Source: Bacteroidia bacterium (GTDB lineage Bacteria > Bacteroidota > Bacteroidia > JADZBD01). From it: a stretch of 57,019 bases of DNA. The stretch covers positions 1 to 57,019 of the forward strand of contig JAGVMA010000086.1 of NCBI GenBank assembly GCA_020054095.1, read 5' to 3'. The position numbers and the translations under genes are program-made. Below, piece after piece: positions 1-57,019 of the stretch. The stretch's first letter is position 1, and each line of letters starts with the position of its first letter. The notes below the pieces were generated by a model that was given only the letters and a program-made list of their open reading frames with translations, had not been told where the DNA came from and searched no databases.

Positions 1-175
1 CATTGGTAATGGCCACAGGGCTACCGCTGCTAAAATCCAACCCTGCACCGTTGCCAAAATACCAAATATTGGCACGGTTGGCTTCGGGGTTTTGGGCAAA
101 GCCCCTCCCGGCCTCCCCAAAGTGGAGGAGAAAAACACAGCATAAAAACAAACGAAACAAAAGGGATTTATTCAT
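1..175 (-). CDS. Secreted surface protein, N-terminal part (cut by window edge)
   Basis: The reading frame starts at ATG 175-173 on the minus strand and runs off the left edge. The first residues form a signal peptide (MNKSLLFRLFLCCVFLLHFG) ending near FAQ. The mature start contains ANIWYFGNGAGLDF, an opening often seen in large Bacteroidota surface proteins that carry a T9SS sorting domain. That C-terminus lies outside the window, so the T9SS assignment is inference. The stretch between the hydrophobic core and the cleavage site is encoded by a GC-rich hairpin-forming element (101-130), unlike the AT-rich surroundings. Confidence 0.7.
   Translation of the reverse strand, partial: MNKSLLFRLFLCCVFLLHFGEAGRGFAQNPEANRANIWYFGNGAGLDFSSGSPVAITN
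101..130. repeat. GC-rich palindromic element inside a signal-peptide coding region
   Basis: The bases are far more GC-rich than the flanks and include CCTCC (112-116) and GGAGG (124-128), which pair around a 7-base loop. Short CTCC/GGAGG elements of this style are dispersed in many Bacteroidota genomes. Here it lies in frame inside the gene at 1-175 and encodes HFGEAGRGF. Calling it a dispersed repeat is inference, because no second good copy is visible in the window (a weak, degraded resemblance exists near 5525-5555). Confidence 0.4.
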
Positions 176-295
176 TTTTTAGATTTAAAAATTGGTACTC
201 TGCTTTGTTGTGAAAAAGAAAGCTGGAAAAAATATCAATTATTTGGAGGCTACTTCATGTGCGCCTCCTTTCTCTTTACAGGTAACTTTAGCCGG

Positions 296-327
296 TAGCA
301 GTGTAGCAGTGTAGCAATGTAGTTGTG
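296..327. repeat. Short 8-bp tandem repeat (four units)
   Basis: Four consecutive 8-base units are visible: TAGCAGTG, TAGCAGTG, TAGCAATG and TAGTTGTG. They lie in the 259-base gap between the edge gene and the esterase gene. The same gap holds a 6-bp GGAGGC/GCCTCC hairpin (245-268). No gene is visible here. Confidence 0.6.
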
Positions 328-434
328 TAAAATACCACAACAACTAAGTTATGGATAAAAAGTTAAATATCAAAAATTATTTTTCAACTCGGGGAATTGT
401 TTAAAAGAAATCGAGTTGTTGAACATTGAGCAAA

Positions 435-1286
435 TTATTTTTTATTAGCGATGAAAAACTCAATCACGGTTTTAGTTTCTGTTTGCCAATAGCCATAGTT
501 GTGCGATGCAGTATCGTTTAGCGATAAGCGGTGCTTGGGCGCAGAATTATTAGCAGTTAGTTTTTTAAAAAAAGCGATTGTCTCGTTGCACGAAACTACA
601 TTATCGTTTTTTCCATGTGCGAGGTAAAGTGGAATTGTAACCGAATCGGAAAACAAAAAAGGACTGTCTTTCTCCCAACGCGCCTTGAATTTGCTTAATT
701 CGCCATAATAGCCGCGCATTAAATTATCGGTAGCATTGGCAGGCGGGTTATAATCGCCCGATAGTGCTGCACCTGCTTTAAAAATAGTTTTGGTAAATGC
801 TGCCAGCACACCCACGCCACGCCCACCTGTTGATATGCCAAAAATAAAATTATGGTCTCCAGCGTTAAGCAAACTAAAATCAGTATTCAACTGCGGAATT
901 AAAGTATCGGTAATAAATTTTAGTTGCGGATATTTTTTCCAGTCGGGGCGTGTTTCATTATAGATGCTGCTGGCGTAAATACTTCTTCCCATTTCGGGTA
1001 AAACCAAAACAAAGCCACTGTCTAATGCTGTGCTGCAAAAATTAGATTTTTCGCACATATCGGTTCTGCTGAAATTCCAGCCGGGCAAACACAATATGGT
1101 GCCGTTTACTGCGCCATTCTTAGGGTAAAGAATGGTAACCTCTCGGCCGTTTATTAAAAATGTAGTGTCGGTTGGTTGCCTTTCATACAATATACACTCG
1201 TGTTTTTCATCGGGCACATTGTTTTTATTTTCGCTTCCGCACGAAAAAAGTAGAACAGAAATTAATGGAAGAGTATAGTATCGCAT
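435..1286 (-). CDS. Lipoprotein alpha/beta-hydrolase (esterase-like)
   Basis: This is a 283-residue protein with a lipoprotein signal peptide (MRYYTLPLISVLLFSCGS, Cys16 as lipidation site), so it is probably anchored in the membrane facing the periplasm or outside. The nucleophile elbow GISTGG (Ser near residue 152) fits the GxSxGG of esterase-D-type and feruloyl-esterase-type hydrolases. LAHGKNDNVV near residue 222 supplies the acid region, and the His of TASHNYGYW near residue 263 completes a plausible triad. LCLPGWN near residue 66 resembles an oxyanion-hole strand. The substrate is unknown. It ends 6 bases after the start side of nothing else: the next minus-strand gene, nnr, ends at 1293, so the two may be co-transcribed with nnr first. 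Confidence 0.75.
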   Translation of the reverse strand: MRYYTLPLISVLLFSCGSENKNNVPDEKHECILYERQPTDTTFLINGREVTILYPKNGAVNGTILCLPGWNFSRTDMCEKSNFCSTALDSGFVLVLPEMGRSIYASSIYNETRPDWKKYPQLKFITDTLIPQLNTDFSLLNAGDHNFIFGISTGGRGVGVLAAFTKTIFKAGAALSGDYNPPANATDNLMRGYYGELSKFKARWEKDSPFLFSDSVTIPLYLAHGKNDNVVSCNETIAFFKKLTANNSAPKHRLSLNDTASHNYGYWQTETKTVIEFFIANKK

Positions 1287-1292
1287 TTAGAT

Positions 1293-2786
1293 TTATTGAA
1301 AAGATTTATACGCATCGGCTAATGCCAAAATTATATCTGTTGCGCTTATGTACTCTTCCGCTTTTTTTGTAGCAGCCATATCTGCTGCCAAGCCATGCAA
1401 ATAAACTCCCAATACACAAGCTTCTTTATTATTATATCCTTGCGCAATAAGCCCGGCTATAATTCCGGTGAGCACATCGCCACTGCCACCTTTTGCCATG
1501 CCCGGATTTCCGGTGCTGTTAAAAAATACAATACCATCGGGACAAGTAATACAAGTGTGCGCAGTTTTAAATACAATGTAAATAGTGTATTTCCTGCTTA
1601 TCTCAATTTGCAGTTTTAGTCGCTCCTCATCATTTTCGGTTTTGCCGAATAGGCGTTCAAATTCTTTTGGATGTGGTGTTAAAATACTGTGAGCAGGTAA
1701 AAACGATAGCCATGTTTTATTTTCGGCAATTATATTTAACGCATCGGCATCCATCACTAATGGTGCTTTGCAGTTTTGCAAAAGTAGTTTCAGTACATTT
1801 TGTATTTGTTTTTCGGTGCCAATGCCCGGCCCAATTGCAACTGAATTGTATTTGTCGAGTTTTGGCAACGATGTAATATGGTCTTCATTTTCATCTGCAC
1901 TGCAAATAACTTCGGGCACTGTTGTTTGCAAAACAGAGTACGCAACAGCCGGCACATGAGCAGTGGTTAAACCTGCACCTGTGTGCACACACGCTTTTGC
2001 CGATAACACAGCAGCACCTGCCATGCCTTTGCTTCCGGCAATAATAAGCGCATTGCCGTGAGTTCCTTTGTGCGAAAACTTTTCGCGTTTTCGGTAAATT
2101 AGTTTAGTAAAATCGGTATTGATGTAAATAAAATTGCTTTTTACATCTTGTAAATAATCAGGGTGAATTTTTATATCCACCACATGCAGTTTACCACAAT
2201 AGCTGCCCGATAACGGAAGCAACATACTTGTTTTTACACTTTGTAAACTTAATGTGTGTGTGGCTTTCACAACGGCAGCAAAATTATTTTGACTATTGTC
2301 ATCGCAAAAAAGCCCCGATGGAATATCAATGCTTACCACTTCTGCGCCCGATGTATTTATTTTTTCTATCAGCTTGGCAGCTAATCCATCCACAGGCCTG
2401 TTAATGCCGGTGCCAAAAATTGCATCAATAATAACTACATCTTTATTAATGTCTAGCTCGGCTATTTTATTTTCATCAAGATAAATAGGCTTTAATTTTG
2501 TTTGAGTTGTATATTTTTTTTCAGCAGCTATAAAATCGGCTGATCTGCTTTTTCCGTTTAGTACATAAACTTTATCGGCAAATATTTGCGATGCAAGGCA
2601 CAATCCATCGCCACCATTATTGCCTGTGCCACAAAAAACAATATACTCTTTGTGTCCATGAATATCATCGAGCGCATTAATGCAATTAAACGCTGCACGC
2701 TGCATCAGTTCAAACGAACTTATAGGTTCATTAGTGATAGTGTAAGTATCGGCATCAGTAATTTGCGATTTGCTAAGTATTTTCAC
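1293..2786 (-). CDS. nnr: Bifunctional NAD(P)H-hydrate epimerase / ADP-dependent dehydratase
   Basis: This enzyme repairs hydrated NADH and NADPH. The N-terminal YjeF_N epimerase domain (about residues 1-210) shows FCGTGNNGGDGLCLA and the DIPSG loop. The C-terminal ribokinase-like dehydratase domain shows KGTHGNALIIAGSKGM, LTPHPKEFERL and the ATP/ADP-site motif NPGMAKGGSGDVLTG. I place the start at GTG 2786, giving VKILSKSQITDADTYT as in the family; an ATG 12 codons upstream (2822) would add atypical residues and run further into the intergenic promoter region. The length of about 497 residues is normal. It is divergent from the OmpA-family gene at 2881. Confidence 0.93.
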   Translation of the reverse strand: MKILSKSQITDADTYTITNEPISSFELMQRAAFNCINALDDIHGHKEYIVFCGTGNNGGDGLCLASQIFADKVYVLNGKSRSADFIAAEKKYTTQTKLKPIYLDENKIAELDINKDVVIIDAIFGTGINRPVDGLAAKLIEKINTSGAEVVSIDIPSGLFCDDNSQNNFAAVVKATHTLSLQSVKTSMLLPLSGSYCGKLHVVDIKIHPDYLQDVKSNFIYINTDFTKLIYRKREKFSHKGTHGNALIIAGSKGMAGAAVLSAKACVHTGAGLTTAHVPAVAYSVLQTTVPEVICSADENEDHITSLPKLDKYNSVAIGPGIGTEKQIQNVLKLLLQNCKAPLVMDADALNIIAENKTWLSFLPAHSILTPHPKEFERLFGKTENDEERLKLQIEISRKYTIYIVFKTAHTCITCPDGIVFFNSTGNPGMAKGGSGDVLTGIIAGLIAQGYNNKEACVLGVYLHGLAADMAATKKAEEYISATDIILALADAYKSFQ

Positions 2787-2880
2787 TTGTATAAAATTAG
2801 GTTTTATGCACGTTATTTTCAATTTTTCTTTCCTTGTAAATAATGAAAGTTTGCCGTATGTTTGGTATCTATTGAATGTT

Positions 2881-5187
2881 ATGAGAAAGCATATTTACTC
2901 CCTTTTAACTTTGGTTTTATTTTCGTGCACATTGGTTTCGGCCCAAGGAACAATACCTATGGACAAGAAAAAATTCAGACAAAGATTTACCGAAGGCAAC
3001 TTAATGATACTCGACCAGTTTTACGATACAGCCATTACTACTTTTTTATACATAAGGCAAATGGATACGCTGCATGCCAACGTAAATTATAAAATAGGTT
3101 ATACGTATATGCTAATGCCCACACAGAAAAAAAAGGCACAGCGATATTTAGAAATTGCAGCGCAACACGTATCAGTAAAATATTTAGAAGACGAGCCATC
3201 AGAAAAAAATGCACCGCTTATTACTTATTTTTATTTGGCACAGGCATTTCACATTAATGGGGTTTTTCAGCGCGCTATTGATTATTACGATAAATACAAA
3301 GAGGCAGTAGGCAACCGCAAACCCGAACAAGTAAAAGAAATAGAACATTACAAAGAACTTTGTTATAATGCGCTCGAATTAATAAAAAGCCCTGTTAAAT
3401 GCGAAATAACTAATATGGGCGATAGTGTTAATTCCGTTTTTCCTGATTACAGCCCCGTAATTACAGCCGATGAAGAATACATTTATTTCACTTCGCGCAG
3501 ACCGGGCATGGGCGGCACAGCCAATAAAACTATTACAGGCGAATATTTTGAAGATATATTTATGTGCACTAAACGTGCCGATGGAAAATGGGGCAAAGCA
3601 AAATCAATAGGTGCTACTATTAACACCATGGAAAACGAAGCCACCATTGGCATATCGCCCGATGGACAACAGCTTTTTATTTATAAAGACGACAATGGCG
3701 ATGGCAACATCTATTTTAGCGAACTAAATGGCGATGTGTGGAGCAGCCCCGAAAAATTAGGCGAAGAAAATAAACCTGCAACAGATATTAATACCAAAAA
3801 CTGGGAACCAAGCGCCTGTATTACATCCGATGGCAACATCATTTATTTTGTTAGCGACAGAAAAGGTGGCTACGGTGGTCGCGATTTATACCGTGTAGTG
3901 CGTTTGCCTAATGGCTATTGGTCGCTGGCGCAAAACTTAGGCCCTACTGTTAACACTACTTTTGATGAAGATGCACCCTTTATTCACCCCGATGGTAAAA
4001 CACTTTTTTATTCTTCAAAAGGACAAAAATCAATGGGCGGATTTGATATTTTTTACACCGTTAAAACCGATGAAGGATTTTTGCCGCCACAAAATGTGGG
4101 CTATCCGATAAATACAGTTGACGATGATATTTTTTATGTTCTTTCGGCAGATGGTAAGCGCGCTTACTATTCATCAATACGCCCCGATACTAAGGGTGAA
4201 AAAGATTTGTACCTAATAAAATTAGAACAATCGCTCGTGGATGCCGTGGTGCTTATTAAAGGTAAAATTACGTTTAACGGTGGCGATAGTTTGCCTCCCG
4301 GAATTAACATTCGTGTTAAAGACATGGATACAGGCGAAGAATTACCCGATGTGCGACCTAATCCTAAAACCGGAAAATATGTTTTGATATTAAACCCCGG
4401 TGAGCGCTCGCGCACTTATTCTATTTCTTACGAAGCCGATAGTTTGCAGCCAATAGTAGAAATTTTAAAAGTGGAAGCTAAAAATGCTTACACTGAAATA
4501 GAACGCCCGGTGGATATGAAAAACATAAACTTCGAGAGTAAAACATTAGGCACAATGTCAGTATCAGGTATTATTAAAAATGCCGAAGGCAAAACATTGC
4601 CTGCCACCAAAATTACGGTGTACGATAATGTTACAGGCAAATTGCTCGATACCTATTATTCTAATTCCGAAACGGGCTTGTATTATTTTATTATAGAGCG
4701 CGGAAAAAATTACAACATAGGTTACGAAGCCGATGGCTATTTGTTCCAAAGTATAAATGTGAATGTGCCTAAGAAACCCGAGTTCTCTGAGATTAAAAAA
4801 GACATAGTGCTTGAGAAAATAAAAGTGGGCGTAAAAGTTACGCTCAATAATATTTTCTTCGATTCGGGTAAATCGTTGCTCCGCAAAGAATCGAACATTG
4901 AATTAGAAAAATTACTTAAAGTTTTAAAAGAACACCCCGAAATTAAAGTAGAAATATCGGGCCACACAGATAACAAGGGTAACGACCAGCTGAACCTAAA
5001 ACTATCGCAAGACCGTGCGCAAGCGGTGGTAAACTATTTAATTAAAAACGGAATTAAAAAAACACAACTTATAGCTAAAGGCTATGGAAAAACACAACCT
5101 GTGGCCGAAAATAATTTGCCCGATGGCAAACCTAACCCCGAAGGCATGCAGCTTAACCGCAGAGTAGATTTTAAGATTGTGGAGTAG
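2881..5187 (+). CDS. PD40/carboxypeptidase-regulatory/OmpA outer-membrane protein (PorE-like architecture)
   Basis: The 768-residue protein has a signal peptide (cleavage near VSAQG), then a TPR-like helical part (about 25-165), a beta-propeller of PD40 blades (repeated PDG..IYF.S, about 175-460), two carboxypeptidase-regulatory-like domains (about 475-640) and a C-terminal OmpA domain (FFDSGKSLL, EISGHTDNKG, NRRVDF) that should bind peptidoglycan. This order matches PorE of the type IX secretion system, but Bacteroidota carry several paralogues with the same layout, so PorE itself is not proven. The ATG at 2881 is chosen because the signal peptide follows directly; an in-frame upstream ATG at 2770 lies inside the divergent nnr gene. 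Confidence 0.85.
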   Translation: MRKHIYSLLTLVLFSCTLVSAQGTIPMDKKKFRQRFTEGNLMILDQFYDTAITTFLYIRQMDTLHANVNYKIGYTYMLMPTQKKKAQRYLEIAAQHVSVKYLEDEPSEKNAPLITYFYLAQAFHINGVFQRAIDYYDKYKEAVGNRKPEQVKEIEHYKELCYNALELIKSPVKCEITNMGDSVNSVFPDYSPVITADEEYIYFTSRRPGMGGTANKTITGEYFEDIFMCTKRADGKWGKAKSIGATINTMENEATIGISPDGQQLFIYKDDNGDGNIYFSELNGDVWSSPEKLGEENKPATDINTKNWEPSACITSDGNIIYFVSDRKGGYGGRDLYRVVRLPNGYWSLAQNLGPTVNTTFDEDAPFIHPDGKTLFYSSKGQKSMGGFDIFYTVKTDEGFLPPQNVGYPINTVDDDIFYVLSADGKRAYYSSIRPDTKGEKDLYLIKLEQSLVDAVVLIKGKITFNGGDSLPPGINIRVKDMDTGEELPDVRPNPKTGKYVLILNPGERSRTYSISYEADSLQPIVEILKVEAKNAYTEIERPVDMKNINFESKTLGTMSVSGIIKNAEGKTLPATKITVYDNVTGKLLDTYYSNSETGLYYFIIERGKNYNIGYEADGYLFQSINVNVPKKPEFSEIKKDIVLEKIKVGVKVTLNNIFFDSGKSLLRKESNIELEKLLKVLKEHPEIKVEISGHTDNKGNDQLNLKLSQDRAQAVVNYLIKNGIKKTQLIAKGYGKTQPVAENNLPDGKPNPEGMQLNRRVDFKIVE

Positions 5188-5354
5188 TGGGGTTTTGCAA
5201 ATAATGCAAAAGCAGCGCAGTTTTTGGCACTAATGCCATTGTTTAATAGCTCAAGCCATTGATATTAAAGGCATGTGGCGTATTTTAATAGATAAGCCCA
5301 TTTTGTAACCAGCCGAAAAGCGCATTTTTAGCCGTTTTTAGTGTTTTTTAACAG

Positions 5355-5500
5355 TTATATGCGCACACGAACCTCTCATGCGCGCACACGAGACTCTTAT
5401 GTGCGCACGCGAATGGCTTATGTGCATGCATTAAACTTTCTTGCACGCACACGAAACCTTTATGTGCGCACGCGAAACACTCACATAAGCACACGAGCAT
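5355..5500. repeat. 21-bp imperfect tandem repeat array (seven units)
   Basis: Units begin at 5355, 5376, 5397, 5418, 5439, 5460 and 5481. Each is 21 bases except the last (20). The core reads roughly TTATGTGCGCACACGAA and is itself partly palindromic (TGCGCA). The array sits in a 373-base gap (5188-5560) with no convincing gene. The bases before it (5188-5354) show nothing recognisable, and after it come 60 bases including a GGAGG-rich stretch. A period of 21 equals seven codons and also two DNA helical turns. Confidence 0.8.
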
Positions 5501-5560
5501 TTCGTGTGCTTGAATAAACCACGCGCGGAGGTGTGGGAGGGCTTGAGGGAGAATGAAGAA

Positions 5561-5785
5561 TTAACTAAAGTCTAAAAGTTTGCTGAGCGAAATCTCTAAA
5601 CCGTCAGCAACTTCTTGTAAATAAAATACTGAAGGGTTAACTGCGCCTCGCTCAAGGCGCTGAATACTTTGGCGGTCTTTATTTATGATAGATGCTAATT
5701 CGAGTTGTGAAATTCCTTTTGAAGTACGAATTTTTGAAATGTGTAATCCAAGTCGTTTTAGGTATATGTTTTTTTTGACAGCCAA
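5561..5785 (-). CDS. XRE-family helix-turn-helix regulator (small)
   Basis: A 74-residue protein made almost entirely of a Cro/C1-type helix-turn-helix (ISKIRTSKGISQLELAS then DRQSIQRLERGAVNPS). It has no ligand or catalytic domain, so it is a simple DNA-binding protein. The only start that keeps the frame is TTG at 5785, because an in-frame TAA lies immediately upstream (5788-5786). Small solo XRE proteins often control themselves or a toxin or mobile gene, but no toxin partner is visible. A perfect 20-bp palindrome (5891-5910) about 105 bases upstream is a candidate operator. Confidence 0.8.
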   Translation of the reverse strand: MAVKKNIYLKRLGLHISKIRTSKGISQLELASIINKDRQSIQRLERGAVNPSVFYLQEVADGLEISLSKLLDFS

Positions 5786-5831
5786 TTAACATCTAATATC
5801 AATTGTATAGAGAATGGCGAGGGCAACGAAT

Positions 5832-5861
5832 TTGTTGTGTGTGATATTTTTTGTATATTCG
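5832..5861 (+). promoter_or_regulatory. Predicted Bacteroidota-type promoter
   Basis: TTG at 5832-5834 and TATATTCG at 5854-5861 are separated by 19 bases, close to the Bacteroidota consensus TTG-N19/21-TAnnTTTG with one mismatch. It points to the decayed gene that starts at 5934. Confidence 0.4.
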
Positions 5862-5890
5862 TTTTTAGCGGAAAGCCTTGCTACTAAAGG

Positions 5891-5910
5891 TATTTCTGTA
5901 TACAGAAATA
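5891..5910. promoter_or_regulatory. Perfect 20-bp palindrome (candidate operator)
   Basis: The half site TATTTCTGTA is followed directly by its exact reverse complement. It lies downstream of the predicted promoter and 23 bases before the ATG of the decayed gene, inside the expected transcript leader. It could bind a dimeric regulator such as the neighbouring XRE protein. No binding evidence exists in the sequence itself. Confidence 0.45.
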
Positions 5911-5933
5911 AATATTAACCAAAAACAACAAAA

Positions 5934-6293
5934 ATGAAAAGACTAAAAACAAAACTAATTGCACTATGCTTAGCTGCAATTGCAACAAGCGCAGAGTTTG
6001 CACAAGCGCAAAATTTAATTTGGGCGAAACAATACGATAGCCAGAATTATACTAATTCATTAGATTAAGGAACAGCTGTTACAGTAGATCCTAATAATGG
6101 CGATGTTTATGTAACCGGTGGAATAGATCAATCAAATGCAACACCATTACAAGACAAGAAAATATACACTGCAAAATATAATACTGCCGGAGTGTTGCAG
6201 TGGCAAACAATAACTAATGGTTGGATATTGACGAGTGCAAGTAGTCAAGAGAAGGGAAAGTCAATTGCACTTGACGGCCAGGGAAATTTATGA
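5934..6293 (+). pseudogene. Decayed T9SS-type beta-propeller protein gene
   Basis: The frame starts with a good signal peptide (MKRLKTKLIALCLAAIATSA, then FAQAQ). It is broken by TAA at 6066-6068 and continues in frame with GTAVTVDPNNGDVYVTGG and a second unit ending in IALDGQGNL before TGA at 6291-6293. Those motifs belong to SBBP-type beta-propeller blades of secreted Bacteroidota proteins. The second stop falls exactly where the next YVTG strand should follow, and a hairpin terminator comes soon after, so the remaining blades and any sorting domain are lost. Promoter and leader look intact, so a 44-residue secreted peptide could still be made. Confidence 0.75.
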
Positions 6294-6310
6294 TACAAGA
6301 ATAAGTTAAC

Positions 6311-6348
6311 AAAAAAAAGCGATGGACTAATTATTCCATCGCTTTTTT
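6311..6348 (+). terminator. Intrinsic terminator
   Basis: The 8-bp stem GCGATGGA (6319-6326) / TCCATCGC (6335-6342) encloses an 8-base loop. It is flanked by an A-run and followed by six T, so it should work in both directions. It lies after the decayed propeller gene and only 14 bases before the next ATG (6363). Confidence 0.85.
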
Positions 6349-6362
6349 GTAATTTTATAGAA

Positions 6363-7865
6363 ATGAAATTAAAACAAATAATAATTCTGTTATTAGCATT
6401 TTACATTAATAGCATGGCGCAGCCGGTTTGGAAGCCCTTAATTTCCTTTACTCAAAATCAAGCAAGGATTGATGGTGGCAGTGTTAGGGCTTTTATGCCT
6501 ACTTCAAGCAGCAGTATTCTTATTTGTGGAGAGTTTGATACATTAAGAAGTAACTCGTGGGTAAATATTGGTTCTCCTTTGATAGAATGGAATAGTGTGA
6601 GTTTTCAATACTTGGACTGTAGTCCGGGAATAGATTCATTACCAATACAGAATCCATCAGTATATTGTATTACAGCAGCATCTGATACAATATACTGGAC
6701 ATCGGGTGGGCTTTTTGCTGTTGGAGGGCGTTTCACCAGAAGTGGTTGCGGCTCAGGACAACCAATGAATATTGAAAATGCAAAAAACATACAAATGTGG
6801 GATCAGCCTTTTAATTGGATGTATGCTAATTTTCATCAAATGACAGTGATGGATACTGTATTTGCAATAGCAATGACAGTAAACAAGCCACCTGCAATAT
6901 GTGCTAATCCTGCATTTAAAACTTATGTAGCAGCCAAAAAAACTTTTTGCGAGGGTTTTCCTTTTCCGCAAACGGGTGATACTACAAGTTATATAGCTAT
7001 GTACGATCCATACTTAACTTGTAATTACAATCCTACTCCAAACTATATGCAAGGCGGCACAAATGGGCCTGTGTATGCTATTAATGCATTAGATAGTGCA
7101 AATGTTTATGCGGGCGGTTTGTTTGATTCGGCAGGTGTTATAAAAGCAAAAAACATTGCCAAATGGAATGGTGTAAATTGGGATTCGTTAGGCGGTGGTG
7201 TAAATGGTAAAGTAAAAGCATTAACCTATTACAGAGGTAAGCTTTATGTGGGCGGAGTATTTTCGATGGCAGGTAATGCACCTGCCAATAATATTGCAGT
7301 ATGGGATGGCATACAATGGTCGGCACTTGGTAATGGTGTAAATGGAGCGGTGTATGCACTCACCATACATAAAGATAATTTAATAGTAGGTGGTGCATTC
7401 TCGATGGCAGGCAGTGCGCCTGTAAGTAATATTGCTAGATGGGATGGCGTGCAATGGTCTGCGCTTGGCGGTGGCAGAAACAATGAAGTATATGCAGTGG
7501 CATCGTTTCAGAGTTGTGTTTATGCAGGAGGCAATTTTACAGGCGGCACGGCAGACACAGCCAAGTACATTGCATTTTACAACGATTCAACTATTGGAAC
7601 ATTATCAATTTCAGAAAACCACACGTACAATAAATTAAAACTTTATCCCAACCCAAGCACAGGCATTTTTACATTGCAAAAACCAACAGATGCAAAAGCT
7701 ACGGTGGTGGTTTATGATGTGTTGGGTAATCAATGCCTTTCGCAAAGCATCAATGAAGGCGAGGGAAATAAACAAATTGATATGAGCAACTTTGCAAAAG
7801 GCATTTATCACCTGCAATTATTGGAGAGAGGTAAAGTGTATTCGCAAAAAGTAGTGTTGCACTAA
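6363..7865 (+). CDS. Secreted propeller-repeat protein with T9SS sorting domain
   Basis: A 500-residue protein with a signal peptide (MKLKQIIILLLAFYINSMAQ). The middle part (about 230-410) holds four repeats of the form VYAGG.FS.AG....NIA.WDG.QWS.LG.GVNG, a Kelch-like or propeller repeat. The last 75 residues are a type A T9SS sorting domain (LYPNPSTGIFTLQK, VYDVLGN, GIYHLQL, final KVVLH), so it should be exported across the outer membrane and attached to the surface. The ligand is unknown. Its sorting domain is nearly the same at DNA level as the one at 54567-54790. Confidence 0.87.
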   Translation: MKLKQIIILLLAFYINSMAQPVWKPLISFTQNQARIDGGSVRAFMPTSSSSILICGEFDTLRSNSWVNIGSPLIEWNSVSFQYLDCSPGIDSLPIQNPSVYCITAASDTIYWTSGGLFAVGGRFTRSGCGSGQPMNIENAKNIQMWDQPFNWMYANFHQMTVMDTVFAIAMTVNKPPAICANPAFKTYVAAKKTFCEGFPFPQTGDTTSYIAMYDPYLTCNYNPTPNYMQGGTNGPVYAINALDSANVYAGGLFDSAGVIKAKNIAKWNGVNWDSLGGGVNGKVKALTYYRGKLYVGGVFSMAGNAPANNIAVWDGIQWSALGNGVNGAVYALTIHKDNLIVGGAFSMAGSAPVSNIARWDGVQWSALGGGRNNEVYAVASFQSCVYAGGNFTGGTADTAKYIAFYNDSTIGTLSISENHTYNKLKLYPNPSTGIFTLQKPTDAKATVVVYDVLGNQCLSQSINEGEGNKQIDMSNFAKGIYHLQLLERGKVYSQKVVLH

Positions 7866-7937
7866 AAACACTTGCTATTTACTTTTCAACAGTAATAAAA
7901 ACAGTAGTCAAAACCACTAATTTTAGCAGCTGCTTTT

Positions 7938-10286
7938 ATGAACGAAGAAGAACATTTTGCCTATTTAACCGAACTTAATGAAGTGCAGCAGCAAGCAGTT
8001 AAAGCTACTGATGGCGCTGTGATGATAGTTGCCGGAGCAGGTTCGGGTAAAACGCGCGTACTTACTTATCGCATTGCGCATTTGCTTAATGTAGGCATTG
8101 ATTCGTTTAACATTTTAGCGCTCACATTTACCAATAAAGCCGCCCGCGAAATGAAAGAGCGCATTAATAAAATAGTGGGCGATAAAGAATCGCGCAATTT
8201 ATGGATGGGCACTTTCCACTCCGTGTTTGCTCGCATACTGCGTTACGAAGCCGAAAAAATTGGTTACCCAACAAATTTTACCATTTACGATACGGATGAT
8301 GCCAAAAGCTTAATCAAAAGCATTTTAAAAGAGCAAGGGCTTGATGAAAAAGTATATAAGCCCAATTTGGTTTACTCGCGTATTTCGGCAGCAAAAAATA
8401 ACTTAATAGCACCGGCTGCATATTTTCAAAATGCACAAATAATGGATGACGACCGCATGAGCGGAAAACCCAAGCTTGCCGATGTTTACCGCATTTACCA
8501 AAACCGCTTATTTAAATCGGGCGCTATGGATTTTGACGATTTACTTTTTAACACCAATGTGCTTTTGCGCGATCATACGGATGTGCTGTACAAGTATCAA
8601 AATAAATTCAGGTACATTTTAGTTGACGAGTATCAGGATACCAATTTTTCGCAATACGTAATTGTGAAACAATTGGCAGCGCGTTTTCAAAATATATGCG
8701 TGGTAGGCGATGATGCTCAAAGCATTTATGCTTTTAGAGGTGCCAATATTCAAAACATTTTAAATTTTGAAAAAGATTATCCTGATTTAAAAACATTTAA
8801 GCTGGAGCAAAACTACCGCAGCACACAAACCATTGTGGAAGCCGCTAATGCTGTAATTGCCAATAACCGCGAGCAAATTAAAAAACAAGTGTGGACTGAT
8901 AATGCGCTGGGCGATAAAATAAAATTGCTGCAAACCCTAAGCGATAACGAAGAGGGTATGCAAGTGGCACATTCTATTTTTGAAACCAGCATGCAGCACC
9001 AAGCAAAGCACGAACAGTTTGCAATACTTTATCGCACCAATGCCCAATCGCGCTCAATGGAAGAAGCGTTGCGTAAATTAAATATTCCTTATCGCATTTA
9101 TGGCGGTGTTTCGTTTTACCAGCGCAAAGAGATAAAAGATGTGCTTGCCTATTTTAGGTTGGCAATTAATAATCACGATGAAGAATCGCTGAAGCGAGTG
9201 ATAAATTATCCGGCACGCGGCATTGGCGATACGAGCATAAGTAAAATTTTATTGGCCGCTAATGATAATGATACCAGCACTTGGAATGTGCTTGATAACA
9301 TGCATCTGTTTAACATAGGTATTAACAGCGGCACGGCACAAAAGATATATGATTTTGTAACGCTCATTAAAAGTTTTTCGGCAATGCTTGGTTCTACTAA
9401 TGCATTTGATTTGGCCGAACACATTACCCAACACAGCGGAGTTTTAAAAGATTTATATAACGATAAAACGCCAGAAGGTGTTAGTCGGTACGAAAACATA
9501 CAGGAATTATTGAACGGGATAAGAGAGTTTTCTGAAAAGGGAAACGAAGCCATTGATTTGCCTGAAGAAGAAAATGAAAATCTGGGCGAGCAGCAAAGCA
9601 TTACCACACTCGATGCATTTATGAAAGATGTAGCCCTACTTACTGATGCTGATGGCAAAACGGATAACCAGAATAGAAATGTGGTTTCGCTGATGACTGT
9701 GCATGCTGCCAAAGGATTGGAATTTCCTTACGTTTACATTGTGGGCATGGAAGAAAATTTATTTCCATCGCAGCTTTCGCTTACATCGCGTACGGATTTG
9801 GAAGAAGAACGCAGATTGTTTTATGTTGCACTTACGCGTGCCGAAAAAAGAATACATATATCGTATGCTGCCACACGCTACCGCTGGGGTAATTTAATAC
9901 ACTGCGAGCCAAGCCGTTTTATTGAGGAGATAAATTCCAATTATATTGAGACAACTGCCAAGCCCGAACAGAAAAGACAGATTAACATTAGCGGCACAAA
10001 AAATATTTTTGAAAAAAGAGTTTCCAAACCTGCCGAGCAAGCAAAGCCACTAGTAAAGAAAAATTTAGTGCATGTGCGTAATGCAGTAACCACGGTTAAC
10101 CCAGCAGATAATGCCCATTTAAAAGATTTGCAGAAAGGCATGCAGGTAGAACACGAACGATTTGGCAGTGGTAGAGTGGTAGCTGTAGAGGGGGAATATC
10201 CTAACAGCAAAGCCACAGTTGAATTTGATGGGCATGGACAAAAGCAATTGCTTTTAAAATTTGCGAAACTAAAAATTACAGGATAA
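7938..10286 (+). CDS. pcrA: ATP-dependent 3'-5' DNA helicase, PcrA/UvrD type
   Basis: A 782-residue superfamily-1 helicase for repair and replication restart. Visible motifs are the Q-motif LNEVQQQAV, Walker A AGAGSGKTR (about 32-40), Walker B with DEYQDTN, motif III GDDAQSIYAFRGA, motif IV QNYRST, motif V MTVHAAKGLEFPYV and motif VI RLFYVALTRAEKR. The C-terminal module (GMQVEHERFGSGRVVAVEG, end FAKLKITG) is the Tudor-like RNA-polymerase-binding tail typical of PcrA/UvrD. It appears to be a single-gene unit. Its stop codon abuts the stop of the convergent lipoprotein gene at 10287. Confidence 0.95.
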   Translation: MNEEEHFAYLTELNEVQQQAVKATDGAVMIVAGAGSGKTRVLTYRIAHLLNVGIDSFNILALTFTNKAAREMKERINKIVGDKESRNLWMGTFHSVFARILRYEAEKIGYPTNFTIYDTDDAKSLIKSILKEQGLDEKVYKPNLVYSRISAAKNNLIAPAAYFQNAQIMDDDRMSGKPKLADVYRIYQNRLFKSGAMDFDDLLFNTNVLLRDHTDVLYKYQNKFRYILVDEYQDTNFSQYVIVKQLAARFQNICVVGDDAQSIYAFRGANIQNILNFEKDYPDLKTFKLEQNYRSTQTIVEAANAVIANNREQIKKQVWTDNALGDKIKLLQTLSDNEEGMQVAHSIFETSMQHQAKHEQFAILYRTNAQSRSMEEALRKLNIPYRIYGGVSFYQRKEIKDVLAYFRLAINNHDEESLKRVINYPARGIGDTSISKILLAANDNDTSTWNVLDNMHLFNIGINSGTAQKIYDFVTLIKSFSAMLGSTNAFDLAEHITQHSGVLKDLYNDKTPEGVSRYENIQELLNGIREFSEKGNEAIDLPEEENENLGEQQSITTLDAFMKDVALLTDADGKTDNQNRNVVSLMTVHAAKGLEFPYVYIVGMEENLFPSQLSLTSRTDLEEERRLFYVALTRAEKRIHISYAATRYRWGNLIHCEPSRFIEEINSNYIETTAKPEQKRQINISGTKNIFEKRVSKPAEQAKPLVKKNLVHVRNAVTTVNPADNAHLKDLQKGMQVEHERFGSGRVVAVEGEYPNSKATVEFDGHGQKQLLLKFAKLKITG

Positions 10287-10946
10287 TTATTGTCTGCTAA
10301 GCGAAACCTTGGCAGTATCCTCAGGCCCACCGGGCACAGAAGGATAATCAATATAATATTGCAATCGGATTAAATTATTATTTACCACAGTTCCGCTGCC
10401 TGTAATTTGCCCCTGCACTTGCATTCCCGTTGGCGATTGTGCGCTAATGGTTATTGCATTACCGTTAACACTTGCCAATACCGAAACCGTATTGCCTTTG
10501 TTACCAAAGTTTTGAATCACAATTTGGCTATCGGTAAATGTGGAGAAGTAAATGCTTGTGCTGTAATTGAAAATTCCGTTGTTATTCGTGATTGATGAGT
10601 TAATGGTATCGGCCGCCTGAAAATTGCCTGCCAAGTATTCCACATGGCTTTTAATGGTAACGTAGCGTTTTACGTTAGCAGTATTGCCGGCAAAATCGGC
10701 AACTTCATAAGTTAAAACATACAATCCTGTTTGCGTTGTGTTCACGCTTCCTTTTCGTTCAATAAACGAAGTTAAATTACCATCTTTTTCATCCGTTGCC
10801 TCTGCGCCTGCTTCAGTATAAGTTTGGTAAAGGTAAAGCGAAATATTTTCGGCACCGTTTAAGGTAATTGTAGGCGGAGTAGTATCTTGCTTATCGCATG
10901 ATAGTGTAAAAACAGCAATAGATAAAATGAAAAAAAACTTGCGCAT
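10287..10946 (-). CDS. Lipoprotein with one DUF5011 Ig-like domain
   Basis: A 219-residue lipoprotein (MRKFFFILSIAVFTLSCDKQ, Cys17). Residues about 22-105 form an Ig-like DUF5011 domain (DTTPPTITLNG, EAGAEATDEKDGNLT, GLYVLTYEVADFAGN). The C-terminal 110 residues form an unnamed beta-rich domain that matches the layout of the next upstream gene (11042-11722). The two are therefore tandem paralogues. DUF5011 domains act as spacers or binding modules on secreted proteins; the ligand here is unknown. Confidence 0.83.
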   Translation of the reverse strand: MRKFFFILSIAVFTLSCDKQDTTPPTITLNGAENISLYLYQTYTEAGAEATDEKDGNLTSFIERKGSVNTTQTGLYVLTYEVADFAGNTANVKRYVTIKSHVEYLAGNFQAADTINSSITNNNGIFNYSTSIYFSTFTDSQIVIQNFGNKGNTVSVLASVNGNAITISAQSPTGMQVQGQITGSGTVVNNNLIRLQYYIDYPSVPGGPEDTAKVSLSRQ

Positions 10947-10988
10947 AACTAGTAACGAAAATACTTGCTTTCTATTGTATCAGCAAAT

Positions 10989-11022
10989 AAAAAACCCCTG
11001 AGTTAATTCTCAAGGGTTTTTT
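10989..11022 (-). terminator. Intrinsic terminator after the DUF5011 lipoprotein gene
   Basis: The stem CCCCTGAG / CTCAAGGG (one mismatch) has a 6-base loop and is flanked by A-runs and T-runs on both sides. It lies 20 bases beyond the stop of the gene ending at 11042. Confidence 0.8.
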
Positions 11023-11041
11023 AGAATATAAATAGAATAAA

Positions 11042-11722
11042 CTATCTGATATAAGTACTGGTGCAAACATCAGAGTTTGTACCATCGTTCCATTGGTAGT
11101 TTACTTTAAATTTGGTAGGAGCTGATGTGTTAATCACCATTGTGTTAGGCGAAGGATACACGTTTTGGATATAAGCCGGGTTACCTAAAGATTGGTTAGT
11201 AGCAATTGTAATAGTAGTGCCTGAAATAGTAGCCCAAATATTGATAGCAGCACCAAAAGCACCAAAATTGTTGATTTTTATTAAGCCGTTAACCGAATCA
11301 GAAGCAGTAACCATTGAGCTGAAAGCGCTAGCGCCACCTACAGTGCAAGTATCTACTGAGTTAGCATAAGTTCCTTCGTAAGCATCAGCATCATTATAAA
11401 CTGTAACAATACGTGTAGCAGTTGCTGTGTTACCAGCAGCATCAGATACAGTGTATGTTAAAGTGTAAGTGCCAGATCTGTTAGGGTCAACAGTGCCTGT
11501 TACAGTAATATTAGCGGAAATGTTTCCATCTTCATCATCCTCAGCAGTTGCGCCTTGGTCGGTAAATGCACCTGCACCCGCAGTAGTAGGTAAAGATTGT
11601 GCCACAACACCACCAGTTAATGTGATTACCGGAGCAGTAAGATCTTCTTTTTTACAAGCAGTAAGAAATAAAGCACCGGCTACAAAAGCCATTGCCATAA
11701 TTTTAACGATGTTTTTTTTCAT
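11042..11722 (-). CDS. Lipoprotein with one DUF5011 Ig-like domain
   Basis: A 226-residue lipoprotein (signal ending ALFLTACKKED). The DUF5011 domain spans about 29-110 (DLTAPVITLTGG, DQGATAEDDEDGNIS, GTYTLTYTVSDAAGNT). The second half carries DTCTVGG and NVYPSPNTMVIN in a beta-rich region that resembles the C-terminal half of the downstream paralogue at 10287-10946. The terminator between them shows the two are transcribed at least partly separately. Codons look more GC-rich than in neighbouring genes, which may suggest higher expression; that is an impression, not a calculation. Confidence 0.83.
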   Translation of the reverse strand: MKKNIVKIMAMAFVAGALFLTACKKEDLTAPVITLTGGVVAQSLPTTAGAGAFTDQGATAEDDEDGNISANITVTGTVDPNRSGTYTLTYTVSDAAGNTATATRIVTVYNDADAYEGTYANSVDTCTVGGASAFSSMVTASDSVNGLIKINNFGAFGAAINIWATISGTTITIATNQSLGNPAYIQNVYPSPNTMVINTSAPTKFKVNYQWNDGTNSDVCTSTYIR

Positions 11723-11821
11723 TGTTTGGGTTTTATTGTTTGTTTAATTTATTTTTTTGCGATTTGGAGTTACAAATACCGTGCAAAAGTAAATTAATAT
11801 ACCTCACCACCAAAATATTTT

Positions 11822-11850
11822 TTGAGATGTGAGCAAAACATATACCTTTG
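11822..11850 (+). promoter_or_regulatory. Predicted promoter of the first IADST-repeat lipoprotein
   Basis: TTG at 11822-11824 and TACCTTTG at 11843-11850 (exact TAnnTTTG) are 18 bases apart. They give a predicted leader of about 25 bases before ATG 11882. Confidence 0.6.
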
Positions 11851-11881
11851 CGCTCGGTTAACCAAAAATTAAACAAAACAA

Positions 11882-12229
11882 ATGAAAAAAATCGTATCAA
11901 TTATTACACTTGCCACAGCGGTATCGTTTTTGGCTTGTGGCCCTAGCGCTGAAGAGCTAGAAAAAGAGAAAAAACGCATTGCTGATTCAACTCGCGTGGC
12001 GGATTCTACTAAAGCTGCTGCCGAAGCTGCTGAAGCTCAACGCATAGCAGACTCTACAAATGCTGCTAACGAAATGAAACGCATTGCCGATTCTACTCGT
12101 GTAGCTGATTCATTAGCTGCTTTGAAACCAAAAGGTGGTAGCAAACCAACTCCAAAACCAAAACCTACTGAAGTTAAACCGGTAGATGGCTCAAACAAAG
12201 TTGGTAACAAAAAACAAGGTGCAAAATAA
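11882..12229 (+). CDS. Small lipoprotein with IADST/VADST repeats (copy 1)
   Basis: A 115-residue lipoprotein (signal ends FLACGPS, Cys19). After ELEKEKKR come repeats RIADSTRVADST, QRIADST and KRIADSTRVADSL separated by Ala/Glu-rich helix. A basic Pro/Lys tail (KPTPKPKPTEVKP) follows. The composition predicts a long polar alpha-helix reaching from the membrane, a possible spacer or peptidoglycan-facing rod. Lpp-like behaviour is only inference. The N-terminus through GPSAEELEK is nearly identical to the copy at 12713. It has its own promoter and terminator. Confidence 0.8.
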   Translation: MKKIVSIITLATAVSFLACGPSAEELEKEKKRIADSTRVADSTKAAAEAAEAQRIADSTNAANEMKRIADSTRVADSLAALKPKGGSKPTPKPKPTEVKPVDGSNKVGNKKQGAK

Positions 12230-12245
12230 TCAACCTTAATTCACA

Positions 12246-12276
12246 AAAGCCCTCGAGTTTATCTCGGGGGTTTTTT
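12246..12276 (+). terminator. Intrinsic terminator after copy 1
   Basis: The stem CCCTCGAG / CTCGGGGG (one G-T pair) has a 5-base loop and is followed by six T. Confidence 0.85.
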
Positions 12277-12286
12277 GTTTAAGCCA

Positions 12287-12616
12287 ATGCATAAAACTAT
12301 CGTTACAATATTCTCTTTAGCAATAATAGCGTGTACTAATAGTGCTGATTTATCAGAAAAAGAGCAATTAATGATGAAACACATTGCTGATTCTGTTCAT
12401 CGTGCCGATTCTGTTATAAAGTATCGCCAATTAAATGAGAATAGGCTTTTAGCAAAGCAAGATTCCATACAATATGATTCGGTTCTTAATGCCCGATATG
12501 CAGCATTTGACTCTATACGTAATGCCGATTCGATAAAATACAAGCGTAAAAAGCGCGAAATGCCACAGCCGGCCCCTAAAAAAATGCTAAAAAAGACCTT
12601 AGTTCCTAAAAATTAG
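12287..12616 (+). CDS. Small lipoprotein with ADS repeats (copy 2, divergent)
   Basis: A lipoprotein of 109 residues when started at ATG 12287 (MHKTIVTIFSLAIIACTNS, Cys16); a TTG four codons upstream lies inside the terminator T-run and is unlikely. It carries KHIADSVHRADSVIKYR, QDSIQYDSV and FDSIRNADSIKYKRK, then a basic Pro/Lys tail. The Asp-Ser spacing is similar to its two neighbours but the sequence has drifted. It begins only about 10 bases after the terminator of copy 1 with no obvious promoter of its own, so it may depend on read-through. Confidence 0.65.
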   Translation: MHKTIVTIFSLAIIACTNSADLSEKEQLMMKHIADSVHRADSVIKYRQLNENRLLAKQDSIQYDSVLNARYAAFDSIRNADSIKYKRKKREMPQPAPKKMLKKTLVPKN

Positions 12617-12645
12617 GGGCTTAGCAAAAAAAAATTAACATTTTT

Positions 12646-12677
12646 TTGCAAGTGAATTAAATTTAAGTATACATTTG
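12646..12677 (+). promoter_or_regulatory. Predicted promoter of the third IADST-repeat lipoprotein
   Basis: TTG at 12646-12648 and TACATTTG at 12670-12677 (exact TAnnTTTG) are 21 bases apart. ATG 12713 follows with a leader of about 28 bases. Confidence 0.65.
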
Positions 12678-12712
12678 CAGCCAAATCATAAAAACCTAAA
12701 CAAAACAGAAAA

Positions 12713-12970
12713 ATGAAAAAATTACTTGACCTTGTAGCAATTGCCGGAACTGTATCGTTCCTTGCTTGCGGACCTAGCGCTGAAGAACTAGAAAAAGTTA
12801 AAAAAATGCGCGAAGATTCAATTCGTATCGCTGACTCAACAGCCTCTGCTGCTGCTGCTGCTGAAATGCAACGCATTGCTGATTCAACTAAAATGGCTGA
12901 TGATGCGAAACGTATCGCTGATTCAACTCGTGTAGCTGATTCTTTAGCTGCGAAAAAAGGTAAAAAATAA
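12713..12970 (+). CDS. Small lipoprotein with IADST/VADST repeats (copy 3)
   Basis: An 85-residue lipoprotein (MKKLLDLVAIAGTVSFLACG, Cys19) with the same GPSAEELEK start as copy 1. The repeats RIADSTASAAAAAE, QRIADSTKMADD and KRIADSTRVADSL form an Ala-rich helix, and the protein ends in KKGKK without the Pro-rich tail of copy 1. It has a strong-looking promoter and a near-perfect terminator, features of an abundant structural lipoprotein. The function is unknown. Confidence 0.8.
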   Translation: MKKLLDLVAIAGTVSFLACGPSAEELEKVKKMREDSIRIADSTASAAAAAEMQRIADSTKMADDAKRIADSTRVADSLAAKKGKK

Positions 12971-12993
12971 TCTTCATTTTTTTCCGAATATAT

Positions 12994-13026
12994 AAATCGG
13001 GGCTTTGCTGCGCAAAGCCCCGATTT
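12994..13026 (+). terminator. Strong intrinsic terminator (15-bp perfect stem)
   Basis: AAATCGGGGCTTTGC (12994-13008) pairs perfectly with 13012-13026 around a 3-base loop. The stem itself ends in T residues, and it follows copy 3 by about 24 bases. Confidence 0.9.
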
Positions 13027-13112
13027 TGCTTTTATGGCAATAACTAATGATGACCACTATTTGCCATCGCAGATAAATTACATAGCTTTATATTTGTATT
13101 AAATTAATAGGC

Positions 13113-14258
13113 ATGAACAAGAAAATATATTTAGATAACGCTGCTACCACACCGCTTGATAAAGAAGTGCTGGATGCAATGTTGCCTTACATGGTTGAGC
13201 ATTTCGGTAATCCTTCTTCTATTCACTCGTTTGGCCGACAAACACGTGCCGCAATTGAAGGCGCCCGAAAAACAATTGCAAAATTATTGGATGTTACGCC
13301 TGCCGAAATTTTCTTTACATCGGGTGGCACCGAAGCCGATAACATGGCAATACGTTGTTCGGTTAATGATTTAGGAATTAAGCACGTAATATCATCTAAG
13401 ATAGAACACCATGCCGTAACACACACCTGCGAAACTATAGCGCAAGAGGGTAAAGCAAAAGTGTCGTATGTTAATTTAGATAAAAAAGGTTGCGTTGATT
13501 TAAATCACTTGGAAGAATTGCTTAAAGCCAATCCGCAGTCAATGGTATCGCTCATGCATGCCAATAATGAAATTGGTACACTATTACCAATGGCTGAAGT
13601 AGGTGCTTTATGCGAAAAATACAATGCACTTTTCCATTCAGATACTGTGCAAACGATGGGGCATTATAACATAGAGCCCAAAAAACTAAAGCTTCATTTT
13701 TTAAACGGTGCAGCACATAAGTTTCATGGTCCGAAAGGGGTAGGTTTTATTTACATCAGCAATGCCGTTAAGATTCACCCACTTATACATGGCGGTTCGC
13801 AAGAGCGTAACATGCGCGGTGGTACCGAAAATTTATATGGCATCATTGGTTTGGCAAAAGCTATGGAAATAGCTTGCCGCAATATGCAAGCACATCATAA
13901 ACATATTCAGAGTTTAAAAACTTATATGATTGCTAAATTGAAGGAAACAATTCCAGGAGTAAAATTTAATGGCGATGCAGATGGAAACTCTTTATACACT
14001 GTTTTAAATGTGTCATTTCCGCCAAGCGATGCAGCCGAAATGTTTTTGTTTAAGCTCGATATAAATGGCATTGCAGCTTCGGGCGGCAGTGCGTGCACAT
14101 CGGGCAGTAATGTGGGTTCGCATGTGTTGCGTGGCATTGGAGCAGATATGGAAAGACCCTCGGTACGCTTCTCATTCAGCAAATACAACACTAAAGAAGA
14201 AATAGATTTTGTGCTCGAAAAATTAAAGATGCTTTATCCTGCTGAGGTTAAAAGCTAA
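13113..14258 (+). CDS. Cysteine desulfurase (NifS/IscS family)
   Basis: A 381-residue PLP enzyme that takes sulfur from cysteine for Fe-S cluster assembly and thio-modification. Visible are the N-terminal LDNAATTPL, the PLP lysine K203 in AAHKFHGPKGVGF, His105-type residues in KIEHHAVTHT, and the active-site cysteine C328 in GGSACTSGSNVGSH. No Fe-S scaffold (IscU/SufU) or tRNA thiolase (MnmA) gene is adjacent, so the acceptor pathway cannot be fixed. Its stop codon overlaps the stop of the convergent gene (14255-14258). Confidence 0.93.
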   Translation: MNKKIYLDNAATTPLDKEVLDAMLPYMVEHFGNPSSIHSFGRQTRAAIEGARKTIAKLLDVTPAEIFFTSGGTEADNMAIRCSVNDLGIKHVISSKIEHHAVTHTCETIAQEGKAKVSYVNLDKKGCVDLNHLEELLKANPQSMVSLMHANNEIGTLLPMAEVGALCEKYNALFHSDTVQTMGHYNIEPKKLKLHFLNGAAHKFHGPKGVGFIYISNAVKIHPLIHGGSQERNMRGGTENLYGIIGLAKAMEIACRNMQAHHKHIQSLKTYMIAKLKETIPGVKFNGDADGNSLYTVLNVSFPPSDAAEMFLFKLDINGIAASGGSACTSGSNVGSHVLRGIGADMERPSVRFSFSKYNTKEEIDFVLEKLKMLYPAEVKS

Positions 14259-16333
14259 AATTTGAATCTTACTTGAGCTCTTATTTCGTTACGGCTATTT
14301 CCGTTTATTTCGTTTAGCGAACCTTCACCTATCGTGTTTTGGTTGGAATAAAAAGTTTGCGCCCAGCGCAGCCATATTTCTATTTTTCGGGTAACATCGT
14401 AGTTCAGCATAATATATGTTCGGCTTCCGCGATAAAAAAAAGATGGCACTGAAAACGCACCCGGCATGTCGTTTTCGTAAACATATACCCGCGAATCAAA
14501 ATCATCCGTTTCAAATAATGCATAACGCATAGTGATTGCAATAGGGCTGCCCATTTTTTTATAAACTACATCTTGGTATATTAGAAATCCTTTTTGCTGA
14601 GTAGTACTGTTCTGATATGTGAAAACTAAATACTCTATTCGGTTTTTTAATTTAACTGATGGCGAAACAGTATAACTGATATTGAAACGATAGTTTTTTT
14701 GGTTTGCCATCACGGTGTAGTCAATGGCATCGGGCAGGTTAAAATTTTCAGCCCGATTTCTCGTCCTGAAACGGAAATACATATCTAATTTTTTTGATGG
14801 AGTATAATTCATTTGCACTAAAAACTCGTTTCCATCCGATGGAGCATCTATTTGATACCTTAGCCAAGGGAATTTGAATAAATCGTAATAAGCGTTAACA
14901 GTTAAAAAATCAAACGGACGTGCAGTTAAGCCCATGTAAATTCCGGTTTCGTTTATGGGGCGAGTTCCTTCTGCAAAGCCGTTTGCAAAAAGCGCTTGGT
15001 AATTTTTTTGATAATATCTGTGCGATATTGATGCAGATAGACGCTGATCGAGCGATGCAATAAGGCCATTTATCATTGCCATTCCACCATTATCGCTCAT
15101 AGCGGTTTCACCATAAAAGTTTACGTTTTTTACAACCCAGCTGTAATCAAAACTATAATTGATTAATTGTTTGCCTGTAAATTCAAATTGATTGTATAAA
15201 TCTAAATCGCGATTAAGCGGTGCGCTAAAATTTGTACTAATCGCATTTACGCCTATTTTTATTTTTCGTGTTTTATAGGCGAATGAGCCGCCATAAACCA
15301 TTTGCCCTAATGCGTCTTTGTCGGCTAACTCACTTGCAGTGGAATGTAAACCGGTTTCTTGTAATGATGATATAACCGCTACTTCATTATTAGCAGTGTC
15401 AAAAACGCTGATGTTAGCATCTATGTTTTTTTTGCTGAAAAATGTGGTGAGTTCAAAATTTTTATATCCCAGTGTTGTTGCCGCACCTCTGAAAAATAAA
15501 TTTTCATCTACCGAAGAGTATGGTCTTATCCCCTGTGCGTTTCTTTTTGTGTTTACTGCATCGGCAGTTTTTCCGTAAGCTAATCCATTCAGGCAAATTA
15601 ATCCTTGCCCAAACCCAACTGTGTAATCGCCTAAGGCAAAGGCACGAACAAATTTTACATTGCGTATAAAAAAATGTGCTGAATAAAAGTCAAAACCATT
15701 TTTTTGTGTGCCTTTGAAAAATTCTTCGCCCGCATCTTTTTCGCCCGTAATTCCCCAGCTCACATTTGTTCCGTATGTAAAACGGTAGCGTGCAAATATT
15801 TTTGGTTTGCTGCCTAAGTATCTGCTATTGGGGCTTGCACTTAAAGCCGAATCAGTAATAGGCGAAAATCCTGCTTGGTCTTCGAGTACTTGTGTGTAAC
15901 GCAATATAAAAACATGCTGGCCTTGCTCCAACATTTCGCGCATGCTAAATTGTGATTTGCTTTTATAATCGGTAACATAAACATAAGGTAAAACAGCTTT
16001 TATGGTTTGTAAATCAAAGCCATCAATGCTTTGCAGCTCGTGAATCGAAATTAAATTGCCATTTTTTTTAACATGACTTAGCAGATTGTTAATTTGTATT
16101 TCGCTTAATAATTCTAAGCTCAATAATACTTCTTTGTTAGCATCGTTTAAGTTAATGGGATGTTTTTTGTAAAAATCGAGTAACTCTAAAAGCTGAGTAA
16201 AATCAGTTTCTTCGTTATTGGTTTGCTCCACTATGTTTTCCATTTTTTGTTGCGTATCGGTATCAATAGTATCTTGCGCAGCAACATAAGATGGGAAAAG
16301 GAAAACGAGCAATATGTAATTTACGACTTTCAC
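14255..16333 (-). CDS. Outer-membrane protein with N-terminal helix-hairpin-helix domain and C-terminal barrel
   Basis: The 692-residue protein has a signal peptide (ends YVAAQD). An N-terminal part (about 60-117) holds helix-hairpin-helix motifs of the ComEA type (NLNDANKEVLLSLELLSE and SIHELQSIDGFDLQTIKAVL). The rest (about 130-692) is a run of amphipathic beta-strands ending in IRAQVRFKF, the aromatic terminus expected for a BAM-inserted barrel. ComEA-type HhH domains usually bind DNA, so a role in DNA handling at the outer membrane is possible but untested. It overlaps the upstream PorV/PorQ-like gene by four bases (ATGA), so they form an operon. Confidence 0.8.
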   Translation of the reverse strand: MKVVNYILLVFLFPSYVAAQDTIDTDTQQKMENIVEQTNNEETDFTQLLELLDFYKKHPINLNDANKEVLLSLELLSEIQINNLLSHVKKNGNLISIHELQSIDGFDLQTIKAVLPYVYVTDYKSKSQFSMREMLEQGQHVFILRYTQVLEDQAGFSPITDSALSASPNSRYLGSKPKIFARYRFTYGTNVSWGITGEKDAGEEFFKGTQKNGFDFYSAHFFIRNVKFVRAFALGDYTVGFGQGLICLNGLAYGKTADAVNTKRNAQGIRPYSSVDENLFFRGAATTLGYKNFELTTFFSKKNIDANISVFDTANNEVAVISSLQETGLHSTASELADKDALGQMVYGGSFAYKTRKIKIGVNAISTNFSAPLNRDLDLYNQFEFTGKQLINYSFDYSWVVKNVNFYGETAMSDNGGMAMINGLIASLDQRLSASISHRYYQKNYQALFANGFAEGTRPINETGIYMGLTARPFDFLTVNAYYDLFKFPWLRYQIDAPSDGNEFLVQMNYTPSKKLDMYFRFRTRNRAENFNLPDAIDYTVMANQKNYRFNISYTVSPSVKLKNRIEYLVFTYQNSTTQQKGFLIYQDVVYKKMGSPIAITMRYALFETDDFDSRVYVYENDMPGAFSVPSFFYRGSRTYIMLNYDVTRKIEIWLRWAQTFYSNQNTIGEGSLNEINGNSRNEIRAQVRFKF

Positions 16334-17151
16334 TCCTGCTTGTTAAAATCGTAGGTTAAGCCGAATTGTGGCGTGAAACCCAAAACGGAATGGTAGTTGG
16401 CAGAAAAATCGAGTTTTACATTTTTTAAAAACAAACCAAATCCGAAACTACTAAGTGTAGGGTTGGTAGAAACGCCTGCACGTAAAAATAAAATTTTAGC
16501 CACTTTGTATTCGGTAGCTGCTTTTAAAATAGGCCGCTCGTCAATATCTTTTTCTGTTTCTACGAGTACAAAAACTTTATCCGAAAATGTGTAACTAAAT
16601 CCCAATCGGATGGTTGTGGAAATTCGCTCGTTATTATAATCGGCAATTTTTGTGCGTGATAAATTAAAAATATGTGCGCCAATGGTTAACTTCTTCAGCA
16701 GTTTAAACTGAAAGCCGGCTTCACCTGTAAGTACGCCTTTTTTCCCGTAACCATCGGCTATTTGTGTGGTTAAATAATCAATTTGAATTCCTCCGGCAAT
16801 TTTATCGCCAAAACTTTTGCCAAATGCTAAGCCGTATTTTGTTTCGCGATATGCTTTGTATCCAAATGATGAAAAGTTTAAACCAAATGTGCCGCCTTTT
16901 ACCGGGAGCGCAATTGCAGCTGCGCTCAATGAAAGTTCTTTGGTTAAAAATCGGTTTTCGTGAAAAATGCCGCCCGTAATATTTTTTACAAAACCGAGTC
17001 CGGCTTGGTTATGCCAGCTACTCCACACATCATTTAATGTAACCGAAGCGTTGGCTAATCCGCTACTGCGCGCACCTGCATATTGGTTTTCGTTTCCGGC
17101 AAATAACAACTTGCTTGCAAAAAAAAGTAGAATTAAAATACGTTGAAGCAT
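16330..17151 (-). CDS. PorV/PorQ-like outer-membrane barrel protein
   Basis: A 273-residue protein with a signal peptide (MLQRILILLFFASKLLFAGN) and the family opening GARSSGLANASVTLNDVWSSWHNQAGLGF, typical of PorV/PorQ/UPF0164 barrels of Bacteroidota. Beta-strands of alternating polarity run to the C-terminus (FGLTYDFN). PorV is a T9SS shuttle and lipid-like barrel, but this shorter protein may be a different member. It is translationally coupled to the downstream HhH-barrel gene, so the two probably work as a pair. Confidence 0.75.
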   Translation of the reverse strand: MLQRILILLFFASKLLFAGNENQYAGARSSGLANASVTLNDVWSSWHNQAGLGFVKNITGGIFHENRFLTKELSLSAAAIALPVKGGTFGLNFSSFGYKAYRETKYGLAFGKSFGDKIAGGIQIDYLTTQIADGYGKKGVLTGEAGFQFKLLKKLTIGAHIFNLSRTKIADYNNERISTTIRLGFSYTFSDKVFVLVETEKDIDERPILKAATEYKVAKILFLRAGVSTNPTLSSFGFGLFLKNVKLDFSANYHSVLGFTPQFGLTYDFNKQE

Positions 17152-17260
17152 TTCGGAGATTTTTGTTTTTATGCATCGCTAAAATAATTTTTTTACTTGT
17201 AACAGCTATCAATTAAATGTTAACAATATGCAGTGTTTTTATGTAAATTCGTGCGCCTTT

Positions 17261-17818
17261 ATGATGAGTACCAGCGCACAAAAAACGGTTACGCTTCAGG
17301 ATAAAACATTTTCAGTTTTTATTCCTGAAAATGAAATTTTAGCTGCCGTTAAATCCATTGCAGATAAAATAAATGCCGATTACAGCGGCAAAGAAATTCT
17401 ATTTGTTGCGGTGCTTAATGGTTCATTTTTATTTGCTGCCGATTTACTAAAGAATATATTGGTTGCTAACACAATTGATTTTGTAAAACTTGCTTCGTAT
17501 TCAGGCACCACCACAACCGGAAGTGTGAAACAAATAATTGGTTTGAATGTAGATGTGAAAAATAAAACAGTAATTGTGTTGGAAGATATAGTGGACACGG
17601 GTATCACACTCGAAAATATTTACAACCAACTTGCTAAAATGGAGCCAAAGGAAATTAAAACTGCTGCACTTTTATTTAAGCCACAATCTTATTCCAAGTC
17701 TATCGCAATTGATTATTCGGGCATTGAAATTCCGAACGATTTTATTGTTGGTTATGGATTGGATTACGATGGACTTGGAAGAAATTTACGTGATATATAT
17801 GTTTTAAATAATAAATAA
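17261..17818 (+). CDS. hpt: Hypoxanthine phosphoribosyltransferase
   Basis: A purine-salvage enzyme that transfers phosphoribose from PRPP to hypoxanthine or guanine. The PRPP-binding signature VIVLEDIVDTGITL is complete, and the FVAVLNGSFLFAADL loop and the C-terminal DFIVGYGLDYDGLGRNLRDI are typical. I start at ATG 17261 (185 residues); an upstream ATG (17228) precedes a TAAATTCG element that looks like the -7 promoter box, so it is probably not used. It is the first gene of a six-gene operon, 3 bases before adk. Confidence 0.93.
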   Translation: MMSTSAQKTVTLQDKTFSVFIPENEILAAVKSIADKINADYSGKEILFVAVLNGSFLFAADLLKNILVANTIDFVKLASYSGTTTTGSVKQIIGLNVDVKNKTVIVLEDIVDTGITLENIYNQLAKMEPKEIKTAALLFKPQSYSKSIAIDYSGIEIPNDFIVGYGLDYDGLGRNLRDIYVLNNK

Positions 17819-17821
17819 ACA

Positions 17822-18397
17822 ATGCTAAACATCATCATTTTCGGTCCTCCGGGAGCAGGCAAAGGAACACAATCAGATAAATTGATTGAAAAATATAAAT
17901 TGGTTCATCTTTCAACCGGTGATATTTTCAGAGCCAATATAAAAGGCGCAACTGAATTGGGAATGCTTGCAAAAAGCTATATGGACAAAGGTCAACTTGT
18001 GCCCGATGAGGTTACTATTAAAATGCTTGAAGCGGAAGTAAACAAGCACAGCAATCCGGTTGGATTTATTTTTGATGGCTTCCCGAGAACTAAATCACAG
18101 GCAATTGCGCTCGATAATTTTTTGAAACAGAAAGCTACTTCTATTTCGGTTGTGTTGGGTTTAGAAGTGGAAGAGGAAGAATTAAAAAAACGATTGCTGC
18201 TTAGAGGGAAAGACAGCGGAAGAGCCGATGACCAAAACCCTGATGTGATTCAAAGGCGAATTGAGGTTTACAAAAACGAAACTTTTCCTGTTAAAGAACA
18301 TTACGCTGCTCAGCAAAAATACAGCGGCATAAATGGCATTGGCACAATTGAACAAATTTTTAATGCACTTTGCATTGCTATTGATGCAGTAAAATAA
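17822..18397 (+). CDS. adk: Adenylate kinase
   Basis: Interconverts ATP, AMP and ADP in the cytosol. [12 protein letters not shown] (residues 7-18) is the P-loop, [10 protein letters not shown] the AMP site, and [14 protein letters not shown] the NMP-binding core. [13 protein letters not shown] marks a short LID region without zinc cysteines. The 191 residues fit the short-LID bacterial form. The order hpt-adk-obg is common in this phylum. Confidence 0.96.
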
Positions 18398-18402
18398 GCA
18401 GA

Positions 18403-19425
18403 ATGAGTGAATCAAACTTTATTGATTACGTAAAAATTTGCTGCCACTCCGGAAAAGGCGGAGCCGGTTCGGTGCATTTAATGCGTAATGCTTTCACTGC
18501 CAAAGGCGGGCCAGATGGTGGTGATGGCGGACGTGGCGGACATATTATAGTGCGAGGCAATAAGCAGCTTTGGACATTACTTCATTTAAAATATAAAAAA
18601 CATTTAATTGCTACCGATGGCACAAATGGCAACAGACAAAATATGACCGGTGCCGATGGCGAAGATGTGATAATTGAAGTGCCGCTTGGTACTGTGATAA
18701 AAGATTTTGAATCAGAAAAAATTGAAGCTGAAATTACCGAAGATGGAGAAGAAATAGTTTTGTTGCCTGGTGGAAGAGGAGGAATGGGCAATTGGCATTT
18801 TAAATCATCCACTAATCAAACACCCCGATACGCTCAGCCGGGAGAGCCGGGTAGGGAAGAGTGGAAAGTTTTTGAATTAAAAATTTTAGCCGATGTTGGT
18901 TTAGTAGGTTTTCCTAATGCCGGAAAATCTACTTTGTTATCTGTTCTATCGGCTGCAAAACCCGAAATTGCAAATTACCCTTTTACCACTCTCACACCTA
19001 ATTTGGGAATAGTGAAATACCGCGATGATAAATCGTTTGTGATGGCCGATATACCTGGAATTATTGAGGGTGCTCACGAAGGAAAAGGTTTAGGACTTCG
19101 TTTTTTGAGGCACATCGAACGAAACTCTACTTTGCTTTTTTTAGTACCATGCGATGCTGCTGATATTGTAAAAGAGTATAAAATACTGTTAAACGAATTA
19201 AAAGAGTTTAACCCCGAATTGCTTGATAAAAGCAGGATACTCGCAATATCAAAATGTGATATGCTTGACGATGAGTTGAAAAAAGAATTACAGAAAGAAG
19301 TAAAAAAGAAGTTCAAAGAAAAAGACGTTCCTATAGTTTTCTTTTCCTCGCAATCCGAAAAAGGAATAACAGAATTAAAGGATACCGTGTGGCGAATGAT
19401 AAACGATTTTTCATTTAACTATTGA
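18403..19425 (+). CDS. obg: Obg GTPase, ribosome assembly and stress
   Basis: The 340-residue protein has the glycine-rich Obg fold (about 1-160; [26 protein letters not shown]) followed by the G domain: GFPNAGKST (G1, about 168), TTLTPNLG (G2), [16 protein letters not shown] (G3) and SKCD (G4). It lacks the variable C-terminal OCT domain, as is usual in Bacteroidota. It is required for 50S maturation in other bacteria. Its stop overlaps the next gene. Confidence 0.96.
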
Positions 19426-20000
19426 TAGATAAACTGAAAAATATTGACACCGATATTTTTCTTGCGCTAAATGGCGCACACTTTCCTGCACTCGATGATA
19501 TTATGTATTGGGCAAGTGATAAATATTTTTGGATTTGGTTTTATGTCATTTTACTACTGTTGGTAGTTCTTAAATTTAAAAGAAAGAGGATTGTTATTTT
19601 ACCAATCATCGCAGTTTTAGTTTTGTTTACCGATCAGTCCTCGTCAGCAATTAAAAAATCGGTGAAACGCTATCGCCCTTGTCATAGTTTAACTATTCAA
19701 AACAGCGTTTTTGTTAACGGACAATGCGGTGGCCAGTATGGCTTTGTGTCATCGCACGCGGCTAACTCTTTCGCAATTGCTGTTTTTTTATCACTGCTTC
19801 TGTTTAAGTATTATAAGTGGCTGCCCTTTTTACTTTTCGATTGGGCATTGCTCGTGTGCTACAGTCGTATTTACAATGGCGTTCACTATCCGGCCGATAT
19901 TTTTGGAGGAGCATTATTGGGCATTATTTTCGGACTCATCTTTTGGCGACTTTATCTCTATATTCAAAAAACATATTATTCTGATACTGTTAAAAAATGA
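19422..20000 (+). CDS. PAP2-family membrane phosphatase (lipid pyrophosphatase type)
   Basis: A 192-residue protein with five or six membrane segments and all three PAP2 motifs: KX6RP (K78, R85, P86), the SSH motif (S110-H112) and SRX5HX3D (S148, R149, H155, D159). Likely substrates are undecaprenyl diphosphate or a lipid A phosphate on the periplasmic face. The start is TTG 19422, overlapping the obg stop (TTGATAG); it gives the usual family opening [17 protein letters not shown], and no ATG is available before residue 28. It is coupled to crcB by an ATGA overlap. Confidence 0.88.
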
Positions 20001-20359
20001 ATTCTGCTTTAGCCGTTTTTATTGGTGGTGGTTTGGGTTGCGTAGCACGTTACGGAATTAGTTTAGCAGTTAAATATAATTACGCTGCCATTTTTCCTAT
20101 TGCCACTTTACTTTCAAATATGTTGAGTTGTTTAATACTTGCATTAGCAGTGGGTTACTTTGCAGATAAAATTTCTGCAAATGGATTATTATATACATTT
20201 GTAATCGTAGGTTTTTGCGGTGGCTTCAGCACTTTCTCCTCCTTTAGTTACGAAACCATACATTTATTAAAAAACGGCAACCTAATTTATGCTTTACTTA
20301 ACATCGCTGTCAGTATTATTTCTTGTTTTTGTATTGTTTACTTCCTTTCAAAAAAATAA
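19997..20359 (+). CDS. crcB: Fluoride channel Fluc/CrcB
   Basis: A 120-residue protein with four membrane helices that works as a dual-topology dimer exporting fluoride. GGGLGCVARYGIS at the start, LLSNMLSCLILAL in helix 2 and the signature GFCGGFSTFSSFSYE in helix 3 are present. I see no fluoride riboswitch upstream: the gene overlaps the PAP2 gene by four bases and is read from the hpt operon. Confidence 0.92.
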   Translation: MNSALAVFIGGGLGCVARYGISLAVKYNYAAIFPIATLLSNMLSCLILALAVGYFADKISANGLLYTFVIVGFCGGFSTFSSFSYETIHLLKNGNLIYALLNIAVSIISCFCIVYFLSKK

Positions 20360-20361
20360 CT

Positions 20362-21993
20362 ATGTATAAAAAAATCGTTTTCCTATTTGCATTCTACATT
20401 TCAAATTTATTTGCTCAAACTCCCCAAGCTATTAAACCACCCACAACTCCCAAGTTGGTAATTGGCATTGTGGTTGACCAAATGCGATACGACTATATCT
20501 ATAAGTATTGGGATAAATATTCAGCCGGTGGATTTAAGCGCCTTGTGGGCGAAGGTTTTTTTTGTAAAAACACTAATTACAATTACATGCCAACATACAC
20601 CGGCCCGGGACATGCTTCCATTTATACAGGCACCACACCATCTCAGCATGGCATAATTTCTAATAGCTGGTATAATAAAACAACAAAAAAAATGATGAAT
20701 TGCGTAGAGGATGTTAGCGTGAAAACAGTTGGTGGAGTTGGAAATGCTCGCTCTCCTATTAATATGTTAACCACCACTGTTACTGATGAGTTGCGTTTAT
20801 CTAACAACAAACAATCAAAAGTTATTGGCATCTCGATAAAAGACAGAAGCGCCATACTTCCATCCGGACACACTTCGAGCGGTGCATATTGGCTCGCTAA
20901 TGACGGAAGTTTTATTACAAGCACATATTATATGACCGAATTACCTAAATGGGTTGCTGATTTTAATAGCAAAGAATTTGCAAAAAAATATACATCACAG
21001 ATATGGAACACCTTTTTACCAATTGAAACTTATACCGAGAGTTTCTCTGATAATAATATTTACGAAGGTGTTTTTACTGCGGAATCTAAACCTGTTTTCC
21101 CTCATAATATTGCAGCACTTGCAGGAGGTAAAGATGGCGTTGGTATTATTGCCCTCACGCCTTGGGGCAATACAATTTTAAAAGATTTGGCAATGGCAGC
21201 TCTGCTGGGAGAAAATTTAGGTAAAGGAAAATTCACCGATTTTTTGTGCATCAGTTTTTCCTCTACGGATATAATTGGACACATGTATGGCCCGCAGTCG
21301 GTTGAAATTGAAGACACTTACATACGATTAGACAGAGACCTTGCCGAGCTTTTAAAGTATATTGATACATGGGCAGGCAAGGCAAATACACTTGTGTTTT
21401 TAACTGCTGATCATGCAGTTGCACCTGTTCCACAATATTTGCTTGATAATAAAATACCGGCCGGTCTGTTTGATGAAGGGGATATAAAAAAGAAATTGAA
21501 CGAAATTCTTAATGTCCAATTTGGCGATTCTAATTTAATTGAGTCGGTTTCTAACCAGCAACTATTTTTGAATCACAAATTGATAAATGAAAAAAAAATA
21601 AATAAAATACAATTGTTCGAAGTTGTGTATTCGTACTTAATGACTGTGAATGGTGTAGCTACTGTTACATCTGCCGAAACTTTTATGACTACACAGTTTA
21701 CCATCTCGCCATTATCACTTATTCAAAATGGATTTAATGCAAAACGATCAGGCGATATCATTATTAATTTTGAGCCGGGATGGATGGATCATGGCAAAAC
21801 TGGAACTACACACGGCTCACCATATAGCTACGATGCGCATGTTCCGCTAATTTGGTATGGCTGGAATATTAAGCAAGGAAGTTCCATTTCTAATGTAGAT
21901 ATAACAGATATAGCACCAACCATTTCTCAGTTTTTAAATATTTCTTACCCAAATGGATGCACAGGTAAACCAATTGTAGGACTTACAAAGTAG
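20362..21993 (+). CDS. PafA-type alkaline phosphatase (phosphodiesterase superfamily)
   Basis: A 543-residue secreted enzyme (signal MYKKIVFLFAFYISNLFAQ). VIGIVVDQMRYDY holds the first metal Asp, and YMPTYTGPGHASIYTGTTPS holds the Thr nucleophile and GHAS motif. SSTDIIGHMYGP and LTADHAVAPVP supply further metal ligands, and TGTTHGSPYSYDAHVPL is the C-terminal metal His region. Known PafA enzymes release phosphate from phosphomonoesters independently of phosphate starvation. The start is ATG 20362, two bases after crcB, because the signal peptide begins there. Last gene of the operon; its end overlaps the convergent O-antigen ligase gene by 11 bases. Confidence 0.9.
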   Translation: MYKKIVFLFAFYISNLFAQTPQAIKPPTTPKLVIGIVVDQMRYDYIYKYWDKYSAGGFKRLVGEGFFCKNTNYNYMPTYTGPGHASIYTGTTPSQHGIISNSWYNKTTKKMMNCVEDVSVKTVGGVGNARSPINMLTTTVTDELRLSNNKQSKVIGISIKDRSAILPSGHTSSGAYWLANDGSFITSTYYMTELPKWVADFNSKEFAKKYTSQIWNTFLPIETYTESFSDNNIYEGVFTAESKPVFPHNIAALAGGKDGVGIIALTPWGNTILKDLAMAALLGENLGKGKFTDFLCISFSSTDIIGHMYGPQSVEIEDTYIRLDRDLAELLKYIDTWAGKANTLVFLTADHAVAPVPQYLLDNKIPAGLFDEGDIKKKLNEILNVQFGDSNLIESVSNQQLFLNHKLINEKKINKIQLFEVVYSYLMTVNGVATVTSAETFMTTQFTISPLSLIQNGFNAKRSGDIIINFEPGWMDHGKTGTTHGSPYSYDAHVPLIWYGWNIKQGSSISNVDITDIAPTISQFLNISYPNGCTGKPIVGLTK

Positions 21994-23479
21994 CTTTTTT
22001 TTCACACTCGGTTTTTTCTTTTTCAATTTGAAAAACTAAAATTGCCATACTGTAAAACACAAGTGATGCCATTTTATCTTCTTCCATAAAGCCATTAAAA
22101 ATACCATGTACAACAAAAGTGAAAAATGATAAAAGCACTGAAGTAGCAATTACTTTTTTCTTTCTATCCTTTGTGTTTTTAATATAGTTAATTGCAAAAT
22201 ATATTACGGCTAAATACAACACACAATGAATCATAAAACCCGGTGCCCCGGTTTCACACAGATATGATAAGTAATCGGAGTGTGCATGCCCTTTTGTTCC
22301 ATTAAAGGTGCTTATATAGGTCATATCCTCTCTTGTTTGGTAGTTGCCATAATAGAATTTATATGTTCTTGGACCAAACCCCAAAATGGGCTTTTCAAAA
22401 AACATTCTTACTGCACATTTCCATCTATTTATTCGCTCTTTATTTGATGCATCAGTTTTGGTGTTTGTTATTGACTTTATTTGAGTTACCAGATTTTCTT
22501 TATTACTGATAGATGAGTTGTCGGAAATTTTATTGAGCACAGTATTAATGTTGAATGATAATATCAATGCAATAAATGCTGTAATAATCAAAAACTGTTT
22601 GCCATTCATTCCAATTCTTATTAAAAATAACAGTAGCAAGCAAGCCGCTAAACTTAACCAGGCGGCACGTGAAAATGAAAAGTATTCGGCAACAATTAAC
22701 AGAAGCAATAATGCAACTAAAAATACTTGAAACAAGCTCGACTTAAAAAAATGTTTTTTATTAAATATTAAACTACATATAGGAGGAATAATAAATGCTA
22801 TGCATGCTCCATATACAGTGTGGTCATTATAAAATGGTTTGGTAATAATATATGCACCGGCTTGTTTAAAACCATAAACCGAGTGTTCCGACAGCGTATA
22901 AATTATTGGCACTATCATTCCAATGCCATAAATGATATACAATAACAGCGGGTTATTCCGTTTTTTCAGCCATATAATTGTAGTGAAATAAAAAGCTAAC
23001 ACATAACAAATTCGGATAAAAGTAAATTTTAATGAAACTAACTTCAGTTGACTTGTTGCTGAGCATAAAATCATCCAGCTAATTTCAATTAACAATATAA
23101 TACTGATTGGATGTTTGGCAATTTTTTTAACGGTAGTAATATGGGCCTTTATGTTTATGAATATGATAAAGCATACCAGCCCAATTATATATTCAGATGG
23201 AAATTGAATTTCAGTATCATTATTAAAAATGTTAACAGGTATAGATAGTGGTATTATTGCAAATAATATATAAATCAGTTTTGTAAAATTATCCAATATT
23301 ACTCCCGCAACTAGAAATATAAAGCTGATAAAAAAGATGAAATATATGTAGCTGTAATTTGAACTATTTACCGCAATTACTGATTGTACTGACAATAAGA
23401 TGCAACAAATAGAAAGAAATAAAAGAAAATATTTTTTTTTAAAATTTACCTGATCAACCATTTTGATTTCTATTTTCAA
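21983..23479 (-). CDS. O-antigen ligase/polymerase family membrane protein
   Basis: A protein of about 498 residues with 10-12 predicted membrane helices and the large loop typical of Wzy_C/WaaL proteins (KPILGFGPRTYKFYYG, then AHSDYLSYLCETGAPGF, with the conserved HNxxL-like HSDYL). Such proteins polymerise O-units or attach glycan to a carrier or protein. Either of two starts is possible (23479 or ATG 23461); both overlap the end of the upstream Wzz-type gene, so the two are coupled. No glycosyltransferase or flippase is in the window. Confidence 0.85.
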   Translation of the reverse strand: MKIEIKMVDQVNFKKKYFLLFLSICCILLSVQSVIAVNSSNYSYIYFIFFISFIFLVAGVILDNFTKLIYILFAIIPLSIPVNIFNNDTEIQFPSEYIIGLVCFIIFINIKAHITTVKKIAKHPISIILLIEISWMILCSATSQLKLVSLKFTFIRICYVLAFYFTTIIWLKKRNNPLLLYIIYGIGMIVPIIYTLSEHSVYGFKQAGAYIITKPFYNDHTVYGACIAFIIPPICSLIFNKKHFFKSSLFQVFLVALLLLLIVAEYFSFSRAAWLSLAACLLLLFLIRIGMNGKQFLIITAFIALILSFNINTVLNKISDNSSISNKENLVTQIKSITNTKTDASNKERINRWKCAVRMFFEKPILGFGPRTYKFYYGNYQTREDMTYISTFNGTKGHAHSDYLSYLCETGAPGFMIHCVLYLAVIYFAINYIKNTKDRKKKVIATSVLLSFFTFVVHGIFNGFMEEDKMASLVFYSMAILVFQIEKEKTECEKKATL

Positions 23480-24392
23480 GTATATGTTTCAAGTAAATTC
23501 CCAAAAACATAAATAATGCTGACCCGAAAAATGTTATAATAACATTAAACTGTATTAAAGGAAACGATTTGGTGTAGATTGGATAGGCATTGTCTATAAC
23601 ATAAAATTTTGTTATTGGACTGTTGTATATGTTTAAAGCGTTTTCGTATTTGCCTTTTAACTCATTTAATCTATTGTTTTCGTTAATGTATTTTTGAGAC
23701 ATTACTTCTAATTCAATTTCTTCCGGCTGATTTTTTGTATTGGAATTAGTTGTAATATTCACATTTACATTCGTAAGCATAACTCTACTTGAGTTTATTT
23801 TTTCTCGCAGTTTTGCAATTTTCATGTACAGCGTATCCACTTCGTTTTTTTTCTCTTCATACATGTTTTTAAATGATATAATCGCTTCACCACTATTTGT
23901 TTTTAGAAGTCGCTCCCTGCATTTTTGCAATACATCTAACATGTATGCTGCAATTTGTTTTGAAAAAATAGGGTCATACGTTTCAACTTCTATAACAATA
24001 GACATTACGTTTGTACGAAAGCAAATTATCCGTTTTCTAAATAGCTCAGTCAGTTTATCACGCCAAGCGTATTCTAGCGTATCTATCTCAAAATAGTTTG
24101 TAAGATAAAATTTTTTTACTACCGAATCTTTTATTTGTTCTGAATTTAGAAGCTGCAACAGTCTGTCTGCTTCAATGTCGAAACCAAACTGCGGATTACT
24201 TAGCGCGTTTTCTAACGATGTGTTTAATGGAACAAAAAACGATGCTTTCGCTTTATATCGTGGTTTTACGATAAATGAAAATATTAGGGAAATACTCGTG
24301 CAAATCAAAACTACGATGGCAATCAAATACTTTTTTCCGTTGTATTCGCTTAATAGTTTTTTATCAAATAATTGTCCGTTATTATTGTCCAT
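23454..24392 (-). CDS. Wzz-type polysaccharide chain-length protein
   Basis: The 312-residue protein has two membrane helices, near residues 20-42 (YLIAIVVLICTSISLIFSF) and 280-300 (FNVIITFFGSALFMFLGIYL), around a periplasmic coiled-coil domain. YKAKASFFVP just after helix 1 is the Wzz signature. There is no cytoplasmic tyrosine-kinase domain. It probably sets glycan chain length together with the downstream ligase/polymerase. It is divergent from the radical SAM operon; CAAATTTA at 24413-24420 (TAAATTTG on the minus strand) is a likely -7 box. Confidence 0.85.
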   Translation of the reverse strand: MDNNNGQLFDKKLLSEYNGKKYLIAIVVLICTSISLIFSFIVKPRYKAKASFFVPLNTSLENALSNPQFGFDIEADRLLQLLNSEQIKDSVVKKFYLTNYFEIDTLEYAWRDKLTELFRKRIICFRTNVMSIVIEVETYDPIFSKQIAAYMLDVLQKCRERLLKTNSGEAIISFKNMYEEKKNEVDTLYMKIAKLREKINSSRVMLTNVNVNITTNSNTKNQPEEIELEVMSQKYINENNRLNELKGKYENALNIYNSPITKFYVIDNAYPIYTKSFPLIQFNVIITFFGSALFMFLGIYLKHILENRNQNG

Positions 24393-24481
24393 TGTTATAT
24401 TTTTTATTGTGTCAAATTTAGCACTATATATTTTTTTTATGATAGTATAATATGAGTAATTCTTTTTATTTTTAAGGTATA

Positions 24482-25981
24482 ATGAGCAAGATACTTTTTT
24501 TTAATCCGCGCAGCGCTAATTCTAAACCCCGAATTCCAAATTCAATACTTCAAGTTGCTGCTTCGATTAACAATATGTACGAATGGGATTTTGTTGATGG
24601 TAATTTGGAGACTAACCCCCAAAATAAAATACTTGAAACATTAAATTGTGGTGATTACAATTTTTTTGCTTGTTCCGTAATGCCGGGTCCACAACTAAAG
24701 CAGGCAATTGTAATAAGCAAACAAATTCACGACCAGTTTCCGCAAATTAAAATTATATGGGGAGGATATTTTCCTTCAAATCAATATAAAGTAGTGCTCG
24801 ACTCCGGTTTTATTGATGTGGTTGTGAATGGAATGGGCGATAAATGTTTTCCGGAGTTAATTCATGCCCTGCAAAACAAATTACCACTCACTTCCATAAA
24901 TAATATTATTTTTAAGGAGAACAATCAATACATAAAAACTCCTAAGAATGAAATTTTTGATTTAGATAAATTACCGGCTTTTCCTTATGATAAGTTAAAT
25001 AGCATTTATCCTTTAAAAAAATACTTGGGTAAAACCTATTTAGGCACAGAGACTATTGCTTATCACAGCAGCTTTGGCTGCCCCTTTACTTGTTCGTTTT
25101 GTGGCATAGTTCCTATTTATAATGCACGCTGGAAAGGAAAGTCTGCGCAAGGAATTTATGATGATATACTTTATTTGAAAAATAATTTTGGCGGCAATGC
25201 CATTGAATTCCATGACAACAATTTTTTTGTTTCGGAAAGAAGGACTGCAGAATTTTCTAAACTTATTAGTAAACATAAAATGATTTGGTGGGGTGAAGGA
25301 AGAATTGATACGATTGATAAATACAAAGATGAAACATTGGCTGCCATGCGTGAAAGTGGCTGTAAAATGATTTTTTTTGGTGCTGAAACAGGTAATGATG
25401 AAATTTTAAAGCAAATGGATAAAGGCGGCACACAAACTGCCGAACAAATAGAAAAATTTGCTGCCCGACTAAAAAAATTTGACATTATTCCTGAATACTC
25501 TTTTGTGTTAGGATTACCTGCCGAAACTTCGCAGAAAGTAATGCAGCAAATTGACAATGATATAGATTTTATAAAGCGTATAAAACGTATCAATCCTACT
25601 GCAGAAATTATTATTTATGTTTACAGCCCTGTTCCCACTGAAGGTTCAGAATTATTTGAGAAAGTGAAATCGACCGGGTTTAATTTCCCGCAAAAATTAG
25701 AAGATTGGATTTCGCCTGAATGGGAGAGTTTTGATTTAAGAAAAAACCCGCTCACACCATGGTTAACTGCCGAAATGGTTGATAAAATAAAAAATTTTGA
25801 AACTGTACTCAATGGATATTATCCCACTGTGAGCGATATCCGACTAACCCCATTGAGAAGAAAAATTATTCGTTCACTTTCTTCATTACGTTATAAATTG
25901 AATTGGTACAGATTTCCTTATGAGCTAAAGTTATTGCAAAAGATATGGAAATATAGGCAACCCGAAATTCAAGGATTTTAA
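24482..25981 (+). CDS. Cobalamin-type radical SAM enzyme (A)
   Basis: A 499-residue protein. The N-terminal Rossmann part (about 1-165, KIIWGGYFPSNQ near 91-102) fits a B12-binding domain without the DxHxxG motif. The radical SAM core carries the 4Fe-4S cysteines C200, C204 and C207 in GCPFTCSFC, with FFGAETGNDEIL and YSFVLGLPAET as later strands. Enzymes of this layout methylate unactivated carbons or rearrange tetrapyrrole, hopanoid and antibiotic precursors. The C-terminal 110 residues (about 390-499) are basic and aromatic and may bind substrate. First gene of a six-gene operon. Substrate unknown. Confidence 0.85.
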   Translation: MSKILFFNPRSANSKPRIPNSILQVAASINNMYEWDFVDGNLETNPQNKILETLNCGDYNFFACSVMPGPQLKQAIVISKQIHDQFPQIKIIWGGYFPSNQYKVVLDSGFIDVVVNGMGDKCFPELIHALQNKLPLTSINNIIFKENNQYIKTPKNEIFDLDKLPAFPYDKLNSIYPLKKYLGKTYLGTETIAYHSSFGCPFTCSFCGIVPIYNARWKGKSAQGIYDDILYLKNNFGGNAIEFHDNNFFVSERRTAEFSKLISKHKMIWWGEGRIDTIDKYKDETLAAMRESGCKMIFFGAETGNDEILKQMDKGGTQTAEQIEKFAARLKKFDIIPEYSFVLGLPAETSQKVMQQIDNDIDFIKRIKRINPTAEIIIYVYSPVPTEGSELFEKVKSTGFNFPQKLEDWISPEWESFDLRKNPLTPWLTAEMVDKIKNFETVLNGYYPTVSDIRLTPLRRKIIRSLSSLRYKLNWYRFPYELKLLQKIWKYRQPEIQGF

Positions 25982-25983
25982 CT

Positions 25984-26649
25984 GTGTTAAGGAAAACAAT
26001 CAAATACATTTTATCAAAGACAAGAAAACCTTGGCTTGAAAAAAAACTGTTAAAAGAACAAATTTATGTTTACGATGAAATTCATTTGACAATTCCCTCG
26101 GGCGTTTTTCACCCCAATTATTTTTATAGCACTAAATTTTTATTAAGCTACATTAAATCACTATATGTTAAGGACAAAACTGTACTTGAACTCGGCTGTG
26201 GTAGCGGATTAATCTCACTTTATTGTGCAAAAGTAGGTGCACTCACTACAGCCGTTGATATTAGTACCAAAGCGGTGGAGACACTTAAAATAAATGCAAT
26301 TAGAAATCAATTAAAACTAAATGTGATAGAATCAAATATGTTTTCAAATCTATCCGATTCTAAATTCGATTTTATTTTTGTTAACCCACCTTACTATCCT
26401 AAAAACCCAATTTCTATTGAGCAGCACGCTTGGTATTGTGGCGAAAATCACGAATATTTTATTTCTTTTTTCTCTAAATTAATTAATCACATAAGTTCAA
26501 GTTCTCTTTGTTTAATGGTTCTTTCTGATGATTGTGATATCAAAAATATTAATCAAATAGCAGCCAAATTCTCTTTCAAAATGGATGTGCTAAAAACTAA
26601 ATCATTTTTGGCCGAGCTAAATTTTATCTACACTATTTCTTATATTTAA
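25984..26649 (+). CDS. SAM-dependent methyltransferase with NPPY motif
   Basis: A 221-residue class I methyltransferase. VLELGCGSGLISLYCAK (G71 region) binds SAM and FVNPPYYP (N134-Y137) is the catalytic loop typical of enzymes that methylate planar or amide nitrogen (HemK/PrmC, TrmN6-like). It has an extra basic N-terminus of 45 residues. GTG start at 25984, two bases after the previous stop. In this context it may act on the pathway product rather than on protein or RNA; that is inference. Confidence 0.83.
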   Translation: MLRKTIKYILSKTRKPWLEKKLLKEQIYVYDEIHLTIPSGVFHPNYFYSTKFLLSYIKSLYVKDKTVLELGCGSGLISLYCAKVGALTTAVDISTKAVETLKINAIRNQLKLNVIESNMFSNLSDSKFDFIFVNPPYYPKNPISIEQHAWYCGENHEYFISFFSKLINHISSSSLCLMVLSDDCDIKNINQIAAKFSFKMDVLKTKSFLAELNFIYTISYI

Positions 26650-26652
26650 CAA

Positions 26653-27603
26653 ATGCTTCTTGCTCCCACATCGCATACAATAAATTCTGATATAAGTATT
26701 AATGATGCTATTGATTTAGTTTCGCCAATTCTATACTTTGATATATTTAATTATCCTCTTTCGCTTTCTGAAATCCACAGTTATACTAAATTAAAGATTG
26801 AACCGGAGGTGAAATTAAAACAGTGGCTTGCTTTTTTTGTTGAGCTTGATTTAATTCAATATGCCGATGGCTTTTACGGTATTAAGAATATTGAAAATAA
26901 TATTTCCAGAAGAAAATTGGGAAACGTAATGGCCAAGACAGTATTAGCAAAAGCCGAAAAGTACATTTCATTAATCAGTAAATTTCCATTCGTTCGAGCA
27001 ATTTTTATTTCCGGCTCGTTGTCAAAAAATTATGCCGATGTTAATTCTGATGTTGATTATTTTATTGTTGCCCAAAAAAACAGATTGTGGGTGTGCCGAA
27101 CTTTACTTGTAGTGTTTAAAAAAATATTTTTATTCAATTCAAAAAAATATTTTTGTGTTAACTATTTTGTTGGTACAGATAATTTAGAGATACCTGATAA
27201 GAATATTTTTACTGCAACGGAAATTGCAACCTTGCTCCCTGTGCATAACCAGCAGGTTTATCACACCTTCTTATCTTCTAATAAATGGGTGTTTGATTTT
27301 TTTCCGAATAAACAAAACAATGCAATTTCTCACGACTCTATAAATATGTCAACCAATTATTTCGAATTTATTTTTGCAGGTAAGTTTGGCAATTGGTTAG
27401 ACGATTTTTTTATGCGAGTAACACTCAGTAGATGGAAGTCTAAATTTTCCGATTTTGATTCGGACTTATTTAATCATGCATTCAGGTCAAGGAAAAACGT
27501 GTCGAAGCATCACCCAAATAATTTTCAAAACATAGTTTTAAACGAACTTGCAATAAAAAAGCAGAAATTTATTGAAGCATTCAATACAGCTATTTATAAA
27601 TGA
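26653..27603 (+). CDS. Nucleotidyltransferase-domain protein (GS-X10-DXD)
   Basis: A 316-residue protein. FISGSLSKNYADVNSDVDYF has the polymerase-beta-type signature G121-S122-X10-D133-X-D135, so it should transfer a nucleotide to a small molecule, lipid headgroup or protein. The N-terminal 90 residues are a winged-helix-like region (FDIFNYPLSLSEIHSYT); the C-terminal part is basic with no clear motif. It overlaps the next radical SAM gene by ATGA, so translation is coupled. The target is unknown. Confidence 0.75.
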   Translation: MLLAPTSHTINSDISINDAIDLVSPILYFDIFNYPLSLSEIHSYTKLKIEPEVKLKQWLAFFVELDLIQYADGFYGIKNIENNISRRKLGNVMAKTVLAKAEKYISLISKFPFVRAIFISGSLSKNYADVNSDVDYFIVAQKNRLWVCRTLLVVFKKIFLFNSKKYFCVNYFVGTDNLEIPDKNIFTATEIATLLPVHNQQVYHTFLSSNKWVFDFFPNKQNNAISHDSINMSTNYFEFIFAGKFGNWLDDFFMRVTLSRWKSKFSDFDSDLFNHAFRSRKNVSKHHPNNFQNIVLNELAIKKQKFIEAFNTAIYK

Positions 27604-29051
27604 AAATATTTCTAACACATTCTTATTTTTTAAAATTCGACCCCAAACAATTCAATATTGGACAGCCATACGCACCAATTGGCACTTTGTATGCTGCTTC
27701 TGTTTTAAGAAAAAATGGTTACAATGTACATTTTTATGATACAATGTTTTGCACTTCGCCAACTGATATTATTGGTGAATTAAATGCATTTAAGCCCGAT
27801 TTGTTTTTGATTTATGATGACGGCTTTAATTACCTCACTAAAATGTGCCTCACAAATATGAGAGATGCTGCATTTGAAATGATACAGCTTGCCAAATTTG
27901 TAAATGCTAAAGTATTAGTTTCTAGTTCTGATTCTACTGATCATTTTAAAACATACCTCAATAGAGGAGCTGACTATATTATAAAAGGGGAAGGCGAGCA
28001 AACCTTGCTCGAAACCATTTCAACTATCAGAGACAACAGAATTGATTTTTCTTCAATTAGTGGTTTGTCATATTTTGAAAATAGTATTGTAAAATCTACA
28101 CCACCTCGAACAGTTGTTAGAGATTTAGATTCAATTCCTTTTCCGGCTTGGGATTTAATAAATATTGAACCATACCGAAATATGTGGATGAATAGTAGCG
28201 GTTATTTTTCAATGAATATGACCACTACAAGAGGGTGCCCATATAAGTGTAATTGGTGTGCCAAGCCAATTTATGGTAATCGCTATAATTCGCGCTCGCC
28301 ACAAAATGTGATTGACGAGTTATTATTGATGAAACAAAAATTTAATTTTTCTTATATTTGGTTTTGCGATGATATTTTTGGGTTAAAACCTGGCTGGGTC
28401 AATGAGTTTTCAGAGTTATTAAATAATAACAATCTTAAAATTAAATTTAAGATACAATCGAGAGTAGATTTGTTACTTCATGATAATCAGCTAAAAGCTT
28501 TGGCGGATTCAGGTTGCGATACAATTTGGGTAGGCGCAGAAAGCGGTTCGCAAAAAATATTAGATGCTATGGAGAAAGGAACAAAAGTGGAGCAGATTTA
28601 TGAAGCTACAGAATTGATGAAAAAAAATGGAATCAAACCTGCATTTTTTTTACAGTTCGGTTACCCCGGTGAAACCATTGACGATATAAATCTCACAATA
28701 AAAATGCTTAATGATTTATTGCCCGAAGATATTGGCATTTCTATCTCTTACCCGTTACCCGGAACTAAATTTTATGACAATGTAAAGGAGCAATTAAAAC
28801 AAAAAGCAAACTGGACAGATAGTGATGATTTATCACTTATGTTTAACAATGCTTACAGTCCTGCATTTTACAAGCAACTGCATCGTTACGTCCATAAAAA
28901 TTACCGAAACTGGCAAGGTATTGCTTCGTTAAAAAACTTGTTCAAAGGAAATTTTGTGCTGAACTATAAATCATTAAAAAGTGTGTTTTCTCCAATCTAT
29001 TTTGCTCCTGCATCCTATTTTGCTAAAGTAAAACTCAAATCACTTGCTTAG
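27600..29051 (+). CDS. Cobalamin-type radical SAM enzyme (B)
   Basis: A 483-residue protein. The opening PYAPIGTLYAASVLRKNGYN with FYDTMF is the B12-binding Rossmann start seen in BchE- and hopanoid-type radical SAM enzymes. The cluster motif is C213, C217 and C220 in RGCPYKCNWC. GAESGSQKILDAMEKG and FLQFGYPGET follow in the core. The C-terminal 90 residues are aromatic and basic. It resembles enzyme C (29851-31239) along its length, so B and C arose by duplication. Confidence 0.87.
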   Translation: MKIFLTHSYFLKFDPKQFNIGQPYAPIGTLYAASVLRKNGYNVHFYDTMFCTSPTDIIGELNAFKPDLFLIYDDGFNYLTKMCLTNMRDAAFEMIQLAKFVNAKVLVSSSDSTDHFKTYLNRGADYIIKGEGEQTLLETISTIRDNRIDFSSISGLSYFENSIVKSTPPRTVVRDLDSIPFPAWDLINIEPYRNMWMNSSGYFSMNMTTTRGCPYKCNWCAKPIYGNRYNSRSPQNVIDELLLMKQKFNFSYIWFCDDIFGLKPGWVNEFSELLNNNNLKIKFKIQSRVDLLLHDNQLKALADSGCDTIWVGAESGSQKILDAMEKGTKVEQIYEATELMKKNGIKPAFFLQFGYPGETIDDINLTIKMLNDLLPEDIGISISYPLPGTKFYDNVKEQLKQKANWTDSDDLSLMFNNAYSPAFYKQLHRYVHKNYRNWQGIASLKNLFKGNFVLNYKSLKSVFSPIYFAPASYFAKVKLKSLA

Positions 29052-29053
29052 CC

Positions 29054-29854
29054 ATGGAATTAACCAATGCAATATTTGATGGAGCTGCAAAAACATACGA
29101 TGCTGATTTTTCGTTTACTACGATTGGTAAATTGCAAAGGCAGAGAGTGTGGTCTTTTATAAAAAATAGATTTACAAACAAAACACATACAATCTTAGAG
29201 ATAAATTGCGGTACGGGTGAAGATGCAATATGGCTCGCCAATAATGGTCATAGAGTTATCGCAACAGATGTTTCAAATGTTATGATTACAGTCTGTCTTG
29301 GCAAAAAAATAATTAACGAAGCCCGAAACGTACAATTTTTAAATGCATCTTATTTAGATGTTCACAATAAGTTTCCAAATCAAAAATTTGATTTTATATT
29401 TTCCAATTTTGGTGGACTTAATTGCGCAAATAAATCAGACTTATCAGCACTTTCAAAATCTTTTAGCACCATGTTATGCTTAAACGGCAAATTATTATTT
29501 GTTATAATGGGCAGAAAATGTTGGATTGAGCGCACCTATTTCCTATTAAAAGGTAAAATTGCTGAGGCCAAAAGGCGCAAATCACCGAATGGAGTTCGCA
29601 CAAAAATTGGCGATAGTATTTTCTTTACATACTATTATTCGCCTAATGAAATAAAAAAAATATTTGCTGATGATTTTATTGTAAGTTTTAGAAAGCCAAT
29701 TGGAATAACAATACCTCCATCTTACTTGGAAAAATATTTTTCTAATAAAAAATTACTTTTATCTGTTTTGAACAAATGCGAAAGTTTATTTGGGTGTTTC
29801 CCATTTTTGTCGAATTATGCCGATCATTACTTAATTGAGCTCACAAAACGATGA
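29054..29854 (+). CDS. SAM-dependent methyltransferase
   Basis: A 266-residue class I methyltransferase. ILEINCGTGEDAIWLANNGH (about 47-66) and VIATDVS form the SAM site, with FDFIFSNFGGLNC as the post-motif strand. It lacks NPPY, so an O- or C-methylation role is more likely than for the first methyltransferase. A basic lid (KGKIAEAKRRKSP) follows near residue 168. It sits 2 bases after enzyme B and overlaps enzyme C by ATGA. Confidence 0.85.
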   Translation: MELTNAIFDGAAKTYDADFSFTTIGKLQRQRVWSFIKNRFTNKTHTILEINCGTGEDAIWLANNGHRVIATDVSNVMITVCLGKKIINEARNVQFLNASYLDVHNKFPNQKFDFIFSNFGGLNCANKSDLSALSKSFSTMLCLNGKLLFVIMGRKCWIERTYFLLKGKIAEAKRRKSPNGVRTKIGDSIFFTYYYSPNEIKKIFADDFIVSFRKPIGITIPPSYLEKYFSNKKLLLSVLNKCESLFGCFPFLSNYADHYLIELTKR

Positions 29855-31239
29855 AGATAGTTTTTACTCATGGGTACTTTTTAAATGATGATGCGAAAGA
29901 GCAAGCTATCATGCGACCGTACTCTCCACTCGGAATCCTTTACCTATCATCTCATCTTGAAAAGAATGGTTTTTCAAATAGTATTTTCGATACTACATTT
30001 TCGAGTTTTGATACATTGAAAGAGTATTTATATGCTGAATTGCCCGACATTGTTGCTATTTACACTAACCTGATGACTAAACTTAATGTGCTTAAAATAC
30101 TTTCATACATTAAAATATCTGATAAATTAAAACACACTAAAATTATTTTGGGTGGACCGGAGGTAAAGAATCATTCAAGTAATTTTATAAATGCCGGAGC
30201 TGATTATGTTATAGTTGGCGAAGGCGAAGAAACTATGCTTGAACTAACCAAATTTCTTTCCGGTGAAAATATTATGCTCAAAGAAATTTGCGGAATTGTT
30301 TACAGAGGCGAAAATGACTTGATAGTTACAAATGCAGAGCGAGCACTCATTAAAAATATTGATTCACTATCATTTCCTAATAGAAGTAAAATTAATTTTC
30401 AGTTGTATTTAGATGCATGGAAAAATGCACACGGCATGAGTACACTTTCAATGAGCACCATGCGTGGCTGCCCTTACACCTGTAACTGGTGTAGCAGGGC
30501 TGTTTATGGATTGAGCTATAGAAGAAGAAGCCCTAAGCTTGTTGTTGATGAAATTATTTTTCTTCAACAAAATTATCTGTTTGATTCAATTTGGTTTGTT
30601 GACGATGTTTTTACCATAAGCCACAAATGGCTTGAAGAATTCGCTACAGAAATTAAAATGAGAAATGTTAGCGTTAAATACGAATGCATAACTCGAGCAG
30701 ACAGAATGAATGATAGCGTTGTATCATTGCTGAAACAAAGTGGCTGTTTCCGAGTTTGGATTGGAGCAGAAAGTGGTTCGCAAAAAATTATTGATGCGAT
30801 GGATAGGCGAGTAAAAGTGGAACAAGTAGGTAGTATGATTAAGTTGTCGCAAGAAGCAGGTATGGAAGCAGGAACATTTATTATGCTGGGCTATCCGGGG
30901 GAAACCGAGAAAGATATTGCACAAACATTACATCACTTAAAAAAATCAAATCCTGATTTATATACTATAACTATTGCTTATCCTATTAAAGGAACACAAT
31001 TGTATGCCGAAGTAGAAAGTAATTTTGTGGAAAAATTAGATTGGAATTTATCAACCGATAGAGATATTGATTATAAACGAACTTATAAACGGAAGTATTA
31101 CGATTATGCAGTTAGATGGGTGTATAATGAAATGGCATTACACAAAGAAAAAGGAAAGCAACATCCTAACTATTTTAAATATCCCTATTATATGATAAAA
31201 TCGTTTGGTTCGAGGCTTGGTATGTCTTTCCACCGTTAG
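29851..31239 (+). CDS. Cobalamin-type radical SAM enzyme (C)
   Basis: A 462-residue paralogue of enzyme B. It shares the opening MKIVFTHGYFLNDDAKE and PYSPLGILYLSSHLEKNGF, the LGGPEVKNHSSNF strand of a B12-binding domain, and C207, C211 and C214 in RGCPYTCNWC. GAESGSQKIIDAMDR and IMLGYPGET match enzyme B closely. The last 70 residues end RLGMSFHR. The stop overlaps that of the convergent haem lipoprotein gene. Last gene of the operon. Confidence 0.87.
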   Translation: MKIVFTHGYFLNDDAKEQAIMRPYSPLGILYLSSHLEKNGFSNSIFDTTFSSFDTLKEYLYAELPDIVAIYTNLMTKLNVLKILSYIKISDKLKHTKIILGGPEVKNHSSNFINAGADYVIVGEGEETMLELTKFLSGENIMLKEICGIVYRGENDLIVTNAERALIKNIDSLSFPNRSKINFQLYLDAWKNAHGMSTLSMSTMRGCPYTCNWCSRAVYGLSYRRRSPKLVVDEIIFLQQNYLFDSIWFVDDVFTISHKWLEEFATEIKMRNVSVKYECITRADRMNDSVVSLLKQSGCFRVWIGAESGSQKIIDAMDRRVKVEQVGSMIKLSQEAGMEAGTFIMLGYPGETEKDIAQTLHHLKKSNPDLYTITIAYPIKGTQLYAEVESNFVEKLDWNLSTDRDIDYKRTYKRKYYDYAVRWVYNEMALHKEKGKQHPNYFKYPYYMIKSFGSRLGMSFHR

Positions 31240-31721
31240 TGAAAATCAAATGTAAGTACTTGGTCATTTATAGCTGCATTGTGACAGGAAGTACAAACTC
31301 CTGCATCTTTTAAAACGCTGTATATTATCTCTCCATCTGGTTTATATTCCCCCCATAGCCATGCTCCATTTTTTTTAAACATTACAGCATATAAAGTTCT
31401 GTTCCCGTTTGCCGCATCAAATGCTTCTTTAACAATTACTGATGAATCTGGGAATGTGCCATTTGAAGGTAGCTCGCCAGTTTGTACATCTAACGCTGTT
31501 TGTGCCTTTGCATTAAATAATAATCTGAATATTCCGTGTGGGCTGCCACCTGCGGGTGGTAAAAACAATGCATTTTGATAATAACGGTATCCTGAAGTAT
31601 CAATACATAAGTTGTACATAAACGCATCGTTTATTTGACCAATAATTGCCCCCTTGTCCTTAGTACATGAAATAATTATCAATACAATAAGCGTGAATGT
31701 ATACGTTATTTTTTTTCGCAT
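31236..31721 (-). CDS. c-type haem lipoprotein (cytochrome P460-like)
   Basis: A 161-residue lipoprotein (signal ends LIIISCTKD, Cys19). One haem c attachment motif CTSCH lies near residue 145 (DAGVCTSCHN), preceded by NGAWLWGEYKPDGEI. This order (Trp-rich strand, short link, CxxCH, short tail) resembles cytochrome P460-fold proteins. No distal Met is obvious, so it could bind a gas or peroxide rather than only carry electrons; that is inference. It is convergent with, and unrelated to, the radical SAM operon. Confidence 0.7.
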   Translation of the reverse strand: MRKKITYTFTLIVLIIISCTKDKGAIIGQINDAFMYNLCIDTSGYRYYQNALFLPPAGGSPHGIFRLLFNAKAQTALDVQTGELPSNGTFPDSSVIVKEAFDAANGNRTLYAVMFKKNGAWLWGEYKPDGEIIYSVLKDAGVCTSCHNAAINDQVLTFDFH

Positions 31722-31735
31722 TAACTAATCTACGT

Positions 31736-31774
31736 AAAAAATCCCTGAAGTGTTTTACTTCAGGGATTTTTTTT
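31736..31774 (-). terminator. Intrinsic terminator downstream of yceI
   Basis: The perfect 11-bp stem ATCCCTGAAGT (31741-31751) / ACTTCAGGGAT (31757-31767) has a 5-base loop and A/T runs on both sides. It lies between yceI and the haem lipoprotein gene on the minus strand, so the two are separate units. Confidence 0.92.
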
Positions 31775-31786
31775 ATTAAGACTAAA

Positions 31787-32386
31787 TTACTTTGTCTGAT
31801 TAAATTCTGAATAATAGGAAATCACAATTTCGTCTGACAATACGGCATCAGTAGCGAAATCTCCAGCCCCTATTTTGTATTCAGAGCGTTTTAATGTATA
31901 TAGTATTTTCACGCCAAGTATTTTTTTGTCTTTATAGAATGGGTGATCTTTCATTGCTGTAATAATTAATGGCAGCTCAACTGTTTTTGTAGTTTCCTTT
32001 ACAGTTAGCTTGCCAGTTACGGTGTATTCGTTACCCTTCTTTTTTGTGAATTTTTCCGATTTAAATGTGATAGATGGGTATTTGGCCGCATCTAAGAAAT
32101 CCGCTCCTTTTACATGACCATTGCGTTGTTCATTAAATGTTTCGATGCTGTTTGCATCAATTGTAAAATCAGCATTTGCTTTTCCTAAATCATTCGGATC
32201 GAAAATTAGCTTCCCATCAAATTTATTGAACTTGCCTAAGAAAGGCGAGCCAAAATGATTTATCACAAATGTCATCGAGGAGTGTAGTTGATCCAAAGTC
32301 CAGTCTCCCGCTGTTTTTTTTGCGGTAAATGCCGTCATAGCTACGCTAATGGCTATGATTGATAGTATTATTGTTGTTTTTTTCAT
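31787..32386 (-). CDS. YceI-family periplasmic lipid-binding protein
   Basis: A 199-residue secreted lipocalin-like protein (signal MKKTTIILSIIAISVAMTAF). DWTLDQLHSSMTFVINHFG, KFDGKLIFDPNDL, FLDAAKYPSITFKS and VTGKLTVKETTKTVELPL are the YceI strands. Family members bind isoprenoid quinones or amphiphiles, and in Bacteroidota they often belong to redox- or quinone-responsive units. A perfect palindrome covers the promoter, so the gene is probably under a repressor. Single-gene unit with its own terminator. Confidence 0.92.
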   Translation of the reverse strand: MKKTTIILSIIAISVAMTAFTAKKTAGDWTLDQLHSSMTFVINHFGSPFLGKFNKFDGKLIFDPNDLGKANADFTIDANSIETFNEQRNGHVKGADFLDAAKYPSITFKSEKFTKKKGNEYTVTGKLTVKETTKTVELPLIITAMKDHPFYKDKKILGVKILYTLKRSEYKIGAGDFATDAVLSDEIVISYYSEFNQTK

Positions 32387-32411
32387 AATGTAATTTTTTT
32401 AATTGTTTTGT

Positions 32412-32452
32412 CAAATATAGTAATAACATTATTTGTTACAACAAATAATGTT
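32412..32452 (-). promoter_or_regulatory. yceI promoter with perfect 13+13 operator palindrome
   Basis: On the minus strand TTG (32441-32439) and TATATTTG (32419-32412, exact TAnnTTTG) are 19 bases apart, an excellent promoter. The inverted repeat AACATTATTTGTT (32425-32437) / AACAAATAATGTT (32440-32452), with two bases between, spans the spacer and the -33 box. A dimeric repressor bound here would block RNA polymerase. The TTTGTT-N2-AACAAA core is like MarR- and HxlR-type operators. Confidence 0.75.
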
Positions 32453-32491
32453 AAAAATTGCATAAGCATCTGATTATAAGGCAATATAAAT

Positions 32492-32977
32492 TTAATTAGG
32501 ACTTAAGAATTTTGAATGCCAACTTCTTGAAACGGGTATCAGCCAATTATTATCAATTTCAGCTTTTAATGATATAAGATTATTAAAAACAAGTGTATCC
32601 GAATTTAATTTTCCCGACTGGAGATGATTTTCAAAATCGTTAATAGAGCAAGTTTTAATTTCGTTTTGAATGGAGTAGGCGGTATTTAGACGGTTAAATA
32701 AATCTAATCGCAACTCACTATCTAATGCGTTAAAGTATTTTACAGATTTATCAATACCACAGCCACTTGCTTTTGCGGCAGCTTCGTCAACTGCAAGTAC
32801 AATAAATTGGTTATGAAAAATTTCAATAGCAGCATTCATCATTTTTCCGTGCGATGTCCATTCACTTATAAATTCGTTCCCACTTTTAATGATGTAATTT
32901 GCTTCTTGTTCAGTGAGCGCCCTTTTGCTTTGGTAAACCCAAATGCGTGAAGTGTCGGGCATGGTTTCAAAATTCAT
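32492..32977 (-). CDS. Conserved Bacteroidota protein, often mislabelled ABC transporter ATPase
   Basis: A 161-residue cytosolic protein with no signal peptide. MPDTSRIWVYQSKRALTEQE, WTSHGKMMNAAIEIFHNQFI and ASGCGIDKSVKYF are hallmarks of a phylum-specific family that automatic pipelines label ABC transporter ATPase, although no Walker A, Walker B or LSGGQ motif is present. The true function is unknown. It lies 1 base downstream of the CCG-domain protein gene (32979), so it belongs to the same operon, which hints at a redox-related role. Confidence 0.8.
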   Translation of the reverse strand: MNFETMPDTSRIWVYQSKRALTEQEANYIIKSGNEFISEWTSHGKMMNAAIEIFHNQFIVLAVDEAAAKASGCGIDKSVKYFNALDSELRLDLFNRLNTAYSIQNEIKTCSINDFENHLQSGKLNSDTLVFNNLISLKAEIDNNWLIPVSRSWHSKFLSPN

Positions 32978-32978
32978 C

Positions 32979-33770
32979 TTATAAATCGTTAGCTTGTGAA
33001 ATAAGTTCGGCTACGTCCATCACTTTTACTTGCTGTTCTTTGTTAAAGTGTTTCACACCATCGGTCATCATCGTCATGCAAAATGGACAGCCGACTGCAA
33101 TTATATTTGGATTTAGCGTCAATGCTTCTTCAGTACGTTCAATATTTACTTCTTTATTTCCTTTTTCTGCTTCTTTAAACATTTGTGCGCCACCGGCACC
33201 ACAGCAAAAACCTTTTGCTTTACTGCGTTTCATTTCTGCTAATTCGCTGTCTAATTTTTGTAATACTTCTCGAGGCGCTTCATATACATCATTTGCTCTG
33301 CCTAAGTAGCATGGGTCGTGAAAAGTAATTTTCTGTCCTTTAAACGCTCCACCTTCTTTTACTTTTACTTTACCATCGTCAATCAATTGCTGAACAAGCT
33401 GTGTATGGTGTATCACCTCGTAGTTTCCTCCTAAAGCAGGGTATTCATTTTTTAACGTATTGAAGCAATGTGGGCAGCCGGTAACAATTTTTTTTACTTC
33501 GTAGCTGTTAAGCACGTTGATGTTGTTCATCGCTTGCATCTGAAATAGAAATTCGTTTCCAGCTCGCTTTGCTGGGTCGCCTGAGCATGATTCTTCGGTG
33601 CCTAATACTGCAAATTTTATCCCAACGTGATTTAAAATTTTAACAATTGCTTTCGTGATTTTTTTTGCTCTATCGTCAAAACTGCCTGCGCATCCTACCC
33701 AAAATAAAAGTTCGGGCTGCTCACCGGTTGCCATAAAATCGGCCATTGTTTTTATTTTAAGCTCTGTCAT
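32979..33770 (-). CDS. CCG-domain Fe-S protein (HdrB/GlcF-like)
   Basis: A 263-residue soluble protein with two cysteine-rich CCG domains (TGCPHCFNTLKNEYP near residue 98; GFCCGAGGAQMF near residue 192), each expected to hold an unusual Fe-S centre as in heterodisulfide reductase HdrB or the GlcF/LldE subunits. WVGCAGSFDDRAKK opens the protein. With the membrane 4Fe-4S protein at 34202 it would form a two-subunit electron-transfer complex. The physiological donor is unknown. It overlaps the HAD gene by one base. Confidence 0.88.
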   Translation of the reverse strand: MTELKIKTMADFMATGEQPELLFWVGCAGSFDDRAKKITKAIVKILNHVGIKFAVLGTEESCSGDPAKRAGNEFLFQMQAMNNINVLNSYEVKKIVTGCPHCFNTLKNEYPALGGNYEVIHHTQLVQQLIDDGKVKVKEGGAFKGQKITFHDPCYLGRANDVYEAPREVLQKLDSELAEMKRSKAKGFCCGAGGAQMFKEAEKGNKEVNIERTEEALTLNPNIIAVGCPFCMTMMTDGVKHFNKEQQVKVMDVAELISQANDL

Positions 33771-34189
33771 TATTCAAAAACTTGTATGGTTGTTTCTTTT
33801 TCAATCAGTTCGCTAAAATTTCCGGTGTAGCGAGTGGCTCGCACTAGGTGATTGTCTATCCAATGGTAATTCCCACCGCGTGGCTTGTTCATCAAAAGTG
33901 CGTGGTATTTGAATCCGTTTTTAATTAGCCATTCTTCTGTAATCTTTCTGTGCTCTTCAGTACGCGATGTGAAGAATGTAATGATGTGCCCTTCCTCAAA
34001 CCATTTATTCAGTCGTATTAGTGCATCTGGATACAAAGAGGCATCTGCCATGCGCCAAGGTTCTTCGTTTGGTATGTCATCGCAAATTGTACCATCTATA
34101 TCAATTAAATAATTTTTTACATGTGAAGGTAATACGGGCGATAATTTTTTCCCGTTCTCAGATATTTCGTTTAGTCTAATTTTAGTCAT
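33770..34189 (-). CDS. HAD-superfamily phosphatase-like protein
   Basis: A 139-residue protein. YLIDIDGTICDDIPNEEPW holds the HAD nucleophile motif DxDGT and FFTSRTEEH is motif II. GNYHWIDNHLVRATRY is a C-terminal signature of this phylum-specific group, which databases often name phosphoheptose isomerase without support from any SIS domain. A clear motif IV acidic pair is not visible, so activity is uncertain. It sits between the two halves of the Fe-S redox pair, coupled on one side (1-base overlap). Confidence 0.78.
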   Translation of the reverse strand: MTKIRLNEISENGKKLSPVLPSHVKNYLIDIDGTICDDIPNEEPWRMADASLYPDALIRLNKWFEEGHIITFFTSRTEEHRKITEEWLIKNGFKYHALLMNKPRGGNYHWIDNHLVRATRYTGNFSELIEKETTIQVFE

Positions 34190-34201
34190 TTCTTTTTTTA
34201 T

Positions 34202-35500
34202 TTATTCGTTTGCCCAATTTAATCGGTCGGCAGGTGAAAACTGCCAAGGCGCACCATTATTTTCAATGTTGGAAAACATTAAATTTAATTCGTTAGGTGC
34301 AGCACTTTGTTCCATCACCATGTATCTGCGCAAGTCAATTATTATTGAAAGCGGATCAATATTTACCGGACACTCTTGCACGCATGCATTGCAACTTGTG
34401 CATGCCCACAATTCTTCGTTTGTGATATAGTTACCCAAAAGCGATTTTCCATCCTCATCAAAACTGCCTTTGTTTTTGTCAATGTTTTTGCCCACTTCTT
34501 CTAATCTGTCGCGGGTATCCATCATTATTTTTCGTGGCGATAATAATTTGCCTGTTTTATTTGCCGGGCAAGATGAAGTGCATCTTCCACACTCGGTGCA
34601 GGTATATGCATCCAACAATTGTTTCCATGATAAGTCAAAAACATCTTTTGCGCCAAAACTATTTACTTCACCTTCTTTAGGTGCTGGTGGAACAAAGCTC
34701 GTATCGAGCATTGCTTTTACTTCGTTAGTTACGTTTTGCAAGTTGCTTAATTTTCCTTTTGGATTAAGGTTGGCGAAAAATACATTTGGAAATGCAAGTG
34801 CAATGTGTAAGTGTTTTGATATTACTAAATAATTTAAAAAACCAAGCACACCCACAATGTGAAACCACCAACAAAACTCAACTGTAAAGTGCAAGGTGCT
34901 TTCAGATGTGCCCGAAAATATCGGGGCAATAAATCCGCTAACGGGGAACCAATATGTGCTACCCAAATTTTTTTCAGCAGCATTCATTATAAAAAGTGAA
35001 CCCATTATCAGTATTTCCGATATTAAAATGAGGTTAGCATCCGTTTTTGGCCAGCCGTTTAATTCTTTCATCACTAATCGCTTTACGTTTAAAATGTTTC
35101 TGCGAATTAAAAATGCTAAGCATCCAAATGTTACGAGAAAAGCTAATATCTCGAAAACGCCAATCATCAAATCGTATAATTTAAAATTTTCGAAATTAAG
35201 AAACGAGAAAACTCGGTGGGTGCCTGCTGCGCCATCAATAATCATTTCAAGTACTTCGATGTTAATTAAAACAAAACCTACATAAACAAACAAGTGAAGA
35301 AGGGCAGGTATTGGCCGCGAAAACATTTTTTTTTGTCCTAATGCTACCAATGTCATTAGTTTAAACCGAGTCGCTTTGTTATCGCTGCGATTGGTGTCTT
35401 TCCCGAGTAAAATGTTTCTCCTGATTTTTCGTGCATTGACAAAAAACAATGCGCTGCCTGCTAAAAATAAAACGATAAATACAATATTAGCAATGCCCAC
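34202..35500 (-). CDS. Membrane-bound 4Fe-4S oxidoreductase subunit (HdrD/E-like)
   Basis: The 432-residue protein has an N-terminal part (about 1-260) with five or six membrane helices resembling the NarI-type cytochrome b or quinone module. A soluble part follows with two 4Fe-4S motifs: CTECGRCTSSCP near residue 295 and CTSCNACVQECP near residue 366. It probably passes electrons between menaquinone and the CCG-domain partner at 32979. It has lost or never had its own CCG domains, so it needs that partner. First gene of the redox block. Confidence 0.86.
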   Translation of the reverse strand: MGIANIVFIVLFLAGSALFFVNARKIRRNILLGKDTNRSDNKATRFKLMTLVALGQKKMFSRPIPALLHLFVYVGFVLINIEVLEMIIDGAAGTHRVFSFLNFENFKLYDLMIGVFEILAFLVTFGCLAFLIRRNILNVKRLVMKELNGWPKTDANLILISEILIMGSLFIMNAAEKNLGSTYWFPVSGFIAPIFSGTSESTLHFTVEFCWWFHIVGVLGFLNYLVISKHLHIALAFPNVFFANLNPKGKLSNLQNVTNEVKAMLDTSFVPPAPKEGEVNSFGAKDVFDLSWKQLLDAYTCTECGRCTSSCPANKTGKLLSPRKIMMDTRDRLEEVGKNIDKNKGSFDEDGKSLLGNYITNEELWACTSCNACVQECPVNIDPLSIIIDLRRYMVMEQSAAPNELNLMFSNIENNGAPWQFSPADRLNWANE

Positions 35501-35505
35501 TTAAA

Positions 35506-36477
35506 TTATTTTTTAGGTTTTTTAGTTCGTTTCTTTTTACTGTATAGGGAAAAGTAACGCCATGGGTTTTTTTCCATGTCTTGTATAAGGTTGTTAAGAC
35601 TTGCCGTGGTTGAATCTAAATTGTTGTATAGCTTTTTATCATTGATTAGTAAACCCATTGAACCTTCGCCTTTGTTAATTTTTTCGAGTAGGATAGAGGT
35701 TTCTTCGAGTGTTTTATTGGTGCGATTGATGGTTGTAACCAAGTTAGATTTTGAAAGTGAATCGGTAATGTTGGCAATGTTATTCATTGCGGCAGTTATT
35801 TTATCGTTGTTTTTAGCGATGGCAGATGTAATTACCTCCACCTTGCTTAATATAACTCCTATTTTTCCACCTTCGTTTTCCACCAATTTGTCAATTTTCA
35901 GAGCAGTGTTTTCAAATGTATTAAGCGCGCGTTTTATACTTTCAAAACTTGATGTTAAACTTACGCGCGCATCTTTATTTAAAATTTCCTGCACAATAAC
36001 TGCCACCGAATCAATTGAAAGAATTAGTCCTTCTATTTTGTTTTTTAATGGCGCTATTTCTTTTTTTACAGCATCGGTTAATCCTTCTTCTAACGATGAA
36101 CTTAGTGTATCGCCATCGGGCGCATCGGTTTTAGAAATTCCTAATTCTAAGTTTACGGCTTTTGTTCCCAAAAAATCTGCGCTGATAATAGTTGCCTTGC
36201 TATCATTAGGCACTGTTATTTCATCTTCAACTACCGAGAATAAAACAACTATGCGGCCATTTAAAAAATATACATCTTTTACTTGTCCCACTTTAAGTCC
36301 GTTAAATAACACAGGGCTATTTTTTACCAAACCATCTATTTTATCGTACGTGGCATAATACTCTCTGCCCGGGCGGAATAAATCACGTCCTTTTAACACG
36401 TTGAATCCCCAAATAAGTAATGCAATGGTAGCGGTTACTAAAATTCCGGTTTTAGCTTCTGATGATAATTTTTTCAT
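35506..36477 (-). CDS. MCE/MlaD-family lipid-transport protein
   Basis: A 323-residue protein. One N-terminal membrane helix (TGILVTATIALLIWGFNVL) is followed by an MCE domain (about 38-118; YYATYDKIDGLVKNSPVLFN, GLKVGQVKDVYF) and a long helical region (about 130-290) with an abundance of Ser, Asn and Ile. It carries phospholipids across the periplasm as the substrate-binding ring of an Mla-type system. MlaE and MlaF are not adjacent, which is usual in this phylum. It is followed by the redox block and preceded by an amidase gene. Confidence 0.9.
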   Translation of the reverse strand: MKKLSSEAKTGILVTATIALLIWGFNVLKGRDLFRPGREYYATYDKIDGLVKNSPVLFNGLKVGQVKDVYFLNGRIVVLFSVVEDEITVPNDSKATIISADFLGTKAVNLELGISKTDAPDGDTLSSSLEEGLTDAVKKEIAPLKNKIEGLILSIDSVAVIVQEILNKDARVSLTSSFESIKRALNTFENTALKIDKLVENEGGKIGVILSKVEVITSAIAKNNDKITAAMNNIANITDSLSKSNLVTTINRTNKTLEETSILLEKINKGEGSMGLLINDKKLYNNLDSTTASLNNLIQDMEKNPWRYFSLYSKKKRTKKPKK

Positions 36478-36563
36478 TTAGTTCACAAATTTAACAACTG
36501 TTTTGTAGCTATGGCCATTTTTTATTTAACGAAAAGGTGTTACTAACGGTTATGAATGAAAGA

Positions 36564-37835
36564 TTAATTTTCTTTCATCATTTTAATGGCATCGTTATAT
36601 GAAATACGCTTACCATTTTTAAACGCTACCACAAATGCATCAGGGAAACCTTTTTTACGCAATTGATTTTGCAATTGTGTAGCTTGTTCGGGTTCTTTAA
36701 ACGAGCCGGAAGTATAGCGGTATTGGCCCGTTATCCAATACTCGTACATATCATAAAGGTTTTTAAATTTTTCATCATCAAGTGCCAATTTTTTTTCTGA
36801 TGAGGCAACTTGCACCCTGAAAATAATTCCTTTTTCTTCGGGCTTAACAGTTTTAACATAGAATGTATCTTTTTTATTGTCCTTAATAACTATAAGGTTA
36901 CTGTCTTTTTTTTCGGGTTTAATGGTAGTTATACTATCTTTTTTGGTTTCACCTTTTGGTTTCACTGTTGGCACATAAGGTTTTGTTTTTTCAATTTCAT
37001 CATCGTATTTCACTATTCTTCCTTCCACATCATCTTTGTATTGCCTAAGCGACTTAAACATGCAAATTGCCATATAGTCCTGTCCTTCTTTTGAGCCCAA
37101 AAAATCATGATCATCTGGATTGGTTAAAAATCCTGTTTCTATCAATACACTTGGCATAGCAGTGCGCCACAAAACTAAAAATCCGGCTTGTTTTACTCCT
37201 CTGTCAATCCTACCGGCAGTTTGTTTTAAGTTTTGTTGAACTTTTGATGCAAACAATAAACTTTTTTCTAAAAACGAATTTTGCTGAATTGACATTAAAA
37301 TATATCCTTCGTCCGACTCGGGGTCAAAGCCATTATATTTTTTCTTGTAATCATCTTCCATTAAAATTGCCGAGTTTTCACGCTTTGCCACATTTAAGTT
37401 TGCATCGGTTTTGTGCAGGCCCATCACATAAGTTTCGGCACCTATTGCATCTTCATTGCATTTTTCTTTTTTTGTTTTTTTATCCAGCACACAAGCCGAG
37501 TTGCAATGGATGCAGATAAATAAATCGGCTTTGGCCTTGTTGGCTATTTGAGCGCGCTCATCTAACGATGGAAAAATATCAGTAGTGCGGGTAAAAACAA
37601 CTTTTACATCGGGCATGTTTTTTTTTATGTATTCGCCCAGTTTAAGCGCTATTGCCAAAGCCACGTCTTTTTCTTTGTATTGGGTGCCGTGGCAACCTGG
37701 GTCTTTGCCGCCATGTCCTGCATCTATACAAATGGTTTTAATACCGAATGGTGGCTTGGTTTTTGTATAAAATGATGCCGCAAAAAAACAAGCAGTTAAA
37801 ATCCAAAAAATGTTAAAGAAACTCTTCACAATCAA
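36564..37835 (-). CDS. N-acetylmuramoyl-L-alanine amidase (AmiC type) with SPOR-like tail
   Basis: The 423-residue protein has a signal or anchor helix, then an Amidase_3 zinc domain (about 30-245): ICIDAGHGGKDPGC (zinc His), FICIHCNSA (second His) and VLIETGFLTNPDDHDF (catalytic Glu). A charged linker leads to a C-terminal domain (about 340-423, FRVQVASSEKKLAL, YEYWITGQYRYTSGSF) of SPOR/AMIN type that would bind denuded glycan. It cleaves septal peptidoglycan during division. It is divergent from lptD, a neighbourhood common in Bacteroidota. Confidence 0.9.
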   Translation of the reverse strand: MIVKSFFNIFWILTACFFAASFYTKTKPPFGIKTICIDAGHGGKDPGCHGTQYKEKDVALAIALKLGEYIKKNMPDVKVVFTRTTDIFPSLDERAQIANKAKADLFICIHCNSACVLDKKTKKEKCNEDAIGAETYVMGLHKTDANLNVAKRENSAILMEDDYKKKYNGFDPESDEGYILMSIQQNSFLEKSLLFASKVQQNLKQTAGRIDRGVKQAGFLVLWRTAMPSVLIETGFLTNPDDHDFLGSKEGQDYMAICMFKSLRQYKDDVEGRIVKYDDEIEKTKPYVPTVKPKGETKKDSITTIKPEKKDSNLIVIKDNKKDTFYVKTVKPEEKGIIFRVQVASSEKKLALDDEKFKNLYDMYEYWITGQYRYTSGSFKEPEQATQLQNQLRKKGFPDAFVVAFKNGKRISYNDAIKMMKEN

Positions 37836-37917
37836 ATGTTTTTAAATATGATACGTTTTAAATTATTAACTGTGTTTAATTACTAATTTGGCACGTTTAC
37901 AAATTTACTTTTAGCTA

Positions 37918-40467
37918 TTGCTGCCTACAATTAAGCCCATACAAATTATCAGCACAATACTGTTAATTACCACAGTGTACGCAAAAGCTATGCCCATTGT
38001 TACAGGAAATCTGTTAATTTTTAATAATAATGAGGTGATTATTGATACTAACAAGACGCAGGTGCAAACTACGGGCGACTTAAAATCAAAGGTAAAATAC
38101 AGTGCGCGCGATAGTATGCGATTTGAAGTGCTTAGCCAAAAACTTTATCTTTTTGGTGATGCCAAAGTGGAATTTGAAGATATAGCGCTAACGGCCGGTT
38201 ATGTTGAACTTGATTTGAAAAATAATTATGTGATAGCAGGTGGCGCTATTGACAGCACCGGAAAAATTGGCTACAAGCCCGTTTTAAAACAAGAGGAAGA
38301 AGACATTACTGCTGATACCATAAAGTACGACATCAAAAATAAAAAAGGATTGATGAAAAATATTTCAACAGTACAAGGCGATGGTTACATCACATCCGAA
38401 ACCGCCAAGCGCGATAGTAATAATATTTACTATATAAAAAATGGGAAGTACTCAACTTGTAATCTGGAGCATCCGCATTTTTATATCAATATGACTCGGA
38501 TGAAAGTGATACCCGATGATAAAATTGTAACCGGCCCTGCCTATTTGGTGCTTGGCAATGTGCCCACACCATTGGCAATTCCATTTGGATTTTTTCCAAA
38601 TAAGCGTGGGCGCAGCTCAGGCATTTTAATTCCATCGTATGGCGAATCGCCCGAACTTGGTTTTTATTTGCGCGATGGTGGTTACTATTTAGGCATAAGC
38701 GATTATTTTGATTTGGCGCTTAAAGGCGATATTTATTCCAAAGGCAGCTATGGATTAAAATCAATATCCAATTATAATCGTAAATACAAATACAGCGGAA
38801 ATGTTGCGCTGGGTTATTCTCGTTTTAGGTTTGGTGAGCCCGAGTTTGCCGATTTCAGAGTGCGCAACGATTTTAACTTGCGATGGATACACAACCAAGA
38901 TGCAAAAGCAAAACCCGGTGTGCGGTTTTCGGCAAACGTAAATATTTTAAGCAGCAGCTATAATCAGCTTAACTCATATAACACTACCGATTATTTGTCA
39001 AACACATTTCAATCGAATGTAGCTTGGTCTAAATCGTGGAAAAACTTTAACCTTTCTACCAATTTCAGGCATAGCCAAAATACACTTACACGCAAAGTTG
39101 ATTTAAGTTTGCCTCAAGTGGCATTTAGCATGAACCGGTTATATCCTTCCAAGCTGCTCAATAAATCGGGTATACAAAAAAACAAATGGTACGATAAAAT
39201 AGGCGTGAGCTACAATTCCGATTTCGAAAATCGGATAAGTATTTTAGATTCTAATCTGTTTCGCCCCGAAAGTATTGATTCAATCAAACTTGGGCTGCGC
39301 CACAGTATTCCTATTAATGCCGCTTTTAATGCGGGTATGTTTAACATCAATCCTAATTTTACTTTTAACTCGCTTTGGTATTTTAATAATATTAGAAAGC
39401 AATACGATGGTAACGATGTTTTGCAAACCGATACAATAAAAGATTTCAGAATTGCTAATTCGTTTACAACAGGTATATCGGCCACTACAAAACTTTACGG
39501 ATTTTACACCTATAAGAATGCTCGCATAAAGGCAATCAGACATGTGCTTACACCTATTGCAGGTTTCGCTTTTAGGCCCGATTTTTTTAACCAAAAATAT
39601 GGTTATACCGATACCATTTATCAATCGAATAGTACAGCGCCCTATACATATTCAATTTTTGAGCAAGGTATTTATGGCGCACCGCCAGTGGGCAAGCAAA
39701 TGAGTTTGAATTTCGGTATTGATAATAACTTGGAAATGAAACTGCGACCAGGCAAAAAAGACACTACCGAAAAAGACAAAAAAATTGTATTGGTAGAAAG
39801 TTTCAGTGTTTTTTCATCGTATAACTATGCGGCATCGGTTTTTAATTTGGCTCCGTTTAATTTAAATATGCGTACAAAACTCTACAAAAGCTTAATCACA
39901 TTTGTTGGCTCGGCAATACTCGACCCCTATAAAATTTCTGATTTAGGAAAACGCTACGATAAATTTGTTTGGGAAGATAAATTTAGTTTAGGCAGATTAA
40001 CAAGTGCTAATGGAGCAATTTCAGCCACGCTCAGGAGCAAGAACAAAAGCAAACCCGATAAAACTAAAAGAGACGACAAAGCATATAACCAAGAATACGA
40101 ATACGTGATGAGTCATCCGGAATATTATGTAGATTTTAATATTCCTTGGACACTTAGTTTTAGTTACAACTTACGATACGCTAAGCCCGATACGCTTGCT
40201 AACATAACCCAAGCCTTAACATTTAATGGCGATGTTAACCTCACCCAAAAATGGAAAATTGGCTTTAACTCCGGTTACGATTTTGTGAAACAAGATTTTA
40301 CTTATACATCGGTGAATATTTACCGCGATTTACACTGCTGGGAAATGAGTTTTAACTGGGTGCCATTCGGTTTCAGGAAAAGCTATACCATTAATATTAA
40401 TGTGAAATCATCGGTATTACAAGATTTAAAACTCACCCGCAAACGCGATTGGTACGATTATCAGTAA
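37918..40467 (+). CDS. lptD: LPS-assembly protein LptD (Bacteroidota form)
   Basis: An 849-residue outer-membrane translocon for lipopolysaccharide. An N-terminal OstA/LptA-like beta-jellyroll (about 45-200; VEFEDIALTAGYVELDL, YDIKNKKGLMKNI) is followed by a large 26-strand barrel region (about 210-849) ending KRDWYDYQ. The usual disulfide cysteines of proteobacterial LptD are not evident. The start is TTG 37918: an in-frame stop lies two codons upstream and the signal peptide (ISTILLITTVYAKA) needs this start. The partner LptE is not recognisable here. Confidence 0.88.
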   Translation: MLPTIKPIQIISTILLITTVYAKAMPIVTGNLLIFNNNEVIIDTNKTQVQTTGDLKSKVKYSARDSMRFEVLSQKLYLFGDAKVEFEDIALTAGYVELDLKNNYVIAGGAIDSTGKIGYKPVLKQEEEDITADTIKYDIKNKKGLMKNISTVQGDGYITSETAKRDSNNIYYIKNGKYSTCNLEHPHFYINMTRMKVIPDDKIVTGPAYLVLGNVPTPLAIPFGFFPNKRGRSSGILIPSYGESPELGFYLRDGGYYLGISDYFDLALKGDIYSKGSYGLKSISNYNRKYKYSGNVALGYSRFRFGEPEFADFRVRNDFNLRWIHNQDAKAKPGVRFSANVNILSSSYNQLNSYNTTDYLSNTFQSNVAWSKSWKNFNLSTNFRHSQNTLTRKVDLSLPQVAFSMNRLYPSKLLNKSGIQKNKWYDKIGVSYNSDFENRISILDSNLFRPESIDSIKLGLRHSIPINAAFNAGMFNINPNFTFNSLWYFNNIRKQYDGNDVLQTDTIKDFRIANSFTTGISATTKLYGFYTYKNARIKAIRHVLTPIAGFAFRPDFFNQKYGYTDTIYQSNSTAPYTYSIFEQGIYGAPPVGKQMSLNFGIDNNLEMKLRPGKKDTTEKDKKIVLVESFSVFSSYNYAASVFNLAPFNLNMRTKLYKSLITFVGSAILDPYKISDLGKRYDKFVWEDKFSLGRLTSANGAISATLRSKNKSKPDKTKRDDKAYNQEYEYVMSHPEYYVDFNIPWTLSFSYNLRYAKPDTLANITQALTFNGDVNLTQKWKIGFNSGYDFVKQDFTYTSVNIYRDLHCWEMSFNWVPFGFRKSYTININVKSSVLQDLKLTRKRDWYDYQ

Positions 40468-40489
40468 ATTTTCTATTTTCACATTCACT

Positions 40490-41941
40490 ATGGTGCGGCT
40501 ATTTAGTTCAGCTTCTTTTATCTTACTATTGATAGCAAATGGATTATTTGCCCAAAAGGTGGAAATAGACAGTCTTTATAATGTTCTTAAGTCGTTGCTT
40601 GATGACACTGAAAAAGTAAACACTTTAAATCACATTGCTTGGCAGTATCGTGCTAAAAGGCAAACCGATTCGTGTTTGATATACGGAAACGCAGCAAATA
40701 AGTTGGCTGTTTCGCTTCAGTATGAAAAAGGAATAGCAAAATCATACAGTAATATTGGCTCTGCTTATTATTATACAGGCAACAGCACCACAGCGCTCTA
40801 TTATTTTAACAAAGCGATTGAGATATACTTGAGGATAAACTCCCCATCATTGCTATCAAGAAATTACGGCTATGTGGCAAATGTGTATTTAAAAAAAGGA
40901 GACCCGGCTAAGGCGCTCGAGTGTTATTTTAAATCACTTAAAATTGACGAGGCAGGAAAAGACACTGTTAATTTATCATCAACTTACGGAAATATAGGCG
41001 TGGTTTACGCCTCGCAAGACGACCATAAGTCAGCAATAAATTATTACCAAAAAGCATTGATTTGTGATAGTGCTCAAGGTTATGACAGAGGAGTAGCTAT
41101 TCGTTACGGAAATATTGGCAGCGCCTATTTTAACATGGGTAATGTGGGTGAGGCACTTTTGTTTTATAACAAGGCACTAAAAATGAACGAAAAGCTCGGC
41201 TATACCGATGGCATGTCAATAAATCTGTTAAATATTAGCGGGGTTTATCTTCTGCAAAAAAAATACAATGTTGCACTTGATTATGTTTTTGAAGCATTAA
41301 AGTTAATTGTAGAAACCAAGAATAACAGCGCATTAGCAAGTACTTATCTTTCGGCATCCGAAATTTATTGCGAAATAAATAACCTTAAAGAAGCTGAACT
41401 ATATGCCCAAAAATCTTTTGATATCTCAACCGAATATGGCTATCTGGTTACAGTAAGAGATGCTGCAGAGCGCCTGAGTTTAATTTATGAGGCAACATTT
41501 CGCCACAAAGAGTCGCTTGAGTATTACAAAAAATACATTACCGCTCGCGATACAATTGATAATGAAGAGAACACTAAACGGCAAACGCAATTAGAAATGC
41601 AGTACGAGTTTGATAAAAAAGAAAGCGCAGCTAAAGCCGAACAAGCCCGGAAAGATGAGCTGGCAATAGCCGATAAAAAAAGGCAAAACATTTTTTTGGT
41701 TTTAGTGAGTTCGGTTTTATTGTTGGTGGCTATGTTTGCCATTTTTATTTTTAGAAACTTACGTATTACCCAGAAACAAAAAATTATAATACAACACCAA
41801 AAAGCTACGGTGGAAAACCAAAAGACTGTGGTTGAAGAAAAGCAGAAAGAAATTATTGATTCTATTAATTATGCTAAGCGAATACAGCAAAGTTTGCTGC
41901 CTACCGAAAAATATATTGAACGGGTTTTAAAAGGGAAGTAG
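40490..41941 (+). CDS. TPR membrane protein with coiled coil, no output domain
   Basis: A 483-residue protein: signal peptide (ends GLFAQK), seven or so TPR units (about 40-370; YSNIGSAYYYTGN, YGNIGVVYASQDD), a membrane helix near 401-421 (IFLVLVSSVLLLVAMFAIFI), then a cytoplasmic coiled coil ending EIIDSINYAKRIQQSLLPTE. That last motif normally links such sensors to a PP2C/SpoIIE phosphatase domain in Bacteroidota, but the protein stops 9 residues later. It may act as a partner or decoy of a separate phosphatase or anti-sigma switch. No second-frame phosphatase follows. Confidence 0.8.
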   Translation: MVRLFSSASFILLLIANGLFAQKVEIDSLYNVLKSLLDDTEKVNTLNHIAWQYRAKRQTDSCLIYGNAANKLAVSLQYEKGIAKSYSNIGSAYYYTGNSTTALYYFNKAIEIYLRINSPSLLSRNYGYVANVYLKKGDPAKALECYFKSLKIDEAGKDTVNLSSTYGNIGVVYASQDDHKSAINYYQKALICDSAQGYDRGVAIRYGNIGSAYFNMGNVGEALLFYNKALKMNEKLGYTDGMSINLLNISGVYLLQKKYNVALDYVFEALKLIVETKNNSALASTYLSASEIYCEINNLKEAELYAQKSFDISTEYGYLVTVRDAAERLSLIYEATFRHKESLEYYKKYITARDTIDNEENTKRQTQLEMQYEFDKKESAAKAEQARKDELAIADKKRQNIFLVLVSSVLLLVAMFAIFIFRNLRITQKQKIIIQHQKATVENQKTVVEEKQKEIIDSINYAKRIQQSLLPTEKYIERVLKGK

Positions 41942-41942
41942 G

Positions 41943-43523
41943 TTACTCTAAAATAATTTTTTGTATGTAGAACTCGCTTCCTTCGGTTACTTTAATAAAA
42001 TAAACACCTCTCGCTTCTTTTGTTAAATCAATTGTTGATGTTTCGCCTTGAATAGTTGTTTTAATAACAGTATTTCCTAACACGCTTACAACCTCAATAG
42101 TAGCAGGTGAGCTGCTTGGTTTTTTCAAAGTAAAAATACTGCTACTTGGGTTAGGAAAAACTTCTATGCTCACAGTTTCATTTTCATTTGTTACACCCGT
42201 AATAGAACCATTTAAACACAATACTGTTTTAGTTAGCTGAAAATTTGATGTTGAAACTGTATAGGGTGAGCTTGTGTAATTAGCAACGGTAACTATTCCT
42301 GTTGGTGATGAAACTGTTAAAACGGGTGTGCTTACTGTTGGGTTATTAGGCACCTCGTTGCAGCCGCTTAGCCCTGATGAATTGGTTTTTATGCACCAAG
42401 CGTCCCAGCCCCCAGCTCCAAAACTATTTGTTGCACCAGCCATAAAGTACCCACCATCGTTCAAGGTGTACAATTGATATGTTTGGTCGTATGTGGATGG
42501 GTTAGTCTGCATTGCACCATACATTTCTGTCCACAATGGACTACCACTAATATCTGTACGCATTAAAAATGATCTAAATCCGTATTGTAGCGGGCCTTCA
42601 AATCCTTCGGTGTGGCCTATTACTAAATAGCCAATACCGCCTAAGGCAGACTCAATATCATAAGCAGCTTCAAATAAATTTCCGCCATATAATTTGCTCC
42701 AAACCACATTGCCCATTGCATCGGTTTTCACTATCATAAAATCGAAAATGGACTGAGTCTGCGAAATAGCACCGCACAAAAATACAAAACCACCATCGGT
42801 GCTTAAAGCAACGGCCAGCGCCTCTTCAATTTTCAATGGTGTCCCATAAACTTTTGTCCATAATAAATTGCCTGCCGAATCTATTTTCGATGCAATAATA
42901 TCATAGTCGCCCGAACCGCCAGATGCGTATTGTATCGTTGTACCAAGAATAATGTAACCACCATCAAACGTTCGTCTGCCAAAAGATTGTGAACCAAAAA
43001 AGTGGTTGTATAATTTCGACCATTGATAATTACCGCTCGAATCTATTTTTATTATTGATGCGCCATCACCTGGGTTAACATATCCTCCATCAATTGTTTG
43101 CTCGGCTTCAAAACTAAATAAATTGCGTTTTACCCATAATATATTACCAGCGTTATCTACTCTTATGCCGATTCCAATAGGTGTATTAGCGTAATCCAAA
43201 TATCCGAATATTAAATAGCCACCATTATGCGCCTCAATAACATTAACTACCACATCATCGGTGTTCGACTCTCCAAATTTTTTACACCAAAGTATATTGC
43301 CTATCGAGTCGAGCTTTGCTACCACCATATCTCTTAGCGATGGATTTGAAATATCGTCCATCATTAAAATATAACCACCATCCGATGTGGGGTTAGTACG
43401 ACCAACTGCATCGTTATACTGAGTGCCATAAGTAATTTGAAACTGCGTTACTTGGGCTATTGATAAGTGTATAGCAAATGAAAAAATAGCAACAAATGAA
43501 ATATTTCTTTTTTTTGATGTCAT
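41943..43523 (-). CDS. Secreted propeller protein with T9SS sorting domain
   Basis: A protein of about 526 residues when started at ATG 43523 (signal MTSKKRNISFVAIFSFAIHL, then SIAQ); an ATG 8 codons upstream is possible. The passenger (about 30-370) is a beta-propeller of units with DGGY..LG and DS.GN.LW.K.YG, as in delta-60 and PKD-poor secreted proteins. A linker with SPTGIVTVANYTSSPY follows, then the type A sorting domain (VFPNPSSSIFTLKK, VLGNTVI, GVYFIKV, QKIILE). It is exported by the T9SS. It lies tail to tail with the TPR gene (1 base between). Confidence 0.85.
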   Translation of the reverse strand: MTSKKRNISFVAIFSFAIHLSIAQVTQFQITYGTQYNDAVGRTNPTSDGGYILMMDDISNPSLRDMVVAKLDSIGNILWCKKFGESNTDDVVVNVIEAHNGGYLIFGYLDYANTPIGIGIRVDNAGNILWVKRNLFSFEAEQTIDGGYVNPGDGASIIKIDSSGNYQWSKLYNHFFGSQSFGRRTFDGGYIILGTTIQYASGGSGDYDIIASKIDSAGNLLWTKVYGTPLKIEEALAVALSTDGGFVFLCGAISQTQSIFDFMIVKTDAMGNVVWSKLYGGNLFEAAYDIESALGGIGYLVIGHTEGFEGPLQYGFRSFLMRTDISGSPLWTEMYGAMQTNPSTYDQTYQLYTLNDGGYFMAGATNSFGAGGWDAWCIKTNSSGLSGCNEVPNNPTVSTPVLTVSSPTGIVTVANYTSSPYTVSTSNFQLTKTVLCLNGSITGVTNENETVSIEVFPNPSSSIFTLKKPSSSPATIEVVSVLGNTVIKTTIQGETSTIDLTKEARGVYFIKVTEGSEFYIQKIILE

Positions 43524-43572
43524 GAGTGTTGATTTAGTATATGGCAACTGTGGTTATTCGCAATAGATAATT

Positions 43573-44253
43573 TTACTGTAAGACGAGCTTATTAAAATAA
43601 GCAGTATTTGTTCCTTCTACCACTTTGATAAAATAAATTCCCTTTGCAAAAGATGATATATCAAAGTCAACTTTCAAATTATTTTCTTTGATATTACTTT
43701 CTTCTTTTACTAATTTACCGTTTACATCGTAAAGCAATATACAAGTACCAACATTAATAGTAGTAAATTGAACCGAGATGTTACTACTCGTTGGATTTGG
43801 AAATACCTTTATATCAGTATTTTCAATTAGCGGAGTACTTTCTGGATTTAACAATCTGCAACCTGCAGTTGTTACTGTTACCTTCATCACATCTTGCTCT
43901 ATAATGGTTCCTTGGCAGGGTGCAGCTGGAACACATTGCCCATTACAGCCATCGAGACAGCAGGCACTTCCACATGTGTAGGTTATATACAATGTATAGT
44001 TAGTAGTAACCGTTGGGCAAACAGTAGGAGTGCAAGTTGTCATACCACCAGGAGCCCATGAATATGTGGCGCTGCTGCACATCGTGCCGTTTTTGCAGCT
44101 CGAAGTCCCAATAACCAAACAGTTTCCGGGACACAAACTTGTTTTATCAGGACCTGCATTTGCAGATGAAGCATTAACACACTGCGCACTAACTGTGCTA
44201 ATATTAGCCGCTATTAAGTAGAGTGAAAATGAGAGATGTGTTAGTATTTTCAC
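43573..44253 (-). CDS. Cysteine-rich secreted protein with T9SS sorting domain
   Basis: A 226-residue protein with a signal peptide (ends STVSAQC). The mature N-terminal half (about 25-140) carries around 16 cysteines, including CPGNC, TCGSACCLDGCNGQC and AAPCQG, inside a PKD/Ig-like frame (SSANAGPDKTSLCPG, YSWAPGG). The C-terminal 75 residues are a type A sorting domain (VFPNPTSSNISVQF, LYDVNGKLV, GIYFIKVVEG, KLVLQ). The disulfide-rich passenger is unusual for its size. It is upstream of, and codirectional with, the propeller protein gene. Confidence 0.82.
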   Translation of the reverse strand: MKILTHLSFSLYLIAANISTVSAQCVNASSANAGPDKTSLCPGNCLVIGTSSCKNGTMCSSATYSWAPGGMTTCTPTVCPTVTTNYTLYITYTCGSACCLDGCNGQCVPAAPCQGTIIEQDVMKVTVTTAGCRLLNPESTPLIENTDIKVFPNPTSSNISVQFTTINVGTCILLYDVNGKLVKEESNIKENNLKVDFDISSFAKGIYFIKVVEGTNTAYFNKLVLQ

Positions 44254-44341
44254 GTTGGATGGTTTTTATTGCCGTTCTAATGAATAAAAAGAATATGATA
44301 AATAAAAATATAGAATATTATCTTTTTGTGAAATAATATAA

Positions 44342-44409
44342 GTTGCCAACATCGGGAATTTGCTCTGCCCAAGAATCCAAACCCCCGATGTGCTAGTAAA
44401 AGCGGCAAC
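44342..44409. ncRNA. Structured element with two nested stems (candidate RNA or mobile palindrome)
   Basis: GTTGCC (44342-44347) pairs with GGCAAC (44404-44409), and inside it ACATCGGG (44349-44356) pairs with CCCGATGT (44384-44391) around a 27-base loop. The outer stem is bulged by 12 bases on one side. It lies in the 283-base gap 44254-44536, which holds no gene. It is GC-richer than its surroundings. It could be a small RNA, a leader element or a fold-back mobile repeat; strand and type are not known. Confidence 0.35.
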
Positions 44410-44490
44410 GAACAAAAGGAAACAGTTACTTTTCCTCGTATGCTTTATTGACGAACAGTTTTTCTATTGGTTGCTTTTAATTTATAAAAA

Positions 44491-44521
44491 GAAAACTTCC
44501 GACTTTTTGTCGGAGGTTTTT
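44491..44521 (-). terminator. Intrinsic terminator after the DUF6089 gene
   Basis: The stem CTTCCGAC / GTCGGAGG (one G-T pair) has a 5-base loop and flanking A and T runs. It lies 16 bases beyond the stop of the minus-strand gene ending at 44537. Confidence 0.85.
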
Positions 44522-44536
44522 AATGCAATTGTACTG

Positions 44537-45454
44537 TTAGAATTTAGCACGTATTTTCCGCTTTTTGTAGCGTTTCTTTTTAAAGTATTGTTTGTAACGC
44601 TTTTTAGCAAACTTACTGCGTCCTTTTATAACGTAGCTGTAGCTGAAGGTTGTGAAAATATAAGAGTCGTTATGAGTAGGGTCGCCACGTTTGCTGCCCG
44701 GTGCATAATTATTTGGATGCGGAATGCCATCCGTTAATGGATCATAACTTAATTCATCGTTACGGTTAGATAAATCTACTGCCAATGGGCTGCCTAATGA
44801 AGATGGGTCGGCATAAACAGTACTTATGTCATCTAAATAATCAGTAAAAGTGGTGCGCCAGCCAAGTTCCCAACCTATGCGGTGGTAGCGCTTAAAGGTG
44901 TAATACATTCCGGTTCCGGTAGGTATCACAAATTGAAATTTGCTGTATTTAACGCCTTCGGTTTGCAATGGTTGCAATTTAACTACCGAACCATTGTAGC
45001 GTGTTTTGGGGCTTTGGTATAATCCGCCCACGCCTGCAAAAACATAAAATCGTAAGTCGCTTTTATAGCGGTATCCTTTGCCCACATCCGAAACTTCATA
45101 AAAGAAAAACTGACCAACCGTAGATATTTCCCAAAGGTTATTGAAAAAACTCAAATTTCTTCCGTTACGACCAGGGTTGGTAGAAAGTTCATCTCTACCC
45201 GAAATACGACCATAGGTAATGGCCATTTTCACCGAAATATTAGGATGAAATTTATAACGCGCAAAGCCATCAAGCGCCCAGCGGGTTTGCGAAAATTTTA
45301 AATCGGCAACAAAATCTTTACGGGTTTCTTCTTCACCTCCTATATCTCCTAAGTAATTAGAAAAGCCGGCACTGCCGCCAAAATCCCATTTGAACTGACC
45401 AAATGTGAGAGCCGGAGCCAAAAGTAAAGCGTAAGCAAGTAGTTTTTTCTTCAT
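44537..45454 (-). CDS. DUF6089 outer-membrane barrel, PorG-like
   Basis: A protein of 305 residues when started at ATG 45454 (signal MKKKLLAYALLLAPALTFGQ). FKWDFGGSAGFSNYLGDIGG is the start of the DUF6089 family, and amphipathic strands with FYVFAGVGGLY and WELGWRTTFTDYLDDISTVY follow. PorG, a T9SS component, belongs to this family, but paralogues exist. The C-terminus is strongly basic (KKRYKQYFKKKRYKKRK) and extends past the barrel, which suggests contact with the periplasm or with nucleic acid, LPS or peptidoglycan. The longer start at 45502 would lie in the promoter. Confidence 0.82.
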   Translation of the reverse strand: MKKKLLAYALLLAPALTFGQFKWDFGGSAGFSNYLGDIGGEEETRKDFVADLKFSQTRWALDGFARYKFHPNISVKMAITYGRISGRDELSTNPGRNGRNLSFFNNLWEISTVGQFFFYEVSDVGKGYRYKSDLRFYVFAGVGGLYQSPKTRYNGSVVKLQPLQTEGVKYSKFQFVIPTGTGMYYTFKRYHRIGWELGWRTTFTDYLDDISTVYADPSSLGSPLAVDLSNRNDELSYDPLTDGIPHPNNYAPGSKRGDPTHNDSYIFTTFSYSYVIKGRSKFAKKRYKQYFKKKRYKKRKIRAKF

Positions 45455-45471
45455 GTTAATCTTAACCGAGC

Positions 45472-45502
45472 AAAAATATAAAAATTCAGTTAAAATGAGC
45501 AA
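45472..45502 (-). promoter_or_regulatory. Predicted promoter of the DUF6089 gene
   Basis: On the minus strand TTG (45502-45500) and TATTTTTG (45479-45472, exact TAnnTTTG) are 20 bases apart. The region is an imperfect palindrome and also holds the start of the divergent gene at 45495. Confidence 0.55.
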
Positions 45503-46490
45503 TTATTTACCCGATATTTTACAATCTTTGTCGAATAGCAAAATTAGTTGCGTGAACAGAATTACCAAGATTTTTGATATTAATTACCCAATTATACAGG
45601 CCGGAATGATTTGGTGCAGTGGTTGGGAACTTGCTTCTGCCGTGAGCAATGCCGGTGGGTTAGGAATAATTGGAAGTGGCAGTATGTACCCTGATGTGTT
45701 AGGCGAGCAAATAAGAAAATGCAAAGCAGCCACTAATAAACCTTTTGCCGTAAATGTGCCTTTGCTTTATCCTGATATAGATAAGCACATCAATATAATT
45801 ATTGAAGAAGGCGTAAAAATTGTTTTTACATCGGCTGGCAACCCTAAAACGTGGACGCCCATTTTAAAACAACACGGCATAAAAGTGGTGCACGTAATTG
45901 CCAATACAAAATTTGCGCTAAAGGCCGAAGAGGCAGGTGTGGATGCAATTGTTGCCGAAGGTTTTGAAGCAGGTGGGCACAACGGAAGAGAAGAAACAAC
46001 CACGCTCGTTCTTATTCCGATAATAAAAGCGGCAGTAAAAATTCCGGTGATAGCTGCCGGAGGAATTGCCAGCGGAAAACAAATGTTAGCTTGTTTTGCT
46101 TTGGGTGCCGATGCTGTGCAAATTGGCAGTCGTTTTGTTGCTACACCTGAATCATCTGCACATCAAAATTTTAAAAACAAAGTTATTGCTGCAGCCGAAG
46201 GCGATACATTGCTTACGCTGAAACAATTAGTGCCAGTGCGATTAATGAAAAATAAATTTTTTAACGATGTGTTGCATGCCGAAACTAATTGTGCTACGCC
46301 CGAACAGCTTACCAAACTACTTGGTCGAGGTCGTGCAAAAAAAGGAATGTTTGAAGGCGATATGGACGAAGGTGAGTTAGAAATAGGGCAGGTGAGTGCA
46401 TCTATAAATGCAATCATACCTGCTGCTGATGTGGTTGCTGAAATTTGGAATGAGTTTCTGTCCGAAAAAAATAAGTTACTAAATACATAG
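45495..46490 (+). CDS. Nitronate monooxygenase family flavoenzyme
   Basis: A 331-residue FMN TIM-barrel enzyme. IIQAGMIWCSGWELASAVSN, NKPFAVNVPLLYP, VAEGFEAGGHNGREE (catalytic His region) and AAGGIASGKQMLACFALGAD with VQIGSRF are the family motifs. It oxidises alkyl nitronates such as propionate-3-nitronate; the related FabK enoyl-ACP reductase is an alternative, since both share these motifs. The start is ATG 45495, because an upstream frame (45453) adds residues overlapping the divergent promoter. First gene of a three-gene operon. Confidence 0.85.
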   Translation: MSNYLPDILQSLSNSKISCVNRITKIFDINYPIIQAGMIWCSGWELASAVSNAGGLGIIGSGSMYPDVLGEQIRKCKAATNKPFAVNVPLLYPDIDKHINIIIEEGVKIVFTSAGNPKTWTPILKQHGIKVVHVIANTKFALKAEEAGVDAIVAEGFEAGGHNGREETTTLVLIPIIKAAVKIPVIAAGGIASGKQMLACFALGADAVQIGSRFVATPESSAHQNFKNKVIAAAEGDTLLTLKQLVPVRLMKNKFFNDVLHAETNCATPEQLTKLLGRGRAKKGMFEGDMDEGELEIGQVSASINAIIPAADVVAEIWNEFLSEKNKLLNT

Positions 46491-47735
46491 ATGATAAAAT
46501 TTGAAAAATTTAAATTAGAAAACGGACTCACGGTGATTTATCATCACGATAATTCTACACCATTAGTTTGTATGAATATTTTATACGATGTGGGCGCACG
46601 CGATGAAGATGAAAGCCGAACAGGTTTCGCACATTTGTTTGAGCACCTTATGTTTGGCGGCTCGTTAAATATTCCAAGTTACGATGAGCCGCTGCAGAGA
46701 GTGGGCGGAGAGAACAATGCGTTCACCACAAATGATATTACCAATTACTACTTAACCCTTCCGGCAGATAATATTGAAACTGCTTTTTGGTTAGAGAGTG
46801 ACAGAATGTTATCGCTCGCTTTCACCGATAAATCATTAGATGTGCAGCGTAATGTGGTGATTGAAGAATTTAAACAGCGCTACCTTAATCAGCCCTATGG
46901 TGATGTGTGGCTTTTGCTAAGGCCGCTTGCGTATAAAGTTCACCCTTATTTGTGGGACACCATTGGCAAAGAAATTTCGCACATTGCTGATGCAACGATG
47001 GAGGATGTAAAATCTTTTTTCATAAAACATTACCATCCTTCAAATGCAATTATGGTTTTAGCCGGAAATCTCTCGTTTGATAGAGCTAAACAGTTGTCCG
47101 ACAAATATTTTGCTCCAATTGCAGCAGGCAAAAAAATAAAAAGAAATTTGCCACAAGAACCAAAACAAAATGAAGCCAGAGCGTTATCAGTAGAGCGAGA
47201 TGTACCCGTATCTGCAATTTACAAAGCATATAAAATGTGCGGCCGTACCGATGCTAAATTTCACACTTGCGATTTAATGTCGGATATTTTATCGCGCGGA
47301 GATTCTTCGAGATTATATAATGAATTAGTGAAAAAACAAAAATTATTCTCCGATATTAATGCTTACCTAACTGCGGATTACGACCCCGGACTTTTTATTG
47401 TAACCGGCAAATTAGCCGATGGAATTAAAATGGAAGCTGCAGACAAAGCGATTGCCGATGAACTCCAAAAGTTAATTGATATAAAGGTGGAGGCAAATGA
47501 ATTGCAAAAAGTAAAAAACAAAGCCGAATCTACGCTTGAGTTTTCTGAAATGGGAATTATGAACAAGGCACTTAACTTGGCTATATCAGAACTTTTTGGC
47601 GATGCCGAAATGGTAAACCAAGAAGGAGAAAAGTACCAAGCCGTTACAGCAGAAAATATTCAAAAGATGGCAGCCGAAGTATTTAATGCCAACAATTGCT
47701 CCACGCTTTATTATCATGCAAAAGCAAAGGCATGA
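46491..47735 (+). CDS. M16-family zinc peptidase
   Basis: The 414-residue protein begins directly after the previous stop. The inverted zinc motif HxxEH is present (GFAHLFEHLMFGG, near residues 43-51), with the downstream Glu in NVVIEEFKQR. LPADNIETAFWLESDRM and YHPSNAIMVLAGNLS are typical of processing-peptidase-like M16 proteins. There is no signal peptide, so it is probably cytosolic or unconventional. Such enzymes often act as pairs of active and inactive subunits; only the active type is here. It overlaps ispE by ATGA. Confidence 0.9.
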   Translation: MIKFEKFKLENGLTVIYHHDNSTPLVCMNILYDVGARDEDESRTGFAHLFEHLMFGGSLNIPSYDEPLQRVGGENNAFTTNDITNYYLTLPADNIETAFWLESDRMLSLAFTDKSLDVQRNVVIEEFKQRYLNQPYGDVWLLLRPLAYKVHPYLWDTIGKEISHIADATMEDVKSFFIKHYHPSNAIMVLAGNLSFDRAKQLSDKYFAPIAAGKKIKRNLPQEPKQNEARALSVERDVPVSAIYKAYKMCGRTDAKFHTCDLMSDILSRGDSSRLYNELVKKQKLFSDINAYLTADYDPGLFIVTGKLADGIKMEAADKAIADELQKLIDIKVEANELQKVKNKAESTLEFSEMGIMNKALNLAISELFGDAEMVNQEGEKYQAVTAENIQKMAAEVFNANNCSTLYYHAKAKA

Positions 47736-48553
47736 TTGTTTTCCCAAACGCAAAAATTAATTTAGGACTGCGCGTTATAAATAAGCGCGCAGATGGATTT
47801 CATAATATTGAAAGTTTTTTTCTGCCTGTGAATTTATGCGATGTGCTTGAAGTAATTACTGCAAATGACGGAAAAACAGATTTTACAATCAGCGGCATTG
47901 TAATTAATGATGATGCAAAAAACAATTTGGTTTATAAAGCTTACTTGCTTCTTGCCGAACAGTATAAATTGCCGCCCGTTAAAATACATTTGCATAAAGT
48001 AATTCCCACCGGTGCCGGCTTGGGCGGAGGTTCGGCTGATGGTGCCTTTATGCTAAAATTGTTAAACCAAAAGTTTAAACTTTCAATAACTGATGAACAG
48101 TTGGAAAAATTTGCCATGCAGATGGGCAGCGATTGTGTTTTTTTTATCAAAAACAAAATTTCAATTGTTGAAGGAAGAGGTGATGTAGTAAATCCAATTG
48201 ATTTTGATTTTAAAAATTACAAAATTGTAATCGCGCATCCTTCTGTGCACATTTCCACGAAAAATGCTTATTCCGGTTTGAAGTTAAACGCTACTGATAC
48301 TGGCTGGAAAGAAAAAATACGTAAAGCATCTGTTCTCGAATGGAAAAATTTTGTTTTTAATGATTTTGAGCAAGCTGCCTTTGAGCAAAATATGACAATA
48401 GCCCATTTAAAAGAAAAATTTTATAAAATGGGAGCCAGATATGCTGCTATGACAGGTAGTGGTTCGGCAGTTTATGGTGTTTTTGAAAACGAGATTAATT
48501 TAAACCAATTACCAATAAATTATTTTACTTGGCAAGGCGATGTAATGCAGTAA
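47732..48553 (+). CDS. ispE: 4-diphosphocytidyl-2-C-methyl-D-erythritol kinase
   Basis: A 273-residue GHMP kinase of the MEP isoprenoid pathway. PNAKINLGLRVINKRADGFH is the N-terminal substrate motif, IPTGAGLGGGSADGAF the ATP loop (about 90-105) and AMTGSGSAVYGVF the C-terminal motif. I place the start at ATG 47732, overlapping the M16 stop (ATGA); an ORF extension to 47696 would lie inside the peptidase gene. It abuts the convergent dehydratase gene with no gap. Confidence 0.95.
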   Translation: MIVFPNAKINLGLRVINKRADGFHNIESFFLPVNLCDVLEVITANDGKTDFTISGIVINDDAKNNLVYKAYLLLAEQYKLPPVKIHLHKVIPTGAGLGGGSADGAFMLKLLNQKFKLSITDEQLEKFAMQMGSDCVFFIKNKISIVEGRGDVVNPIDFDFKNYKIVIAHPSVHISTKNAYSGLKLNATDTGWKEKIRKASVLEWKNFVFNDFEQAAFEQNMTIAHLKEKFYKMGARYAAMTGSGSAVYGVFENEINLNQLPINYFTWQGDVMQ

Positions 48554-50422
48554 TTACTTCTTGTCTAACTGCTCAAATTCGGAGTTGTTACTTAAAAATT
48601 CCGGAACCAAAAGTTTCATCCTGCTCACAATTTCTGTATTGTTTTGAGATTTAAAAAGGTCAATGATTGATGTAATTTCTTTTGATACCATTTCATAATC
48701 GTATTTTTTTACACTGGCAATCATTATCTGGTTATGATGTGTTGACAATGTTTTTTCTTTGTCAGCAAGCAGTTCTTCAAATAGTTTTTCGCCCGGTCGC
48801 AAACCGGTAAATACTATGCGAATGTCTTTTTCCAATTCCAGCCCCGAAAGTTTTATCATCTTTTTTGCTAAGTCAACTATTTTAACCGATTGCCCCATGT
48901 CGAAAATAAAAATTTCGCCACCATTGCCCATCGCACCCGCTTCTAAAACTAATTGACATGCTTCGGGTATGGTCATGAAAAAGCGAGTAATATCAGGATG
49001 AGTTATGGTAATCGGTCCACCTTTTTCTATCTGCTGCTTAAAGCGCGGTATTACCGAACCATTTGATCCCAATACATTTCCGAAACGGGTAGTAACAAAT
49101 TTGGTAGTAGTGGTTTTTCCCAAGGATTGAGTGTAAATTTCTGCAATTCGTTTACTTGCGCCCATCACATTAGTTGGATTCACTGCCTTATCTGTAGATA
49201 CCATCACAAATTTTTCCACCTTGTGCGCTACCGATAAATCAGCTATTGTTTTTGTGCCGAGTACATTTGTAAGTATCGCTTCGCTTGGATTGTTTTCCAT
49301 CATTGGCACATGCTTGTAAGCTGCTGCATGAAAAACTATGTGCGGATTAAATGTGCCGAACAAGTTTTGCATCCTTTCTTTGTTACGTATATCACCAATA
49401 ACAATTTCGTAAGCGGTATTGTTTTTTTGCTCTTTCATTTCCATCTCCATTTCATAAAGCGGAGATTCGGCTTGGTCGAGCAAAATTATTTTTTGTGGAT
49501 TAAAATTGGCAATTTGCCTCACCATTTCACTACCTATTGAGCCCGCTGCACCGGTAACTAAAACTGTTTTGTTTTTTAGTTGTTGGTTTATATTCTCTTT
49601 GTTCAACTTTATGGGATCGCGTTCAAGCAATTCTTCAATGTTTATTTTTTTTATTTGCTTAAAACTTAGTTCGCCATTTATCCAACTTGCTACAGGGGGC
49701 ACTGTTAAAACTTTTGTGTTATAGTTTAAGCAAATGTCAACTATCTCTTGCTTGCGTGCAGCGGATAAGTTTTGAACCGATATTACTACTTGCGCCACAT
49801 CTGTTGCGCCAAGCAATTCTTTCAATTTGTTAAATTGAAAAATGGTGGCGCCTTCTAATTTTTTTCCTGTTTTGCTCGTGTCGTCATCAATAAAAGCAAG
49901 TACTTTGTATTTTGTTCCGGCATCTCTGTCGAGCGTGCGCTTGGTAATTATACCCGACTCGCCCGCTCCAAAAATAATTACGTTACGTTTTTCGCGGGCA
50001 GGATTTACGTATTCGAAATAAATGGTTTTGAAAACTACACGTAAGCTTATCATCAAAAATGTAGTTGCCATAAACTCAATAATCACAATTGAGAATGGCA
50101 CATTAAATTTTTCGTCAATAAAGTAATATCTTATTGTATTAATAAGTATAATTGTTAAAGTAGCTATGCTATTGGTGATAAAGATACGCTGTGCATCTTT
50201 TGATGATGTGTAACGTACAATGCCGGCATAAATTTTTCCGATATAAAAACTAACTATTCGGCATACCGCAATGGTGGCTATAACCACATCAAGTAGTTCG
50301 ATTTCAACTGCGGGGATGGCAGCAAAATTAAAGCGAAGCAGATAAGCAAGGGCAACGGCAAACAGCGTGATAAGGACATCAATTAAAAAAATTATCCAGC
50401 GTGGTGTGTTACGTGCAAACAT
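48554..50422 (-). CDS. Membrane nucleotide-sugar 4,6-dehydratase (CapD/WbpM type)
   Basis: The 622-residue protein has four N-terminal membrane helices (about 10-130), a first Rossmann fold (IFGAGESGIITKR near 150) and a catalytic SDR domain (VTGAAGSIGSEMVRQ near 290, FHAAAYKHVPMMENNPSEA, VSTDKAVNPTNVMGASKR near 400). It converts UDP-GlcNAc-type sugars to 4-keto-6-deoxy sugars for capsule or O-antigen. The usual Tyr of the SDR triad is replaced by Met in MGASK, a known feature of WbpM/FlaA1-type enzymes. No glycan gene cluster is adjacent, so it probably serves a locus elsewhere or the ligase at 21983. Confidence 0.92.
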   Translation of the reverse strand: MFARNTPRWIIFLIDVLITLFAVALAYLLRFNFAAIPAVEIELLDVVIATIAVCRIVSFYIGKIYAGIVRYTSSKDAQRIFITNSIATLTIILINTIRYYFIDEKFNVPFSIVIIEFMATTFLMISLRVVFKTIYFEYVNPAREKRNVIIFGAGESGIITKRTLDRDAGTKYKVLAFIDDDTSKTGKKLEGATIFQFNKLKELLGATDVAQVVISVQNLSAARKQEIVDICLNYNTKVLTVPPVASWINGELSFKQIKKINIEELLERDPIKLNKENINQQLKNKTVLVTGAAGSIGSEMVRQIANFNPQKIILLDQAESPLYEMEMEMKEQKNNTAYEIVIGDIRNKERMQNLFGTFNPHIVFHAAAYKHVPMMENNPSEAILTNVLGTKTIADLSVAHKVEKFVMVSTDKAVNPTNVMGASKRIAEIYTQSLGKTTTTKFVTTRFGNVLGSNGSVIPRFKQQIEKGGPITITHPDITRFFMTIPEACQLVLEAGAMGNGGEIFIFDMGQSVKIVDLAKKMIKLSGLELEKDIRIVFTGLRPGEKLFEELLADKEKTLSTHHNQIMIASVKKYDYEMVSKEITSIIDLFKSQNNTEIVSRMKLLVPEFLSNNSEFEQLDKK

Positions 50423-50493
50423 TTTTACAAATATAGCACAATGGATGAAAGCAATAGAAATGCAAAATTGTTAAAGCAAATTTTAGAGTAATG

Positions 50494-51639
50494 CTAATAG
50501 GTGTCTTCTAAATCAAGCAAGTCTTCCACATCTTTATATTTCAAGTTTTTAACATCGGTTCCTTTTTTAGGGATGTTATTATTGCTTGGCCCATCATTAC
50601 TGTCTCCCGGATCAAATTGGTTATTTAGGTCAATTAAATCGTACATAGTGTAATTGTTGTAAATCTTTTTTGATTTTCCGAAACGGATAGTAATACCACC
50701 TGTAATAAAAAACGAGCTTTTTAAATCATCGCGATAAAAAGGTGAAAACGATTGGAATTTGTTTTCTCTGTTAAATTTTGTTGATGAAAATGCAACAGTA
50801 TTATTTGTTGTAATTCCGCTGCCAATTTTTAATGCAAAATTTTGATTGGGTGAAAATTCAATTGATATGCCCGAGTTGATTTCTCGTCTGCCAAAATGAA
50901 GTAGCGAATCGCGCCCGTTGTAAATGCTATCGCTATTAGCAAATGTATAAATGCCGCCAAGTGGTTTGGTGTAAGCGCTAAATGCAAAATTTTTCCCAAT
51001 CGGAAAATTTAGCGATATATTTCTGGGTAGCATCATGTTCAGATATATGCCATCTAAACGGCCTATTCTAAAGCCAATTATAGGGAGCGTAAATCTATCG
51101 CCAAGCAAAAAAGTTTTGGTTATACCCACGCGCCAACTGAATTTTTCGCTTACTGTGCGGTTAAAAATAAGTACCGATGCGTAGCGTTTTATTGGTTTGT
51201 ATTTCGATTCTTTATCTTGTGTGCGAAATGGAAAGGCATTAAAAAACCAAACATTTTTTTTGCCATTGTTATAGATTAATCGCAAGCCGGCACCCACTTT
51301 TATAAGTTGGTGAGTGGTAGCAATGCTGTCGAATTTGGGTGTTGCCGATTGGTAATTTCCAATAAGTAAGAGGTGTAAGTTTGAAATTACATTACTATCG
51401 AGATGATAATCTTTTGTGAAAAGCGGAACATAAAAACCAACATTTAATTCGGAAAAAGAATAGTTGCCATACCTGCCGTTTTTTGCTTCGCGTTTTGGTG
51501 AGTGATAGTAACTGCTATAAATGGTGGGTTTTATATAATGTTTTGGCGATTTTACTTTTGTGCTGTCTTTGCCCAATGCCAATGCACTTTGGCTTACCAA
51601 AGCAAATATGATTACACTAACTGTCTTTCGTATCAACAT
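50494..51639 (-). CDS. DUF6268 outer-membrane protein
   Basis: The 381-residue protein has a signal peptide (ends SQSALALG) and a barrel of about 12 strands (KPTIYSSYYHSPKREAK, RIGRLDGIYLNMMLPRN, FFITGGITIRFGKSKK). The C-terminal tail (about 325-381) is acidic, Asn/Asp-rich and ends DLLDLEDTY, so it may be exposed on one face. It matches the DUF6268 family of unknown function. It lies 9 bases downstream of the Spy-like gene and so belongs to the sigma-factor operon; its expression may be part of an envelope-stress response. Confidence 0.75.
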   Translation of the reverse strand: MLIRKTVSVIIFALVSQSALALGKDSTKVKSPKHYIKPTIYSSYYHSPKREAKNGRYGNYSFSELNVGFYVPLFTKDYHLDSNVISNLHLLLIGNYQSATPKFDSIATTHQLIKVGAGLRLIYNNGKKNVWFFNAFPFRTQDKESKYKPIKRYASVLIFNRTVSEKFSWRVGITKTFLLGDRFTLPIIGFRIGRLDGIYLNMMLPRNISLNFPIGKNFAFSAYTKPLGGIYTFANSDSIYNGRDSLLHFGRREINSGISIEFSPNQNFALKIGSGITTNNTVAFSSTKFNRENKFQSFSPFYRDDLKSSFFITGGITIRFGKSKKIYNNYTMYDLIDLNNQFDPGDSNDGPSNNNIPKKGTDVKNLKYKDVEDLLDLEDTY

Positions 51640-51648
51640 TTATTCGTT

Positions 51649-52098
51649 CTATTTTACACCTTTATCACCTTTGCCGTATTCTTCTAATATTTTCTTTTTA
51701 AAAGCTTCTTCGGCTTTATAATACATTGCCACTTTTTTCATGGGTAACACTTGCTTTAATTTTTTATGAAAATCTTTTTTCAAGTCTAATTCTTTTTGCT
51801 CATAAGCCAAATCATCTTCTAAAATTTGTTCTATCTCTTTATCCGTGAGTTGGTCTTCTTGCTTTGCATTTTTTCGGGCTTGCTGGCGAGCTTTTCTCAA
51901 ATCTTCGCGTTTTTGAATGTACTCGTTATACACGGGCCAAAAAACTTGTGCTTCTTTGGGCGTTAAGTTTAATTTCTCGGTTAAAAATGCAACATGCAAT
52001 GCTTCAATTTTTTCTTTTTTGGTGGGCTGCTGGGCAAGTGCGGCATGCGATGCCATCATCGCAATTAAAAAACTGATTATGTGTACTAAATTTTTCAT
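51649..52098 (-). CDS. Spy/CpxP-like periplasmic protein of a sigma-factor operon
   Basis: A 149-residue secreted protein (signal MKNLVHIISFLIAMMASHAA, ends LAQQ), all helical after cleavage. FLTEKLNLTPKEAQVFWPVY, then a long charged helix (QKREDLRKARQQARKNAK) and YYKAEEAFKKKILEEYG fit the LTxxQ/Spy-like fold often annotated sensor of ECF-type sigma factor. The ATG is 52098; a TTG two codons upstream is weaker. It probably chaperones or senses envelope proteins. Confidence 0.82.
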   Translation of the reverse strand: MKNLVHIISFLIAMMASHAALAQQPTKKEKIEALHVAFLTEKLNLTPKEAQVFWPVYNEYIQKREDLRKARQQARKNAKQEDQLTDKEIEQILEDDLAYEQKELDLKKDFHKKLKQVLPMKKVAMYYKAEEAFKKKILEEYGKGDKGVK

Positions 52099-52104
52099 CG
52101 TCAA

Positions 52105-52908
52105 TTAAATTTCATTGGTTACATCAATATCGTTTTCTAATAAATAGTTTACAGCATCTTCTTTTGAAATTTCACCATCATCATTTGCTTCCGTTTCCGA
52201 TGCGTATTCTATTAATGTGTGAACATCTAAATTGGCCTGTAAATAATCGCTAACTGTAGTTTCGGGGGCAATTGCATTTCGCTTAGGTGTGGCAGTTGCG
52301 TAACTATTGGCAATGTTTTCTTTATTATTGAACAGCAATGCGAACGTAACAATTAACGCTACCGATGCCGCTGCCGCCACATAACGCCAGTTTTGCTTGA
52401 ACAATGAAATTACTTTTGTTTCCTTTTTAACTTCGCTATTTAGTTTAGCTAAAACAGATTGCTGCATCTGCTCAAAGTAATTTTCGTGAACAGCAAGTCC
52501 GCTTTCGTTTTTTGCCGATAGTAGTTTTATGTCTGATGAAATTACACTTGGCAATTCATTAAAATAATTTTCGGGGACAGTAAACGGATTTTCTTTATTA
52601 AGCGATTCAACAAAAATGCGGCTGCCAATTATGCCCGGTAGTTCTTCAAAGTAATTTGCCGGAATTTCGTTGGCAGTTAGTTTTGCCTCTATTTTTTTGC
52701 CGAGCAATTCAAAATAATTTTCAGGAACTAAAAAGCCGCTATTTGTTTCGCTGCCGGTTATTTTAATGTAGCTACTTAAATGTTGTTCCAACTGCTCAAA
52801 ATAACCCTTTGGCACACCAAACGGATTGCAGCGAGAAACACTCGCCAATGTGGGCGCGTACTTTTCTAAGTCATCAAAATCGTGAGGTATGTTAAGGTTT
52901 TCGTTCAT
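52105..52908 (-). CDS. Putative anti-sigma factor with repeated YF motifs
   Basis: The 267-residue protein has one membrane helix (about 177-193, YVAAAASVALIVTFALLF). The cytoplasmic N-terminal part carries five copies of a short motif (VP.NYFE.L...I...I) at about residues 32, 61, 82, 111 and 140. The periplasmic part ends in EISKEDAVNYLLENDIDV. There is no zinc HxxxCxxC motif, so it is not a ZAS-type anti-sigma factor. It is placed directly after the ECF sigma gene (33-base gap), which makes it the probable partner of that sigma factor. Confidence 0.75.
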   Translation of the reverse strand: MNENLNIPHDFDDLEKYAPTLASVSRCNPFGVPKGYFEQLEQHLSSYIKITGSETNSGFLVPENYFELLGKKIEAKLTANEIPANYFEELPGIIGSRIFVESLNKENPFTVPENYFNELPSVISSDIKLLSAKNESGLAVHENYFEQMQQSVLAKLNSEVKKETKVISLFKQNWRYVAAAASVALIVTFALLFNNKENIANSYATATPKRNAIAPETTVSDYLQANLDVHTLIEYASETEANDDGEISKEDAVNYLLENDIDVTNEI

Positions 52909-52941
52909 TATGGCAATATGACGCTGGTGCTTTTAAATGGT

Positions 52942-53496
52942 TTAATTTACGGTTGAAGTAATGTATTCTTCTATTTTTTTTACTGCATGATGATACGATG
53001 CTTTTAGCGCACCTACCGATGTTTCAAGTACTGCCGACATTTCTTCGTATTTCATTTCATCAAAATATTTCATGTTAAAAACTATGCGTTGCTTTTCGGG
53101 TAATGTTAAAATGGCCAACTGCAATCTGCGTTGTATGTCATCGCCTTTAAAGTAAGTGCTATCGGTTAATGAGTTGGTAAGTGTGTGATCCACATCATCA
53201 AACGAAATGTTAAGATTGGTTTTCTTTTGTCTTAAAAACGTAATTGACTCATTGGTTGCAATGCGATAGAGCCAAGTAAATAGTTGCGAATCTTCTTTAA
53301 AGCCATCTAAGTTTTTCCATACTTTTATAAAAACATTTTGCACCACATCATCTGCATCATCGTGATCAATTACAATTCTCCTGATATGCCAATACACACG
53401 CTTTTGGTATTTCTGCATCAGCAAAGTAAAGGCAGCATGACGAGTTTGAGTTTCTCGAAACTGTGCTAAAATTTCTTTATCAGCTATTTCTGCCAT
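52942..53496 (-). CDS. ECF RNA polymerase sigma factor
   Basis: A 184-residue sigma-70 family protein. Region 2 shows YWHIRRIVIDHDDADDVVQN with VFIKVWKNLDGFKEDSQLFT (about 30-75), and region 4 shows TLPEKQRIVFNMKYFDEMKY and ETSVGALKASYHHAVKKIEE (about 135-180). It starts a four-gene operon with an anti-sigma-like membrane protein, a Spy-like protein and a DUF6268 barrel, so it likely answers outer-membrane or periplasmic stress. Confidence 0.93.
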   Translation of the reverse strand: MAEIADKEILAQFRETQTRHAAFTLLMQKYQKRVYWHIRRIVIDHDDADDVVQNVFIKVWKNLDGFKEDSQLFTWLYRIATNESITFLRQKKTNLNISFDDVDHTLTNSLTDSTYFKGDDIQRRLQLAILTLPEKQRIVFNMKYFDEMKYEEMSAVLETSVGALKASYHHAVKKIEEYITSTVN

Positions 53497-53522
53497 ATAC
53501 GGGTGTTGTTTCCCGTGCTAAG

Positions 53523-54482
53523 TTATTGATTCTTGCGGGCAATTGCCTTGATGGCTTTTGCAACAATATCTTTTGAATCGAGGCCGTATTTCACCATCAG
53601 TTGGTCAGGGGTTCCGCTTTCGCCAAACGAGTCGTTAACTGCAACAAACTCAATGGGCGCAGGGTTGTGGCGCGATAGCAATTGTGCAATGCTATCTCCC
53701 AATCCTCCGTTTTGCTGGTGTTCTTCGGCTGTAACCACACACTTTGTTTTTTTCACCGAGTTTATGACTGCGGTTTCGTCCAAAGGTTTAATCGTGTGTA
53801 TATTTATTAATTCGGCACTTATGCCTTGTTTTTCTAATTCGTCAATTGCTTCAATTGCTTTCCACACTAAATGGCCGGTTGCGAAAATAGAAACATCTTT
53901 TCCTTCGTTAAGCGTGATGGCTTTGCCGATTTCAAATTTTTGATTGCTATCCGTAAAATTAGGAACAGCCGGTCGGCCGAAACGTAAGTAAACAGGCCCA
54001 TTATAATCGGCAATAGCAATGGTTGCAGCTTTGGTTTGGTTATAATCGCACGGATTAATTACTACCATGCCGGGCAGCATTTTCATCAGCCCAATGTCTT
54101 CTAAAATTTGGTGTGTTGCACCATCTTCGCCAAGCGTTAGCCCCGCGTGCGATGCACATATTTTCACGTTTTTTCCGGAGTAGGCAATAGATTGGCGTAT
54201 TTGGTCATAAACCCTTCCGGTAGAAAAATTAGCAAAGGTGCCCGTAAACGGAATCTTACCGCCAATGGTTAATCCTGCTGCTATGCCCATCATATTGGCT
54301 TCGGCAATTCCTATCTGAAAAAATCGGTCGGGGTGCTCTTTTTGAAATACATCCATTTTTAATGAGCCCGTTAAATCAGCACAAAGTGCAACTACTTGGT
54401 CGTTCTTTTTCCCAAGTTCGGAAAGCCCGGCACCAAAGCCGGAACGAGTATCTTTTTTTTCGGTGAAACTAAATTTTGGCAT
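53523..54482 (-). CDS. Transketolase, C-terminal subunit
   Basis: A 319-residue protein equal to the Pyr plus C-terminal domains of transketolase. GFGAGLSELGKKNDQVVALC and DLTGSLKMDVFQKEHPDRFF open the Pyr domain, FFQIGIAEANMMGIAAGLT holds the catalytic Glu region, and HAGLTLGEDGATHQ the donor-site loop. The TPP-diphosphate-binding N-terminal half is a separate gene in such split transketolases and is usually next door, but no such gene is in the window. It moves C2 units between sugar phosphates only with that partner. Confidence 0.92.
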   Translation of the reverse strand: MPKFSFTEKKDTRSGFGAGLSELGKKNDQVVALCADLTGSLKMDVFQKEHPDRFFQIGIAEANMMGIAAGLTIGGKIPFTGTFANFSTGRVYDQIRQSIAYSGKNVKICASHAGLTLGEDGATHQILEDIGLMKMLPGMVVINPCDYNQTKAATIAIADYNGPVYLRFGRPAVPNFTDSNQKFEIGKAITLNEGKDVSIFATGHLVWKAIEAIDELEKQGISAELINIHTIKPLDETAVINSVKKTKCVVTAEEHQQNGGLGDSIAQLLSRHNPAPIEFVAVNDSFGESGTPDQLMVKYGLDSKDIVAKAIKAIARKNQ

Positions 54483-54566
54483 AGCCGTTTTAATTATTTT
54501 GGCTGCAAAGTAATGCAGCCAAACCGTGCTATTTTTTAAAAGATATTAATTGTTTTTAACTGAAAA

Positions 54567-54909
54567 TTACTGTACCACTATTTTTTGTGAGTACACTTTT
54601 TCTCCCTCCGTTAATTGCAGGTGATAAATACCTTTTGGAAAATTTGTTAAATCAATTTGTTTAGTTGCCTCGCCTTGGGAGAGGTTTAGTGAAAGGCATT
54701 GATTACCCAGCACATCATAAACCACAACAGTAGCTTTTGCATCTGTTGCTTTTTGCAATGTGAAAATGCCTGTGCTTGGGTTAGGATAAATAGTTATGAT
54801 TGAATCTACATTTAACTGCTTTTGGTTTATTTCATTTGTAGGGTACATTGTTTTGAGAGAATGAAATATAACATGTAAAATATAATATTATGTGTATTAA
54901 GTGTTTCAT
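54567..54909 (-). pseudogene. Mini T9SS protein: signal peptide and sorting domain in different frames
   Basis: A short frame from ATG 54909 encodes a signal peptide (MKHLIHIILYFTCYISFSQ, then NNVPYK, stop TGA 54834-54832). A second frame, open from ATG 54848 to the stop ending at 54567, encodes 93 residues: a linker and a complete type A sorting domain (IYPNPSTGIFTLQK, VYDVLGN, GIYHLQL, KIVVQ). The two frames differ by one base and overlap by 17 bases near an AAAA run at TCTCAAAACAA. A single base change would restore a secreted protein of about 110 residues with almost no passenger. It may be a deletion remnant, a frameshift or a sequencing error. Confidence 0.75.
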
Positions 54910-54914
54910 GATGT

Positions 54915-55601
54915 TTATTTTAGAGAAGTACCTATTGTGAAATATAAATTAAGGTTTGTGTCTATTTTAAATGAACAGTATGTATTCTGCTTTACTCCCT
55001 TTTTGAAAGTGTAATCAACTGATAACATAAATCGATAAAAAAAATAATTTTTTAAGGAAATATTGCCTGTTGATTTAAAGTCAGGAAAAAAATAGGTGTA
55101 TTTGCTATTATGGGTATCGAGGTATATTTTATTTATTTGGTTTTTTGAAAATATTAATAAATTGTAATTAAAGCTAAATTCTATAAAGTTTTTTTTAAAA
55201 CTAATCCCAATGGGGATTGAAAGTTCAGCACCACTATACCCAATCAAAATAGGTGGAGTTCCGAATTCGGGAATACTATCTTTGTGTCTCTTTACATTAT
55301 TGCTATCACTCTCATATTTATAATTATAAGTTGAAAACAAAAGCCCTGAAGTAAATAAAAAATTACTTTTTTTAATTTGCTTCCGTGCTTTTGCCATCAA
55401 AAATGGGTTTGTTCTATATCTTAAAAAATACCCTTCAAGGCGTGCTGTACTTATCTTATTATAGTCATCCCAACTAATGTATTTGTTACCAAAAATAGCT
55501 TTATGTGTTATCCCGATTTCGAATGAATACTTGCATGTATCAATTGCGATAGATGATAGTGGGAGCAGTAAATAAAACAAAATAATGACGCTTTTACACA
55601 T
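54915..55601 (-). CDS. Putative small outer-membrane barrel protein (module copy)
   Basis: A 228-residue protein with a signal peptide (ILFYLLLPLSSIA) and about eight or ten alternating strands (YSFEIGITHKAIFG, NFLFTSGLLFSTYNY, ELSIPIGISFKKNFIEFSFN, NLYFTIGTSLK). The C-terminus ends in Lys, not an aromatic residue. I do not recognise a family. It resembles the protein at 56210-56890 in length and layout and is likewise placed after a coiled-coil tail gene, so the two look like copies of one module that have diverged strongly. The frameshifted mini T9SS gene begins 5 bases after it. Confidence 0.6.
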   Translation of the reverse strand: MCKSVIILFYLLLPLSSIAIDTCKYSFEIGITHKAIFGNKYISWDDYNKISTARLEGYFLRYRTNPFLMAKARKQIKKSNFLFTSGLLFSTYNYKYESDSNNVKRHKDSIPEFGTPPILIGYSGAELSIPIGISFKKNFIEFSFNYNLLIFSKNQINKIYLDTHNSKYTYFFPDFKSTGNISLKNYFFYRFMLSVDYTFKKGVKQNTYCSFKIDTNLNLYFTIGTSLK

Positions 55602-55625
55602 TGGAAAATAACAGAAATTTTAAAA

Positions 55626-55745
55626 TTATTTTTTCTTTAATATTTCAATTTCTTTTTGCAACTGCAAAATATAAAGCGTTAGCTCTTCTATTTTTTGCAT
55701 GTGTAGTTTTAGTATTTCGCCCACATCTGCACCGTTATCTACAAT
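55626..55745 (-). repeat. Direct repeat of coiled-coil tail (second copy at 56903-57019)
   Basis: About 117 bases are repeated at 56903-57019 with four differences, all silent. The copies are about 1.28 kb apart and in the same orientation. They could support recombination that deletes or duplicates the barrel gene between them. Confidence 0.9.
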
Positions 55746-56205
55746 CTCCTTTTCAGATGGGATATTTGGCAAATGTCCATTTTGCAAAATGTATTTTTCA
55801 AGTTCTTCAAAACTTATTAGTGCATAATCGGGTTTGAAAACAAAATCGCTCCATCCGGTTTCTGCCACAATGCGCTTCACACGCATATCGCCATTAACGG
55901 ATAGTTTGTAATTATTATCAGGGTTATTTGTTCCTATTCCTACCGCACCATCATATTCAATTACTAACGCTGTTTTGCTGTAAATGTATTGGTCAGATAC
56001 TTGCTGGTCGGAGCCACCTGTGCTATTTATGGCACAAAAACGCATACCGCCAGTAACATCGCCCACCATCACAAAGCCACCATTACTATAACTATCGTTA
56101 GTTGTCAGATTGTTCAAAACTTCCATTCCGTATAATATTATTTTGTGAATAAAGTTGAGCTGTTGAGACAATTGCAAGCATAATGCATCTAATGTTTTGT
56201 TTCAT
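55626..56205 (-). pseudogene. Coiled-coil-tail surface protein, N- and C-parts in different frames
   Basis: From ATG 56205 a 35-residue frame gives a signal peptide and mature start (MKQNIRCIMLAIVSTAQLYS, then NNIIRNGSFE) and stops at TAA 56100-56098. The rest lies in another frame open from 56177 to 55626: NGGFVMVGDVTGG, VGIGTNNPDNNYKLSVNGDM, a region with GHLPNIPSEKEIVDNGADVG, and the C-terminal coiled coil KIEELTLYILQLQKEIEILK. That tail is common on Bacteroidota surface proteins with phage-tail-fibre-like repeats. The joint near 56100 looks like an internal deletion that put the two halves out of frame. The C-part could be translated alone but would lack a signal peptide. Confidence 0.7.
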
Positions 56206-56209
56206 AGTT

Positions 56210-56890
56210 TCATTTATTTGTTGATAATCTATATTCTAATCCCATTTGAATTGCTGCGCTATTATAAAGCATATAGTCGACAGATAAAAATACTTTTGAA
56301 TAGGGCTTTTGTTTATTTATACAATATGATACCAGTATACTTGGAATAAGTAAAGGTGAGCCACTCAGATTTATATCGGAATTAACGTCTTTTCCCGAGA
56401 TATCCTTTGCTTTAACACGAATAAAAGTTGGGAAACTAAATTTACATCCGGCTGTAAATTCAAACCTCTTGTATTGTTTTAAAAAACAAATTACACCATC
56501 AATATTATTATAGTTGATTTTATAATGTGTGTTTTTTTTATTGGGATTATATTTTTTAATACTTGCAGTATCGCCATTTAATATTTTTTTTCTATTAAAA
56601 TAGAATAGTCCGAAAGTTATTCCAGTATTTTTTTTTAGTGAGATAGTAGAAAGTAATCCTCCGCTTAACCCATAATATTGCTTGGGTCTAAACCCATAAA
56701 AAGTTGAATCGTAAACAACATCGGGAATAGGAGATGGAGGGGGGAGTATTAGTTGCTCTTTTAATAAAACATAATGTCCTCCTATTCTAAATGAAAAAGT
56801 AAGAGTACTGTCAGTTGTTCTTATTTGTTTCGCATTTACATGAATACATACAAATAGGAATAAGTGGATGAGTGCGATTCTGTTTTTCAT
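56210..56890 (-). CDS. Putative small outer-membrane barrel protein (module copy)
   Basis: A 226-residue protein with a signal peptide (MKNRIALIHLFLFVCIHVNA) and strands such as LTFSFRIGGHYVLLK, YGLSGGLLSTISLKKN, ITFGLFYFNRKKIL, EFTAGCKFSFPTFIRV and AAIQMGLEYRLSTNK. A proline-rich loop (LPPPSPIPDV) lies near residue 50. The family is not recognised. Its position directly after the tail of another coiled-coil protein (56903-57019) repeats the arrangement at 54915-56205. Confidence 0.62.
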   Translation of the reverse strand: MKNRIALIHLFLFVCIHVNAKQIRTTDSTLTFSFRIGGHYVLLKEQLILPPPSPIPDVVYDSTFYGFRPKQYYGLSGGLLSTISLKKNTGITFGLFYFNRKKILNGDTASIKKYNPNKKNTHYKINYNNIDGVICFLKQYKRFEFTAGCKFSFPTFIRVKAKDISGKDVNSDINLSGSPLLIPSILVSYCINKQKPYSKVFLSVDYMLYNSAAIQMGLEYRLSTNK

Positions 56891-56902
56891 TTTCCTACAC
56901 TT

Positions 56903-57019
56903 TTATTTCTTTTTTAATATTTCAATTTCTTTTTGCAACTGCAAAATATAAAGTGTTAGTTCTTCTATTTTTTGCATGTGTAGTTTTAGTATTTCGCCTA
57001 CATCGGCACCGTTATCTAC
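56903..57019 (-). CDS. Coiled-coil-tail surface protein, C-terminus (cut by window edge)
   Basis: The last 38 residues of a protein that enters from the right edge: VDNGADVGEILK, then HMQKIEELTLYILQLQKEIE and a KKK end, stop TAA at 56905-56903. These residues are identical to the C-terminus encoded at 55626-55745, while the DNA differs at four silent sites. It is thus an upstream copy of the same gene, and it precedes a barrel gene just as the other copy does. Confidence 0.85.
   Translation of the reverse strand, partial: VDNGADVGEILKLHMQKIEELTLYILQLQKEIEILKKK

What the first reader, a model, noticed from the sequence alone, without database searches (positions are those of the whole stretch)
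24482..31239. Six-gene operon with three cobalamin-type radical SAM enzymes, two methyltransferases and a nucleotidyltransferase
Seen: three CxxxCxxC radical SAM proteins (cysteines at 200/204/207, 213/217/220 and 207/211/214), each with an N-terminal Rossmann region; two class I methyltransferases, one with NPPY; one GS-X10-DXD nucleotidyltransferase. Genes are separated by 2-3 bases or overlap as ATGA, so they form one coupled unit. Known: this radical SAM layout (BchE, HpnP/HpnR, tetraether and GDGT-ring synthases) performs carbon methylation, C-C bond formation and ring changes on lipids, tetrapyrroles and natural products. Inference: a dedicated pathway modifying a lipid, glycan or small molecule, perhaps linked to the divergent Wzz/ligase genes. 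I know no described system with exactly this set. This is my main candidate for an undescribed system.
Basis: partly seen in the sequence, partly recalled or inferred. Interest (0 to 1): 0.78.

Follow-up and report, generated by a model that had tools for sequence, protein, structure and literature searches.

The report
Radical-SAM cassette tied to surface polysaccharide
A set of genes for three vitamin-B12-type radical enzymes, two methyltransferases and a nucleotidyltransferase travels together through distantly related bacteria with genes for making surface polysaccharides, which suggests an undescribed pathway that chemically remodels sugars in a cell-surface polymer.

Summary
The six genes are present as described (24482-31239, one strand, gaps of 2-3 bases or ATGA overlaps). 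The cassette is a conserved, mobile unit, not a local accident. In 295 genomes of the class, S2 (second radical SAM) occurs in 41; all 41 carry NT, all 27 S3 genomes carry S2, and 30 of 31 S1 genomes carry S2 (Fisher 3e-28 to 5e-45). All six in the window's order recur in seven other loci; NT-S2-MT2 reaches Ignavibacteria and Chlorobiota, and in a Chloroflexi MAG NT is fused to S2. The divergent Wzz/Wzy pair (21983-24392) belongs to the system: its Wzy clade is distinct from the class-wide Wzy, and the top-scoring members occur only in cassette genomes, even when unlinked. Neighbours elsewhere are glycosyltransferases, flippases, Wzy, O-acetylation and FkbM genes. The radical SAM proteins fall far below every named family's cut-off; S3 models as a class 1 cobalamin radical SAM enzyme. 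Best reading: Wzy-dependent surface-polysaccharide synthesis in which cobalamin-type radical SAM enzymes and methyltransferases remodel carbons of a sugar or repeat unit. Glycan context is well supported; substrate and reactions are inferred. New variant of a known kind; no description found.

The parts
21983..23479 (-). Wzy_C-domain polymerase/O-antigen-ligase-like membrane protein (498 aa); member of a cassette-associated Wzy clade
   Evidence: PF04932 88.4 bits; clade separate from class-wide Wzy, support 99/95 and 100/100
23454..24392 (-). Wzz chain-length determinant (312 aa), overlaps wzy
   Evidence: PF02706 31.7 bits, over cut-off 25.5; paired with the clade's Wzy in other cassette genomes
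24393..24481 (.). 89-base AT-rich divergent intergenic region, presumed to hold promoters for both directions
   Evidence: sequence; inference
24482..25981 (+). S1: radical SAM protein with N-terminal B12-binding-like Rossmann domain (499 aa), CPFTCSFC at 200-207
   Evidence: in 31 of 295 class genomes, 30 of them with S2
25984..26649 (+). MT1: class I methyltransferase, MTS type with NPPY (221 aa), partner of S1
   Evidence: PF05175 66.7 bits; alignment; follows S1 directly in 16 of 50 distinct loci
26653..27603 (+). NT: winged-helix domain plus minimal/KNT-like nucleotidyltransferase (316 aa); D133 and D135 invariant
   Evidence: in all 41 S2 genomes; fused to S2 in L041
27600..29051 (+). 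S2: B12-type radical SAM protein (483 aa), CPYKCNWC at 213-220, FNYL in the Rossmann domain invariant in 53 of 53
29054..29854 (+). MT2: class I SAM-dependent methyltransferase (266 aa), partner of S2
   Evidence: PF13649 48.9 bits; follows S2 directly in 38 of 50 distinct loci
29851..31239 (+). S3: B12-type radical SAM protein (462 aa), paralogue of S2 (about 36% identity), CPYTCNWC at 207-214
   Evidence: AF2 model pLDDT 90 matching AprD4, OxsB, MgmA, CysS, TsrM over nearly the full length

Best explanation
The window holds an eight-gene module, Wzy and Wzz on one strand and S1-MT1-NT-S2-MT2-S3 on the other, for a Wzy-polymerised cell-surface polysaccharide carrying an unusual sugar or repeat-unit modification. 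Proposed mechanism. (1) Glycosyltransferases and a flippase, encoded elsewhere in the genome, build a lipid-linked oligosaccharide. (2) In the cytoplasm, before flipping, NT places a nucleotidyl group on, or otherwise activates, a hydroxyl of the sugar or its carrier and hands it to S2, with which it works as a pair. (3) S2 and S3, cobalamin-type radical SAM enzymes, abstract hydrogen from an unactivated sugar carbon and methylate it, deoxygenate it or rearrange the ring; S1 performs a further radical step. (4) MT1 and MT2 methylate nitrogen or oxygen atoms. (5) Wzz and Wzy polymerise or ligate the modified units outside. Shown: gene order, co-occurrence, fusion, glycan neighbourhood, Wzy phylogeny, predicted folds of S3 and NT. 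Inferred: substrate, stage, order of steps and each reaction.
For: Conserved unit: 50 distinct S2 loci, S2-MT2 adjacent in 38, NT-S2 in 35, MT2-S3 in 26, S1-MT1 and MT1-NT in 16 each; whole six-gene order in 8 loci including the window. Co-occurrence in 295 genomes: NT in 41 of 41 S2 genomes, S2 in 27 of 27 S3 genomes and in 30 of 31 S1 genomes. NT fused to S2 in a Chloroflexi MAG (NT 11-299 on 15-298, S2 3-483 on 321-804). Glycan context in several phyla: GT1/GT4, PMT_2, GT9, GT87, GT2, Polysacc_synt flippase, Bac_transf, Wzy_C, MBOAT plus AlgX-like O-acetylation, FkbM, NAD epimerase. Cassette-associated Wzz-Wzy clade in the same genomes even when unlinked. In two genomes without detected S2, NT still lies beside Wzz/Wzy (L114, L117). 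S3 fold: AprD4 Z 30.3, OxsB 30.0, MgmA 28.8, CysS 28.0, TsrM 26.5, with five Rossmann strands and a following hairpin as described for class 1 cobalamin radical SAM enzymes (PMC13331322). HMM alignments put invariant Asn73 of S3 and Asn77 of S2 on OxsB Asn186, the residue below cobalt (PMC13331322). The genome has other B12-binding proteins.
Against: No glycan structure is known from any carrier. In the window itself the only glycan genes beside the cassette are Wzz and Wzy. Cofactor binding is untested; B12-binding scores of S1 and S2 sit at the cut-off, and AprD4, the closest fold, is understood (own knowledge) not to need cobalamin. The Asn186 correspondence rests on sequence alignment alone, and in another alignment M75 of S3 falls on TokK Trp76. 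A nucleotidyltransferase step of this kind in polysaccharide tailoring has no direct precedent known to me. Four of the six independent Wzy genomes belong to one family (f38), so they are not fully independent.
Confidence: 0.62

Rival explanations
1. The cassette modifies a membrane lipid or glycolipid head group (for example like HpnJ, which turns a hopanoid-linked glucosamine into a cyclitol ether), and Wzz/Wzy are only neighbours.
For: HpnJ, BchE and a ladderane-cluster radical SAM family are among the best NCBIfam hits of S1-S3. HpnJ acts on a lipid-linked aminosugar (PMC12583986).
Against: All scores are far below cut-offs. The Wzz-Wzy clade co-occurs even when unlinked. Flippase, polymerase and O-acetylation neighbours recur. 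No hopanoid or lipid synthesis genes were seen to recur beside the cassette.
Confidence: 0.15
2. A secreted glycosylated small-molecule natural product is made; glycosyltransferases decorate it and an ABC transporter exports it.
For: Some loci hold an ABC transporter, amidohydrolase, SPASM radical SAM proteins and an AMP-ligase/carrier protein (L048). Cobalamin radical SAM enzymes are common in natural-product pathways (PMC13331322).
Against: No backbone-making gene (NRPS, PKS, terpene synthase, RiPP precursor) was recognised among the recurring families that were annotated; polymerase and chain-length genes fit a polymer better.
Confidence: 0.13
3. A phosphonate or phosphinate decoration of the glycan: NT makes a nucleotide-activated phosphorus group and S3 is a PhpK-like P-methyltransferase, comparable in outline to the O-methyl phosphoramidate of Campylobacter capsules (own knowledge).
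For: S3 scores PhpK (TIGR04479) at 152.7 bits, level with BchE; nucleotidyltransferase plus two methyltransferases in one unit.
Against: PhpK cut-off is 600 bits. None of 26 cassette genomes has a PEP mutase over cut-off; only two weak hits. NT resembles KNT/minimal nucleotidyltransferases.
Confidence: 0.04
4. NT is a regulator or antitoxin-like AMP-transferase (winged helix plus MNT fold) and only five genes form the enzymatic pathway.
For: Foldseek's best hits are MNT antitoxins of HEPN/MNT pairs; N-terminal winged helix.
Against: No recurring small partner gene was seen next to NT; NT is in every S2 genome and is fused to S2 in L041, which fits an enzymatic partner. This rival concerns one step and is compatible with the main explanation.
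Confidence: 0.2

Closest known systems
Class 1 cobalamin-dependent radical SAM enzymes (OxsB, TsrM, TokK; also CysS and MgmA)
   Same: N-terminal five-strand Rossmann domain with hairpin, CxxxCxxC radical SAM core, similar full-length fold
   Different: Only 14-21% identity; no NCBIfam equivalog reached; no OxsB-like extra N-terminal domain; glycan gene context
AprD4, radical SAM 1,2-diol dehydratase of apramycin biosynthesis
   Same: Best fold match to S3 (Z 30.3, 421 of 453 residues); same size; acts on an aminosugar (paromamine, PDB title)
   Different: 67.9 bits of cut-off 500 in NCBIfam for S3; antibiotic pathway; no nucleotidyltransferase partner known to me
HpnJ (hopanoid cyclitol-ether synthesis)
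   Same: B12-type radical SAM protein acting on a lipid-linked sugar (PMC12583986); among the best family hits
   Different: 112-136 bits of cut-off 577.6; no hopanoid genes nearby
BchE, anaerobic Mg-protoporphyrin ester cyclase
   Same: Best NCBIfam hit of all three (120, 158, 154 bits)
   Different: Cut-off 481; no tetrapyrrole genes nearby
Wzx/Wzy-dependent surface-polysaccharide loci
   Same: Wzz, Wzy, glycosyltransferases, flippases, O-acetylation genes beside the cassette
   Different: Three cobalamin-type radical SAM enzymes with an NT are not part of any described locus I could find
Kanamycin/ANT(4') and minimal nucleotidyltransferases
   Same: Catalytic-domain fold of NT (Z 8.7 over 113 residues); DxD
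   Different: Extra N-terminal winged helix; 15-18% identity; operon with radical SAM genes

Membership tests
Radical SAM superfamily | PF04055 over cut-off and CxxxCxxC | tested here: met
   45.8, 80.1 and 71.5 bits against 29.5; motif in all three
Cobalamin-dependent radical SAM, class 1 | N-terminal Rossmann B12-binding domain followed by a hairpin | tested here: met
   S3 only: PF02310 51.9 bits, model strands and hairpin, fold match to OxsB and TsrM. S1 and S2 borderline by sequence, not modelled
Cobalamin-dependent radical SAM, class 1 | binds cobalamin and needs it | not testable with these tools
   needs purified protein
BchE (TIGR02026) | score over equivalog cut-off 481.35 | tested here: not met
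   120.3, 157.7, 154.4 bits
HpnJ (TIGR03471) | score over equivalog cut-off 577.6 | tested here: not met
   111.6, 136.1, 129.7 bits
HpnR (TIGR04367) | score over cut-off 650 | tested here: not met
   46.5, 85.9, 87.9 bits
PhpK P-methyltransferase (TIGR04479) | score over cut-off 600 | tested here: not met
   103.7, 113.6, 152.7 bits; no PEP mutase over cut-off in 26 carriers
AprD4 (NF033070) | score over cut-off 500 | tested here: not met
   52.2, 69.1, 67.9 bits
Wzy/Wzz-dependent polysaccharide pathway | Wzy_C and Wzz over Pfam cut-offs next to the cassette | tested here: met
   88.4 of 31.7 and 31.7 of 25.5 bits; clade co-occurs with cassette
Wzy/Wzz-dependent polysaccharide pathway | loss of surface polymer on deletion | not testable with these tools
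   needs mutants
Nucleotidyltransferase, Pol beta superfamily | Pfam Polbeta over cut-off | tested here: not met
   20.3 of 26.9 bits
Nucleotidyltransferase, Pol beta superfamily | fold and conserved GS...DxD | tested here: inconclusive
   KNT/ANT Z 8.6-8.7 over 110-113 residues, just above background; D133 and D135 invariant in 19 rows

The most novel reading that the evidence does not exclude
S2 and S3 are not methylases but OxsB/HpnJ-like enzymes that contract or otherwise rearrange sugar rings on a nucleotide-activated or lipid-linked saccharide, so that the bacteria polymerise a surface polysaccharide from carbon-skeleton-rearranged sugars, with NT supplying the nucleotide handle.
Probability: 0.2. 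Interest if true: 0.88.

Novelty: new variant of a known kind. Interest (0 to 1): 0.64.

Why it matters
Cobalamin-type radical SAM enzymes are known from antibiotics, tetrapyrroles and hopanoids, yet I found no paper that places a set of them in bacterial surface-polysaccharide synthesis. If right, many Bacteroidota and members of other phyla build envelope glycans with radical chemistry, which would explain part of the large pool of unassigned B12-type radical SAM proteins and give a defined gene set for finding new sugars. The tight NT-S2 pairing, including a natural fusion, makes a direct biochemical test possible.

Tried and rejected
Named-family placement: no NCBIfam equivalog reached for any of the six. 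Phosphonate route: no PEP mutase over cut-off in 26 carriers. Plasmid spread: no S2 relative at E 1e-40 in the plasmid collection. Presence of a Wzy as evidence: useless on its own, because 245 of 295 genomes have one; only the clade is informative. Literature: five searches combining radical SAM or B12-binding with polysaccharide, Wzy, O-antigen or Bacteroidetes terms gave nothing relevant, nor did a similarity-network search; the library holds only open-licence papers. Sequence search of NT against solved structures gave nothing significant.
Full report
OBSERVATION. S1, S2 and S3 are Radical_SAM proteins with an N-terminal B12-binding-like domain; MT1 is an MTS-type methyltransferase with NPPY; MT2 is a class I methyltransferase; NT is a weak Pol-beta-type nucleotidyltransferase. 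No gene reaches the cut-off of any NCBIfam equivalog; the radical SAM proteins hit BchE, HpnJ, PhpK and a lipid/ladderane family best, at no more than about 0.4 of the cut-offs.

CONSERVED UNIT. Homologues of S2 were collected from whole genomes of the class and from a named genome collection. The genes cluster in Sediminibacterium, Paraflavitalea, MAGs labelled Chitinophaga pinensis, Winogradskyella, Ignavibacteriales and Chlorobiota, and in reduced form in Chloroflexi, Actinomycetota and Acidobacteria MAGs. Over 50 distinct S2 loci, S2-MT2 are neighbours in 38, NT-S2 in 35, MT2-S3 in 26, S1-MT1 in 16, MT1-NT in 16; the complete six-gene order stands in eight loci, the window included (three loci had been fetched twice and were removed). 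In the Chloroflexi MAG L041 NT and S2 are one 835-residue protein. CxxxCxxC is kept in 38 of 38 S1, 53 of 53 S2 and 34 of 35 S3 proteins (not checked why one S3 row lacks it).

CO-OCCURRENCE. Profiles were run over the same 295 genomes of the class. S2: 41 genomes. S1: 31. NT: 46. S3: 27. Every S2 genome has NT, every S3 genome has S2, and 30 of 31 S1 genomes have S2; Fisher p values over all pairs run from 2e-21 to 5e-45, and the 41 genomes fall in 21 families. The tests treat genomes as independent, which overstates significance, but the spread over families shows that this is not one lineage. A same-family genome (G001) has no match for S1, S2, S3 or NT at the limits used. With the lower G+C of the stretch (29-34% against mostly 35-38% on either side) and housekeeping neighbours such as adenylate kinase and Obg, this looks like a gained island.

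LINK TO A SURFACE POLYSACCHARIDE. (a) Wzz and Wzy lie divergent to S1 in the window and near cassette genes in L023, L038, L060, L075, L046, L085 and others. A Wzy of this general family is in 245 of 295 genomes, so presence alone means nothing. The tree of 26 Wzy proteins separates the class-wide copy (100/100) from a clade that holds the window's Wzy (99/95). The twelve best-scoring hits all come from cassette genomes. Six of these genomes were not in the query alignment (G172, G110, G229, G239, G077, G261); in G172, G229 and G077 the pair is on another contig and in G261 about 210 kb away. All six have a Wzz next to it. Four of the six are from one family, and lower-scoring members in other genomes were not examined. 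(b) In cassette loci the recurring neighbours are glycosyltransferases (one GT1/GT4-type family in 17 loci), PMT_2, GT9, GT87 and GT2 types, flippases, an initiating sugar transferase, Wzy_C proteins, MBOAT with an AlgX-like protein, FkbM methyltransferases, an acyltransferase and an NAD epimerase, in Bacteroidota, Ignavibacteria, Chlorobiota, Chloroflexi and Actinomycetota. (c) In two genomes without detected S2, NT is directly beside Wzz/Wzy (L114, L117; L114 is a short contig).

PROTEINS. The S3 model (pLDDT 90) has five Rossmann strands and a following hairpin, the layout described for class 1 cobalamin radical SAM enzymes (PMC13331322). It matches AprD4 (Z 30.3), OxsB (30.0), MgmA (28.8), CysS (28.0) and TsrM (26.5) over nearly its whole length. 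In OxsB, Asn186 of the loop after strand 3 lies below the cobalt, where TsrM has Arg69 and TokK Trp76 (PMC13331322). The HMM alignments place Asn73 of S3 and Asn77 of S2 on Asn186; the motifs holding them are kept in 35 of 35 and 53 of 53 proteins. S1 has MPGP in that loop instead. OxsB is a ring-contracting, non-methylating enzyme, so this hints at non-methylating chemistry for S2 and S3, but the review itself leaves open whether reaction type can be predicted from this residue, and another loop residue of S3 (M75) aligns with TokK Trp76. The NT model (pLDDT 88.5) shows a winged-helix domain and a catalytic domain closest to ANT(4')/kanamycin nucleotidyltransferase (Z 8.7 over 113 residues), with MNT antitoxins as Foldseek's best hits; these Z values are only just above background. 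The genome encodes three other B12-binding proteins over cut-off, so cobalamin is probably in use.

MODULARITY. Several loci without S3 in the fetched stretch (L029, L047, L048, L060) carry instead a SPASM radical SAM protein next to S2, and others add a further methyltransferase. NT-S2-MT2 looks like the core, to which S3, S1-MT1 or other radical SAM and methyltransferase genes are added, as would be expected for a varying surface glycan. This last step is inference.

MECHANISM. Shown: composition, coupling, co-occurrence, fusion, glycan context, predicted folds of S3 and NT. Inferred: that the substrate is a sugar of a nucleotide-linked or lipid-linked unit; that NT prepares it for S2; that S2, S3 and S1 perform carbon-centred radical steps; that MT1 and MT2 finish it; that Wzz/Wzy polymerise it. 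The precedents are AprD4 (radical change of an aminosugar), OxsB (ring contraction, PMC13331322; its nucleotide substrate is own knowledge) and HpnJ (lipid-linked glucosamine to cyclitol ether; PMC12583986).

NOVELTY. No open-licence paper found describes such a set; subscription papers were not searchable. Each protein belongs to a known superfamily, and the pathway type (Wzy-dependent glycan) is known; the combination is new to me. I file it as a new variant of a known kind.

Noticed in passing
window 22000-31300: G+C is 29-34% against mostly 35-38% in the flanks; with the housekeeping neighbours and absence in the same-family genome G001 this suggests an acquired island.
   Followed up: partly
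L117:9876-13852 and L114:71-3761: In genomes without detected S2, NT lies directly next to Wzz and Wzy (and an MT2-like gene in L117), a possible simpler version of the system.
   Followed up: partly
L029:8942-9991, L047:9875-10930, L048:8298-9371, L060:9128-10180: A SPASM-type radical SAM protein sits among the cassette genes in loci that lack S3, as if it replaced S3.
   Followed up: partly
L041:9041-11548: Natural fusion of NT and S2 in a Chloroflexi MAG (835 aa).
   Followed up: yes
L035:5354-6817 and L065:11314-12729: A second S1-like protein (27-28% identity) next to S1.
   Followed up: no
L023:1166-3881 and L049:4698-7488: MBOAT and AlgX-like SGNH genes, as in alginate O-acetylation, directly beside S1.
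   Followed up: partly
L024, L033, L052, L057, L106, L107, L110 (family f11): A putative lipoprotein of about 380 aa without Pfam match recurs beside S1, S3 or the Wzz-Wzy pair.
   Followed up: no
window 31236-31239: S3 and the convergent gene 31236-31721 overlap by 4 bases.
   Followed up: no
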